Below are positions 1-48,702 of a stretch of DNA of 48,702 nucleotides, one piece after another. The stretch spans positions 1-48,702 of the forward strand of contig CAJWZE010000007.1 in the NCBI GenBank assembly GCA_913049845.1. Direction: 5' to 3'. Every line of letters starts with the position of its first letter. Within the stretch, counting starts at the first letter, position 1. This stretch comes from an uncultured Cryomorphaceae bacterium. Its GTDB lineage: Bacteria > Bacteroidota > Bacteroidia > Flavobacteriales > Schleiferiaceae. The notes under the pieces were generated by a model. The model was not told the DNA's origin. It ran no database searches and saw only the letters and a list, made by a program, of their open reading frames with translations. Both the position numbers and the translations under genes were made by a program.

Positions 1-296
1 AGAGTATACGAATCATCCGTAAGCTAAACCCCTTATATATTCCACCTTCTAATTTTATTGTTCACCCTTACATTGGGTATACAACGGAGTTGCCGGAATT
101 GGTTCTGGATCCCAATGAAGTAGCCTATACTTTTTCAATACCATTACATGTAATAATGTCCGGCGAACTCATTGGAAAGGCCACTGTTCCAACTAAGTAT
201 GGAAAGGTAAAGGTCCCAGCATACCTATGGGGTGAAGAAGTCATTTGGGGTGCAACTGCAATCATAACTGCTAGGATAGTGGGGCTTTTGTCCTAA
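1..296 (+). CDS. Nudix hydrolase, CoA pyrophosphatase-like (3' part only)
   Basis: The gene is cut by the left edge of the window; only about the last 97 codons are present, in the frame that starts at base 3, ending in TAA at 294-296. The visible part contains LYIPPSNF, then a PxLVLDPNEVA stretch and a terminal WGATAIITARIV segment. These match the C-terminal half of the CoA pyrophosphatase (NudL/YeaB-like) Nudix family, which cleaves CoA to phosphopantetheine and 3',5'-ADP. The Nudix box itself lies upstream of the window, so the catalytic residues cannot be checked. The internal TTG at 90 is not the real start because the frame stays open and conserved upstream of it. Confidence 0.72.
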   Translation, partial: SIRIIRKLNPLYIPPSNFIVHPYIGYTTELPELVLDPNEVAYTFSIPLHVIMSGELIGKATVPTKYGKVKVPAYLWGEEVIWGATAIITARIVGLLS

Positions 297-325
297 GGAG
301 TATATTTACCAAACCACTGAAATTA

Positions 326-1081
326 GTGCACGTGTTAAGTCCATTTAGAAAAGATAGTTTCGGATACAACCTGTTAATCAAAAGAACGGTCATTTTCGTT
401 TTTGGATTAATCACTTGGTACCGATTTTTTCGTATGAATTCAGTGCAGATTATGGGCGGGGACAAGCTCAAAGAATTGCCCGAGCGTGGAGTGTTGTTTG
501 TGTCCAATCATCAGACATATTTCGCTGATGTCAGTGCGATGTATCAAGTTTTCAATGCAGTGGAGAACAAGGTTTACAATAGGGTGCCGTTCATAACATT
601 GTTTCGTCCCAAGCTAAATGTCTTTTTTGTTGCAGCAGCAGAAACTATGAAGAAGGGATTACTACCGAAGCTGATGCAATATGCAGGTAGTGTAAGTATT
701 AAACGAACCTGGCGTGAGGCTGGTAAAACCATAAATCGTGGTGTAGATCCAAAGGATATTGCCAACATCAAAAAAGCAATGGAGACGGGCTGGACCATTA
801 CCTTCCCACAGGGCACAACACGCCCATTTGTGAAAGGCAGAAGAGGCACGGTTCATTTGATTCGTGAATTAAATCCAGTGGTGGTTCCTGTAGTAATTAA
901 TGGCTTTCGTCGAGCCTTCGACAAAACGGGTATGTTTGTGAAGAGTACAGGTAACCTATTAACCATTACCTTTAAGGAACCTTTGGAACTTGATTTTTCC
1001 GAAGAGAACGATGATTTGTTAGACCAAATAATGGTTGCCATTGAACAGGCGCCGGAGTTTTTGAAAATAAAGGAAGAATGA
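326..1081 (+). CDS. plsC: 1-acyl-sn-glycerol-3-phosphate acyltransferase-like (PlsC family)
   Basis: A 251-residue membrane-associated acyltransferase, likely acting in phospholipid synthesis (acyl transfer to lysophosphatidate or a similar acceptor). A hydrophobic stretch lies at about residues 20-35. The catalytic block is SNHQTYFAD at 60-68; here His and Asp are separated by five residues, not the usual four, and the acyl-acceptor motif reads FPQGTTRP, not FPEGTRS. Both look like features of a divergent Bacteroidota branch rather than decay, because the reading frame is intact. The start is a GTG, preceded by AGGAG about 25 bases upstream. No in-frame ATG occurs before residue 37, so the GTG start is kept. 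It overlaps the next gene by 4 bases (ATGA), suggesting co-transcription. Confidence 0.82.
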   Translation: MHVLSPFRKDSFGYNLLIKRTVIFVFGLITWYRFFRMNSVQIMGGDKLKELPERGVLFVSNHQTYFADVSAMYQVFNAVENKVYNRVPFITLFRPKLNVFFVAAAETMKKGLLPKLMQYAGSVSIKRTWREAGKTINRGVDPKDIANIKKAMETGWTITFPQGTTRPFVKGRRGTVHLIRELNPVVVPVVINGFRRAFDKTGMFVKSTGNLLTITFKEPLELDFSEENDDLLDQIMVAIEQAPEFLKIKEE

Positions 1082-1839
1082 AAAGATTCATTGTAGCATT
1101 ATTAACCATTGGTGCATTCACTTCGTGTGAACGCGAGATTACTGTTGTTGATCCAGCTGCGTTGGACGATCGTAACATCTACATTCGTGCCTATAAATAC
1201 TTTGACGGTAATATTGCAGATACCAGCACAGTGTATCAGATTAATGGTGATCTTATTAAGTTGAGTCATGCATACATTACCCTCAGCGGAGCTGAGTTTG
1301 TTAGTGTAGATGAAAAAGATACTACTCATACAGATAATGATTTAACAGCTATTGATCTTCTGGCGACTTCAGAAGTTAAACTCGCTCAGTTGCCTCGCGG
1401 CTCCTACAATGGACGATTGAATTACCACATCGGACTGGATAGTGCACGCGCGTATGCTGCTCCGGAGACCTTAGAAGAAACCAATCCTCTAGTGAAAGGA
1501 CATTTGTGGAACGGACCGGCTACCGGCCATAGCTTCTTTCAACTTGAGGGTAGAGTATTTGATTTGAATGATTCTCTTTTCACTGCACCTACGAGCACCT
1601 TTACTTGGAGAATTGCTTCGGAGGATATGGTGATTGAGCGCAGTGAAAAGCGTAATTTCAATGTCGCGGCTAATAAAGATGTATTCTTCGTCATTGATCT
1701 AGATATTGAAAAGTTGTTCTTGGGCCTGCAGCCGTCTTCGACGCCGGAGATTTACTCAGATCCAGGCGATGCTGATGATTACAACAAGGCTCAGATTCTT
1801 AGCGATAATCTAAAGAGCGAGTTTGTATTCAAACTATAG
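1078..1839 (+). CDS. MbnP-like lipoprotein (first of a tandem pair)
   Basis: 253 residues starting with a lipoprotein signal: a charged MKRF, a hydrophobic run, then the lipobox TSC with Cys17. The central part has the pattern seen in the MbnP family (periplasmic proteins that partner the di-haem MbnH in copper or methanobactin systems): a GLDSARAY segment followed by a W...G.SFFQLEGR segment around residues 115-160. I identify the family from these motifs, not from a search. It overlaps plsC by 4 bases and is followed after 7 bases by a second gene of the same type. No MbnH-like cytochrome or TonB receptor lies nearby, so a metal role is only a family-based inference. Confidence 0.6.
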   Translation: MKRFIVALLTIGAFTSCEREITVVDPAALDDRNIYIRAYKYFDGNIADTSTVYQINGDLIKLSHAYITLSGAEFVSVDEKDTTHTDNDLTAIDLLATSEVKLAQLPRGSYNGRLNYHIGLDSARAYAAPETLEETNPLVKGHLWNGPATGHSFFQLEGRVFDLNDSLFTAPTSTFTWRIASEDMVIERSEKRNFNVAANKDVFFVIDLDIEKLFLGLQPSSTPEIYSDPGDADDYNKAQILSDNLKSEFVFKL

Positions 1840-1846
1840 CGCTAGT

Positions 1847-2542
1847 ATGAAAAGGTTTCCTTTTACTACTCTCTTACTTCTCTTATTTCTCGCCGGTTGT
1901 CGACCGGGAAATAAGCGGTTAACAGTTGAATTTCAATGGATTCAAAACGGTGTGATGTACTCGCAGAGCGACCCCTTCTTTAAGGGAGATACAGCGGTTG
2001 CCATTGACCTTTTTCACTTCTATGTAAGCGATTTCCGCGCAGGCAATCAACTTCTCAGCGATGTACTTTTTGTAGACCCTAGTGATAGTGCATTCAGTAT
2101 CTACACATTGGATCTTCAGCGCAGGGCAGATAACATTAGTTTCGGATTAGGCGTTCCTTCAGACATGAACGCTATGGACCCGACCAGCTTTGATACTGCA
2201 CATCCTTTGAGCAGCGCTTTTGCTATGTATTGGACTTGGGCCTCTAAATATAGATTTATCAAAGCCGAGGGAAGATTCAATGCTGCGGGTGACTTGAGCA
2301 ATGCTGCCACCAATGGAGGCATCATTTGGCATACGGGAACCGATTCATTGTACAGAACACGAACCTTTGATGTGCCTGTTCGCCCGGGTGATCGATTGGT
2401 AGTGAAAATAGACCTAGACCTTTTATTGGGCAGTCTGAGTCTTGCCAACGAAGGATTCACTCATACAACTGTCGATACCTACGCTATCGCAGAAAAAGTG
2501 AGTAACGAGGCTATCGCTGCTATCGAGGTGGTAGTCGAATAA
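1847..2542 (+). CDS. MbnP-like lipoprotein (second of a tandem pair)
   Basis: 231 residues from the ATG at 1847. This start is preferred over a TTG at 1823 because it gives a clean lipoprotein signal (MKRF, a leucine-rich core, LAGC lipobox). The middle part, FGLGVPSDMN, then HPLSSAFAMYWTWASKYRFIK and EG, follows the same order as the MbnP family and matches the preceding gene's GLDS...SFFQLEG region, so the two look like diverged paralogues. It would be exported and anchored in a membrane facing the periplasm. It ends 6 bases from the converging outer-membrane barrel gene. The function is not established; a metal-binding or redox-partner role is inference from the family. Confidence 0.65.
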   Translation: MKRFPFTTLLLLLFLAGCRPGNKRLTVEFQWIQNGVMYSQSDPFFKGDTAVAIDLFHFYVSDFRAGNQLLSDVLFVDPSDSAFSIYTLDLQRRADNISFGLGVPSDMNAMDPTSFDTAHPLSSAFAMYWTWASKYRFIKAEGRFNAAGDLSNAATNGGIIWHTGTDSLYRTRTFDVPVRPGDRLVVKIDLDLLLGSLSLANEGFTHTTVDTYAIAEKVSNEAIAAIEVVVE

Positions 2543-2547
2543 GGTGT

Positions 2548-3297
2548 TTATCTAAACAATAAGCTGATTTTCACACCTCCCAAAAGCGCGGGAGCTACAT
2601 TGGTGCTTTCGTTTAGGATATACTGACCAATAAATAATCCCGATGTTGGGTCAAATATCTGTTCGTAATCTGTTGTTGATCTATTCTTTTGTCGAATGCC
2701 TGCACCGATATACCAATCGAGAATCATTTTTTCTGATGGACGGCTTTGATATCCTATGGTGAAGCCAACATCTGACCAGCGGAAAAATTCACTTACCGTT
2801 GTATCCATACCGAAATCATCCAGCGTGGTAAAGTCTTGGGTGTAATTGCGCAGGCTTAGATTGAAGGCTACGTAGTATCCGTCTTGAAAAGCATTTCCTT
2901 CCGGAAAGAATTTTGTATTGAAAAGGGCTGAGTAGCTGAAATTACTCACAGTTTCCCCATCACCACGTTCGCTGTACCCACGAATGAGATCTTCCGTCAA
3001 ATTATAGGTCGTCAGGCCAACGCCTGCCTCGAATGTAATATAGTCACTGACCTTATGTTCGTAAGAAAGGGGGATTTCTCCTGCAACAAGCGAGGCTGGG
3101 CTAATTTTTAGTGCATGATTGTAACGACTATAATATATGCCACCGAGATTTGCACTCGAGCTCGATGGGCTAATCTGTACTGAAGAATTCCCATAAGTTG
3201 TTGTACTGAGATCGCGCTTACGAACAATCACGGCTTGTGCGTTTGCTTCAACACTCAGGAGGGCTAGAAAAATTAATGAATACAGAAATCTCTTCAT
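2548..3297 (-). CDS. Outer-membrane beta-barrel-like secreted protein
   Basis: 249 residues with a signal peptide (MKRFLYSLIFLALLSVEANAQA). The rest alternates short amphipathic strands ending in aromatic residues (for example YYVAFNLSLRNY, VGFTIGYQS, WYIGAGIRQK) and closes with a strand ending LLFR, as expected of an 8-12 strand outer-membrane barrel. No enzyme motif is visible. It is convergent with the MbnP-like pair (6-base gap) and divergent from the gene at 3364. Substrate and exact family are unknown. Confidence 0.6.
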   Translation of the reverse strand: MKRFLYSLIFLALLSVEANAQAVIVRKRDLSTTTYGNSSVQISPSSSSANLGGIYYSRYNHALKISPASLVAGEIPLSYEHKVSDYITFEAGVGLTTYNLTEDLIRGYSERGDGETVSNFSYSALFNTKFFPEGNAFQDGYYVAFNLSLRNYTQDFTTLDDFGMDTTVSEFFRWSDVGFTIGYQSRPSEKMILDWYIGAGIRQKNRSTTDYEQIFDPTSGLFIGQYILNESTNVAPALLGGVKISLLFR

Positions 3298-3363
3298 ACT
3301 TCGTTACTTTATCATTAGGGTGCTGTATCTTACATTGAATGTACAAAAACTCTACCGTTTTCT

Positions 3364-4929
3364 ATGACCACTTTTCTTAGGCGCTTCATCATATTGATTG
3401 CTTGTTGTTTAGTTGTAACAACAGGGCTTGCACAGGGTTCATATCCCTTATTAGAATGGAGTCCGGAGTACAATGCTCGAAGTGCAAAATTTGATCGAAT
3501 ATTACAGTCAAGCGAACAGGGATTCTTCACCTATAGACCTGCTGCAGCATCTATTATTTCTGGTGCGCGAGATGAATATTTCGCCTACTACAACCGTTAC
3601 GATTTAAGCGAACAATGGTTGCTTAAGAATCCAAGGTGGGAATGGAACGGGCGTAGAGTGAATTTTAAACAAAGCCTAATGCTAGGTAGTATTCAGTATT
3701 TATTCTACGAAAGCTACGACCGTCAATCGGACACCAGGAATTTACTAGTACGGACTTTAGATACTCTTGCTAATCTGAGTGTACCAAAGTTGATAGAGAC
3801 TTTAGATACTAAAAGACGGTCTCAAGGTGAATTCATCATCAAAGCGACACAGGATCGATTGAAATTTGCAGTATTCACCAATCCGCCCTTTGAGCGTTTT
3901 GGGAGTGAAAACTTTTACGTTAGAGTTTACAGTGCGGACCTTGAAGAGGATTGGAATGCAGACATAGAACTCAACGTACGTGACCGTAATTTCAATATCA
4001 TAGATTTTGATTTAACGAATTCCGGGGATGTTTTCATTCTTAGTGTTTTTGACAACAGCCCCAATGTGATGTTACAGACGGGGAAAGATGTAGATTATAA
4101 GCTAATGCGTATTGGTGCTGGTGACAATAATCAAATCACAGAATTCGATCTAGGCTTGCGCAATGTGGCAGTACATTCGTTGGGAATAGAATGCGACCTA
4201 AAGGACAACCAAATGGCCATCTCTGGATTTTATGGAAAGCGTAACGTCTACGATATGGACGGCGCACTCTATCTAAGTGTTGATCAAAATAAAGGAGAGG
4301 TCATTTCGACCAATTTGAATATTTTCACTCAAGAATTTGTAGCGCAGTTTAATCGCTTCAGAGCGCGAATTGGAAAAGGTATTCGCAGGAACTTTGTCTT
4401 TCGACAGTTTCTGCCAAGACCGGATGGTGGTGCGTATGTAATTGCAGAGGATTACGAGGTACGAGTGCAGACTGTACAAACTTCACGAGGAACGACCACT
4501 ACAAATTATTACTATTACTATAATGATATCATCGTACTTAGTATTGATGGTAAGGGCGAAGTCGATTGGTACGCTCATATTCCCAAGCGTCAAAGTTCTA
4601 TGAATGACGGTGGTTATTACCTTGGTTACACCTTCTTGGTGAATGATTCCGGGTTGCACTTTGTGTACAACGATCACCGAAAGAATGCTAAGCGTTGGGG
4701 TCATAAAAGACTACGTGCTATAACTAATGCAAAGAATGGCAATCTTGTAATGGTAAGTTTAAGCCATGATGCAGAGATGGTTTACACAGTATTAAATAGA
4801 AACAAGCGCCAAAAATTTAGAGTAAGCCCTCGTTCTTCCAGACAAGCAAATGATGGTTATGACGGTGCAGTTCTCTTATCTTTGCGGGGCACCCGTATAA
4901 GATTCGGGAATCTTTATTTCGAAGAATAA
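3364..4929 (+). CDS. Secreted protein of unknown function, first gene of the mpl-pyrRB-rnz operon
   Basis: 521 residues. The N-terminus has an arginine-containing charged start, a hydrophobic stretch and an AQG cleavage-like site near residue 24, so export is likely. The mature part is rich in strand-forming and aromatic residues, with a Tyr run (YYYYYND) near residue 380, and reads like a beta-propeller or similar all-beta fold. I do not recognise a family or catalytic motif. The basic C-terminal third ends with a LRFGNLYF-type strand. Its TAA is immediately followed by the mpl ATG with no spacer, so the two are almost certainly on one transcript. A cell-envelope role is only a guess from that linkage. 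Confidence 0.7.
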   Translation: MTTFLRRFIILIACCLVVTTGLAQGSYPLLEWSPEYNARSAKFDRILQSSEQGFFTYRPAAASIISGARDEYFAYYNRYDLSEQWLLKNPRWEWNGRRVNFKQSLMLGSIQYLFYESYDRQSDTRNLLVRTLDTLANLSVPKLIETLDTKRRSQGEFIIKATQDRLKFAVFTNPPFERFGSENFYVRVYSADLEEDWNADIELNVRDRNFNIIDFDLTNSGDVFILSVFDNSPNVMLQTGKDVDYKLMRIGAGDNNQITEFDLGLRNVAVHSLGIECDLKDNQMAISGFYGKRNVYDMDGALYLSVDQNKGEVISTNLNIFTQEFVAQFNRFRARIGKGIRRNFVFRQFLPRPDGGAYVIAEDYEVRVQTVQTSRGTTTTNYYYYYNDIIVLSIDGKGEVDWYAHIPKRQSSMNDGGYYLGYTFLVNDSGLHFVYNDHRKNAKRWGHKRLRAITNAKNGNLVMVSLSHDAEMVYTVLNRNKRQKFRVSPRSSRQANDGYDGAVLLSLRGTRIRFGNLYFEE

Positions 4930-6267
4930 ATGCGAGTACATTTCATCGCGATTGGGGGTTCTGCAATGCACAACCTCGCCATCGCTTTACATAACTCTGG
5001 CCATTATGTTTCTGGTTCAGATGACCAAATTTTCGAGCCTTCTCGTTCGCGATTAGCGGCCAAAGGTTTACTTCCAGATACAGAGGGTTGGGACGAAAGC
5101 AACATCTCTACAGATTTAGATGCGATCATTCTTGGAATGCATTCGCGGAAGGATAATCCTGAATTAATAAAAGCCCAAGAGTTAGAACTGAACATCTTTA
5201 GCTACCCGGAATTTTTATACGAGGTCAGTAAAAATATGACCCGTGTGGTTATAGCGGGTTCTCACGGCAAGACGACAACAACAGCTATGGTATTGCACGC
5301 CATACAATATGCGGGAATGTCAACTAATTATATGGTGGGCGCTCAGTTGGAAGGATTCGACTGTATGGTCGAGTTGGAAAGCGGTTCAGAATTCATGGTT
5401 ATGGAAGGCGACGAGTACTTGAGTTCACCTATAGATTTGCGACCGAAATTTCACCTGTATAGACCCAATATCACAGTCATTACTGGAATTGCATGGGACC
5501 ACATCAATGTTTTCCCGACCTTTGAATCTTACTTAGAACAATTCAACCAATACATTGACACAATTGAGCCTGGTGGGGCTTTGATTTACAACGAAAATGA
5601 CCTAGTTCTAAAAGAATTGGTAGAGAAGAGTGATGCTCCTGTAAAACGATTCCCGTATTCGTTACCCGAACACTTTATTGACGATGGCACTACGTTTATA
5701 GAGACAGCGGAAGGCGCGATGCCCCTGCAGGTCTTTGGAAAGCACAACCTTAGTAACCTCGAAGCAGCACGTTGGATATGCTTGGAAATGGGGCTTCAGG
5801 AAGATGATTTCCACGATGCGATAGCGAGTTTCACAGGTGCACAAAACAGAATGCAGCATTTGGCAGGATCAGCTGTGCCAGTTTTTCGTGATTTTGCCCA
5901 CGCACCATCAAAGGTACAGGCCGCCGTTGCTGCCCTTTCAGAGCAATTTGGTGCTGTTCGTGCAGTATTGGAGTTACACACCTTTAGTAGCCTAAATCCA
6001 GAGTTTATTCCTCAATACAAAGGGGTTCTTGACCCTGCTCAGGAGCGTTGGGTCTATTACAGTCCACAAGCTGTTGCACACAAGAAGTTACCTCCACTCA
6101 GTAAAGAGTATGTAAGGTCTGCTTTCGGCGAAGGTGTAGTTGTTTTTGATGATTCGCAGGAATTAGTCAGAGCGCTTGAAATTAAGGGTAATACTCAAGC
6201 GGTGGTGATGATGAGCAGTGGAAATTTCTCTGGGATCAATCTTGCAAGTTTATTTGCTTCATATTAA
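4930..6267 (+). CDS. mpl: UDP-N-acetylmuramate--L-Ala-gamma-D-Glu-meso-DAP ligase
   Basis: 445 residues, usual length for Mpl, a Mur-ligase that reattaches the recycled murein tripeptide to UDP-MurNAc in the cytoplasm. The N-terminal nucleotide-binding loop (FIAIGGSAMHNLA) is at residues 5-17, with the Mpl-type SGSDDQIFEPSRSRL following. The ATP P-loop GSHGKTTTT is near residue 113, EGDEY follows near 160, and GIAWDHINVF is near 187. The C-terminal part holds RDFAHAPSKV, the tripeptide-handling region. The MurC-versus-Mpl decision rests on SAMHNLA and the FAHAP motif. It sits directly between the unknown secreted gene (zero spacing) and pyrR (16 bases). Confidence 0.93.
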   Translation: MRVHFIAIGGSAMHNLAIALHNSGHYVSGSDDQIFEPSRSRLAAKGLLPDTEGWDESNISTDLDAIILGMHSRKDNPELIKAQELELNIFSYPEFLYEVSKNMTRVVIAGSHGKTTTTAMVLHAIQYAGMSTNYMVGAQLEGFDCMVELESGSEFMVMEGDEYLSSPIDLRPKFHLYRPNITVITGIAWDHINVFPTFESYLEQFNQYIDTIEPGGALIYNENDLVLKELVEKSDAPVKRFPYSLPEHFIDDGTTFIETAEGAMPLQVFGKHNLSNLEAARWICLEMGLQEDDFHDAIASFTGAQNRMQHLAGSAVPVFRDFAHAPSKVQAAVAALSEQFGAVRAVLELHTFSSLNPEFIPQYKGVLDPAQERWVYYSPQAVAHKKLPPLSKEYVRSAFGEGVVVFDDSQELVRALEIKGNTQAVVMMSSGNFSGINLASLFASY

Positions 6268-6271
6268 TGCA

Positions 6272-6279
6272 TAAATTTG
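6272..6279 (+). promoter_or_regulatory. Candidate -7 element (TAAATTTG) ahead of pyrR
   Basis: TAAATTTG matches the Bacteroidota -7 consensus TAnnTTTG and lies 4 bases before the pyrR ATG, so a transcript starting here would be leaderless or nearly so. A TTTG at 6253-6256 is the only nearby -33 candidate, and its 15-base spacing is short. The element is a plausible internal start for pyrRB, not a strong one. Confidence 0.3.
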
Positions 6280-6283
6280 CGGC

Positions 6284-6829
6284 ATGAGCAAAAGAGAAAT
6301 CATAGACTCTGGAGAGTTGAACATCGCTTTGAACAGGCTGTGTTGCAAGCTTGTCGAGAATCATGGTGATTTTACAAATTCCATTTTAATTGGTCTTCAA
6401 CCTCGCGGAGGACAAGTACTCAGCAGATTGGTGAAATTGTTAGAAGAAGAATACGGTGTGAGTAGCATACGTACCGGACTTTTAGACATCACGTTCTATA
6501 GAGACGACTTTCGAAGACGACCGGGCCACTTGCAACCAAATAAAACAAAAATTGAGCACCTCGTTGAGGATCAAAAAGTAGTCTTTATTGATGACGTATT
6601 GTATACCGGAAGGAGCGTGCGCGCCGCCATGGATGCAATCCTCAGCTACGGTCGTCCGTTAAAAATGGAGTTGCTTACTTTGATTGATCGTAGATTTTCA
6701 CGCGACCTTCCTATACAGCCAGATTACAAGGGTAGACAAGTCGATTCCATAGCCTCACAACGCGTTGAAGTACTATGGGAAGAAGTTGATGGTCGCGACG
6801 CAGTATTATTAACGGAACCAGCTTCATGA
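6284..6829 (+). CDS. pyrR: Bifunctional pyrimidine operon regulator / uracil phosphoribosyltransferase
   Basis: 181 residues, the standard PyrR size. The PRPP-binding loop is VVFIDDVLYTGRS at about 98-110, and the family motifs GLQPRGGQVL and LLDITFYRDD precede it. PyrR binds pyr mRNA in Firmicutes and also converts uracil plus PRPP to UMP. RNA-based regulation in this organism is inferred, since I see no obvious anti-terminator ahead of it. It overlaps pyrB by 4 bases (ATGA), the classic pyrR-pyrB pairing. Confidence 0.93.
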   Translation: MSKREIIDSGELNIALNRLCCKLVENHGDFTNSILIGLQPRGGQVLSRLVKLLEEEYGVSSIRTGLLDITFYRDDFRRRPGHLQPNKTKIEHLVEDQKVVFIDDVLYTGRSVRAAMDAILSYGRPLKMELLTLIDRRFSRDLPIQPDYKGRQVDSIASQRVEVLWEEVDGRDAVLLTEPAS

Positions 6830-7764
6830 GCGAATTATCAGTGAATCATTTGTTGGGTATTAAACACCTCGCGGCAGGGGATATTCAGCTCATTCTAGAC
6901 ACTGCCAAAGAATTCAAAGAGGTCCTTAACAGACCCATCAAAAAAGTTCCAACGCTCAGAGATATTACCATTGCCAACCTCTTCTTTGAAAATAGTACAA
7001 GAACTAGGTTGTCTTTTGAATTGGCGGAAAAACGCTTAAGTGCTGATGTCGTCAACTTCTCTGCGGCTTCTTCCTCAGTTAAGAAAGGAGAAACATTGGT
7101 GGATACGGTGAATAATATCCTCTCGATGAAAGTGGACATGGTAGTTATGCGTCATCCTAATCCAGGTGCTGCAGAATTTCTCTCTCAACATGTTGACGCA
7201 TCCATTATAAATGCTGGCGATGGAGCACATGAGCATCCTACTCAGGCACTTCTCGATGCGTTCTCAATTCGAGAAAGACTTGGAAACTTAGAAGGTGCTA
7301 AAGTCGCTATCGTAGGCGATATCCTACACAGCCGTGTGGCACTTTCCAATGTTTTACTCCTAAAAAAGATAGGAGCTGACGTCATGGTTTGTGGACCCAC
7401 GACCTTAGTGCCGAAATACATGCATACCCTAGGAGTTCGCGTAGAGCACAACTTGCAAACGGCCATCGAGTGGTGTGATGTTGTTAACATGTTGCGCGTA
7501 CAGCACGAACGTCAAGACATAAAATACTTCCCATCCATTGCCGAGTATCGCGCTCAGTACGGATTAACAATGGCACATCTAGACGCCCTGGAAAAGTCAA
7601 TTGTTGTAATGCATCCCGGTCCTATCAACCGGGGTGTAGAGATTACATCCGAGGTGGCAGATAGCCCACACGCTATTATTCTTGATCAAGTGGAGAATGG
7701 TGTTGCGGTGAGAATGGCTGTACTGTATCTTTTAGCTGAGAAGCGTAAATTGGGGAATTCTTAA
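6826..7764 (+). CDS. pyrB: Aspartate carbamoyltransferase catalytic subunit
   Basis: 312 residues. Carbamoyl phosphate contacts are visible as FFENSTRTRLSFE (residues 52-64), followed by SSSVKKGE, and GDGAHEHPTQALLD near 130. The C-terminal HPGPINRGVEI segment also fits ATCase. The enzyme makes N-carbamoyl-L-aspartate, the committed step of pyrimidine synthesis. No pyrI regulatory chain follows, as expected for the class paired with PyrR. Overlaps with pyrR (4 bases) and rnz (1 base) indicate one transcript. Confidence 0.96.
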   Translation: MSELSVNHLLGIKHLAAGDIQLILDTAKEFKEVLNRPIKKVPTLRDITIANLFFENSTRTRLSFELAEKRLSADVVNFSAASSSVKKGETLVDTVNNILSMKVDMVVMRHPNPGAAEFLSQHVDASIINAGDGAHEHPTQALLDAFSIRERLGNLEGAKVAIVGDILHSRVALSNVLLLKKIGADVMVCGPTTLVPKYMHTLGVRVEHNLQTAIEWCDVVNMLRVQHERQDIKYFPSIAEYRAQYGLTMAHLDALEKSIVVMHPGPINRGVEITSEVADSPHAIILDQVENGVAVRMAVLYLLAEKRKLGNS

Positions 7765-8726
7765 TGAGTTTTGAGTTGGTAGTTTTAGGTGCAGCTAGTG
7801 CTACACCGACCTCCAACAGTTGTACGACCTCCCAACTTTTAAAGATGCGGGAGCATTATTTCTTGATAGATTGTGGTGAAGGTGCGCAGAAACAATTACG
7901 TCGCTCTAAGACTAAATTCTCGCGCATTAATAACATCTTCATCTCTCATCTTCACGGCGATCACTTTTTCGGTTTAGTTGGTTTATTGAGCAGTTTTCAT
8001 CTCTTGGGGCGATCCTCACCGCTGACGATATATGGACCGCCGAAACTAAAAGAAATTGTACTGACGCAGTTCAGGGCAGCAGGCACATTTACTTCTTATC
8101 CTATTTCATTTGTAATTACCCAACATAAGGTTCCAAAAGTGCTGCTGGAAACGGAGGCCTACACAGTAACAAGTTTCCCACTCAAGCATAGAATAGCAAC
8201 GACTGGATTTAAATTCGAAGAAAAACCTCTAAAGCGCGGACTGAATAAAGAACGCGCTGATGAATTCGGTATTCCTGTATGTGATTATCATTGGATCAAA
8301 GAAGGTAGAGATTGGACTGCAGAAGATGGGACCGTCGTACCAAATGATGAGATCACCTTCGATCCGCCTAAGCCTCTGAGTTATGCATTTGCCTCGGATA
8401 CTATGTATGTACCAGAGACATCGCATTATGTAGCAGGTACCACCGTATTGTACCACGAAAGTACTTTCTGCGAAGACAAGGCGGAGCGCGCGCGTCAAAC
8501 GATGCACAGCACAGCAAAGGAGGCAGCGAAGGTAGCGGAGGAGGCAGAAGTCAATCACTTAATAATTGGTCATCATAGTGCTCGTTACAAAGATTTCAAT
8601 CAGTTTGAAAATGAGGCACAGGAGGTATTCAAACCCACCATTAGGGCACGTGAACTGCACGCCTACAAAGTAAGCGACAAAGGCATACAGGTAAAGAACT
8701 TAAGGACTCCTATGCATGAGGAATAA
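7764..8726 (+). CDS. rnz: Ribonuclease Z (tRNA 3' endonuclease)
   Basis: 320 residues of a metallo-beta-lactamase-fold nuclease. The zinc motif HLHGDH is at about residues 62-67 and the other metal or catalytic parts are FASDTMY near 212 and GHHSARY near 270. The GAASATPT start and the EGAQKQLRR segment are typical of ElaC/RNase Z. It trims tRNA precursors 3' of the discriminator base, which fits the lack of encoded CCA in the tRNA genes seen here. Its start overlaps the pyrB stop by one base and its end overlaps the MFS gene by 11 bases. Confidence 0.93.
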   Translation: MSFELVVLGAASATPTSNSCTTSQLLKMREHYFLIDCGEGAQKQLRRSKTKFSRINNIFISHLHGDHFFGLVGLLSSFHLLGRSSPLTIYGPPKLKEIVLTQFRAAGTFTSYPISFVITQHKVPKVLLETEAYTVTSFPLKHRIATTGFKFEEKPLKRGLNKERADEFGIPVCDYHWIKEGRDWTAEDGTVVPNDEITFDPPKPLSYAFASDTMYVPETSHYVAGTTVLYHESTFCEDKAERARQTMHSTAKEAAKVAEEAEVNHLIIGHHSARYKDFNQFENEAQEVFKPTIRARELHAYKVSDKGIQVKNLRTPMHEE

Positions 8727-9888
8727 AGCTTTAGTAGTACTCTTCTTTACCATTTTCATGGATTTGATGGGCTTTGGTCTAATCATTCCTATTCTTCCAA
8801 TATATGCGAAAGAATTAGGCGCTACGGATGCCATGGTTGGACTATTGGGTACCAGCTTCAGTATTATGCAATTCATTTTCGCGAGTTTTTGGGGTGGGTT
8901 GAGCGATAGATACGGTCGTCGTCCTATAATGTTAGCGAGCATCAGTATTATGGTAGTTGCCTATATATTATTCGCCAATGCAACAGTTCTATGGCTGTTG
9001 TTTGCCACCCGTCTCCTGAAAGGATTTGGTGCAGCCAATCTCAGTGTCGCGCAGGCATACATTAGCGATATTGTCCCTAAAAATGAGCGTACAAAAGCCT
9101 TTGGTATCATTGGAGCAGCTTTCGGTTTAGGGTTTATTTTTGGTCCGAGTATCGGCGGTATTGTCAATGAGTACTACGGAGTGTCTGGAGTGGGTTATTT
9201 TGCGGCAGCGTTAAGCGGAATCAACCTTTTACTTGCTTATTTCTTCCTGGTAGAGACATTGAAGGAGCCTGCCAGTGGTGTGAATTTATTCCCGAATCCA
9301 TTCAAGGATATTTTCGCCTTCAGAAAGGTACCGGAGGTGAATGCCTTGTTCACAATCAATTTTGTTTACATCCTCGGCTTTAGTATGATGCAGATCACTT
9401 CCACACTATTGTGGGCTGAGCATTTTGGCTTGAGTGAGATGCACATCGGTTATACCTTTGCTTATATTGGGTTCTTGGCGGTAATTATTCAGGGTGGGCT
9501 TATCGGTTATTTCAACACCTGGTTTGGCGAACGAAATCTTCTCTTGTTTGGTACTTTATTGGTAGCCGTTGGCTTATTTTTTATGCCTTTTGTTCCTGCT
9601 AATCAATTCTATTTAGAACTACTTTGTATGACCTTATTATCGTTCGGAAATGCATTGCTTACACCTACGGTAAGTAGTTTGCTGACGAGTTATGCACCTA
9701 AGGACGCTCAGGGCAAGATTTTGGGAACCAATCAAAGTGTCGGGTCTCTCGCCAGGGTAGTTGGACCCGCTGTGGGGGGCGCTGTATATGGTATGCACTT
9801 TACTTATCCTTATGTATTGGCAGGTAGTATTACGTTGGTAGTGAGTGTACTGGCATTTCGGTTGAGAAAAAAAATGTACGCATGGTGA
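8716..9888 (+). CDS. MFS transporter, drug/proton antiporter type (TetA-like)
   Basis: 390 residues with about 12 hydrophobic segments. The N-terminal TM1 contains MDLMGFGLIIPILP, characteristic of the DHA1/TetA group, and the cytoplasmic loop 2-3 motif is GGLSDRYGRRP at about 57-67. An antiporter motif-C-like stretch, GLGFIFGPSIGG, lies in TM5. It is expected in the inner membrane as a proton-driven exporter; the substrate cannot be told from sequence. It is the last gene of the operon that begins at 3364, starting inside the end of rnz. Confidence 0.85.
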   Translation: MRNKALVVLFFTIFMDLMGFGLIIPILPIYAKELGATDAMVGLLGTSFSIMQFIFASFWGGLSDRYGRRPIMLASISIMVVAYILFANATVLWLLFATRLLKGFGAANLSVAQAYISDIVPKNERTKAFGIIGAAFGLGFIFGPSIGGIVNEYYGVSGVGYFAAALSGINLLLAYFFLVETLKEPASGVNLFPNPFKDIFAFRKVPEVNALFTINFVYILGFSMMQITSTLLWAEHFGLSEMHIGYTFAYIGFLAVIIQGGLIGYFNTWFGERNLLLFGTLLVAVGLFFMPFVPANQFYLELLCMTLLSFGNALLTPTVSSLLTSYAPKDAQGKILGTNQSVGSLARVVGPAVGGAVYGMHFTYPYVLAGSITLVVSVLAFRLRKKMYAW

Positions 9889-9908
9889 ACTTTTTATTTA
9901 GTTAATAG

Positions 9909-9936
9909 TTGTTATAACATTAATCGCGTATTTTTA
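9909..9936 (+). promoter_or_regulatory. Candidate Bacteroidota promoter for the YceI gene
   Basis: TTG at 9909-9911 and TATTTTTA at 9929-9936 are 17 bases apart, close to the Bacteroidota form TTG-spacer-TAnnTTTG. Transcription would begin near 9943, leaving a leader of about 25 bases before the ATG at 9970. Confidence 0.4.
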
Positions 9937-9969
9937 CACCAAATTTTTAACCATTCAAAAGAGAAAAAA

Positions 9970-10626
9970 ATGAAAAATATCACACTGTTTATGGCGGCTT
10001 CTGTATTGGCAGTAGGCTGTGCAGGTGAGAAAGCAGAGGAAGTAACAACTGGCGAAGCTCAACAAGTCATTGAGGTTGCAGAAGCAACATTATATGCAGT
10101 TACCGAAGGTTCAGCAATAACTTGGCGAGGCTTCAAAGCAAGTGGAGATGAGCATATCGGCACTGTAAGTATAACAGAAGGAAGCTTTGCAGTTGATGGG
10201 CAGATGCTTGTTGGCGGACGAGTAATAATTGATATGAATACTATTACCAATAACGATATTGAAAGCGAAAAGGGCCGAAGTAGGCTTGTAGGGCACCTAA
10301 GATCGAAAGAGTTCTTTTATGTCGACAGTTTTCCTATCGCTCTCTTCGAAATTACTTCGGTTGAAGAAGTAGAGGGAGAATTGACTAATAGCCTTGTGAC
10401 AGGGAATTTAACGCTCCGAGGAACAACAAACAGTATTCAGTTTCCTGCGGATATTAATTTGACTGGTGATTTCGTAGAGTTAAAAGCTCCAAAATTCGGA
10501 ATTGATCGCACTAAATGGGGTGTTATGTATGATGTAAAGGACGATGTATCTTTAACAGATGCGTTAAAAGAAAAGTTAGTAGATCACACTATCGAGCTAA
10601 AGTTTTACATTAAGGCAAATGCTTAA
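9970..10626 (+). CDS. YceI-family lipoprotein
   Basis: 218 residues. A lipoprotein signal ends in AVGC (Cys17). The mature part carries the YceI lipocalin-like layout: SAITWRGFKASGDEHIGTV near residue 50, GGRVIIDMNTI near 78, HLRSKEFF near 106, then LTLRGTTNSIQFPA near 146 and FGIDRTKWGV near 180. YceI proteins bind isoprenoid-type or fatty acid ligands in the periplasm; the ligand here is unknown. It stands alone, with its own promoter candidate upstream and a strong terminator 23 bases after the stop. Confidence 0.9.
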   Translation: MKNITLFMAASVLAVGCAGEKAEEVTTGEAQQVIEVAEATLYAVTEGSAITWRGFKASGDEHIGTVSITEGSFAVDGQMLVGGRVIIDMNTITNNDIESEKGRSRLVGHLRSKEFFYVDSFPIALFEITSVEEVEGELTNSLVTGNLTLRGTTNSIQFPADINLTGDFVELKAPKFGIDRTKWGVMYDVKDDVSLTDALKEKLVDHTIELKFYIKANA

Positions 10627-10649
10627 AAAACCATTGAGCCCGATTAAAA

Positions 10650-10673
10650 GTCCCGCTTGTGCGGGGCTTTTTT
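10650..10673 (+). terminator. Rho-independent terminator after the YceI gene
   Basis: A seven-pair stem, GTCCCGC / GCGGGGC with a TTGT loop (10650-10667), is followed by six T. The preceding AAAA run gives it some use on the reverse strand as well, where the epimerase gene ends at 10672. Confidence 0.85.
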
Positions 10674-11574
10674 ATTTCAGTAAGTCTTCAAGTGCTCTAT
10701 GGATATTCTGATGCTTGAAACTAAAGCCTGCAGATAGAATTTTTGTATTGCTTACCTTTTGGCTCATCAATGCGAGCGTGGACATTTCTCCCAAAACGAG
10801 CTTTAGTAGCAACCTAGGAACAGGAGGAAAAATCATAGGTCTCCATAATACTCGGCAAATGGCACGAGTAAATTCTTTATTAGTGAGGGGAGAGGAGCTA
10901 ACCGCATTATAGGCGCCGCTATCTAGAGGATGCGTAGCTGCATAAATAAACATCCGTGCTAAATCTTCAATATGAATCCAACTGGTCCATTGATTACCTT
11001 TCCCAAGCGGAGAGGCAATACCAGCTTTGGCCAAAGGCACCAATTTGCCCAACACGCCACAACCACGATCTAGGACAATACCGATGCGGAGTTGTATACT
11101 TCGGCGGTTAGGTGATTCAAACTGTCTTGTATAGCGTTCCCAATTCTCGGTTACTCTAGCAAGAAAATCATCTGCGGGAGTATGGTCCTCTGTAAATTTC
11201 TTGTCAAATGAAGAGCCGTAATATCCAATGGCGCTTGCACTAACACAGCATATAGGTCCATTACTTACTTTCTTGAGCGCTTCGTGAAGGAATTGCGACG
11301 TGTAGATTCGGCTGTCATTAATTGACCTCTTGTAAGTTGTGGTCCAGCGTTTACTTACGCTCGCTCCAGCCAAGTGTAATAGATAATCAGCTCCTCGTAG
11401 CGCTTGGTCATCCACTATTCCTTGTTCGGGATTCCAGTAGTATACTTCCACGGCATTCCATTGGTAGCCCTTTCGAGTGCTGAGTATTCGCACATTATGC
11501 CCCTCTTGCAAAAGGCACTTTACGATGGCTTTTCCCACGGATCCTGTAGCTCCTGTGATGGTGAATGTGGACAT
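10672..11574 (-). CDS. TIGR01777-type NAD(P)-dependent epimerase (YfcH/SulA-like)
   Basis: 300 residues, the usual family length. The N-terminal Rossmann loop is ITGATGSVGKAI at 6-17. LLHLAGASVSKRW (about 66) and SASAIGYYGSS (about 113), with the YxxxK region replaced by this family's own pattern, mark the YfcH-like branch of extended short-chain dehydrogenases. GNQWTSWIHIEDLARM near 195 and a short DUF1731-like C-terminus (LGEMSTLALMSQ) complete it. The substrate is unknown. It stands alone on the reverse strand and shares the terminator region with the YceI gene. Confidence 0.87.
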   Translation of the reverse strand: MSTFTITGATGSVGKAIVKCLLQEGHNVRILSTRKGYQWNAVEVYYWNPEQGIVDDQALRGADYLLHLAGASVSKRWTTTYKRSINDSRIYTSQFLHEALKKVSNGPICCVSASAIGYYGSSFDKKFTEDHTPADDFLARVTENWERYTRQFESPNRRSIQLRIGIVLDRGCGVLGKLVPLAKAGIASPLGKGNQWTSWIHIEDLARMFIYAATHPLDSGAYNAVSSSPLTNKEFTRAICRVLWRPMIFPPVPRLLLKLVLGEMSTLALMSQKVSNTKILSAGFSFKHQNIHRALEDLLK

Positions 11575-11646
11575 GACGATTATTTATGTTAGGTTAATAA
11601 CAAAGCGAAGTTGTTTTTGTTAGACTTATCGCCAATTCTTTTTTCA

Positions 11647-12216
11647 ATGCATACCATCGAGCCGTATTTCAATTGGAGACACCTTTACGTAGCCAGCAAA
11701 GATCCACAAAGTCCTTTCCACGGCTATTTCAATAGCGAGGTTTACTTCACGGATAAGATATATGATCATATCATTCATCCGCAATGGGACTCTATTGGTT
11801 GTGAGACGCTTTTTCTAAAGGTGCTTTTTGTAGACTACGCCATTGGGTATTGCGTTATTGAATTCTTTGGTGAGTGGAACGATGCTATACATAACGACAT
11901 CATGCGTATCAAACGAGATTTAGTAGATGAAATGCTCCCCTTGGGTATTGACAAGTTCATTTTGATCGGAGAAAACATCTTGAATTTCCATGCGGATATT
12001 ACAGATTACTACGAAGAGTGGTTGGATGAAGTATCTGACGGATGGATGGCCCTTTTAAATCTCAGGGAACACGTACTTACCGAACTCAGCAATTACGGTG
12101 TTGATCAATACTTTGTGTTAGGTGGTGATCTTGACTTCTTCGACTGGCGTACCAAGAAGCCTGATTTATTGTATCATCGAGTAAATGAGATTGTGTCGCG
12201 AAGATTAGGTTTCTAA
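11647..12216 (+). CDS. Conserved hypothetical cytoplasmic protein
   Basis: 189 residues from the ATG at 11647; an upstream TTG at 11611 would add 12 unlikely residues. The protein is acidic and rich in aromatic residues (for example WDSIGCETLFLK, FFGEWNDAIHNDIM, FVLGGDLDFFDW) with no signal peptide or membrane span. I have the impression of a Bacteroidota-restricted conserved family but cannot name it or give a function. Its 3' end overlaps the converging Nudix gene by 12 bases. Confidence 0.75.
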   Translation: MHTIEPYFNWRHLYVASKDPQSPFHGYFNSEVYFTDKIYDHIIHPQWDSIGCETLFLKVLFVDYAIGYCVIEFFGEWNDAIHNDIMRIKRDLVDEMLPLGIDKFILIGENILNFHADITDYYEEWLDEVSDGWMALLNLREHVLTELSNYGVDQYFVLGGDLDFFDWRTKKPDLLYHRVNEIVSRRLGF

Positions 12217-12639
12217 TAGCTTTAAGAAAGCTTCTCTATCGCTCTGCAAGGTGAACCATTGTGCATTTTCAGCCTTAAGTTCTAGCCATTTTATGCCTAA
12301 TAGATTTTGGTCGTTCTCTATCAAAAACCACTTTTCTTCATCAGCTTCAGTTTTATTGGTAAAGTAGTTTAGCAACAATTGTTCTTTGGGTTTAAATATT
12401 GAGGCGAAGCAATCTATTGGGGTGTAGAAGTGTTGATATTCCAAAACTTCATTTGTGGAAAACTCTTCATCAATCTCCCTTTGAATACATTCAAGGAGTC
12501 CTTCGCCTAATTCCAAACCACCACCAGGAAACTTGTTCAAATCCACACCTTGCCATCGCTCTATCATCACAAGAATTCTATTTTGATGGGAACGAATGAG
12601 CACATAACAACGCGCGTTGAATTTTATCACCTCTTCCAT
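12205..12639 (-). CDS. Nudix hydrolase
   Basis: 144 residues. The Nudix box GGGLELGEGLLECIQREIDEEF is present at about residues 39-60 and fits GX5EX7REUXEE with both metal-binding glutamates. The leading ARCYVLIRSHQNRILVMIERW strand pair fits the fold. The substrate (a nucleoside diphosphate derivative) cannot be predicted. Its start overlaps the mnmD stop by 13 bases, so it is translated from the same message as mnmD and the two lipoprotein genes upstream. Confidence 0.85.
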   Translation of the reverse strand: MEEVIKFNARCYVLIRSHQNRILVMIERWQGVDLNKFPGGGLELGEGLLECIQREIDEEFSTNEVLEYQHFYTPIDCFASIFKPKEQLLLNYFTNKTEADEEKWFLIENDQNLLGIKWLELKAENAQWFTLQSDREAFLKLLET

Positions 12640-13274
12640 GCGCGCGTCATCTCTCTTTTACGGGGTGGGCCAGGCAGTGCTTCAACCTCAAATCCAACTG
12701 CTATCATAGTTCTCTTTACGACTCCCTTTGCACAATAGGTCACTAATGCACCGCCAGGCAATAGGGCATTATACATAGATTGAAACACCTTCTCTGACCA
12801 CAATTCAGGCTGGGCAGATGGGGCAAATGCATCAAAATAGATGAGGTCAAAAGTGGGTTGAGTAATGCTAAAATCCCTTAAGTCCGCTGTGCTTAATTCA
12901 AAGGTGAATCCCGTTTCGATATGAGTTGGATTACCCTGGCGTGCTTTAAGTATTTCCGCTTCCTTTTCATATCCCAGGGCTTTAATTTCTTCAATCTCCT
13001 CTGCAGTTAAAGGAAATTTATCTAAGGCAAAGTAATTAATGGTCTTACTACCCTTTTGTTCTAAGGTTAGCCGTGCATTCAGAGCTGTTCCAAGCCCAAC
13101 CTCCAGAATGGAGAGCTCTTCTTTGTCAATCGCTTTCAAACCAGCATCGATAAATATATGCTGACTTTCGGTAACTGCTCCGTGTATACTGTGGTAGTAT
13201 TCGTCCAGTTTAGGCACCCAAATAGTTAAACTTCCGTCTGACGAGGTAGAAAAGTACCTTGGGCTCGCTTTCAT
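12627..13274 (-). CDS. mnmD: tRNA U34 5-methylaminomethyl-2-thiouridine methyltransferase (MnmD)
   Basis: 215 residues, a stand-alone version of the methyltransferase half of MnmC. The SAM loop is ILEVGLGTALNARL at about 56-69; DLIYFDAFAPSAQPELW near 143 and GGALVTYCAKGVVKR near 174 are the family signature, and the C-terminus has GPPRKREMTRA. It completes the mnm5s2U wobble modification in tRNA by N-methylation. The oxidoreductase half of MnmC is absent here, as is common in Bacteroidota. Its ATG overlaps the cytochrome gene stop by one base. Confidence 0.9.
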   Translation of the reverse strand: MKASPRYFSTSSDGSLTIWVPKLDEYYHSIHGAVTESQHIFIDAGLKAIDKEELSILEVGLGTALNARLTLEQKGSKTINYFALDKFPLTAEEIEEIKALGYEKEAEILKARQGNPTHIETGFTFELSTADLRDFSITQPTFDLIYFDAFAPSAQPELWSEKVFQSMYNALLPGGALVTYCAKGVVKRTMIAVGFEVEALPGPPRKREMTRAWKR

Positions 13275-13714
13275 TACTTCACGTAGAGTTTTTCAATACG
13301 AGGAATAGGTCCTTGGCAAAAATTCATATGACAGGCAACACAACTCTTTACGAGATTGTTGTGCGCTTTAATCTGTCCTTGAACATCGTCAGTGGCACTT
13401 AACTGACCGTAACTTGCCATAAATGCTTGTGCACTAGGCTCAAAGGCCTGTCCAATCATATGGGGCTCAGTTGGCTTGGCATTAATCATTTTAAAGATGA
13501 GTTTGGAATTTACAACCGCCATGTATCCATCTTCCAAGGTGGCTTTTCTTTCGGTAGCTTCGTTATGAAGCACACGCATAATAGAAGCCAACTCACTAGG
13601 TTGGTTTATCTGAGGTTGCCAGCCTTGGGATTTCGTTGAATCCCCCTTATTAGAATCAGAACAGGCTGCGACAAAAAGTCCTAAGCCCAATAAAACAAAT
13701 ATCCTATTATTCAC
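13274..13714 (-). CDS. Cytochrome c'-like lipoprotein, C-terminal haem site
   Basis: 146 residues. The lipoprotein signal has AAC at residues 17-19. One haem-binding CXXCH (CVACH) sits near residue 130, close to the C-terminus, as in cytochrome c'/c556-like four-helix proteins; the preceding region is helical (LASIMRVLHNEATERK, IKAHNNLVKS). Haem attachment would depend on the Ccm proteins encoded at 17153-21448. It overlaps the DUF4920 gene by 8 bases, so the two lipoproteins are co-translated. The redox partner is unknown. Confidence 0.75.
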   Translation of the reverse strand: MNNRIFVLLGLGLFVAACSDSNKGDSTKSQGWQPQINQPSELASIMRVLHNEATERKATLEDGYMAVVNSKLIFKMINAKPTEPHMIGQAFEPSAQAFMASYGQLSATDDVQGQIKAHNNLVKSCVACHMNFCQGPIPRIEKLYVK

Positions 13715-14207
13715 TTGGGATAATAATTTTCACTCCAGTGGCTTTGAACTTCACCTCACCTGTAGGTTCTGAGATCGCAGCAATCTCCTCTTCGCTCGCA
13801 CCACGGTCTTCAGCATAATGTTGAAGTTCTGCGACAGAAGTGCTGTCCCAGTAAGCAAAGCCCGTCATGATCATATTTTGTCCTTGGCTGTTTGTAGGGA
13901 GAAGAAATTCGTAATCGTAATCCACAAATAAGGTCGAACTGGAATCAATAGCTGTAGCCATCCAACATCCTTTAACAGTACATACTTTGGTAATCTCTCC
14001 AGCAACAGTCCTGTATAGGGTATCCCCTGTATTTTCAAATTCTTGGACAAGCGCGGCAGCGGTTAGCGCGTTTTCAACTTTAAAAGTGCTGTCGCCAAAA
14101 TTAATATAGGCTTGCGTAATTTCTTGAGAAACTTCGTTCTCAGAATTAGCAGATTGACAAGAAATTAGGCTTATGGCTGCAAGACTTGCAATTAGTAGAT
14201 GTTTCAT
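13707..14207 (-). CDS. DUF4920 lipoprotein
   Basis: 166 residues with lipobox ISC at 15-17. The mature portion carries VAGEITKVCTVKGCWMAT, with two Cys four residues apart, and INFGDSTFKVENALTAAAL; this is the DUF4920 pattern. Function is uncharacterised; the paired Cys could bind a metal or form a disulfide. It is the first gene of a four-gene reverse operon (DUF4920, cytochrome, mnmD, Nudix) and is divergent from ilvE. Confidence 0.8.
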   Translation of the reverse strand: MKHLLIASLAAISLISCQSANSENEVSQEITQAYINFGDSTFKVENALTAAALVQEFENTGDTLYRTVAGEITKVCTVKGCWMATAIDSSSTLFVDYDYEFLLPTNSQGQNMIMTGFAYWDSTSVAELQHYAEDRGASEEEIAAISEPTGEVKFKATGVKIIIPSE

Positions 14208-14284
14208 TCGGGTTTTTTATTAATTCTCGGTTTATCCGTCATTTCGGTTTTGCTAGGAGAATAGTTTTTCACCTCCAAAATTAG

Positions 14285-14292
14285 TACATTTG
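14285..14292 (+). promoter_or_regulatory. Candidate -7 element (TACATTTG) for ilvE
   Basis: TACATTTG fits TAnnTTTG and lies 21 bases ahead of the ilvE ATG at 14314. No clean TTG is seen at the right distance; only a T-rich stretch (14265-14269) lies upstream. It also argues against the alternative TTG start at 14290. Confidence 0.4.
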
Positions 14293-14313
14293 CAGTGCCC
14301 AAAAAAGAAGAAT

Positions 14314-15375
14314 ATGAAAATAGAACTGACCAAACAAAGCCGAAGATCTAGTATCGATTTTTCAAACCTACAATTTGGAAAACACATGTCAGATCACATG
14401 CTTGTTTGTCACTTCAAAAACGGACAATGGTTAGAACCTGAAATTCGTCCATACGGTCAGTTAGATTTCTCTTACGGACTTCATGCTCTTCACTACGGTC
14501 AGAGCGCTTTCGAAGGAATGAAGGCCTACCGTAAAGATGATGGGGCGATTAGTATGTTCCGTCCATTAGACAACTTTGCCCGTCTTAACAAAAGTGCCGA
14601 ACGCCTTATGATGCCTCAAATCCCTGAGGAGGTCTTCATGGGCGGTTTGAAAAAACTTCTTGAGATAGATGAGGAATGGGTACCTAATGCGGATGATCAC
14701 AGCTTGTACATTCGACCGTTCCTGTTCGCCTCATCCGAGTTTATTGCAGCGCGTCAGAGCGATGATTATACATTTTGTATCATAACTTGTCCAGTTGGAC
14801 CATACTACAGCGGCAGCGTCAAGGTGAAGATTGAGCAAGAGTATACTCGTGCAACGGGTGGAGGTATTGGATTTACAAAAGCTGCCGGAAATTACGGTGG
14901 CTCTTTCTATCCAACCGCTCAAGCCATCAAAGAAGGATACAATCAAGTGATTTGGACCGATCACAAGGAACACAAATACATCGAAGAAAGTGGAACGATG
15001 AACTTGATGCTGCTTATCGATGGTACATTCTTAACACCACCTTTGACGGATCGCATCCTTGCAGGTGTCACGCGCCGTTCGATTATTCAGCTCGTCAAAG
15101 ATCAAGGATGGCCTATTGAAGAACGTGCTATTTCCGTAGAAGAAATCGTTTCGGCGGCACGTGATGGAAGACTTCAGGAAGCCTTTGGTATGGGAACGGC
15201 GGCGGTTGTTAGCCAGATTGATACCATCGGGTATAACGGTCAGAACTTCAGCATCCCTGTCTTGTCCGATGGAAAGGCCGTGGAGATAAAACGTTTATTA
15301 AGCGATATACGCCTTGGTAGAAGTGAAGATTCTTACGGTTGGATGATGAATCTTTCGGTTACTGAAATCGCGTAA
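14314..15375 (+). CDS. ilvE: Branched-chain amino acid aminotransferase
   Basis: 353 residues from the ATG at 14314, which follows a -7-like element; a TTG at 14290 lies inside that element and is unlikely. The enzyme is a fold-type IV PLP aminotransferase converting 2-oxo acids to Leu, Ile and Val. HYGQSAFEGMKAYR is near residue 61, the PLP lysine lies in GFTKAAGNYGGS near 190, and the family block EESGTMNLM is near 220, with GVTRRSII near 250. The length fits the type II BCAT class. It ends directly against maf on the other strand. Confidence 0.95.
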   Translation: MKIELTKQSRRSSIDFSNLQFGKHMSDHMLVCHFKNGQWLEPEIRPYGQLDFSYGLHALHYGQSAFEGMKAYRKDDGAISMFRPLDNFARLNKSAERLMMPQIPEEVFMGGLKKLLEIDEEWVPNADDHSLYIRPFLFASSEFIAARQSDDYTFCIITCPVGPYYSGSVKVKIEQEYTRATGGGIGFTKAAGNYGGSFYPTAQAIKEGYNQVIWTDHKEHKYIEESGTMNLMLLIDGTFLTPPLTDRILAGVTRRSIIQLVKDQGWPIEERAISVEEIVSAARDGRLQEAFGMGTAAVVSQIDTIGYNGQNFSIPVLSDGKAVEIKRLLSDIRLGRSEDSYGWMMNLSVTEIA

Positions 15376-15954
15376 CTACAGCGCGTATTCTTTCAAAGCT
15401 TTATAAAGTGTTGAAGTAGGTAATCCTACTACAGCATTATATTCTCCATCAATGGAACTGATCAAGGTATGTCCGATCCATTCTTGGATACCGTAAGCAC
15501 CTGCCTTATCTAAAGGTCTGAAGGTATCTATGTAATAGTCGATTTCCTGCTGAGTCAAAGCTTCAAAAGTGACCTTAACTGTTGCATGGTATGAGTTCAA
15601 TTTTTCTGGAGTACAAAGCGTGAGACTTGTGATAACTTTGTGCGTCTTGCCGCTAAGTGAACGTATCATTTCTTTTGCATCATCCAGGCTTGCTGGCTTT
15701 CCGTACCGTTTGTTCCCTAGCCACACTTCTGTATCTGAAGTAATACCAAGTTCGTCGTTAGAAAGTGCGGGCTGAAGAGCCTTAGCTTTTTGCTCAGAAA
15801 TCCATATTGCTGTTTCCGTACCGTTTAGGTGATTTGGGGCATTCTCGTCCGCTTCGGTTACGAAAACTCTAAACTCAAATCCCATTTCCCTCAAAAGCGC
15901 AGCGCGCCGAGGGCTTTTGGAACCTAAAACCAGTTTTTTGTTTAGTGCGATCAT
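15376..15954 (-). CDS. maf: Maf-like nucleotide pyrophosphatase
   Basis: 192 residues. The N-terminal LVLGSKSPRRAALLREMGF is the Maf signature, and GITSDTEVWLG with AKEMIRSLSGKTHKVIT is the catalytic aspartate region and following helix. Maf enzymes hydrolyse dTTP, UTP or modified nucleotides to monophosphates. It is the last gene of the reverse cluster that starts at ccmB; 10 bases separate it from kdsC. The convergent stop codons of maf and ilvE are adjacent with no spacer. Confidence 0.92.
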   Translation of the reverse strand: MIALNKKLVLGSKSPRRAALLREMGFEFRVFVTEADENAPNHLNGTETAIWISEQKAKALQPALSNDELGITSDTEVWLGNKRYGKPASLDDAKEMIRSLSGKTHKVITSLTLCTPEKLNSYHATVKVTFEALTQQEIDYYIDTFRPLDKAGAYGIQEWIGHTLISSIDGEYNAVVGLPTSTLYKALKEYAL

Positions 15955-15964
15955 ACCTTAAAGG

Positions 15965-16483
15965 TTACCAGGTTCTATCTTCATAGCGTGCCCACTTGTC
16001 CTGAATTTTGAGCAATTGTTCCAAGACATCTCTTACACAGCCTTGTCCTCCATTAATAGGGCTAATATAATCTGCAACAGATTTGATTTCTGGTGCTGCA
16101 TCTTGAGGAGCTGCTGCCAGTGCAACTAATTTCATAATGTCGTAATCAGGAAGGTCGTCACCCATATAAAGTATCTCATCATCCTTAAGGTCGTAACACA
16201 TCTTAAGGTCTTCGTATGATTCCATTTTCGATGAGGCGCCTAAATAGATATCGGTAATACCTAATCCTTGCAATCTTTCCTTGACCTCTGGAGATTTACC
16301 ACCTGTGATGATTGCCATTCTAATACCATTGCGCACTGCAAGTTGTATAGCATAACCGTCTTTTGCGTTCATTTTACGCACAGGTTGCATATCTGGAATA
16401 AGAATGATGTCTCCGTTGGTAAGTACTCCGTCTACGTCGAGAACTACTGTGGTTATATTCTTGAAGATCTCTTTATAGTTCAT
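15965..16483 (-). CDS. kdsC: 3-deoxy-D-manno-octulosonate 8-phosphate phosphatase (KdsC)
   Basis: 172 residues of a small HAD phosphatase. Motif I is VVLDVDGVLTNG (13-24), motif II is IITGGKSPEV, and motif IV is MGDDLPDYDIM near 120. The size without a cap domain and the GDI.....P...KMNAKDGYAI pattern fit KdsC, which releases Kdo for lipid A core assembly. It overlaps the DUF2520 gene by 11 bases. Confidence 0.9.
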   Translation of the reverse strand: MNYKEIFKNITTVVLDVDGVLTNGDIILIPDMQPVRKMNAKDGYAIQLAVRNGIRMAIITGGKSPEVKERLQGLGITDIYLGASSKMESYEDLKMCYDLKDDEILYMGDDLPDYDIMKLVALAAAPQDAAPEIKSVADYISPINGGQGCVRDVLEQLLKIQDKWARYEDRTW

Positions 16484-17156
16484 AACGTTTCTTTATGTTT
16501 TCGCTTAGTGTTTGATACAGAGCCTTGGTCGCTGGATTCTGTAATTGCTCTAGATGACGTTCAACAGTGCTATTATCACCACGTCGCGCGGGTCCTGTCT
16601 GTGCTACTTCCGGACCTAAAGCTATGGCTTTATCGGGACCTTGGCGCATAATGGCATTTAAGACTTCAAACGGAAGGTTGTAATGGTCACAATGTTCTTT
16701 AGCCAAGGTATACAGGTGGTTGGTAAAATTATTTACCATCACCGCTGCTGCGTGTAGTTTGATGCGCTGATCACTCGTAATGTGAAATACTCGAGCACCG
16801 ATTAAACGTGTGATTTCCTCAAGAATCGGCATATCTTCAGAGCGGCTAGATTCTAATAGGAAAGGAATGGTTTTCCATTGAACGCTTGCCTCTTTTGTAA
16901 AACTGTACAATGGATAAAAAACACCGGTTCTCTCCAAATTTGCCATTGGAACGGTACCGGCAGTGTGGACTGTCAAAGGTCCTTGAATAGAGGAAAGTAC
17001 TTCTAAAGTCGAATCATCGCTAACGGATACGATTACAATATCGGCATCAATAATTTTTGGATATGACCTGTCATACCACTGCATGTCGCAGTGTGGTTTC
17101 AGCGCATTGTAAAGATGGCTTCCAAGATTTCCCTTACCGATAATGGCTACATTCAC
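16473..17156 (-). CDS. DUF2520 / Rossmann-like protein
   Basis: 227 residues with an N-terminal nucleotide-binding loop (VAIIGKGNLGSHL) and VHTAGTVP near 84, YPLYSFTKE near 105, then the DUF2520 helical domain with KLHAAAVMVNNFTNHLY near 155. The layout resembles 6-phosphogluconate or pantoate dehydrogenase-type proteins, but the substrate is unknown. It overlaps ccmF by 4 bases and kdsC by 11, and looks translationally coupled to both. Confidence 0.87.
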   Translation of the reverse strand: MNVAIIGKGNLGSHLYNALKPHCDMQWYDRSYPKIIDADIVIVSVSDDSTLEVLSSIQGPLTVHTAGTVPMANLERTGVFYPLYSFTKEASVQWKTIPFLLESSRSEDMPILEEITRLIGARVFHITSDQRIKLHAAAVMVNNFTNHLYTLAKEHCDHYNLPFEVLNAIMRQGPDKAIALGPEVAQTGPARRGDNSTVERHLEQLQNPATKALYQTLSENIKKRYEL

Positions 17157-19558
17157 GATCTACGTATTCTAGTAACCATCGCAATCACTGTACCCATGGC
17201 CATTAAGATAGAACCTAGCCACAACATATTTATCCAAGGGAATACTTCCGCCTTGACCAAAATGAATGGCTCCTCGGCTTCGATGTGCTCGCTGGCAGTA
17301 ATAACGGGTTTGTTTGTTTCGTAATTGATGCGATTGAACCTGAATTTCAAACCTAAGGATTCGATTTCAGCATCCACATGTTTTGCCTCATCTCCTTGAA
17401 CAGCATAGATAGGCATTACCTTGAATACACTGTCCTCCATAGTAGTGACCTTAAGTCCTGCACCAAGAACGGCATAATCAAACCCGCTCTCGCTTCTTCC
17501 TGGTGCTTCTACGACCATAGTATCAAGCTGAACCTGGTATTTGCCGTACAAGAAGTGACTCTCACCTTGACTAAGTTCTAGGTCAAATTCATTTTTCCAT
17601 TCTTCCTCGCCTTTTTCTTCGATAGTCCGAAGGTCTGCATAGGTTACGTGGGTATAAATATCTCTTCCAATGAAGTGTTTTGTAGAGGGTTCTGCAACGT
17701 TTCCCATAAGCTCATTCAATTGAATGCGGGGTTTTAAATCAAAGGCTGAGACTAATTTCTCATCTTTTTCTTCAAAGAACTCTAGAATGTAATTCAGGTA
17801 ATATCCTTCTTCCTCCTGACCTGTCCAGCTCACCCAATATTCGCCCATTTGTACAGTATCGCCCCGGTGAATAAGTAAGTTTTCATTAGCTGGAAACTCT
17901 TCGTGGATGAAGGTTTTGTTCTGAGAAATGACGTCCTTGTTGGCATTAGAAACAAGCGCACCAGCGATAATTAAACCAAAGCCAACGTGGGCTACAGTTG
18001 AGCCGGAGACATTCCAATTGCCTTTTGCCCATCTTGTGAGAAATTCTAAATTCCCGATGATTGCGTAGTATGAAGACCAAAGAAGTAAAATGTACATAGG
18101 GTTCCACATATTCAAGGCCCAAGCACTTAAACTGGTTAGTACTGTCGTTAGTACAAGAGTCAAGATTTGGCGTTTGAAGAAGATCACAGCCGATGTACGG
18201 TGATAGGAAAGGAATTGGCCTACACCAATCAATATTACAATAATGATTGCGAAGGGTACCTGTATGGCATTATAATGTTCGATAGGGTCGCTCAGAACTT
18301 TGTCTTGGTCATATAGATTGATGAATCCTTCAGGCCCAAAGAGTTTATTAAACACCGGGTAAGAGGTGCTTAGGGTGATTTGTAGTCCGCTGATCAATAA
18401 TGTTAATGCTCCAATGAACATCCAGAACTCGCGGCTGTCCATACGGTCTTCTTTCTCCTTCTTCGGCAATTTTTTGTAGCGGTATAAGAGCAATGCGATC
18501 GAGCCAATTGTAAAGAATAATAGATAGATTAGTAATTGACCACTTAATCCCAGATCCACAAAAGCATGCACTGAGCTGTCTCCAAGTACTCCAGATCTCG
18601 TTAGAAAGGTAGAGTAGAGTACCAATAAGAAGGTGAGGATGAGCATAAATAGCGCCGAAGTAATGACACCACCTTTATTTCTTTGGACCAGCAGTAAGTG
18701 TGCGCCGGCAGCCATTGTAAGCCAAGGCACTAGTGAGGTGTTTTCGACAGGGTCCCACGCCCAGAAACCTCCAAAGCTCAAAGCTTCATAAGCCCAGGCA
18801 CCGCCCATAAGAATTCCAACCCCAAGAACACCTACTGAGAAGAAACTCCAGATCAGTGCGTTGTTAATCCATGATTTGTAATCCTGTCTTAAAAGTCCTG
18901 CAATGGCATAGCTGAAAGGAACCAATGTAGATGCAAAGCCTAGGAATAAAGTAGGTGGGTGAATAGTCATCCAATAATTCTGTAGCAACGGATTTAATCC
19001 TGACCCATCAGCGAAGTTAGGAAAACGCGTAAGGTAATCACTAAACTGTGTCCACGGCAGACCAATATTGTCCTGAAGTTCACGAACCAATATGAAGGGA
19101 CTGTAACCAATGTGCGTATCACCTACAAAAACTCCGAGAATCATACTTACTAAGAATGCTTGTACAGCGGCAAATACGCCCACTACAGGCCCTTCGAAAC
19201 TTTTTGTGGAATACGTGAGTATGTAACCTAAAACTGCATTCCAAAACATCCACAATAGGAAGGAACCTTCTTGCCCCTCCCAAAATGCTGAGAATAGGTA
19301 GCGCGCAGGAAGATCTAGGGAGGTGTGTTTCCAAACATAGTCAAACTCGAAATAATGATTGGCCATTATGAAAAACAATGTGCCAATAAGTCCGAACAAT
19401 GAAATGGCATGCATCCTAAACGCGATACGTCCTAATTTTTTCCAGTCGTCGCCTCTGAGATAATACGCAACGGTAGAAAGTATCGCCATTGTGAAGGCTA
19501 AAGCAGTGAGCCCTCTGCCGAGGTTAGCGGCCCATAGATGTTCGCCTACATATTCCAT
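17153..19558 (-). CDS. ccmF: Cytochrome c maturation protein CcmF-like (haem lyase)
   Basis: 801 residues, a multi-spanning inner-membrane protein of the CcsA/CcmF superfamily. The WWD-type haem motif FGGFWAWDPVENTSLVPWL is near residue 262, with TIHPPTLFLGF near 198 and an EGSFLLWMFWN segment near 95. The C-terminal soluble region (about 560-770) is followed by a last membrane span. CcmF passes haem from CcmE to apocytochrome c. No CcmH or CcmG is encoded next to it, so this would be a minimal system with partners elsewhere. It lies 6 bases after ccmE. Confidence 0.9.
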   Translation of the reverse strand: MEYVGEHLWAANLGRGLTALAFTMAILSTVAYYLRGDDWKKLGRIAFRMHAISLFGLIGTLFFIMANHYFEFDYVWKHTSLDLPARYLFSAFWEGQEGSFLLWMFWNAVLGYILTYSTKSFEGPVVGVFAAVQAFLVSMILGVFVGDTHIGYSPFILVRELQDNIGLPWTQFSDYLTRFPNFADGSGLNPLLQNYWMTIHPPTLFLGFASTLVPFSYAIAGLLRQDYKSWINNALIWSFFSVGVLGVGILMGGAWAYEALSFGGFWAWDPVENTSLVPWLTMAAGAHLLLVQRNKGGVITSALFMLILTFLLVLYSTFLTRSGVLGDSSVHAFVDLGLSGQLLIYLLFFTIGSIALLLYRYKKLPKKEKEDRMDSREFWMFIGALTLLISGLQITLSTSYPVFNKLFGPEGFINLYDQDKVLSDPIEHYNAIQVPFAIIIVILIGVGQFLSYHRTSAVIFFKRQILTLVLTTVLTSLSAWALNMWNPMYILLLWSSYYAIIGNLEFLTRWAKGNWNVSGSTVAHVGFGLIIAGALVSNANKDVISQNKTFIHEEFPANENLLIHRGDTVQMGEYWVSWTGQEEEGYYLNYILEFFEEKDEKLVSAFDLKPRIQLNELMGNVAEPSTKHFIGRDIYTHVTYADLRTIEEKGEEEWKNEFDLELSQGESHFLYGKYQVQLDTMVVEAPGRSESGFDYAVLGAGLKVTTMEDSVFKVMPIYAVQGDEAKHVDAEIESLGLKFRFNRINYETNKPVITASEHIEAEEPFILVKAEVFPWINMLWLGSILMAMGTVIAMVTRIRRS

Positions 19559-19564
19559 AAGTAG

Positions 19565-19960
19565 TTATTTGTAAATCTTGTCAGAATCTACCTCGTTCTG
19601 TTCGTTGTATTTCGATGGACACTTCATTAAGATATCTGTAGCGATAAAGGCACTATCGGTGGCATATCCTGTCATGGTGATTTCTTCTGAACGCTCGAAA
19701 TCCTGTGGCTTAGGTTGGTTATAGATTACTCGGCTAGAGTTCCCATTTTTATCTTTTGCAGTAAACGCAAATTGAACAGTTTGAGGATTGAAGTCCATAC
19801 TTTCTTCAAGGTCTAGATACCCGATAACGGTGGTTTTTCCACCATTTAATGTTAAGGCATCGCTGAAATTGCTGTACGTAGAGCTGTTTCCTAAGCGCAC
19901 AATTGTGTATCCTATTAAAACGGCAATCGCTATGATTATGGCAATCTGACTATTTTTCAT
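19565..19960 (-). CDS. ccmE: Haem chaperone CcmE, CxxxY variant
   Basis: 131 residues with one N-terminal membrane anchor (about 5-22) and an OB-fold periplasmic domain. The usual haem-binding block HxxxY is replaced by CPSKY near residue 113 (ILMKCPSKYNEQ), the variant reported for archaeal and some bacterial CcmE proteins that lack CcmH. It carries haem from CcmC to CcmF. It overlaps ccmD by 11 bases and precedes ccmF by 6. Confidence 0.85.
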   Translation of the reverse strand: MKNSQIAIIIAIAVLIGYTIVRLGNSSTYSNFSDALTLNGGKTTVIGYLDLEESMDFNPQTVQFAFTAKDKNGNSSRVIYNQPKPQDFERSEEITMTGYATDSAFIATDILMKCPSKYNEQNEVDSDKIYK

Positions 19961-20138
19961 TTTCTAATGCACTGATTTTACGATCCATTCTGTACAAGAA
20001 ACCTGCTAGCCCCAGGAAAATGATGGTAATGACAGCTACGACAACATAAATCTTGCCTTCGGTATACATTACGTTATCTGTTTGCGCGAGCGCTTGAAAC
20101 GGTTCTAGGGCTGCAAATAGGTATGCTAAATTCTTCAT
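19950..20138 (-). CDS. ccmD: Small CcmD-like membrane protein
   Basis: 62 residues with a single central span (YVVVAVITIIFLGLAGFLY, about 31-49) followed by a short basic/acidic coiled tail (RMDRKISALENEK). A periplasmic N-terminal part precedes the span. The size, tail and place between ccmC and ccmE fit CcmD, which helps release holo-CcmE. Sequence identity in CcmD is always low, so position carries most of the weight. It overlaps ccmC by one base and ccmE by 11. Confidence 0.75.
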   Translation of the reverse strand: MKNLAYLFAALEPFQALAQTDNVMYTEGKIYVVVAVITIIFLGLAGFLYRMDRKISALENEK

Positions 20139-20785
20139 TATTGACTCAAATTCTTAATTCTGTAACGCAATGAGGCGATCCAAGTTCCCACTAGCACCCA
20201 TCCAATGACAGCCGGGTAAAAAATCATTCTAAGGTGATTGTCTAAATCGTAGGAGTTAAATCCAGGGTTTCCACCGTTGCCGGGATGCAAGCTGTCCGTC
20301 ATTCTTGGTAGGATTCCGATGAAAACAATCATCATAACAAATGCGAATATGTTGTAAACTGCACTGATGCGCGCTTTTTTACGAGGTTCTTCAATTCCAT
20401 TACGTAAGACGAAGTATGCGAGATAGATTAGGATAGTAATGGCACTTCCATTGAGTTTTGGGTCGTTTGTCCACCAAGCCCCCCAAGTGAATTTTGCCCA
20501 CATCATTCCTGTGAATAGTCCCAAAAATGCGAAGAGCATCCCTGTTTCTGCCAAGCTTTCACTTCTGCCGTCTTTGTTAAGATTTTCGTCTCTTAAATAA
20601 CCTACTGCATTACTGAAACTTCCCGCCATCATTCCAACCATAGCGAACCACATGCTTACGTGGTAAAATAAATTTCGAATACTTTCTTCGATGATTGGCA
20701 AATCTGGAACAGTCGTTAGTAATCCGTAAACCAAAGAATACAGAACTAACGCAACGCCAAGTCCTTTATAGATACGTCCGGTCAT
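20138..20785 (-). CDS. ccmC: Haem exporter protein CcmC
   Basis: 215 residues with six predicted spans. The haem-handling WWD motif appears as WAKFTWGAWWTNDPKL near residues 97-112, with flanking histidines in LFYHVSMW near 41 and in LHPGNGG near 168 (a periplasmic loop). CcmC loads haem on CcmE. It begins 9 bases after ccmB and overlaps ccmD by one base. Confidence 0.92.
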   Translation of the reverse strand: MTGRIYKGLGVALVLYSLVYGLLTTVPDLPIIEESIRNLFYHVSMWFAMVGMMAGSFSNAVGYLRDENLNKDGRSESLAETGMLFAFLGLFTGMMWAKFTWGAWWTNDPKLNGSAITILIYLAYFVLRNGIEEPRKKARISAVYNIFAFVMMIVFIGILPRMTDSLHPGNGGNPGFNSYDLDNHLRMIFYPAVIGWVLVGTWIASLRYRIKNLSQ

Positions 20786-20794
20786 GAGGTGTTT

Positions 20795-21448
20795 TTAATC
20801 CTGCCAAAGATAAGGAAAGAGGAGGTAGGCAAGAAGCCCAATTGCGATATCTAGTGCGAATAATGAGCCAACTAATTCATACACTTCTTCAAGGGGTGCA
20901 CCAACCATTGCCTGGATGTTGATTGCACTGACAATTTTGAGTACTGGAAGAGTAAGCGGAATGGATAAAATGCTGCTGAGTGTGACATTACCACCACTGC
21001 GCTCTGCAATCCCGTTGGCTAAGGTTAGTATTGCGCTAAAACCGATACAACCCAATGCCAAACCTAGAGCAAAAATACCTGGATTATAAACGGTATTGCC
21101 ATAGAACCAGGAAAATAAGGCCCAGGAAGCAACGGAGAGGATTAGCTGGTACAAGCTGTTATAAATAAGCTTGGCAATGATGGTTGCTTTTGGTCCTGCG
21201 ACGGTTTGATAATAGTAGAAGTAATCACCACTTTCAAATTCAAAACTTCTGCTTGCTTGACTAATGGCGCCAAAAAAAACCACGACCCACAACAACATAT
21301 TCCAAACTGAATCCGATGCATTTTGTCCACCTAGCATATAAACTAGGTAAGTAATCCCGGCCAGGTATAGCCCAAGAGAGAAAATTGCGTTGGAATTTCT
21401 CAGTTCTTGTTGCGCAAAACGTTGGATCAGTAAACCTATCTTCGCCAT
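20795..21448 (-). CDS. ccmB: Haem ABC exporter permease CcmB
   Basis: 217 residues from the ATG at 21448. A longer frame opens at 21484, but a -7-like TAACTTTG (21474-21467, reverse) lies within those extra codons, so the internal start is preferred. About six membrane spans are visible; the conserved piece is the FEFESGDYFYYYQT region near 65, which corresponds to the CcmB motif after the first loop. CcmB pairs with the ATPase CcmA in the haem-release transporter; ccmA is not in this window. It is the first gene of the ccm cluster. Confidence 0.85.
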   Translation of the reverse strand: MAKIGLLIQRFAQQELRNSNAIFSLGLYLAGITYLVYMLGGQNASDSVWNMLLWVVVFFGAISQASRSFEFESGDYFYYYQTVAGPKATIIAKLIYNSLYQLILSVASWALFSWFYGNTVYNPGIFALGLALGCIGFSAILTLANGIAERSGGNVTLSSILSIPLTLPVLKIVSAINIQAMVGAPLEEVYELVGSLFALDIAIGLLAYLLFPYLWQD

Positions 21449-21466
21449 CTTTAAAACGGATTGAAA

Positions 21467-21474
21467 CAAAGTTA
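21467..21474 (-). promoter_or_regulatory. Candidate -7 element (TAACTTTG) for the ccm cluster
   Basis: Reverse-strand TAACTTTG matches TAnnTTTG and is placed 19 bases ahead of the preferred ccmB ATG at 21448. A clear -33 TTG at the usual distance is not seen, so this stays tentative. Confidence 0.3.
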
Positions 21475-21530
21475 CAACAAACATTAGTGGTCTATTCTTG
21501 TTCTAACCTATAAATTAAAGACTGATAAAT

Positions 21531-22127
21531 ATGAAGTACCTCTTGTTTAGTGTCGCATTAATTGCATGTGCCAATCAACCTATGTCAAATTCTGAAACTG
21601 CTATGGCATTAGAAACGACAAATGAACCAATAGAAATGAAAAGCTTTTACGACCTGCGCGCTACAACTATCGATGGTGCTGACTTTTCTTTTAGCGCTTT
21701 AAAGGGTAAGCGTGTTTTAATAGTTAATCTGGCTTCTTATTGTGGGTATACCCCGCAATACGAAGAGTTGCAACAATTGCACGAACGTTTTGGCGGCGAA
21801 AACTTCGTAATTCTTGGATTCCCAGCCAATGACTTTGGATTCCAAGAACCTGGAAACGAAACTCAGATTAAGAGCTTTTGCTCCAAGAACTATGGTGTTT
21901 CGTTCCAGATGATGAGCAAGGTAAAAACTAATAAAAGCCGTGGTCACGAAGTGTATCAATGGCTCTGCAATAAAGTCCAAAACGGAGTAGGTGACGCCAA
22001 TGTGAGCTGGAATTTTAATAAGTTTTTGATTGATGAAAATGGCCGTTGGATTGCTCATTATGAAAGTCGTAAGGACCCTATGAGCGCAGAAATCACGAAC
22101 TTTGCAGCAGGTAAGAAACTGATATGA
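21531..22127 (+). CDS. Glutathione peroxidase-family lipoprotein
   Basis: 198 residues. The N-terminus (MKYLLFSVALIACANQ) carries a lipobox-like IAC, so it may be membrane-anchored in the envelope. The peroxidatic Cys is in NLASYCGYT near residue 68; Gln is kept in GFQEPG, and Trp-Asn in VSWNFNKFL. The usual Cys of FPCNQFG is Ala here (FPANDFG), while a Cys remains in KSFCSKNYG, the likely resolving Cys, which suggests thioredoxin-type reduction. Its stop overlaps the bshB1 start (ATGA), linking a thiol peroxidase to bacillithiol synthesis. Confidence 0.88.
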   Translation: MKYLLFSVALIACANQPMSNSETAMALETTNEPIEMKSFYDLRATTIDGADFSFSALKGKRVLIVNLASYCGYTPQYEELQQLHERFGGENFVILGFPANDFGFQEPGNETQIKSFCSKNYGVSFQMMSKVKTNKSRGHEVYQWLCNKVQNGVGDANVSWNFNKFLIDENGRWIAHYESRKDPMSAEITNFAAGKKLI

Positions 22128-22840
22128 AACTAAATATCCTTGCGTTCGGTGCACATCCCGATGATGTTGAGTTGGGTGCTGGAGGAATATTAGCGACGCA
22201 CGCAATGCGTGGTTTGACCACGGGAATTGTTGATTTGTCTCGAGGAGAAATGGGGACCAGAGGCACCCCTGAACTAAGAGATGAGGAAGCCAAAGAAGCA
22301 GCGGCTATATTGGGTTGTAGTGTGCGTTTAAATCTGGAAATGCCAGACAGTCAGATTGATTATTTCCACGAAAGTCAATTAGCGGTCGTGCGAGTTCTTC
22401 GTAAATATCAACCCGATGTCGTTTTGATGAATGCACCAACGGACAGGCATCCCGATCACGGCAGGGCCTCACGCTTAGTAGAAGATGCATGCTTTCTCTC
22501 AGGTTTACATAAAATAAAGGTAAAGGATGGTGATTTATTGTTGCCCCCTTGGCGACCGAAGACGATGTATAAATACCTCCAATTCTACAATTTGGAGCCA
22601 CAAGTTGTAGTGGATATAAGTGAAGGTTTCGAGCAGAAAATGGCATCGATCAAGGCACATAAAAGCCAATTTTTTGATTCAAATAGTACCGAACCTGAGA
22701 CCATAATTTCAAGTGAAAGTTTCTTTGAATCAGTAGTAGCACGTGCCCAGGATTGGGGAAGAATTATAGGGACTTCGTATGCAGAACCTCTGATTTCTGT
22801 ACGACATATCGGGGTCAAAAATCTTGAAGAATTACAATAG
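22124..22840 (+). CDS. bshB1: Bacillithiol biosynthesis deacetylase BshB1
   Basis: 238 residues of a PIG-L/LmbE-type zinc deacetylase. The metal motif AHPDDVELGAGG is at 10-21; SRGEMGTRGTPELR near 40 and the DRHPDHGRAS block near 107 distinguish BshB1. It removes acetate from GlcNAc-malate, the second step in bacillithiol synthesis. The other bsh genes are not in this window. It overlaps the peroxidase gene by 4 bases. Confidence 0.93.
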   Translation: MKLNILAFGAHPDDVELGAGGILATHAMRGLTTGIVDLSRGEMGTRGTPELRDEEAKEAAAILGCSVRLNLEMPDSQIDYFHESQLAVVRVLRKYQPDVVLMNAPTDRHPDHGRASRLVEDACFLSGLHKIKVKDGDLLLPPWRPKTMYKYLQFYNLEPQVVVDISEGFEQKMASIKAHKSQFFDSNSTEPETIISSESFFESVVARAQDWGRIIGTSYAEPLISVRHIGVKNLEELQ

Positions 22841-22857
22841 TTTTTTCGTTAAATTTG
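22824..22857 (+). promoter_or_regulatory. Candidate Bacteroidota promoter for the small gene at 22884
   Basis: TTG at 22824-22826 and TAAATTTG at 22850-22857 are spaced by 23 bases; the -7 is a full match to TAnnTTTG. The transcript would start near 22864, about 20 bases before the ATG. Confidence 0.5.
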
Positions 22858-22883
22858 TAATCAATCTGTTTTAACTTTTCACA

Positions 22884-23102
22884 ATGAAACCCAAGGCTTT
22901 CGTAGAGCACCTTCGTGCCAATCAGAACAAAAATAAAACACTAAAATCATTATTTTCTTCACAATTTCTAGGTAAACTTTCTGAGCAAGAATTGACTGGT
23001 ATCAAAACGAGTATTGAAAAGGAAATTTCCAACCGTCAGCAAGCTGTTATTGATGAGAAAATTGAATTCCTTCAATCTTTAGGATATAAAGTGGAGAAAT
23101 AA
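22884..23102 (+). CDS. Small helical protein of unknown function
   Basis: 72 residues, basic and helical (KLSEQELTGIKTSIEKEISNR, then QQAVIDEKIEFLQSLGY). No signal peptide or membrane span. I do not recognise the family. It has its own promoter candidate with a consensus -7 element and a strong terminator 18 bases after the stop, so it appears to be a genuine independently transcribed gene rather than a chance frame. A regulatory or nucleoid-linked role is possible, but nothing shows it. Confidence 0.7.
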   Translation: MKPKAFVEHLRANQNKNKTLKSLFSSQFLGKLSEQELTGIKTSIEKEISNRQQAVIDEKIEFLQSLGYKVEK

Positions 23103-23120
23103 ACCTACGTATATATAAAG

Positions 23121-23156
23121 AAATCCCCTGCACCACCGGCGCAGGGGATTTCTTTT
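23121..23156. terminator. Strong bidirectional terminator
   Basis: A 12-pair perfect stem (GAAATCCCCTGC / GCAGGGGATTTC, loop at 23133-23141), ending with T-rich bases on both sides, separates the small gene at 22884 from the converging metalloprotease gene at 23180. Confidence 0.85.
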
Positions 23157-23179
23157 ATCTAATTGTAAATACTTCTTTA

Positions 23180-23857
23180 CTAATCGCGTAGCAAAGAGAG
23201 GTAGTATGCTAGCTGTGCCATAGAAGCTAAAGCGGCTACTAAATAAGTGCGGGCAGCCCAGCTTAAGGCGTCGTTTGCTTTATCTTGCTCTTGTGCTGTA
23301 ATCATACCTTTATTTGTGAGCCAGCCTAGTGCACGATTCGAAGCGTCGTACTCAACTGGTAAAGTCACGAGGGTAAACGCAGTGATTGCTATTTGTGCGG
23401 CAATCAATAACCAGATAGCTGTATTTATTCCAAAAATGCCAAGATAACCTACACCTACAAACATTGAAATAATTACAATATTCATGATTTTACCGCTGAA
23501 CTGGACCAATGGCACTAGCTGTGAACGCATCGTCAACCATTTGTAGCTCTGTGCGTGTTGTACGGCATGGCCCACTTCATGTGCCGCCACAGCTGCAGCT
23601 GCCACGCTTCGTCCAGAGTAAACTTCAGGACTAAGATTGACAGTTTTGTTTGCCGGATTGTAGTGGTCGGTTAATTTACCAGCAACGCTCTCAATACGAA
23701 CATCGTAGATTGAATGATCTTCAAGCATTTTCTGGGCGATTTCTGCACCAGACATACCATTGCTCAAGGCTTCTTTTGAGTACTTCTTAAATTTTGACTT
23801 CAATCGTTGCTGAACAATTAATCCAGCAAGGACAAAAAGGATGATGATTCCGAACAT
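23180..23857 (-). CDS. Membrane zinc metallopeptidase (YugP-like)
   Basis: 225 residues with an N-terminal membrane span (MFGIIILFVLAGLIV) and further spans at about 120-170 and the C-terminus. The zinc motif HEVGH lies in AAVAAHEVGHAVQHAQSY near 95. LTDHYNPANKTVNLSPEVYSG and a VTLPVEYDASNRAL segment are typical of the YugP/DUF family of neutral zinc peptidases. The substrate is unknown. It is divergent from surE with 90 bases between. Confidence 0.88.
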   Translation of the reverse strand: MFGIIILFVLAGLIVQQRLKSKFKKYSKEALSNGMSGAEIAQKMLEDHSIYDVRIESVAGKLTDHYNPANKTVNLSPEVYSGRSVAAAAVAAHEVGHAVQHAQSYKWLTMRSQLVPLVQFSGKIMNIVIISMFVGVGYLGIFGINTAIWLLIAAQIAITAFTLVTLPVEYDASNRALGWLTNKGMITAQEQDKANDALSWAARTYLVAALASMAQLAYYLSLLRD

Positions 23858-23921
23858 AAGGATGTTATAAAATTTTCGTTATAAAGATAGACCAAAACAC
23901 GTGCCACAGCTCGAATCCATG

Positions 23922-23929
23922 TAACTTTG
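23922..23929 (+). promoter_or_regulatory. Candidate -7 element (TAACTTTG) for surE
   Basis: TAACTTTG fits TAnnTTTG and lies 18 bases before the surE ATG at 23948. The -33 partner is unclear. Confidence 0.35.
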
Positions 23930-23947
23930 GCACAAAGCCGTTTACAA

Positions 23948-24721
23948 ATGACAAAAAAGCCTCTAATTCTCATTACCAATGATGACAGTATTTCCGCTCC
24001 TGGCATTAAAGTCTTGACAGAAATTGCTAATGACTTCGGCGAAGTTTGGGTGGTAGCACCTGATGGACCTATGAGTGGCAAGGGACATGCTATTTCTTTA
24101 GACGTAAGTTTACGAGTCACGGAGGTAAAAAGTGAGGGGCCTCAAAAAGAATTCAAGGTTAGTGGAACTCCTGCAGATTGTGTCAAGCTTGCCATCAATA
24201 AGGTGATGCCGCGTCGTCCTGATTTAATCCTTAGCGGTATTAATCATGGTTCTAATGCTTCCGTGAATGTTATCTACAGTGGAACGATGAGCGCTGCAGT
24301 GGAAGGTGCCTTGGAGCGCATTCCTGCTATAGGCTTTAGCTTATGTGAGTATAGTTGGGAGGCTAGCTTTGAAACTTCTAAGCCGGCTGTGCGCAAGATA
24401 ATCGAGCAAGTATTGGACCACGGTTTGGCTTCGGGTATATGTTTGAACGTAAACTTTCCAAGGAACGATAAGGCACCATACAAAGGCATTAGGGTATGTC
24501 GAATGGCCATAGGGAACTGGGAAGAAGAATTTGACGAGCGCATTGATCCATTTGGACGTCCTTACTATTGGCTTACTGGAAAGTTCGTGAATTACGACAA
24601 CGGAGATGATACAGATATTGCGGCATTGGATGAAGGATACATTACTGTTGTACCTATTACTGTCGATTTGACCGCTCATCGTGAGATGGCTGCCTTAAAC
24701 CAATGGAATTTTGAAGACTAG
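23948..24721 (+). CDS. surE: 5'-nucleotidase SurE
   Basis: 257 residues from the ATG at 23948; a TTG at 23927 sits in a promoter-like element and is rejected. The metal-binding NDD is at 11-13 in LILITNDDSISAPGI, followed by VVAPDGPMSGKGHAI and KVSGTPADCVKLAI, then SGINHGSNASVNVIYSGTM near 98. SurE removes phosphate from nucleoside 5'/3'-monophosphates in the cytoplasm. It begins a forward operon with the small membrane gene, lpxB and the SpoIID gene. Confidence 0.95.
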   Translation: MTKKPLILITNDDSISAPGIKVLTEIANDFGEVWVVAPDGPMSGKGHAISLDVSLRVTEVKSEGPQKEFKVSGTPADCVKLAINKVMPRRPDLILSGINHGSNASVNVIYSGTMSAAVEGALERIPAIGFSLCEYSWEASFETSKPAVRKIIEQVLDHGLASGICLNVNFPRNDKAPYKGIRVCRMAIGNWEEEFDERIDPFGRPYYWLTGKFVNYDNGDDTDIAALDEGYITVVPITVDLTAHREMAALNQWNFED

Positions 24722-25007
24722 TAGAATTATCGATTATCTCGTCGGCTTTGTTGTAGGCATAGGTGCCCCTATTTTTAGCATCGCCATCGCATTGGATAAT
24801 TACCCGATGCTCGCTGATGTTGGTGATTTTGGGAATCCAGCATGGCGATTAGTGGTTATGCGCGCTATTACCTTTGGTGTCATTATCAACGCAATTCTGT
24901 TTTTTACGGCGATTAATTTTCAAAAAGATCGCGTTGCTCGCGGCGTCCTTTTGAGTTGTTTACCGAGTATAGCGGCTATCATTTTGTTCCAATTCATCCT
25001 TAGTTAA
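24711..25007 (+). CDS. Small membrane protein between surE and lpxB
   Basis: 98 residues with three hydrophobic segments (DYLVGFVVGIGAPIFSIAIAL, AITFGVIINAILFFTAI, LLSCLPSIAAIILFQFIL). The start is a TTG that overlaps the surE stop by 11 bases; no in-frame ATG occurs before Met33, so TTG is accepted. Its stop overlaps the lpxB ATG by one base. I do not recognise the family. Linkage to lpxB suggests an envelope role, but that is only context. Confidence 0.65.
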   Translation: MKTSRIIDYLVGFVVGIGAPIFSIAIALDNYPMLADVGDFGNPAWRLVVMRAITFGVIINAILFFTAINFQKDRVARGVLLSCLPSIAAIILFQFILS

Positions 25008-26071
25008 TGAAGGTATTCTGGATAGCAGGAGAACCCTCAGGCGATACTCAAGCGGCTGTTTTGGTGCGTGCTTTGAAAGATTCTGTTCCAGAATTAGAGC
25101 AAGCAGGATGGGGAGGTACCCATATGGCAGAAGCTGGTATGAAACAGGTTTTTGATTTGTCTGGTAAGCCCCTTATGGGATTTGTTGAAGTGGTATTTAA
25201 AGCAACCACCATCTTGAAACAAGTGAAAGCGGTAAAAAACGATATAGCCGCGTTTGAACCACAGATTCTTATCCTTGTGGATTACGCCGGGTTTAATCTG
25301 CGCATTGCCAAATGGGCTCAATTTAAAGGTATACGTGTGGTGTATTTCATCCCGCCGAAGATATGGGCTTGGAAAGAAAGCAGATTGAAATCTTTAACAG
25401 CATACAGCAATGTAATACTGAGCATATTACCTTTCGAAGAGCATTGGTACGCCGCTAGAGGTCATGAGATTCACTATGTTGGCAATCCATTACTACTTAG
25501 ATACGCTCAAGAGCGCCGTTATCAGCGAGGTAGTAAGAAAGTATTGCTTTTACCAGGATCAAGGATGCAGGAAATAAAACGTTTGATGCCTGAGTTTATA
25601 GAATTGGCTAAAGCGCTACCGGAATACCGTTTTCATGTTGTACGCGCTGCTTCCGTCCGCGAAAATTGGCCTTTTGTAGAACTACCGAGAAATTTGGTGC
25701 TCGAGGATCGTTCGCTCGAAGATGGGGCGGTTGGATCAGAATATGCCTTGACCTGCAGTGGTACGGCTTCTCTAGAAATAGCCCTTTTAGGCATACCACA
25801 ATCGGTGGTTTATAAGGCCAATTCGATTTCCTTAGCAATCGCCAGAAAATTAATTAAGGTGGACTATTTTTCCTTGCCAAATCTCATAATGGATGAACCC
25901 ATTGTGCCTGAATTTTTACAGGAGCAGGTTCATTTGGAACAATTGAAATACCTCGTTATTACCGGTGGGGAAGATCAGTTACCCGATATAGCGAGACTGC
26001 GCGAAAGAATGGGTACACGAGATCTGACTAAAGATGCAGTACCGCGTATTTTAGCCGTATTAAAGGATTAG
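25007..26071 (+). CDS. lpxB: Lipid-A-disaccharide synthase
   Basis: 354 residues. The N-terminal WIAGEPSGDTQAAVLVRAL block is the LpxB signature; GWGGTHMAEAG and GFVEVV follow near 40-65, YAGFNLRIAKWA near 92, then YFIPPKIWAWKESR near 115, and CSGTASLEIALLGIPQSVVYK near 250. It transfers UDP-2,3-diacylglucosamine-derived GlcN onto lipid X, forming the lipid A disaccharide at the inner membrane. It is slightly shorter than the E. coli enzyme (about 380), common in Bacteroidota. Confidence 0.94.
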   Translation: MKVFWIAGEPSGDTQAAVLVRALKDSVPELEQAGWGGTHMAEAGMKQVFDLSGKPLMGFVEVVFKATTILKQVKAVKNDIAAFEPQILILVDYAGFNLRIAKWAQFKGIRVVYFIPPKIWAWKESRLKSLTAYSNVILSILPFEEHWYAARGHEIHYVGNPLLLRYAQERRYQRGSKKVLLLPGSRMQEIKRLMPEFIELAKALPEYRFHVVRAASVRENWPFVELPRNLVLEDRSLEDGAVGSEYALTCSGTASLEIALLGIPQSVVYKANSISLAIARKLIKVDYFSLPNLIMDEPIVPEFLQEQVHLEQLKYLVITGGEDQLPDIARLRERMGTRDLTKDAVPRILAVLKD

Positions 26072-26072
26072 A

Positions 26073-27212
26073 ATGAGAAAACTTTTCGTGCTTTGTTTAT
26101 CTCTTTTTGTGAGTTTAGCCTTTGGTCAGAAGTACAAATCATATGAGGCTGGACCGCGAGTTTTGACTTTTTCAGATTTAGAGTACGGTCGACTTCAATT
26201 GAAGGTGAAATCTGGTATATATACATTGACTGCACACACACCAGATAGTACATTTACTATGGAATATGGTGAAGACGATGTCCACCCACTTTATACCTTT
26301 CGCGGCGATCTGAGACTGAATAGGACAGGGTGTGATTCCATTGTGTTTACAACTACTGATACCATAGAGATGCGTGCTTGGCGCGGGAAGAATTGGACCC
26401 CCACCAGGTCATATATAGGACAAGTAGTCATTCGCTCTAACCTCATTTATCTCGAGACTATTGTTAAGGTTCCTGTTGAGCCATATATCGCCGGTGTAGT
26501 TGAAGCTGAAGGCGGTATGTCGCCAGAGCTTGAATACCATAAAGCCCAAGCGGTGTTAGCGCGTACATGGCTGACCACGAACATGGGCAAGCACAAAAAA
26601 GAAGGCTACCACATCAAGGACGATCAGAGTTCTCAGGCTTTCAAGGGTGTCCCGTACGGAAAACATGCTTCTATCATCTCAAAGGCTGTAGCCGAGACTA
26701 AGGACACTATTGCGACATACGGTGGCAAGCCAATCATTGGTTTTTACCATAGCAATAGTGGGGGACAGACGGTCCTGCCACAGGATGTTTGGTCGCAAGA
26801 ATTATCTTATTGTAGGGCAGTTTTTGATCCCTTTAGTAAGAAAGAGAGCAAGTACCGTTGGACTTTAGTTGTTCCACTTAAAGAATGGAACGGTTACTTC
26901 TTTAAAACAGAAACTGAATTCGATTGGTCGAGCTATTTTGAAGCATTGCCCCCTGGGCGTCAAACTCATTTTACTATCGGTGCGCAAACATTCAAACTAG
27001 AGACCCTTCGCCGTCATTTTAAATTACGCAGTACCTACTTTAAGGCAAGTGTGGTTGGAGATAGCATACATCTAGAAGGTTACGGTTTTGGTCATGGCGT
27101 GGGTATGGCACAACAAGGAGCCATGAACATGGCAGCGTGCGGATTTACTTGGAAGGAGATTCTAGATTTCTATTTTCAAAAACTCAATTTCGATACGGTT
27201 CAAAACTTTTAG
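26073..27212 (+). CDS. Exported SpoIID/LytB-domain protein
   Basis: 379 residues with a signal peptide (ending LAFGQ). The SpoIID part spans about 130-370: VPVEPYIAGVVEAEGGMSPELEYHKAQAVLARTW contains the catalytic-type Glu of the family, FYHSNSGGQT follows near 226, and YGFGHGVGMAQQGAMNMA near 333 is the hallmark end motif. SpoIID is a lytic transglycosylase acting on denuded glycan. A cell-wall remodelling role in the periplasm is inferred from the family. It follows lpxB by one base. Confidence 0.88.
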   Translation: MRKLFVLCLSLFVSLAFGQKYKSYEAGPRVLTFSDLEYGRLQLKVKSGIYTLTAHTPDSTFTMEYGEDDVHPLYTFRGDLRLNRTGCDSIVFTTTDTIEMRAWRGKNWTPTRSYIGQVVIRSNLIYLETIVKVPVEPYIAGVVEAEGGMSPELEYHKAQAVLARTWLTTNMGKHKKEGYHIKDDQSSQAFKGVPYGKHASIISKAVAETKDTIATYGGKPIIGFYHSNSGGQTVLPQDVWSQELSYCRAVFDPFSKKESKYRWTLVVPLKEWNGYFFKTETEFDWSSYFEALPPGRQTHFTIGAQTFKLETLRRHFKLRSTYFKASVVGDSIHLEGYGFGHGVGMAQQGAMNMAACGFTWKEILDFYFQKLNFDTVQNF

Positions 27213-27664
27213 TTTTCCACATTTCTAGCTTTTAAGACGAAAGATTCTGCCTTTACCCTGTCATTAGCAATCCCTAACAAAAGATTTATGGTAGTTGCTT
27301 TTGGGTATTATTTTTTCAATCCCTCCACACCGCAGTGTTTTCCATTTTACTCGTATTATCTAATTATAACGGGGAACAGCTTATGCTATATTACAGATAT
27401 AGAAGTCACACCTCGAAACTGGGTTGGTTTTCATTCCCCTTCAGAACTCCTAAAACGTGTGGTCGTTCACTTCTGACACCGTAAAACGGGAATTGGGCGG
27501 TTTAAGTCCATAATTTTTTGGAGTTAATCTGTTCTTAGTTACGCTGATTACGATAATGGTATGGGTATGTATTCAACTGCTCGTTTTTGTAAACATACTA
27601 CAACAGGAAGTCATAAACTTCTTTGAAACTTAAGTTGGCACTAATGACCGCAGCAGACTTTTTA
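27213..27664. other. Intergenic stretch between converging genes
   Basis: 452 bases between the SpoIID gene and cdaA, which both end here. I see no RNA gene, clear terminator or confident coding frame. A forward 40-codon open stretch (27514-27633) encodes a hydrophobic segment but lacks an upstream ATG or clear start; a 62-codon frame at 27288 has no coding character. Confidence 0.5.
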
Positions 27665-28441
27665 CTATTTATTTTGAATGAGCTTGGCCAAGCGTACTGT
27701 AAGGTCTTCAGTCTGCACCTTCTCGAAGTCACCGTCGCAGAAAATATGTATGTTGCCCGTTTCTTCACTTACCGTCACAGCGAGGGCATCGGTTCTTTCT
27801 GAAACCCCGGCTGCAGCGCGGTGTCTGAGACCGAAGCGGGCGGGTAGCTCGCTGCGCTCCGAAAGAGGGAGCACGGTCCCGGCGGCAATGATGGTGCCGC
27901 CTTCAATGATGGTTGCCCCATCGTGTAACGGTGCATTTTTAAAAAAGATACTTTCCAAAAGTATTTTGCTGAGGTCTGCGTTCATTGATGAACCGCTGGA
28001 AGCAAAAGATCCTAGGGGATCGGTGCGTTTGATTACAATAAGGGCACCAGTTTTTGTTGCGGCCAACTCTACCAAGGCACTAACCATAGCATCGACATCA
28101 GCTTTTGCACCCTCGTCCTCCGTTGTCAGTTTCAGTAAGTTTCGTAAGCCCTGACGACGAGTAAAGGTGGCCGAACCAACTACAAGTAAGAATTTTCGAA
28201 TCTCCTGTTGAAAGACAATTATTAAAATAATGAGTCCCGCACCCATAAAGGAGCCCAGGAATTCGCTGAGGAGGCGCATTTCAAGTAATTGTACTAGACG
28301 ATACAAAAGATAAATAGCGACCATCCCAAGCAGGATACGGATTGCAGCAGTTCCCTTAAGCAACCGATAAATCTGGTACAGCAAGAAAGCTGCAATGATA
28401 ATATCTAGTGCGTCGAGCACTCCGAAGTTTAACGCTCCCAT
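27665..28441 (-). CDS. cdaA: Diadenylate cyclase CdaA (c-di-AMP synthase)
   Basis: 258 residues. Three N-terminal membrane segments (about 8-75) precede the DAC domain; the catalytic motifs DGA (in PLHDGATIIEGG, near 172) and RHRAA (in GLRHRAAAGVSE, near 207) are intact. CdaA joins two ATP into c-di-AMP at the membrane. It overlaps folP by 13 bases. No GlmM or CdaR gene is alongside. Confidence 0.94.
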   Translation of the reverse strand: MGALNFGVLDALDIIIAAFLLYQIYRLLKGTAAIRILLGMVAIYLLYRLVQLLEMRLLSEFLGSFMGAGLIILIIVFQQEIRKFLLVVGSATFTRRQGLRNLLKLTTEDEGAKADVDAMVSALVELAATKTGALIVIKRTDPLGSFASSGSSMNADLSKILLESIFFKNAPLHDGATIIEGGTIIAAGTVLPLSERSELPARFGLRHRAAAGVSERTDALAVTVSEETGNIHIFCDGDFEKVQTEDLTVRLAKLIQNK

Positions 28442-29307
28442 GAATAGAGTAAGTGGTGGACGCCCTCAGGCATCAATTCGTTAAACAAGGTAATGGTTTC
28501 CGCCGCTTCTTTCACGTCGTGTACGCGCAATATGTTACTTCCCTGCAGGAGCGCGGCCATGTTCAATGCAGTGGTACCGTTCAGACTTTCATCGGCTGTA
28601 TTGTCCAAAGCTCGGTAAATCATACTTTTTCTGCTCATACCAGCGAGTATTGGGCGGCCCAACAGCTGTAACGCGTGAAGCTCGCGCAATAATTGATAGT
28701 TGTGCTCAAGAGTTTTTCCAAATCCAAAGCCCACATCAACAATGGTGTCGTAAATACCCATAGCGTGCAGCTTCGGTAATTTTTCGCTGAAGAATTTTAC
28801 GATGTCTTGTGTAACGTGCTCGTAAGTAGGGTTCATTTGCATCGTGCTTGGATTGCCTTGCATGTGCATTATGATGTAGGGTACCTGAAGTTTGGCAACT
28901 ACCTCGTACATACGTTCGTCAAAATTTCCACCGCTGATGTCATTAATAATTTGCGCGCCTGCGCCCACTGCTTTATCAGCGACCCCCGCTCGAAAAGTAT
29001 CCACAGAAATGAATATGCCCGGATGTTTATCCACCACGGCGCGTACCAATGGAATGACCGTTTCAAGGCGCCTCCATTCTTCTTCAGGGGAAACTGAATC
29101 TGCTCCTGGGCGCGATGAATACCCACCAATATCAATGATTTTAGCGCCCTCAGCGATCATCTCTTCCGCCCGCTGGGCGGCCTTTTCGGCACTGAAGAAT
29201 CGGCTTCCTTCAAAGAAAGAATCTGGGGTGATGTTCAATATTCCCATTACCCACGGTGTGGATAAGGTGTGAATTGTCCCTTCTATCTTTAGTAAAAACT
29301 CCGTCAT
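28429..29307 (-). CDS. folP: Dihydropteroate synthase
   Basis: 292 residues. VMGILNITPDSFFEGSRF near 20, GAKIIDIGGYSSRPGA near 55, ISVDTFRAGVA near 100, and INDISGGN near 120 match the DHPS barrel, which joins pABA to 6-hydroxymethyl-dihydropterin diphosphate. Start at the ATG at 29307, divergent from the DUF1599 gene by 38 bases. It is translationally coupled to cdaA. Confidence 0.94.
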   Translation of the reverse strand: MTEFLLKIEGTIHTLSTPWVMGILNITPDSFFEGSRFFSAEKAAQRAEEMIAEGAKIIDIGGYSSRPGADSVSPEEEWRRLETVIPLVRAVVDKHPGIFISVDTFRAGVADKAVGAGAQIINDISGGNFDERMYEVVAKLQVPYIIMHMQGNPSTMQMNPTYEHVTQDIVKFFSEKLPKLHAMGIYDTIVDVGFGFGKTLEHNYQLLRELHALQLLGRPILAGMSRKSMIYRALDNTADESLNGTTALNMAALLQGSNILRVHDVKEAAETITLFNELMPEGVHHLLYSWER

Positions 29308-29345
29308 TGTTCTTCGTATCTTCGTTCTAGAAGCAAAGCTAATAA

Positions 29346-29888
29346 ATGAATACAGCTGAACAATTCGATGCCGTGCTTTCTAAATGCCACGGTCTTTTTG
29401 AGAAAAAAGGAAAAGATTACGGAACGGCCTGGCGCATTTTGCGTTTGCCATCCTTGACCGATCAAATATTTATTAAAGCGCAGCGCCTAAGAAGCATTGA
29501 GCTGAAGGGTGAGCAGTTGGTGGACGATCCGCTAGAAGGGGAGTTCATAGGGATCTTGAATTACAGCATCATGGCGTTAATTCAATTGGATAAGGGGATA
29601 GCAGAACAACCGGATATGAATTGGGCAGAGGCGTCGGCAGCGTATATCGACAAAGCCAATGAAGCGAAGAAGCTGATGCTAAAGAAGAATCATGACTACG
29701 GTGAGGCATGGCGTGACATGCGCGTGTCCAGCTTTACCGACCTGATCATACAGAAACTTTTACGCGTGAAGCAAATTGAGGACAACCAGGGCAAGACTTT
29801 GGTGAGTGAAGGCTTGGATGCCAATTACCTCGACATAATCAATTACAGCGTTTTTGCGTTAATTAAGTTCATTGAACAAGCGACCTAA
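29346..29888 (+). CDS. DUF1599 protein with two internal repeats
   Basis: 180 residues built from two similar halves: KKGKDYGTAWRILRLPSLTDQIFIKAQRLRSIE near 17-49 and KKNHDYGEAWRDMRVSSFTDLIIQKLLRVKQIE near 110-142, each followed by an I(L/I)NYS(I/V)(M/F)ALI segment. This is the DUF1599 pattern (named in Pfam as a nucleotide-modification-associated domain). The function in Bacteroidota is unknown. It is the first gene of the run DUF1599, DoxX-like, permease, tpiA, prmA, with spacing of 1 base to the DoxX gene. Confidence 0.85.
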   Translation: MNTAEQFDAVLSKCHGLFEKKGKDYGTAWRILRLPSLTDQIFIKAQRLRSIELKGEQLVDDPLEGEFIGILNYSIMALIQLDKGIAEQPDMNWAEASAAYIDKANEAKKLMLKKNHDYGEAWRDMRVSSFTDLIIQKLLRVKQIEDNQGKTLVSEGLDANYLDIINYSVFALIKFIEQAT

Positions 29889-29889
29889 T

Positions 29890-31005
29890 ATGTTTAAATC
29901 ATTCCTAACCCGAATCGCACAAGTACTTGTAGGCGGACTGTTTATTTTCTCCGGATTGGTAAAGATGAATGATCCGGTAGGATTTAGTTTCAAGCTCGAA
30001 GAGTACTTCAGCGAAGAAGTGCTGAACCTTACCATATTTGAACCACTGGCCCTGCCGCTGGCCATTATTTTAGTCGCTGTCGAGGTGCTTTTAGGTTTAG
30101 CATTGTTGTTAGGCTGCTGGAAACGCGTTGTTCTTCTGTCACTAAGTGGAATGATTGGTTTTTTTACGTTTTTGACCTTCTGGAGCGCCTATTTCAATCA
30201 AGTTACAGACTGCGGCTGTTTTGGGGATGCTATTCCACTTACACCTTGGGAGTCTTTTTATAAAGATGTGGTTCTATGCGTGCTTATCATCATTTTGTGG
30301 TGGGGCGAAAAGGAAATATTTAGCAGCGTTCCAAAAATCACTTCATATATCCTGATGGCCGTTGGATTAGGATTCAGCATTGTATTTACCTATCAAGTTA
30401 TGAATCACCTGCCTTCTCGCGATTTCCGTCCATATGCTGAAGGCTTAAGCATCATCGAAGGCATGAAGCCGGCGGAAGAGCTTGGCTTGGAGCCGCCGAA
30501 ATATGAGGTCATTTATACTTTGCGGAATGAAGCAGGTGAAATAACGGAAATCACTTCTAGTGAATACATTAGCGAAAAGTGGTGGGAGAAGACTGAGTGG
30601 ACGATGCTCAGTGAACTAAGCAAGACAATTAAAGTAGCGGAAGGGTATGAGCCTCCAGTGCATGATTTTAGCATCATGAACGATTACGGCAATCTCACTG
30701 ACAGCATTTTGGTGATGGATGAAATTTGGCTTTTGGTGGCTTATAACCACGCGAAGACTTCTGATAAAGGATGGAGTAATGTCTTGCCGACCCTTGAGAA
30801 GCTTGCTGGCGAAGGCACGCCCCACATGGTGCTTAGTGCATCAATGCCCGAAGATTTCGCGAGCTACGGTCTTTCAAATAAAACGCCGTTTGCTTTTACC
30901 GATGAAACTACCTTAAAAACTATGGTGCGTTCTAATCCAGGATGGGTGGTTTTGAATAAAGGCCGAGTGGTCAAGAAATACCATCACAACGACAGCCCGA
31001 GGTAA
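29890..31005 (+). CDS. BT_3928-type DoxX/MauE-like membrane protein
   Basis: 371 residues from the ATG at 29890 (a TTG at 29872 lies inside the previous gene's end). Four membrane spans occupy the first 150 residues, with GGLFIFSGLVKMNDP near 15 as the DoxX-type entry and DCGCFGDAI near 110, a Cys pair like that of MauE. A further span near 155 leads to a periplasmic C-terminal domain of about 180 residues. The thioredoxin-like C-terminal region lacks a CXXC. It may act in thiol/disulfide or quinone-linked redox chemistry by analogy to MauE. It overlaps the permease gene by 1 base. Confidence 0.82.
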   Translation: MFKSFLTRIAQVLVGGLFIFSGLVKMNDPVGFSFKLEEYFSEEVLNLTIFEPLALPLAIILVAVEVLLGLALLLGCWKRVVLLSLSGMIGFFTFLTFWSAYFNQVTDCGCFGDAIPLTPWESFYKDVVLCVLIIILWWGEKEIFSSVPKITSYILMAVGLGFSIVFTYQVMNHLPSRDFRPYAEGLSIIEGMKPAEELGLEPPKYEVIYTLRNEAGEITEITSSEYISEKWWEKTEWTMLSELSKTIKVAEGYEPPVHDFSIMNDYGNLTDSILVMDEIWLLVAYNHAKTSDKGWSNVLPTLEKLAGEGTPHMVLSASMPEDFASYGLSNKTPFAFTDETTLKTMVRSNPGWVVLNKGRVVKKYHHNDSPR

Positions 31006-32009
31006 TGGCGTTTGCAGCGCGAAAAATAGCATTGGCTTTATTCACCCTTTGGGGGGTTGCCACGCTTGTTTTCTTTTTGTTTACTATTGTTCCTGGCGAT
31101 AGCGCCCAAATGATGCTGGGTAAGCGCGAAGATCCTGAGGCCCTCGCTGCCGTTCGAGCTAAATATGGCTTGGATAAGCCTGTTGCTGTCCAGTATATTA
31201 ATTACTTGGGTAGGATACTACCCTTTGATACAAGTGATGGATTTACCCTTTCGGCACCAGATTTAGGAGAGAGTTTCCAACGACAAGGCCAATCGGTCAG
31301 TGGACTTATCGCAGCAACCTTTCCAAATACCGCGCTGCTTGCTGCGACTTCCATTGGCTTTGCAGTATTGTTGGGGATGTTTTTAGGCGCCATAGCCGCT
31401 TATAATGAGGGCAATAGGATGGATCACGTATTGACTACTCTGAGTTCGTTAGGTATGAGTTTGCCTTCGTTCTTTACGGCAGTGCTCCTTGCATGGTTAT
31501 TTGCCTATTTGCTGGGACCTTGGACTGGGCTTAGCTTGACCGGTTCCTTGTACGAGGTAGACGACTACAGCGGGGAGCGTTACCTTCAGCTGAGAAATCT
31601 AATACTCCCTTCACTTACCCTTGGTATACGTCCCATTGGAGTCATTGTCCAATTGACCCGTAATAGCATCATAGAAGTCGGGGCGATGGATTTTGTTCGT
31701 ACGGCAAGGGCAAAAGGGATTCCGGAGCGTCGTGTGCTCCTTCGCCACATTCTTCCGGTGGCAAGTAACCCTATCATTACCGCAGTTAGTGGGTGGTTCG
31801 CTTCGTTGCTGGCCGGTGCGGTTTTCGTTGAAATCATCTTTGGTTGGAACGGTATGGGAAAACTGCTAGTAGAAGCATTGAATACGCGAGATTTGCCGGT
31901 GACAATGGGATGTGTTTTGATCATTGCCGCCATCTTTGTTATCATAACCACCTTAGTGGATATAGCATATGCCATTTTGGATCCTAGGGTTCGGGCAGAA
32001 TTGTTTTAA
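31005..32009 (+). CDS. DppB-type ABC transporter permease (orphan)
   Basis: 334 residues with six spans. The N-terminal FTIVPGDSAQMMLGK and the alternation RAKYGLDKPVAVQYINYLGRI fit dipeptide/oligopeptide/nickel permeases of DppB type; the EAA-like loop is DFVRTARAKGIPERRVLLRHILPVA near 225. No DppC, ATPase or binding protein gene is adjacent, so partners must be elsewhere. It lies between the BT_3928-type gene and tpiA (26 bases upstream of the latter). Confidence 0.88.
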   Translation: MAFAARKIALALFTLWGVATLVFFLFTIVPGDSAQMMLGKREDPEALAAVRAKYGLDKPVAVQYINYLGRILPFDTSDGFTLSAPDLGESFQRQGQSVSGLIAATFPNTALLAATSIGFAVLLGMFLGAIAAYNEGNRMDHVLTTLSSLGMSLPSFFTAVLLAWLFAYLLGPWTGLSLTGSLYEVDDYSGERYLQLRNLILPSLTLGIRPIGVIVQLTRNSIIEVGAMDFVRTARAKGIPERRVLLRHILPVASNPIITAVSGWFASLLAGAVFVEIIFGWNGMGKLLVEALNTRDLPVTMGCVLIIAAIFVIITTLVDIAYAILDPRVRAELF

Positions 32010-32035
32010 CAGACACATCAAAAACAACAGAAATA

Positions 32036-32806
32036 ATGAGACGTAGAATCGTAGCTGGAAACTGGAAAATGAATACTACTTACGCAGAAGCGATGAAATT
32101 GGTCGATTTACTTAAGGCTTCTCTTACGGAAGAGGTGGTAGGTGAGACGGGTGTAATCATCACGCCGCCTGCATTGTATTTGAGTGATGTGGTAGGAGCT
32201 TTGGTGGACAACGAGTACATCGCAGTTGCTGCACAAAACGTACACGAAAAAGACAGCGGTGCTTACACTGGGGAGATTAGTGCTGCTATGCTAGCAAGCA
32301 TGGACCTGGATGCAGTTATTATTGGTCATAGCGAGCGTCGTAAGTATTTTGGAGAAACAAATGATAGCTGCAAAGTGAAGATTGAGCAGTCGTTGAACAA
32401 CGAATTGGTTGCTATTTACTGTATCGGTGAAACTTTGGAAGAGCGTAAAAACGGTATTTACATGGATTTAATCCTTGGGCAATGTGCTGCAGGCCTCGAA
32501 GGCTTTATCGCTGAAGACATGAATAATATCATCTTGGCGTACGAACCAGTTTGGGCTATTGGTACCGGTGAGGTAGCTACACCAGATCAAGCGCAAGAGG
32601 TACATGCAGGTATACGTGCTTGGCTCACAGATCGATTTGATGCAGAAACTGCTGAAAATGTTACAATCATTTATGGGGGTTCTTGTAAGCCAGGTAATGC
32701 ATTTGAACTGTTCGCTCAACCAGATATCGATGGTGGTTTGATCGGCGGTGCTTCATTAAAAGCAGAAGATTTCACAACGATTATTGCTGCTAGAACAAAC
32801 GCATAA
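32036..32806 (+). CDS. tpiA: Triosephosphate isomerase
   Basis: 256 residues. Catalytic and loop parts are all present: IVAGNWKMN (Lys11), IIGHSERRKYFGETN near 95, YEPVWAIGTGEVATPDQAQE near 168, and YGGSCKPGNAFELFAQPDIDGGLIGGASL near 213. It interconverts dihydroxyacetone phosphate and glyceraldehyde 3-phosphate. It ends 3 bases ahead of prmA. Confidence 0.97.
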   Translation: MRRRIVAGNWKMNTTYAEAMKLVDLLKASLTEEVVGETGVIITPPALYLSDVVGALVDNEYIAVAAQNVHEKDSGAYTGEISAAMLASMDLDAVIIGHSERRKYFGETNDSCKVKIEQSLNNELVAIYCIGETLEERKNGIYMDLILGQCAAGLEGFIAEDMNNIILAYEPVWAIGTGEVATPDQAQEVHAGIRAWLTDRFDAETAENVTIIYGGSCKPGNAFELFAQPDIDGGLIGGASLKAEDFTTIIAARTNA

Positions 32807-32809
32807 TCG

Positions 32810-33640
32810 ATGTCGGATACGCCTATTTATATTAAAGTCGCGGTGAAGATTCAGCCTCTAGAGCCTTTCCGAGACATTTTTATTGCCCAACTTGGCACCT
32901 TAAGCTTTGAAAGCTTTGCAGAAACAGCAGAAGGTTTTGAGGCATATATCATTAAAGAAGATTACGATGAAGCTGCCGTGAAGGAAGCGCTCCTTTGGGA
33001 TTATGTGCAAACGAGCTTTTCAACTCAGGAAATTCAACAGGTCAATTGGAACGCGGAATGGGAGAACAATTTTGATCCTATCGAAGTTGATGGGCGCGTT
33101 TATATTCGAGCATCTTTCCACGAGGAGAAAAAAGGCTTTGAATATCCCATGCTCATAGAGCCCAAAATGTCTTTTGGAACCGGGCATCACCAAACCACAC
33201 AGATGATGATTCAGTGGCTTCTTGAAACAGATACAAGCGATCAAGAAGTACTCGATATTGGCTGTGGGACTGGTATCTTAGGAATTCTTGCGGATATGCG
33301 CGGTGCTTCAAGGGTGCATGGTATCGATATTGATACATGGTGTGTCGAAAATACATTGGAAAATGCCGAGCGTAATCAAAGCAGAATGACCGCTAATGCT
33401 GGCGGTGCGGACGCCATAGAAGGCACATTTGATATTATCTGTGCCAATATCAATCTAAATGTGCTGCTCGCAGATATGGAGGTATACGCAAGTGCGTTGA
33501 AAGAAAGAGGGACCATATTCTTTAGCGGTTTTTATGAGGAAAACATTCCTGCACTTCGTGAATCTGCATCGGCTGCGGGGTTAACTTACGTAGGTGTAAA
33601 AGAGCGCGAACAATGGCGCAGCCTTAAAATGGTGAAGTAA
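32810..33640 (+). CDS. prmA: Ribosomal protein L11 methyltransferase
   Basis: 276 residues. The N-terminal substrate-recognition domain has NAEWENNFDPIEV near 83. PKMSFGTGHHQTTQMM near 120 and the SAM loop LDIGCGTGILGI near 145 are the PrmA hallmark, and ICANINLNVLLADM near 203 holds the catalytic region. It trimethylates ribosomal L11. Its stop overlaps the ATG of the 1464-residue gene by one base. Confidence 0.94.
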   Translation: MSDTPIYIKVAVKIQPLEPFRDIFIAQLGTLSFESFAETAEGFEAYIIKEDYDEAAVKEALLWDYVQTSFSTQEIQQVNWNAEWENNFDPIEVDGRVYIRASFHEEKKGFEYPMLIEPKMSFGTGHHQTTQMMIQWLLETDTSDQEVLDIGCGTGILGILADMRGASRVHGIDIDTWCVENTLENAERNQSRMTANAGGADAIEGTFDIICANINLNVLLADMEVYASALKERGTIFFSGFYEENIPALRESASAAGLTYVGVKEREQWRSLKMVK

Positions 33641-36600
33641 TGAGAAAATTCGAATGGTTTCTAGCACTGCTGCTCTCGCTACAAATGAGCGCACAGAAGG
33701 TCGTCCGCTTTACAACCATTGATCAGTTCTCAGAGGAGTTTACCACGCTTATCAAACTACCGAAAGAGCAGAAGTCGCTCTTTGCAGATTCATTACTTCC
33801 TGACGTTACCTATGCTATTGATGAGGATTTTGAGGTGGATTGGATTACCCTGTGCAACAACATGCTGCGCAAGCGAATCACCGATCCTGATACTTGGGAA
33901 GAATTGTTCCGAATTACTGCATACATCCACAACAATGAGGAGTATGGTACTTTACTTAAAGTGGTCGATCACCTAAACACTTACATCCGTTCTAATCCTT
34001 CTTCTCGTACTAAAGATTACGTTGCCCAGCTCTATTTAAACATAGTTAGGCACCGCTTGTACGTAAAAAATGATTTAATCTGGAAGGCGCCCTACAGCGA
34101 ATGGAGCATGCAGTTCGACCAGAAAGAACTTTACTTTATCATCGGTGATGGCGACATCATTGGACGCTACCGTCAAGACAGCACCATTGTCATAGGTACT
34201 TCAGGTCGATTCTATCCGCGTACTAGTCGTCTTGAAGCCAACGGCGGCACAGTATTTTGGGGCCGTGTAGGTAAATACGAAGATGAGTTGTACGGAGAAC
34301 TGTCCTCTTGGTCACTCGACACACGCCAGGGATATTTCAAAGCAGATTCTGCCATCCTATATGCGCCGGAACTCTATGGCGAGCCACTTCAAGGCATTTT
34401 TGAGGAGCGATTGAGTGCCCGTGCCCAGCGCAGTGCCCAATACCCGCGCTTTGTCAGCTATAAAAATGACTTTTTACTTCCCAATGTGTACAATGAGGTA
34501 CACTTCCGAGGTGGTTTAGGTGTTGTGGGTCCCAACTACTATGGACTGTCGCCGGACAGTGCTATGGCGAAGGTGCAGTTCACCTACAATAATGACACCA
34601 TTATCACTTTACGCAGTGGTCGTTTCCTCTTCAGAGATTCCCTACTAAGCTCTGGCCGGGTTGAGGTAACGGCGCACCTTGGCGAGGACAGCCTCTACCA
34701 TCCGTATTGTGAAATGCGCTTCGACCCACGTTCTGGTCAAGTGCGCATTATCCGGTATAAAACAGGCCTAGGCCTCAGCTCTTGGACGGATTCCTACCAC
34801 GGAATGGATATGAATGTAGACCAGCTCATTTGGAACCAAGGCAAACCCAAATTATCCTTGCGCAACCTCAATCTAGGTTCTCAACAGTCCGCTGTATTTG
34901 AATCCAAGCAGTATTTTCGTATCGCTCGAATGGAGCAGATTGCAGGACTTCAAAGAACGCATCCCCTTATTGAATTGAAGAATGCAGCTTATGGGTATGG
35001 CTATGAAAACATGCCGTTGCTTGAGCTGACCTATGCCTTGCGTATGAATCCCGAAAGTGGTGAACGCTTCCTACTTGAAATGGCCATTCAAGGCTTTGTT
35101 GAGTTTGATGTTGACGCGCAGACCATCACACTTACCGACCGATTATTTGAATACTTGGAGAATTGGACCGGGAAGCGCGATTATGATGTGATTCAATTCG
35201 TTTCACGTATCGGCCAAGGGAGCAACGCCCAGATATCTCTACTCAACTATGAAATGGATATAGCGGGTGTACAGCGTATCGCTGTAAGTGATTCGCAACA
35301 AGTCAACCTCTATCCACGCGGTGGTAGAATTACTATGAAGAAAGACATGGATTTTACCTTCGATGGACAAATCAACGCCGGTCTTTTCAATTATTGGGGG
35401 CAGGGATACACCTTTGATTACCAGGGATTCCGCGTGGATATGCCACAGATCGATTCCATGCGCTTTAAGGTTCGAGAGTTTAATCCAGCACCGGGAGAGC
35501 GTGCGTCACTCGTCGATGTTCAGACCGTTCTTTCTGACCTTCAGGGGCAACTTTTGATTGACCAGCCGGACAACAAGAGTTCTCAGGAGTACCATCCTGA
35601 GTACCCAATTTTTCAAGCACTTAATAACTCATTCGTTTACTACGACGATAAAAAGATTCACGATGGTATCTACGAACGTTCAAGATTCTATATGGCTGTA
35701 GAGCCGTTTACTATCGACTCCTTAGACAATACGACTACGGACGGTATACTTTTCGATGCCACCTTCCACAGCGCGGATATCTTCCCAGTCTTTCAACAAC
35801 CCCTTCAGGTGATGCCTGACTATTCACTTGGATTTTCCACAATTATGCTGCCAACACCAAATTACCGCAGCAAAGGCATTTTTGAAGGCGAAATTGCTCT
35901 CTCTAATAATGGGCTTCATGCAGAAGGGCAGATTCAATACCTCCAGAGCTTGACCGTCTGTCCTGACATCCTTATGTTCCCGGATGATGCCGAGGGAAGG
36001 GCGACAACATTTGATATCGAAGAAGAATTTACAGGCAATGGAAATCCTCAGGCCTCAGGCAGAGATAATCCGTTCCATTGGTTTCCATATAGTGATTACA
36101 TTGAGGCTGAATCTAGAGCTATACCTTTTGGTATGTACGGCCCACAAAATGTTATAGCTGAGGGTCAGCTCACCTACGGCACTACTGGACTCTTTGGTAC
36201 TGGAGAGCTCAGATACCTTACTGCCAAGCACAACAGCGAAAACGAGGGTTATACCTTCTATAGAGGTTCGTTTGAGAGCGGCGAGCAAGATTTCCGGGTG
36301 AAAACAAAAAGTAGTGACGAGCAATGGGCCTTCGAGATGTTGGAAAGTTCGGCCCGCGTAGATTTTTTCAAGCGTGAAGGGGTCTTTGATAAATTAGACC
36401 CGGCAAGTTTCATAGAATTTCCTGCCAATCAATACATAGCTTACATGGACCATGCTGAATGGCATATGGATAAAGCCAGGGTAGACATTAAGCAGAATAC
36501 CGGCGAAGAGGCTTACCTGGTCAGTACTCATCCGTTACAGGATAGCTTAGATTTTAGTGCAGGATTTGCCCGCTTTGACCTGGCGCCAAGTGTACTTGAG

Positions 36601-38034
36601 GCCTTCGATGTTCCAGAAATAGAAGTGGCTGATGCACGTATCATTCCAGATAGCGGCTATGTGGTGGTGCGTATGAATGCGGCTATGGATGCACTCAAGA
36701 ATTCGGAGATTATTGCCAACCGCTACTCAAAACTTCACGCCTTTTACGAGGCAACAACATATATTAGAGGACATTACCGCTATACAGCGCACGGCATGTA
36801 CGATTACCTCGATGAAGAAGGCTCTACTTGGCCCATAGAGTTTGAAAGCATCAAGCTAGATACCGCAGGTATGACTATTGGTATAGCGGAAATAGAGGAG
36901 AAGGACGACTTCTTTTTGAGCCCCTATTTCGGATACAGAGGGAAGGTTCGGCTCGAAGCCGACCAGCAACCTATGTTCTTCAAGGGCTCAATTCTTATCC
37001 AAAACGAATGCCGTAACCTTCAAACTACTTGGTTTGATATTGCCAGCTATGTCGACCCTACAGACATTGTTATTGAATTGCCCGAGAATAATCCCTTACA
37101 ACTTCGAGATAACACTTTTAATGGTATCTACATTTCCCAAGATAGCCTTGGAGGCCACAGTAACTTTCTGTCGAAATATGCAGACCGTGCAGATATAGAA
37201 TTGCTCTCGGCCACTGGTGTGTTGTTCTACGACCATCAAGAAGAGGGCTATGTAATTACCACATATGAGAAACTCAAGGATAACTCCGCACCTGATCCTT
37301 ATCTAATATTCCACAACTACGATTGTGACCTATATGCTACAGGTTCTATAGAGGTTTTTAAAAATTCTGGTGGCCTAACTATGGCAATGGCCGGTGAGGT
37401 TCGTCACGATTTGGATAAAGACGATATATACATTGATGCAGTATGGATCTTGGATGCCCCAGTGGATAAAGATGCTTGGGAGCTTGTCGGCGGACTCTTC
37501 TCGGACGGATCGGGCACCTTAAGAAGCGACGATGAGGCTTATGTGCAAGGAATTTATGGTCTCCTAGGTCAGAAGGCAGGATTAAAGTTTTTGAGTGATT
37601 TAATTTACATTGAAGAGGACGGTGGATTCCCAAAAGAGCTTAGTCAAACCCTCGTGATGAGTGGAATAAAACTAAAATACAGCGGGCGTTACAAGAGTTT
37701 TAGAAGCGACGGCAAGGCATTTATTCAAAACATCTATAATGTTCCAATTTTTGCTGAGGTCGATTGCCTGATGGAAATAAAAGAGCGTCGAAGGGGCAGT
37801 GAGATTACACTTTATTTAGATAATGGGACTGATTTTTTCTACATCGCCTTTAAAGGCACTGTTATGAGCTTACGAACCAGCGATGAAGAATTTAACGCAA
37901 GTATAGTAGCTAAAGATTTTAAGGAACGCAGCGTAGCCGCAAAAGGTGACCAGCCAGCGTTCACGTACAACCTAGCTGGTAAAGGTAAAATCATGCTTCT
38001 CAAGCGTCGCTTTGGTATCAAGGACATAAAATAA
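33640..38034 (+). CDS. Very large exported protein of unknown function
   Basis: 1464 residues with a signal peptide (MRKFEWFLALLLSLQMSAQK) and no membrane span in the mature part. The chain is all-beta in character, with repeated aromatic-glycine strands, and recurrent blocks such as SAILYAPELYGEPLQGIFEERL (about 240) and DSMRFKVREFNPA (about 605), and ends in a basic tail (LLKRRFGIKDIK). I recognise no enzyme motif. It shares some look with large periplasmic scaffold or LPS-handling proteins, but no named domain can be claimed. It is translated in line with prmA (1-base overlap) and precedes clpS. The 5' end is codon-adapted and intact, so it is expressed. Its size fits a periplasmic or outer-membrane-associated assembly factor. 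Confidence 0.75.
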   Translation: MRKFEWFLALLLSLQMSAQKVVRFTTIDQFSEEFTTLIKLPKEQKSLFADSLLPDVTYAIDEDFEVDWITLCNNMLRKRITDPDTWEELFRITAYIHNNEEYGTLLKVVDHLNTYIRSNPSSRTKDYVAQLYLNIVRHRLYVKNDLIWKAPYSEWSMQFDQKELYFIIGDGDIIGRYRQDSTIVIGTSGRFYPRTSRLEANGGTVFWGRVGKYEDELYGELSSWSLDTRQGYFKADSAILYAPELYGEPLQGIFEERLSARAQRSAQYPRFVSYKNDFLLPNVYNEVHFRGGLGVVGPNYYGLSPDSAMAKVQFTYNNDTIITLRSGRFLFRDSLLSSGRVEVTAHLGEDSLYHPYCEMRFDPRSGQVRIIRYKTGLGLSSWTDSYHGMDMNVDQLIWNQGKPKLSLRNLNLGSQQSAVFESKQYFRIARMEQIAGLQRTHPLIELKNAAYGYGYENMPLLELTYALRMNPESGERFLLEMAIQGFVEFDVDAQTITLTDRLFEYLENWTGKRDYDVIQFVSRIGQGSNAQISLLNYEMDIAGVQRIAVSDSQQVNLYPRGGRITMKKDMDFTFDGQINAGLFNYWGQGYTFDYQGFRVDMPQIDSMRFKVREFNPAPGERASLVDVQTVLSDLQGQLLIDQPDNKSSQEYHPEYPIFQALNNSFVYYDDKKIHDGIYERSRFYMAVEPFTIDSLDNTTTDGILFDATFHSADIFPVFQQPLQVMPDYSLGFSTIMLPTPNYRSKGIFEGEIALSNNGLHAEGQIQYLQSLTVCPDILMFPDDAEGRATTFDIEEEFTGNGNPQASGRDNPFHWFPYSDYIEAESRAIPFGMYGPQNVIAEGQLTYGTTGLFGTGELRYLTAKHNSENEGYTFYRGSFESGEQDFRVKTKSSDEQWAFEMLESSARVDFFKREGVFDKLDPASFIEFPANQYIAYMDHAEWHMDKARVDIKQNTGEEAYLVSTHPLQDSLDFSAGFARFDLAPSVLEAFDVPEIEVADARIIPDSGYVVVRMNAAMDALKNSEIIANRYSKLHAFYEATTYIRGHYRYTAHGMYDYLDEEGSTWPIEFESIKLDTAGMTIGIAEIEEKDDFFLSPYFGYRGKVRLEADQQPMFFKGSILIQNECRNLQTTWFDIASYVDPTDIVIELPENNPLQLRDNTFNGIYISQDSLGGHSNFLSKYADRADIELLSATGVLFYDHQEEGYVITTYEKLKDNSAPDPYLIFHNYDCDLYATGSIEVFKNSGGLTMAMAGEVRHDLDKDDIYIDAVWILDAPVDKDAWELVGGLFSDGSGTLRSDDEAYVQGIYGLLGQKAGLKFLSDLIYIEEDGGFPKELSQTLVMSGIKLKYSGRYKSFRSDGKAFIQNIYNVPIFAEVDCLMEIKERRRGSEITLYLDNGTDFFYIAFKGTVMSLRTSDEEFNASIVAKDFKERSVAAKGDQPAFTYNLAGKGKIMLLKRRFGIKDIK

Positions 38035-38119
38035 TTTGTCCAAAGAGGTTTTTAATTTTTTTGAAAAAGTACTTGGACAAACTGGTGAAAGAATTCCTTT
38101 TTGAGCTTATTTTTACAAC

Positions 38120-38389
38120 ATGAGTTCTCAAGAAAAATATCAACCTAGCTATGATTCTGTTGTTTTAAAGGAACAGTCCTTGGTCTTGTTTAATGATCAT
38201 GACAATTCATTTGACTTTGTTATTGAAGTCCTGTGCACTGTATGTGATCACACGGAGGAACAGGCCGAGCAGTGCGCATGGATTACCCACTATAAAGGGA
38301 GGTGTCAGGTGATGTCGGGCTCCTACGACCAATTGCGCTCAAAGGCTGATTTAATGCTAGATGTAGGCTTGACTGTTGAGATTCAATAA
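38120..38389 (+). CDS. clpS: ClpS, adaptor of the ClpAP protease
   Basis: 89 residues. The peptide-binding signature is VLFNDHDNSFDFVIEVL near 28-44, then CDHTEEQAEQCAWITHYKGRCQV near 49-71, and LRSKADLMLDVGLTVEI at the C-terminus. ClpS delivers N-degron substrates to ClpA/ClpC. It is 85 bases after the large gene and likely has its own promoter; a TATTTTTA is seen at 38108. Confidence 0.88.
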   Translation: MSSQEKYQPSYDSVVLKEQSLVLFNDHDNSFDFVIEVLCTVCDHTEEQAEQCAWITHYKGRCQVMSGSYDQLRSKADLMLDVGLTVEIQ

Positions 38390-38445
38390 GCTATCCATCA
38401 AAGGTAAATCGTCACTAAAATTTATTTCCAAAAAATTATTTTACG

Positions 38446-38478
38446 CTTGTACGAGCCTAAGTTTTTACTATATATTTG
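38446..38478 (+). promoter_or_regulatory. Promoter of tRNA-Arg
   Basis: TTG at 38446-38448 and TATATTTG at 38471-38478, with 22 bases between, match the Bacteroidota pattern. The tRNA begins 19 bases after the -7 element. Confidence 0.65.
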
Positions 38479-38497
38479 CCCTCCCACCAGGGCACAT

Positions 38498-38571
38498 GGC
38501 CGTGTAGCTCAACTGGATAGAGTACTTGACTACGAATCAAGCGGTTGAAGGTTCGAATCCTTCCACGGTCA
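38498..38571 (+). tRNA. tRNA-Arg (ACG)
   Basis: 74 bases fold as a cloverleaf: acceptor stem GGCCGTG / CACGGTC with discriminator A, D-arm with AGCTC, anticodon stem CTTGA...TCAAG with loop CTACGAA (anticodon ACG), and T-arm GTTCGAATC. The A34 would be deaminated to inosine to read CGU, CGC and CGA. CCA is not encoded. Confidence 0.95.
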
Positions 38572-38670
38572 CTAATAGCACCTGTTAGCAATAGCATGTG
38601 TTTTTGTTTTCGAGGCGATAAGGTAAAAAAAGAGGGCAAAAGCCGTATTTATAAGTCTCTGTCCCTATTA

Positions 38671-40293
38671 TCAAGACCCAAGCATCTGCTTGCGTTGCGC
38701 CGAAATTTTAGTATTGGAAATGTATTCGTCGTATTCTACCATTTTATCTAACACCCCATAACGGAAGATTTCAATAATTCGGTTTGCCACAGTCTGATTA
38801 ATTGTATGATCGTGTGAGGTGAACATCAAGGTTCCTTTGAAATCTTTCATACCGTTGTTCAACGCCTGAATACTCTCAAGGTCGAGGTGGTTGGTGGGTT
38901 CGTCTAAGAATAAGAGATTCGCTTGTTCAAGCATCATTTTACTGAGCATACAGCGAACTTTTTCACCCCCGGATAGTACACTAGCACTTTTGAATACCTC
39001 TTCTCCAGAGAAAAGCATTTTTCCTAGGAATCCTCGTACGAATACCTCGTCCTTATTTTTAGGGCTGTATTCACGTAGCCAATCAATAAGGTTGTCCTCA
39101 GTTTCAAAGAATGCCGCATTATCGTTAGGCAAGTAAGCGTGCTTAATGGTTTGTCCGTAAGCGAAAGAGCCAGTACTTGGCTGTTGTTTTCCAGCCAGGA
39201 TTTCATAAAGTACGGTAAGAATTCTGTGGTCGTCACAAAGCAGAGCTACTTTATCACCTCTATTGAGTTTGAAGCTTAGGTTTTGGAAAAGAACATTACC
39301 CTGCTTGTCGTGAGCAGTAAGGCCGTCGACTTCGAGAATCTGGTCGCCGGCATCTCGCTCTTGCTCGAAAATGATTGCAGGGTACATTCTTGAGGATGCC
39401 TGAATTTCGTCAACATTAATCTTATCAAGCATCTTTTTTCTAGAAGTAGCCTGTTTACTTTTCGATGCATTGGCCGCGAAACGAGAAATAAACTCCTGTA
39501 GTTCTTTACGCTTATCTTCTGCTTTCTTATTGGCTGCTTGACGTTGACGAAGTGCCAATTGTGAACTCTCATACCAAAAGCTGTAGTTACCCGTGTAAAG
39601 TTTGATTCGTTTGAAGTCGATATCGGCGATGTGAGTACAAACTGTATCTAGAAAGTGACGATCGTGACTCACAACGATTACCGTATTCTTAAAATCGATT
39701 AGGAAATCCTCTAACCAGGAAATAGTCTTGAGATCTAAATCGTTCGTTGGCTCATCGAGAATAAGAAGGTCTGGATTACCAAAAAGTGCCTGTGCAAGCA
39801 GTACACGAACCTTTGCAGAGCCCTCCATATCCTTCATCAGAGTGTAGTGGTCATCGGTGGAGATGCCTAGGCCACTTAGCAGGTTTCCTGCATCGCTTTC
39901 AGAATTCCAGCCATCCATCTCTTCAAACTGAACTTCAAGGTCAGCTGCAATAAGGCCGTCTTGCTCATTGAAATCCGTCTTCATGTAAATGGCATCTTTC
40001 TTTTGCATTAGATCCCACAAGGGTTGGTTTCCTCGGATAACCGTATTTAGTACGGTTTCTTCATCAAAGGTAAAGTGATTCTGAGATAGTACGGACATTC
40101 TTTTGCCGTTCTCTAAACTGACATTTCCTGAATTTGGGCTTACCTCACCACTGAGGATTTTTAAGAAAGTTGATTTACCAGCTCCATTGGCTCCAATAAG
40201 TCCATAACAACGTTCACCGTGGAACTTGATATTAACATCTTCGAATAGTATGCGCTTCCCAAATTGAAGCGTGACGTTAGATACATTTAGCAT
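38671..40293 (-). CDS. ABC-F type ATPase (YbiT-like)
   Basis: 540 residues with two ABC cassettes. Walker A of the first is GANGAGKST near 34; LDEPTNDLDL and HDRHFLD follow. The second cassette has a degenerate P-loop (LLCDDHRILTVLY near 350) and a good signature LSGGEKVRC and LFLDEPTNHLDLES. The interdomain arm and lack of membrane spans fit ABC-F, ribosome-associated translation factors; the YbiT-like subtype is a provisional choice. The second Walker A (normally GxxGxGKS/T) is missing, an odd feature shared by some YbiT-like members. It stands alone on the reverse strand. Confidence 0.88.
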   Translation of the reverse strand: MLNVSNVTLQFGKRILFEDVNIKFHGERCYGLIGANGAGKSTFLKILSGEVSPNSGNVSLENGKRMSVLSQNHFTFDEETVLNTVIRGNQPLWDLMQKKDAIYMKTDFNEQDGLIAADLEVQFEEMDGWNSESDAGNLLSGLGISTDDHYTLMKDMEGSAKVRVLLAQALFGNPDLLILDEPTNDLDLKTISWLEDFLIDFKNTVIVVSHDRHFLDTVCTHIADIDFKRIKLYTGNYSFWYESSQLALRQRQAANKKAEDKRKELQEFISRFAANASKSKQATSRKKMLDKINVDEIQASSRMYPAIIFEQERDAGDQILEVDGLTAHDKQGNVLFQNLSFKLNRGDKVALLCDDHRILTVLYEILAGKQQPSTGSFAYGQTIKHAYLPNDNAAFFETEDNLIDWLREYSPKNKDEVFVRGFLGKMLFSGEEVFKSASVLSGGEKVRCMLSKMMLEQANLLFLDEPTNHLDLESIQALNNGMKDFKGTLMFTSHDHTINQTVANRIIEIFRYGVLDKMVEYDEYISNTKISAQRKQMLGS

Positions 40294-40424
40294 GATTGGA
40301 CATTTTATGGGCGGTAAAGGTAACTATACTTACCTGCTTATTTTTTTAGTGCTTATGTTTAAAGCCATCAAGGGTAGCCTTGAACTTAATGTGTTATAAC
40401 TTGTTAACGCAAAAGAATGAAGAA

Positions 40425-41297
40425 ATGGTTATACCTGTCTTTACATATGCATTTAGAAAGTCGCTTGGTCGAGGGATGCTCTATGCAGCCATCTTAAGTT
40501 TTATTGTCCATCTTATTTTGCACTTACTGCGCGACTACATTCCCGGCGGTATAAATGCTTCTTTGTTGAAAGATCCAATTAGTGCAATCTATACTCCGTT
40601 CTCCATCTTATTAGTCTATGAGGCGTATTTGATGATTTATTATTTAAGGAGAAGTACCACACTTTATATCGCAAAGCAGTATGAGGTTATCGCTCTGATT
40701 TTGATTCGAGGGTTGTTTAAAGATATGGCCGCGCTTGATTTGAAATCAGATTTTTGGCTAAGCGACCATAATGTGAATCTCTACGTGGACTTGCTAAGTG
40801 TAATGCTGCTGTTCTTCTTGATTTATTCTTTTTATAAACTCAGTGGTTCGTTGCGCTATGACGCCTTTGAAGAACAGGAACAGAAAGAGCTCGGAGCGAA
40901 CATCAAGCGATTTGTGAAGTATAAGCACTACTTGAGTATCGGACTATTCTTCTTGTTCATCCTTTTGGGTATTCGAAGCTTTGTGGAATGGGCTATTCCC
41001 ATCTTCAATCACATTGATGAAACCAATATGATTGAGATTAATGCTATATTCTTCGAGGAATTCTACAACTTCTTGATTATTTCTGACGTGATTATCTTAT
41101 TGCTTTCTTTGTTATACACGGACAACTTCCCAGTAATCATACGGAATTCATCTTTCGTAATATCTACGGTTTTACTAAAGCTCTCTTTTACAGCGGAAGG
41201 ACTACTTAGTCAAGGCCTGATTATCCTAGGTGTCTCATTTGGCGTGCTTATGCTCTTGATTCACAACAAGTTTAAGGCGTTACACAAAATTAGTTGA
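40425..41297 (+). CDS. Polytopic membrane protein of unknown function
   Basis: 290 residues from the ATG at 40425; an in-frame ATG at 40389 would add 12 residues. Seven or eight hydrophobic segments are seen (for example LYAAILSFIVHLILHLL, LLSVMLLFFLIYSFY, LSIGLFFLFILLGIRSFV, SDVIILLLSLLY). A charged loop, YDAFEEQEQKELGANIKRF, sits in the middle. No transporter or sensor motif is visible and I cannot name the family. It is convergent with alkB. A TATGTTTA at 40354 is a possible -7 element. Confidence 0.75.
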   Translation: MVIPVFTYAFRKSLGRGMLYAAILSFIVHLILHLLRDYIPGGINASLLKDPISAIYTPFSILLVYEAYLMIYYLRRSTTLYIAKQYEVIALILIRGLFKDMAALDLKSDFWLSDHNVNLYVDLLSVMLLFFLIYSFYKLSGSLRYDAFEEQEQKELGANIKRFVKYKHYLSIGLFFLFILLGIRSFVEWAIPIFNHIDETNMIEINAIFFEEFYNFLIISDVIILLLSLLYTDNFPVIIRNSSFVISTVLLKLSFTAEGLLSQGLIILGVSFGVLMLLIHNKFKALHKIS

Positions 41298-41435
41298 CCC
41301 CGACTCTTCATACGAAACGGCGTGTTGCTGTCGTTGAGATAGATGCTTGCTTTGTGGCTAAAAGCTTCAGATTTGATATCTATGTCTTGAGGCGGATAAT
41401 GATTATGTCGATATATAGTGATTTCGTTATGAATG

Positions 41436-42443
41436 CTATGGAATACGGGGATGAACAATCTTCATGAATAAAGGAGGGATAAGACTTAAAATCATCATGC
41501 CTGGATACCCTGTAGGCAGCTGTGGGCTGTCGTCGTGATGATCAAGAAGTGGGAATTCTTTGTTCGGCAGATAATGGTGGTCACTGTGACGACTTAATTC
41601 AAATAGTATAGCTCGTCCCCACATATGATTGCTGTTCCAACTGTGCACGGGACGTACATTTTCATATCGAAAGTCACTAACCTTATCTCTTGATAATCCG
41701 TAGTGCTCAATGTATTGAACGGTTTCCAATAAAATCCATCCAGTTATGCTCGCACCAAAGAACCCAACCAACCCTGTACTACCGAAATTTTCCAAGATAA
41801 TTGCGATTAGTAACAGCTGGAACAGTGTATAGTGCAGCATTTTATTCTTCAGTAGGTTTCCTTTACTGAGCTGAATACCAATCTTCCATGCACTGAAGTA
41901 GCTGAAGACAATAGAGCGTAGCCAAAAGCTATATATCCATTCACCGCGTCGTGCTGATGAAGGGTCATCAGGCGTTCCAACATTTTTGTGGTGACCAAAG
42001 TTGTGCTCTAAGAAGAAGTGTGTGTATAGAGTAGTGGTAAGTAATATTTTGGCCAAAAATTGGTCTATTTTGTTGGTTTTATGTCCTAATTCGTGAGCAA
42101 CATTGATACCAATGACGCCGCACATTATACCGAAAGAGAGGATTCGGCCAATAAGGGTTACTTTATCTAACGGTATTGAGATTTGAACCATTAGATAAAT
42201 TCCACAGATAATTTGCACCGGAACTGTCAATCGTAATGCCCAAATGTAAAAACTATCTGTTGTCGTTTTGTTTCTCTGTTCTTGATTCAAGTTGCTCGTA
42301 TTGGGAGTAAATAGAAATTCCATTAAGGGAATAAAGACAAAGGCTTCAATTACGGGTAAATACGACCAAAGTCCGAATGAGTGAAAACTAATAAGTGCGA
42401 GAATCGGTAATGTGAAAACAAAGAGGTATCGAAATTTTCCCAT
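41436..42443 (-). CDS. alkB: AlkB-type alkane 1-monooxygenase / fatty-acid hydroxylase family
   Basis: 335 residues from the ATG at 42443; a longer open frame to 42521 crosses a terminator-like hairpin and is less likely. The membrane-bound diiron oxygenase motifs are all present: HELGHKT near 118, EHNFGHH near 147, SRHSDHHYLP near 288, with NSNHMWGRA before the last. Six spans are seen. AlkB hydroxylates terminal methyl groups of alkanes or related chains with rubredoxin as donor; no rubredoxin gene is adjacent. The true substrate may be a membrane lipid rather than alkane, as the context is unclear. It is divergent from two Crp-like regulators at 42921. Confidence 0.86.
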   Translation of the reverse strand: MGKFRYLFVFTLPILALISFHSFGLWSYLPVIEAFVFIPLMEFLFTPNTSNLNQEQRNKTTTDSFYIWALRLTVPVQIICGIYLMVQISIPLDKVTLIGRILSFGIMCGVIGINVAHELGHKTNKIDQFLAKILLTTTLYTHFFLEHNFGHHKNVGTPDDPSSARRGEWIYSFWLRSIVFSYFSAWKIGIQLSKGNLLKNKMLHYTLFQLLLIAIILENFGSTGLVGFFGASITGWILLETVQYIEHYGLSRDKVSDFRYENVRPVHSWNSNHMWGRAILFELSRHSDHHYLPNKEFPLLDHHDDSPQLPTGYPGMMILSLIPPLFMKIVHPRIP

Positions 42444-42462
42444 AGTTGTGATGTTAGCGCCC

Positions 42463-42525
42463 TTAAGATAAAAAAAGACCACCGAAATGCCGGCCTTTTG
42501 CTGAGGTGAACAAGTTTTCACTCAT
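42463..42525 (-). promoter_or_regulatory. alkB leader: terminator-like hairpin inside a 20-codon leader frame
   Basis: On the reverse strand, AAAAGGCC ... GGTCTTTT forms a stem around 42473-42498, followed by a T run (42469-42475). A 20-codon frame, ATG at 42525, TAA at 42463-42465, covers the whole hairpin and ends 19 bases ahead of the alkB ATG. This layout could permit premature termination or attenuation. The stem is short and partly G-U, so the case is suggestive only. Confidence 0.3.
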
Positions 42526-42609
42526 TTACATTAACTTTTATAGCGGCACACCGTCCGTTGACAAAGGTTATTCCTAGGTAAAAGGGCCCGGATTTTTTTA
42601 TTTCAAGTT

Positions 42610-42624
42610 AATTCGAATCGAATT
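42610..42624. promoter_or_regulatory. Perfect 15-base palindrome, candidate operator
   Basis: AATTCGA-A-TCGAATT is perfectly symmetric around 42617 and lies between the alkB and regulator starts. A second related palindrome, AATTCGAATT, is at 42807-42816. A symmetric site in this place is what a dimeric regulator such as the adjoining Crp-like proteins would use; binding is not shown. Confidence 0.4.
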
Positions 42625-42806
42625 CTGATATAGACTGTCCCGCTTCGTTGACCATTAGAATGTGTTCAATTTCTAAGTTGCTCTCTAGAGTGATTGGATT
42701 AAAGTTTCGTACCCGATGAGGCTTGATTTTTTTAGATGCGGACGGTTAAGCGGCTTCTAGAACACTTAAGTGAAAATTATTTTTTATTTCATTTTAACCC
42801 AATGGG

Positions 42807-42816
42807 AATTCGAATT
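42807..42816. promoter_or_regulatory. Second palindrome, AATTCGAATT
   Basis: Ten-base perfect palindrome that repeats the AATTCGA half-site of the 42610 palindrome, about 190 bases downstream, and upstream of the -33 element for the first regulator. A candidate second operator. Confidence 0.35.
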
Positions 42817-42854
42817 GATAAATAGAGATAGATTCTAAAAAAGTGATCTTCAAG

Positions 42855-42884
42855 TTGTTTTGTGATTAAATTCTAATATCTTAG
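42855..42884 (+). promoter_or_regulatory. Candidate promoter for the Crp-like pair
   Basis: TTG (42855-42857), 19-base spacer and TATCTTAG (42877-42884), close to TAnnTTTG but imperfect. The first regulator starts 37 bases later. Confidence 0.3.
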
Positions 42885-42920
42885 AAAGACAATATAATAA
42901 CACGTTGAAACCCTTTCATT

Positions 42921-43523
42921 TTGACCCAAGCCCACGTAAACGTTGCATTATTGAAGAGCAAGTTGATTGATTTGTTGCATCCAGACCAAAGAGGTCTTGT
43001 GCGTAATGTAAAGCTTTCTAGATACGTCCAAACTTTTATTCAGCAGCCAGGTATATTTCAGTATTCAGCCATAGATATACATGATTGTATATGTGTTTTA
43101 GTGCGTGGAGTCATTGGAGTCAAACACGATTTTGAAGGTCGCGAAGCGATAACACACTTCTACCAAGAAGGCGATTTGTTCTTATCAACGGAAATAGATA
43201 ATGTATATAATAAACAGGGGAGCTATTGGAGAATTTATGAGGATATCGAAATGCTCTTATTACCCTTAAAATCGGATATGTGGCAGCAAGAACAGCCACT
43301 ACTGGCCAGTGCATTAAATGTTCAAGCTTCATTGATGGCGGCCTTTACTTATCAGAAGTTCATCAATAATCTCGGTCTAGATCGTAAAAGTTACAGCTTG
43401 GAATGGTTAAAAGCTAATAAACGACTTTTGAGCCTGGTGCCGAGAATGGATATAGCCAACTATCTGGACATCTCAAAGTCATCTTTAAAGTCATATATAA
43501 AAATAGCATTTAACGATGGCTAA
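42921..43523 (+). CDS. Crp/Fnr-like regulator, short form (first of an overlapping pair)
   Basis: 200 residues from a TTG start (only an ATT at 42918 is available before the upstream stop). A cyclic-nucleotide-binding-type beta roll is seen from about 45 to 110 (CICVLVRGVIGVKH, then YQEGDLFLSTE). A C-terminal helix-turn-helix, MDIANYLDISKSSLKSYIK, is near 176-194. The chain is about 20-30 residues shorter than typical Crp, lacking most of the final wing. Ligand residues for cAMP are not evident. It is divergent from alkB and overlaps the second regulator by 8 bases. Confidence 0.75.
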   Translation: MTQAHVNVALLKSKLIDLLHPDQRGLVRNVKLSRYVQTFIQQPGIFQYSAIDIHDCICVLVRGVIGVKHDFEGREAITHFYQEGDLFLSTEIDNVYNKQGSYWRIYEDIEMLLLPLKSDMWQQEQPLLASALNVQASLMAAFTYQKFINNLGLDRKSYSLEWLKANKRLLSLVPRMDIANYLDISKSSLKSYIKIAFNDG

Positions 43524-44106
43524 GAAAGGAGATTTGATTATCGCAAAAAGGCTCAGTCAATTAACAGGTTTCCCTGAAAAGACTCCTTTTTTCATTGAAT
43601 TTTCGGCCTTGTTTGAAGGACCTATTCACTTTGAAGCGCACGAAAACTTGTGGAAGATGGGTGACAAGGAAGGATACCTTTGGTATATACATTTTGGCTA
43701 TGGTTTTGACCGCATTCTGCTCGAAGACGGAACAAAGATGCTCAATGGGATGACTGAGCCAGGAATCTTTATCTGTGATGAAAATAGTCTATTGTGGGGT
43801 GGTCCGGCTAAAACCGATTCCATTATGTATACTCCGGGTTCGGCATATAGAATTAGTTACAGAGAATGGAAGAATTTTGTCATTATAAACGATCCGATGC
43901 GAAATGTTCTACTGCACATTAATTCACACTTCGTTCAAATGAGAAAGCTCCGTCTACTCAAGATGAAGATGATGGATAAGGTAGAATATTGGAAATACAT
44001 CCAAGAAAGATTTTCAGGCATAGAAAAATATTGTTCTCAGACCGAGATCGCGCGGTATTTTGGTGTAAGTAAAAGTACGATGCACCGCATTATGAAAACT
44101 GCCTGA
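43516..44106 (+). CDS. Crp/Fnr-like regulator, short form (second of the pair)
   Basis: 196 residues, ATG 8 bases inside the end of the previous gene. A sensor-like beta region (LWKMGDKEGYLWYIHFGYG, then NGMTEPGIFICDEN) spans about 45-95, and a C-terminal helix-turn-helix, QTEIARYFGVSKSTMHRIMK, ends the chain near 177-195. It is similar in layout to its neighbour but not a close copy, so the pair may form heterodimers or act in sequence. The ligand is unknown. A weak hairpin (44110-44137) follows the stop. Confidence 0.7.
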   Translation: MAKKGDLIIAKRLSQLTGFPEKTPFFIEFSALFEGPIHFEAHENLWKMGDKEGYLWYIHFGYGFDRILLEDGTKMLNGMTEPGIFICDENSLLWGGPAKTDSIMYTPGSAYRISYREWKNFVIINDPMRNVLLHINSHFVQMRKLRLLKMKMMDKVEYWKYIQERFSGIEKYCSQTEIARYFGVSKSTMHRIMKTA

Positions 44107-44362
44107 TCTAGGCACGCCAAATATCGTAGATGTGCCTTGTCGTTGAGGTTTTTTCTCTGCCGTTAGTATAGGGCGTTTCAAGCCTGCCTGTTTGTGGTGG
44201 TGAAGGCGTTGTTATTTTGGACTATTTTGAAGATGTGTAGAATTCTTACAATCGTACGAGCATTTTCTATGCTATTCAAGTTTTTCTTGTGCCAATTCAC
44301 TTTGTATTTTTAAGACGATAGTTAGTTTCAACCCCTGTATTTTTAAATGAACTTATACTCTT

Positions 44363-45379
44363 ATGCGACATCTCCTCTTTTTCGCCGCCTTATTACCCTT
44401 CCTGCTCCCTGCGCAGAACCACCAGTTTTTTAAGTTCGATGGACCGGTTATTCTCATTCATGGAGGAGCGGGCGGAATAGAGCGTAAGTATTATAACGAT
44501 GACCAAATCGCGGAGTATGATTCTGCGCTGCAGGCCGTATTGAAGGTGGGTTATAATATGCTTACTTATGGCGCCAATGGGATGGACGTCGTTGTGGAGT
44601 GCCTCACCATGCTCGAGAACGATCCTCATTTCAATGCGGGTAAAGGTGCCGTGTTTAATGATCAGGGCGAAGTAGAATTAGATGCCTCTGTTATGGACGG
44701 TTCCACCAAAATGGCGGGAGCTGTAGCAGGGTTAAAGCATATTAAGAATCCTGCGAAGTTAGCGCGGGCGGTTATGGAGGAGACCCCTCATGTCTTGCTC
44801 ATTGGCGGAGGAGCTGAGGAGTTTGCCAAGACTCAAAATCATGAGTTTGTAGACAATGAATACTTCCTTACGCCGCGACGTAAAGAGCAATACGAACGCT
44901 GGCAACAAATCAAGAAGAACGGTACGGTTGGGGTTGTAGTCTTAGATTTACAAGGCAACCTATACGCTGGAACTTCCACAGGTGGTATGATGGGCAAAAA
45001 GTATGGACGTGTTGGCGATGTGCCCATTATAGGTGCTGGAACATATGCTGATAATAATGGTGCGGCAGTTAGCTGTACTGGTCATGGTGAATACTACATA
45101 CGTAACAACGTGGCTTTTCAAGTCAACGCGCGCATGCAATACCAAGGATTGACCTTGGAGGAAAGTACGCGTGAGGTGATCTTTGGAGTACTCAACTCGG
45201 ATGCTGGAAATGGCGGTTTAATTGCGCTTGATGCTAAGGGTAATAGTACTTGGACCTTCAACTCAAGCGGGATGTTTCGGGGAGCGGCTGGTGTTTTAAA
45301 TGGAAAAAAAGCGCCAAGTTTTATGACTGAAATTTTTGGTGACCCTACTTGGCCGGAGGATTGTGATATTGAAGAGTAA
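44363..45379 (+). CDS. Exported isoaspartyl peptidase / L-asparaginase (Ntn type)
   Basis: 338 residues with a signal peptide (ending PAQN). VILIHGGAGGI (29-39), FNAGKGAVFNDQGEVELDAS near 90 and the autoprocessing Thr188 in KKNGTVGVVVLD mark the plant-type asparaginase family; GTYADNNGAAVSCTGHGEYYIR follows near 224. It hydrolyses beta-aspartyl peptides or asparagine after self-cleavage. It is transcribed alone; 256 bases separate it from the regulator upstream, with no clear promoter seen. Its stop is next to the stop of the CIA30 gene. Confidence 0.9.
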   Translation: MRHLLFFAALLPFLLPAQNHQFFKFDGPVILIHGGAGGIERKYYNDDQIAEYDSALQAVLKVGYNMLTYGANGMDVVVECLTMLENDPHFNAGKGAVFNDQGEVELDASVMDGSTKMAGAVAGLKHIKNPAKLARAVMEETPHVLLIGGGAEEFAKTQNHEFVDNEYFLTPRRKEQYERWQQIKKNGTVGVVVLDLQGNLYAGTSTGGMMGKKYGRVGDVPIIGAGTYADNNGAAVSCTGHGEYYIRNNVAFQVNARMQYQGLTLEESTREVIFGVLNSDAGNGGLIALDAKGNSTWTFNSSGMFRGAAGVLNGKKAPSFMTEIFGDPTWPEDCDIEE

Positions 45380-45910
45380 TTATTGGATCAATTCCACGGA
45401 ATCAATCAATAATTCGAAAGTCTCAGCTTTCTTATTCGCTATTAAAAAGGTGAATTCTGTAAGGCTTTTATGATTAAAGTTTGGCATGTCTAGAACACGT
45501 CCACGAAATGAGGAGTACAATTCATTCAATGGAATCTCTATGGTTTGCCATTCACCCGATGTTGAGAAAGTGGTGATGTAGCTCTGGTAATCGCGTGCCT
45601 TATGTTTAACTCTGAACTGATAATTTTTCCCGTCACCCTTTATGCGCATTCGAACGCTTGCACCCTCTGCCGTTTCGATTTTGCCTGTGGCGCATCGGAT
45701 AGAAGTGAATCCTCCATTGTTTTCTAGCCGTACTTGGCCCGTGAATAACCCGTGACCTTCCGAGGTTAATTCAAGTGCACCTTCACTAAGGCCTCCCATA
45801 ACCCCGTCGTTCACCACGTACCAGCTGTCTAAAGAAGAGTATGGAGTGAAATCGAAGAGGGTAGTAGCTGGTTGCATCAGTGCAATAAAAATGGAAAGAA
45901 TAATCTGCAT
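45380..45910 (-). CDS. CIA30-family protein
   Basis: 176 residues. FTPYSSLDSWYVVNDGVMGGLSEGAL near 20-45, NNGGFTSIRC near 63-72 and ADGDGKNYQFRVK-like DGKNYQFRVKHK near 93 match the complex I intermediate-associated protein 30 beta-sandwich domain. The N-terminus (MQIILSIFIALMQPATTL) is a short hydrophobic stretch that could be a signal peptide. Bacterial CIA30 proteins have no defined role. It is convergent with the asparaginase gene, with no intervening bases. Confidence 0.8.
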   Translation of the reverse strand: MQIILSIFIALMQPATTLFDFTPYSSLDSWYVVNDGVMGGLSEGALELTSEGHGLFTGQVRLENNGGFTSIRCATGKIETAEGASVRMRIKGDGKNYQFRVKHKARDYQSYITTFSTSGEWQTIEIPLNELYSSFRGRVLDMPNFNHKSLTEFTFLIANKKAETFELLIDSVELIQ

Positions 45911-45981
45911 TTATATAGAACAGCTAAAGACCTATTAAGGTTCGGACTTACCTTGTTATGTGCACCTTAGCTCGTGTCGAT

Positions 45982-46113
45982 TTACAATCCTTCCACATTA
46001 TCGTTAATGAAGAGCCCATTGGGTAGCCAGTGTAAGTTATTCCTATCAATGATCTAGGCAGCTTTCCGCCCGTTCGCATCGTAAAGGATAATAGCATATA
46101 CTTGATAATACCA
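45982..46113 (-). pseudogene. Decayed fragment resembling a T9SS type A C-terminal sorting domain
   Basis: Reading the reverse strand from 46113 to 45982 in one frame gives an ILYDANGRKAA stretch, one in-frame TAG (46054-46056), then RNNLHWLPNGLF and a final TAA at 45982. The order (hydrophobic strand, Y/D.NGR, spacer, L..GLYIV-type strand) resembles the end of type IX secretion cargo proteins. No start or upstream domain is left. It occupies a 348-base gap with no other gene; the remainder of the gap shows nothing. Confidence 0.35.
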
Positions 46114-46258
46114 TTATTGCATTAATCCAAAGATGTCAAGGTGTTCACCGGAAAAAACTTTTAACGATTAATCTCTAAAAATTAATGTGAAAAATGATTA
46201 GTACTGAAAATAAAAGTTATGACAACCTACAATTCATAATATTCGTGAAAGGTTCAAC

Positions 46259-46585
46259 TTAGTCGCACCCCTCTCCATATTCAACATCCTTAACTCTATA
46301 ATCCTCACCATAATCAACTATTTTGATCTTATAATCCTCACCGTAATCAACAACCTTCCATTTTCCAACTTCATCCTCACCATAACTAACATATTTAATC
46401 CTAAGGTCTTCACCATAATCAACAAATTTTACGGAGTAATCTTCACCATAATCAACAAATTTTATCTTTCCATAAACATGGCAACCACCGCCAGATGATG
46501 ATGACAAATAGGTAAATGCACTTAATGTTATTGAAAGAAAAATAACAGTGAACAGAATCAATAATTTATTGAAATTAGGTTTCAT
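46259..46585 (-). CDS. Secreted six-repeat YGED protein
   Basis: 108 residues with a signal peptide or signal-anchor (about 8-26). After a Ser/Gly-rich linker, six copies of an about 11-residue unit follow, with YGED at residues 46, 57, 68, 81, 92 and YGEG at 103 (units like KFVDYGEDYSV). Spacing is 11, 11, 13, 11 and 11. The only two cysteines of the mature part, Cys35 and Cys107, bracket the repeats and could close a ring. It resembles the small beta-repeat secreted proteins (Septknot-like) known from Bacteroidota, but I cannot confirm the family. The gene is AT-rich compared with its neighbours. Confidence 0.7.
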   Translation of the reverse strand: MKPNFNKLLILFTVIFLSITLSAFTYLSSSSGGGCHVYGKIKFVDYGEDYSVKFVDYGEDLRIKYVSYGEDEVGKWKVVDYGEDYKIKIVDYGEDYRVKDVEYGEGCD

Positions 46586-46715
46586 TGTATTAAGTTTAAA
46601 ATGAATGTTACTTGTTTACAAGATAACAATTAAAACCCCTTTGATAGCTTATTTCACAAACCGTATATGCAACACAATTGATCTTAACGAAGGGTAGTCA
46701 AAAACTTAAGGGCAT

Positions 46716-46746
46716 AAAAAAGGCTTCCGATATCTTGGAAGCCTTT
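46716..46746 (-). terminator. Terminator of the tRNA-Val transcript
   Basis: A ten-pair stem, AAAGGCTTCC / GGAAGCCTTT (46719-46728 with 46737-46746), with a six-T tail on the reverse strand. It lies 24 bases after the tRNA-Val end. Confidence 0.85.
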
Positions 46747-46769
46747 AAAACACTTAGCTTATAGTGTTG

Positions 46770-46844
46770 TGGGCGATACTGGATTCGAACCAGTGACCCC
46801 CTGCTTGTAAGGCAGGTGCTCTGAACCAGCTGAGCTAATCGCCC
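46770..46844 (-). tRNA. tRNA-Val (TAC)
   Basis: 75 bases fold as a cloverleaf: acceptor GGGCGAT / ATCGCCC with A discriminator, D-arm with AGCTCAGCTGG, anticodon arm CCTGC-CTTACAA-GCAGG (anticodon TAC), T-loop GTTCGAATC. CCA is not encoded. Confidence 0.95.
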
Positions 46845-46854
46845 TGAGCGGTTG

Positions 46855-46884
46855 CAAATATATACACGTTCATAGTATTTGCAA
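46855..46884 (-). promoter_or_regulatory. Promoter of tRNA-Val
   Basis: On the reverse strand, TTG (46884-46882), 19-base spacer, TATATTTG (46862-46855), then the tRNA 11 bases later. A full match to the Bacteroidota pattern. Confidence 0.7.
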
Positions 46885-46970
46885 GACCCTCTGAGTAGTT
46901 TTTCGTAGAAATATTGAATTCTTAGAAGTCCTATGCTCAAGTGTTTAATATCAAAGCGTTCTACTTAAAG

Positions 46971-47459
46971 CTATTCCTCTTCTTTGTCAAAAGCTATGCT
47001 CAGGCTATTGACACAGTATCGCAATCCAGTAGCTGTCGGGCCGTCATTGAAGACATGACCGAGGTGTCCGCCACATTTTGCACATAGGATTTCGGTACGA
47101 ATCATTCCGTGGGTTTTGTCTAGTTTCTCGATTATAGCACCACTTTCAATGCCTGCATCGAATGAAGGCCAACCACAGTGTGAATCAAATTTTGAATCGG
47201 ACGTGAATAATGGGGCATTGCATGCTCTGCAGTTGTAGGTGCCTTCTTCAAAATGCATATTGTATTCTCCAGTGAATGGACGCTCCGTGCCTTTTTGTCT
47301 TAGGACGTAGTATTCTTCAGGTGATAGTTGCTCTTCCCATTCTTGTTCAGATTTTGTGATCTCGTAAGTCCCTTTGTCAATAGTCATGTCAGTTTTGTTT
47401 TGCGCATTGCACGATACGGTCAAGATTAATAAGATGGATAGTATAAATAACTTCTTCAT
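46971..47459 (-). CDS. msrB: Peptide-methionine (R)-S-oxide reductase, lipoprotein form
   Basis: 162 residues. A lipoprotein signal ends VSC (Cys17), placing it in the envelope. Two zinc CXXC pairs, CRAC near 77 and CAKC near 127, and the catalytic Cys in LRYCVNSLSI near 147 are present; HCGWPSFDAGI lies between. MsrB repairs Met-R-sulfoxide using thioredoxin-type reductant. It follows the alpha/beta hydrolase by 39 bases. Confidence 0.94.
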   Translation of the reverse strand: MKKLFILSILLILTVSCNAQNKTDMTIDKGTYEITKSEQEWEEQLSPEEYYVLRQKGTERPFTGEYNMHFEEGTYNCRACNAPLFTSDSKFDSHCGWPSFDAGIESGAIIEKLDKTHGMIRTEILCAKCGGHLGHVFNDGPTATGLRYCVNSLSIAFDKEEE

Positions 47460-47498
47460 GTTGTTCTAACGGTAAATATTGCTCTAAGGTTTGCGCTA

Positions 47499-48392
47499 TC
47501 AAATGTTAAAACTCCATTTCACGATCTGCCCTATTACTTGGGTATCACGAAGTATACGTCTGTGACCCAGTCCGGTAGTTTCTATATAAGTACCGTGGGC
47601 CATTTTCCTACCTACCTCTTGACCGAAAGATATTGGCGTGTCTTTATCGTTTACGTCGTGAAATACGAGGGTTGGAATAGAGTTGCTTGGGGCTAATTCG
47701 GGCGCGCTAAAAAGATTGAAGTCTTCTCCGAATTTGGCTTTCAAGTTTTCTATAATTTGGCTATGTACTGCTTTATTGAATCCAATGGCATCACAAAACA
47801 GACCAACCATGGCGGAGATACGGCCTGGTGGGGCAATTAAGACTTGTCGTTTAATAGGTGCACCGAGATGCTGGACAGCATACATAGTAGCATTAGACCC
47901 TAGGCTGTGAGCTAAAGCAAGGTCTACTTCGCCAAGGTGCTGTGTTACTTGTAGAACACAGGCGGCGATTTCAGGCATGATAGTGCGTTTCCCTTCGGCA
48001 CCGCGGTGAGATACAGCATTAAAACCGGTGATTGTATACTCTTCAAGTAGGTGAGTATATTGCGATTCCATAGCCTGAATCATTTCGCCAAACTGCGTGA
48101 AACGGCCACCCCAACCGTGGATGAGTAAGATATTTTTAGCTCCGTTGCCCAGTTGGTACACTGGATAACGGTTGCCGTTTTCGTGAGTGAACATTGTTGG
48201 CGAACCAAAGCGCTGCTCAAAGGGTACCTCGCGCTTTGGCATCTTAAAAGGATAGGGTGTTAAAAACCAGCGCCAAGCGATTTTTGCAGCCCAACGCGTA
48301 CTGAAGAACTGAATGGTTTTAGCCATTCTTGTCATGGCCCTTGGAGGCGCGAATGACAAGGGTTCTTGTGGGGTAGATTGCTGGTCTTTCAT
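47499..48392 (-). CDS. Alpha/beta hydrolase
   Basis: 297 residues. ILLIHGWGGRFTQF near 90 is the oxyanion-hole loop, AHSLGSNATM near 160 holds the nucleophile Ser, HDVNDKDTPIS near 245 supplies the acidic residue, and GLGHRRILRD near 277 the catalytic His. There is no signal peptide. The substrate is unknown; the type is close to lysophospholipase/esterase-like proteins. The ATG at 48392 is used, with MTRMAKT at residue 20 as an alternative start. It starts 18 bases after a terminator. Confidence 0.82.
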   Translation of the reverse strand: MKDQQSTPQEPLSFAPPRAMTRMAKTIQFFSTRWAAKIAWRWFLTPYPFKMPKREVPFEQRFGSPTMFTHENGNRYPVYQLGNGAKNILLIHGWGGRFTQFGEMIQAMESQYTHLLEEYTITGFNAVSHRGAEGKRTIMPEIAACVLQVTQHLGEVDLALAHSLGSNATMYAVQHLGAPIKRQVLIAPPGRISAMVGLFCDAIGFNKAVHSQIIENLKAKFGEDFNLFSAPELAPSNSIPTLVFHDVNDKDTPISFGQEVGRKMAHGTYIETTGLGHRRILRDTQVIGQIVKWSFNI

Positions 48393-48410
48393 AAAAAGTG
48401 TTCAAGGTAG

Positions 48411-48448
48411 AAAAAGAAAACCCCGACCGAAAGCGGACGGGGTTTTTT
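48411..48448 (-). terminator. Terminator of the tRNA-Leu transcript
   Basis: Stem ACCCCG-T-CCG / CGG-T-CGGGGT with a four-base CTTT loop on the reverse strand (48420-48443), followed by a T-rich tail TTTTCTTTTT. It lies 3 bases after the tRNA-Leu end and just upstream of the hydrolase gene. Confidence 0.8.
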
Positions 48449-48451
48449 GTG

Positions 48452-48535
48452 TGCCCAGAACAAGATTCGAACTTGCACGCGAATGCTCGCACCACCCCCT
48501 CAAGATGGCGTGTCTACCAGTTCCACCACCTGGGC
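48452..48535 (-). tRNA. tRNA-Leu (GAG)
   Basis: 84 bases with the long variable arm of class II tRNA. Acceptor GCCCAGG / TCTGGGC with A discriminator; anticodon arm CCATC-TTGAGGG-GGTGG (anticodon GAG); variable arm GTGCGAGCATTCGCG; T-arm with GTTCGAATC. CCA is not encoded. Confidence 0.93.
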
Positions 48536-48544
48536 TAAGGACTG

Positions 48545-48575
48545 CAAATTTAATGGGAAAAGTTTGACTAGCTAA
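48545..48575 (-). promoter_or_regulatory. Promoter of tRNA-Leu
   Basis: On the reverse strand, TAAATTTG (48552-48545) lies 9 bases ahead of the tRNA. A TTAG at 48575-48572, 19 bases upstream, is a weak -33 element. Confidence 0.5.
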
Positions 48576-48612
48576 TAAGGTCTAAACTTTTTTCTCTGAC
48601 GCTTGTAATCAT

Positions 48613-48643
48613 AAAAAAGCCCCCTCTTGAAGGAGGAGGCTTT
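48613..48643 (-). terminator. Terminator of the tRNA-Lys transcript
   Basis: Reverse-strand stem AAAGCCTCCTC / GAGGGGGCTTT (one G-U pair) with a six-base loop, followed by six T. It ends the tRNA-Lys unit separately from the tRNA-Leu unit. Confidence 0.8.
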
Positions 48644-48648
48644 CTAGG

Positions 48649-48702
48649 TGATCCCTCAGGGGCTCGAACCCTGGACCCATACATTAAAAGTGTATTGCTC
48701 TA
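48649..48702 (-). tRNA. tRNA-Lys (TTT), 5' end outside the window
   Basis: The visible 54 bases hold the anticodon arm ATACA-CTTTTAA-TGTAT (anticodon TTT), an extra arm, T-arm with GTTCGAGCC, and the 3' acceptor half with A discriminator. The 5' acceptor strand and most of the D-arm are cut off by the right edge. Confidence 0.85.

Follow-up and report, generated by a model that had tools for sequence, protein, structure and literature searches.

A YGED-repeat protein of an uncultured Bacteroidota bacterium as a probable exported member of a bacterial 7_1 torus-knot superfamily

We investigated a 108-residue repeat protein encoded in the window, that is, the whole stretch of 48,702 nucleotides analyzed here. 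This YGED protein and its close relatives appear to constitute a new, unannotated, exported branch of an already known knotted superfamily. The explanation that we favor, and regard as probable overall, is that the protein is exported and belongs to a bacterial superfamily of 7_1 torus knots, which would unite Q9PR55 (PDB 8iwa), the SFPD-repeat proteins, and the DUF6150 proteins, with ends closable by a disulfide, acting as a stable binding module. The gene and the parts of its product are as follows.

46259..46585, reverse strand: gene of the YGED-repeat protein, 108 aa, from the open reading frame and homologues
46511..46585, reverse strand: signal-like sequence, residues 1 to ~25, with a basic N-terminal end and a hydrophobic core, read from the sequence
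46481..46483, reverse strand: Cys35, conserved in 17/17
46268..46468, reverse strand: six repeat units, residues 40–106, each a strand K-x-K/V-K-x-V-D and a turn YGE[D/G]
46361..46372, reverse strand: region with an insertion of two residues that follows unit 3 (EVGK, preceding W76), from alignments
46265..46267, reverse strand: Cys107, conserved in 17/17

After the signal-like N-terminus, the protein reads GGGCHVYGKIKFVDYGED, and its C-terminal end is YGEGCD. The YGE[D/G] motifs start at residues 46, 57, 68, 81, 92, and 103 (spacing 11, 11, 13, 11, 11), and the only cysteines are those at positions 35 and 107. The gene was also the top tandem array of the window (TRF score 102, versus 41 for the runner-up), but its units were only ~75% alike at the DNA level, and not near-identical as a first-pass annotation had described them. 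Other points of that annotation, namely six units with this spacing, cysteines bracketing the repeats, and possible display outside the cell, held up: 16 other Bacteroidota proteins are identical in spacing, both cysteines are conserved in 17/17 and could seal the ends, and a sequence resembling an export signal is present. The fixed number of units likewise fits a compact closed fold.

A scan of the genome collection recovered these 16 Bacteroidota relatives, at 50–73% identity, together with one Clostridia protein (L019). The family set analyzed below (n = 17) comprises the 16 relatives and the window protein, excluding L019. Spacing and both cysteines were invariant throughout the set, a regularity that chance could hardly produce, Cys35 and Cys107 were the sole cysteines in 14 of the 17 proteins, and three close relatives carried a third cysteine at position 75. 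Since neither spacing nor unit number varied in any of the 17 members, the repeat number is constant and has not changed recently, contrary to what had been proposed at first. The dN/dS ratio was 0.034–0.065 in the seven YGED pairs with measurable dS (two further pairs had saturated dS and gave no ratio), which indicates strong purifying selection on the gene. A bacterial lipoprotein was rejected because no lipobox precedes the conserved N-terminal cysteine in any of the 17 homologues: residues −3 to −1 are GGG in the window protein (GGG-C), and GGG, QSG, EGG, SKG, GKG, QKA, DPV, GTA, NTA, or PSH among the homologues.

The distribution of the family was patchy, with YGED matches in 2 of 60 relatives, and an order-wide profile search matched 9 of 395 genomes (three with YGED, three with SFPD-type or hybrid, and three with DUF6150-type proteins). 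Searches of plasmid and phage collections for the YGED protein returned no match, and no conserved gene neighborhood was found outside close relatives. Pfam and NCBIfam contained no true family model for the YGED protein. NCBIfam Shiga toxin B subunit models matched 6 of 18 members (best E = 0.003); we judged these matches to be due to chance because the window protein has none and because they are far weaker than the relation to 8iwa.

The search of genomes with the YGED profile also brought up proteins of the same layout with SFPD, HFPD, or NFPD turns. These unnamed proteins, from Bacteroidota genomes and IMG/VR viral contigs, share the units and the insertion of YGED proteins, and the two profiles aligned essentially without gaps (hhalign, 98.6% probability, E = 1.2e-15, 71 columns). 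They differ in their cysteines: the pair, when present, lies at the N-terminus and the insertion, and a C-terminal cysteine was found in 0 of 19. The IMG/VR contigs with SFPD-repeat relatives (L065-L073, L082, L083, L086) are classed as viral, the proteins on them mostly have a signal-like N-terminus, and the genes may belong to a phage or to host flanks.

The suggestion that DUF6150 (PF19647, which we take to be the family called Septknot) might be related found support at the level of the superfamily, but not of the family. The Pfam model matched neither the window protein, nor its genome, nor any of 18 scanned members, and the units have 11 residues rather than the 13-residue YxxQAD form; these tests thus leave the window protein outside DUF6150. 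Conversely, the YGED profile found DUF6150-type proteins (E down to 4.6e-7), and profile–profile comparison by hhalign gave E values of 2.7e-5 and 5.4e-6. DUF6150 proteins also have six units, a long unit followed by G-x-W, and an exported appearance in Bacteroidota, whereas they differ from YGED proteins in their 13-residue units, YESQAD-type turns, and C-terminal AGW tail. The two groups are further linked by hybrids, L054 and L055, in which YASQAD/YSSQAD, SFPD-like, and YGED/HGED turns occur together in one chain. In L054, the stretch LVEYASQADVRVKIVNSFPDLKVKFVENNADDCGEWEIVEYGEDLKVYITENFPD contains DUF6150-like, SFPD, and YGED turns. Both hybrids carry a cysteine pair at the N-terminus and the insertion. 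From these similarities, we place YGED, SFPD, and DUF6150 proteins in one putative superfamily, and the hybrids suggest that turns may be exchangeable within a single knotted fold.

Turn motifs (YGED, SFPD, HFPD, NFPD, YESQAD, YDYQAD) differ by subfamily and are alike inside a protein. This uniformity within proteins and divergence among subfamilies suggests either joint action of the turns on one surface or homogenization. In DUF6150 proteins L020-L049, the turns are likewise nearly uniform in each protein and differ among proteins (YESQAD, YENQAD, NQAYAD, SKYDAD, YDYQAD, WKSDAD), resembling a concerted change of all six turns.

The superfamily includes a protein of solved structure, UU089.1/Q9PR55 of Ureaplasma (PDB 8iwa and four further entries). 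Its 7_1 knot was first predicted, with a knot core at residues 27–83 (PMC9278004), and then seen by X-ray crystallography (PMC13352647, PMC11223836); this torus knot, with seven crossings, is the most complex solved in any protein. When a profile of YGED, SFPD/HFPD, and hybrid sequences, leaving out the Clostridia bridge, was searched against all PDB sequences, 8iwa_A was matched with E = 7.4e-18, and the next entry had E = 1.7. An SFPD-only profile also found 8iwa (E = 1.4e-15, with the register of the match shifted), and L019 by itself matched it over the full length of L019 (E = 6.4e-18). Such values should be read with the caveat that repeats inflate profile scores and blur the register. 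The YGED-only profile did not reach significance (8iwa, E = 0.34, repeat register shifted), so the link between YGED proteins and 8iwa runs via relatives, namely the superfamily profile and the bridge sequence. L019 (positions 3947-4201 of a Clostridia contig) has YGED repeats, lacks a signal sequence and cysteines, and is the closest 8iwa relative found; a stretch of 58 residues shows a 55% match to P0001.

The layout of 8iwa agrees with that of the YGED protein in its 11-residue strand-turn units, six strand segments, and insertion after unit 3, whose position is common to the 17 YGED proteins, the SFPD and DUF6150 relatives, and 8iwa. It differs in having SFPD-type turns and ~20 extra N-terminal residues before the core, and in ending at the sixth strand; its matched sequence (residues 5–89) has neither an end-bracketing cysteine pair nor a signal sequence. 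On this evidence, the window protein very probably belongs to the knotted superfamily and, almost as probably, has a knotted fold, in which the six units would form a small knotted beta structure that has as many strands as 8iwa and its insertion at the same point. The knot type is not transferable from 8iwa, because predictions for homologues in the 8iwa group give differing knots, 5_1 and 7_1 (PMC9278004).

How the cysteines lie relative to the knot can be estimated from the alignment to the YGED, SFPD, and hybrid profile, in which profile positions 10–66 correspond to 8iwa residues 27–85 and to window-protein residues 41–97. The knot core of 8iwa thus corresponds to about residues 41–95, with Cys35 ~6 residues before and Cys107 ~12 residues after it. 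As both cysteines fall outside the mapped core, a single intramolecular disulfide would enclose it and close the knot covalently; untying the chain would then require the bond to be broken. A disulfide between Cys35 and Cys107 seems slightly more probable than its absence. The combined reading of a covalently closed 7_1 knot, with a knotted chain whose ends one disulfide joins permanently under oxidising conditions, is more tentative and in our estimate falls a little short of even.

If the closed-knot reading is true, the sister subfamily would instead bridge the same N-terminal region to the insertion. Among 19 SFPD-type relatives, 10 had both of these cysteines, 8 had neither, 1 had only the insertion cysteine, and none had only the N-terminal one (Fisher p = 1.2e-4, kinship ignored). 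In a two-turn torus knot, we infer, the chain should come back close to where it began, at the insertion (after about one turn) and again at the C-terminus (after two turns), and the cysteine patterns of YGED and SFPD proteins would both fit this picture.

Cys35 and Cys107 are invariant at both ends of the repeat region, mostly without any other cysteine in the protein, and the signal-like sequence points to a location outside the cell, where lone thiols are rarely kept. These points speak against an account in which the knotted fold is kept while the cysteine pair does not close the loop, being reduced, binding a metal, or bridging two molecules into chains or dimers. We nevertheless regard this account as a serious, if not favored, possibility: searches of the genome, which is 85% complete, detected neither DsbA nor VKOR, the third cysteine at residue 75 in three homologues offers an alternative partner, and another knotted family, the 3_1 Knotted Solenoids, has conserved close cysteine pairs without a disulfide (PMC13123833).

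An unknotted closed beta structure of six units (a ring, short solenoid or barrel, or trefoil-like fold) is improbable. This includes the six-bladed or beta-trefoil ring proposed in the first-pass annotation, which was not supported, as no PDB entry other than 8iwa, a 7_1 knot, is significantly related to the superfamily. Eleven-residue units are, moreover, too short for propeller blades. PDB sequence searches, which are blind to distant folds, returned no match to a solved trefoil or propeller. The fixed unit number and the end cysteines would suit any closed ring, and AlphaFold2 gave no fold and is hence compatible with one: pLDDT was 46 (~35 in the repeat region) with an alignment of only 18 YGED-type sequences, and 32 with only 29 mature YGED and SFPD sequences, both sets having internal repeats. 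A cation-binding surface protein with YGED turns as RTX-like calcium sites, suggested by the acidic ED pair in each turn, is very unlikely, because the equivalent turn in homologues is SFPD, HFPD, or YESQAD without an acidic pair, so that its conserved role is not cation binding, and no match to calcium-binding families was found.

The position of the gene adds to its history, for which three further features are needed.

46149..46761, no strand: 613-bp segment carrying the YGED gene; the closest member of the genus lacks it and has a hydrolase-like gene at the site
45911..46148, reverse strand: degenerate 3' end left over from the hydrolase-like gene that was replaced; identity to G017 is 74%, and it carries an in-frame stop and a 2-base gap
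46769..46844, reverse strand: tRNA-Val(tac) adjoining the segment

The closest genus member, G017 (L098), has an intact hydrolase-like gene (L098:243-1460) between tRNA-Val and a CIA30-like gene. Compared with G017, the window matches at 97% through the tRNA, continues with the 613 bp that are unique to it, and resumes with the decayed hydrolase 3' end at 74%; the AT-rich segment thus stands in place of most of the hydrolase gene. Together with the low GC content of the YGED gene (0.324, whereas the window as a whole has 0.427), this arrangement suggests that foreign DNA took the place of the older gene, which would account for the isolation and AT-richness of the gene, both of which had been noted correctly at the outset. 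The YGED gene therefore looks like a recent arrival. Elsewhere in the window (42921-44106, forward strand), two adjoining Crp-like regulator genes overlap by 8 bases and show weak matches to cyclic-nucleotide domains.

We found no known function for any superfamily member. Q9PR55 reportedly has exceptional stability according to the paper describing it. For the YGED protein, the likeliest job would be that of an extracytoplasmic module that is extremely stable and resists proteases, and its six similar acidic turns may form a multivalent binding surface; the binding role is a guess, and a rather doubtful one.

Open-chain protein knots hinge on a mathematical closure of their ends, whereas a natural closed 7_1 knot, if real, would be a true knot. 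With 73 residues, and with a reducing agent as the switch between its open and closed states, it would make it possible to test what knotting contributes to stability and protease resistance, and also by what path a chain ties seven crossings while it is exported or afterwards. The protein-knot literature that we surveyed describes no precedent for such a knot. The nearest known systems are cyclized YibK and the deterministic knots of KnotProt (e.g., coagulogen, 1aoc), which resemble the closed reading of the YGED protein in being covalently closed knotted loops (PMC8182377, PMC6323932). However, the former is an engineered 3_1 knot and the latter are natural trefoil loops routed through disulfides (PMC8182377, PMC6323932), whereas the YGED protein would be a natural knot of seven crossings with a single disulfide linking its two ends.
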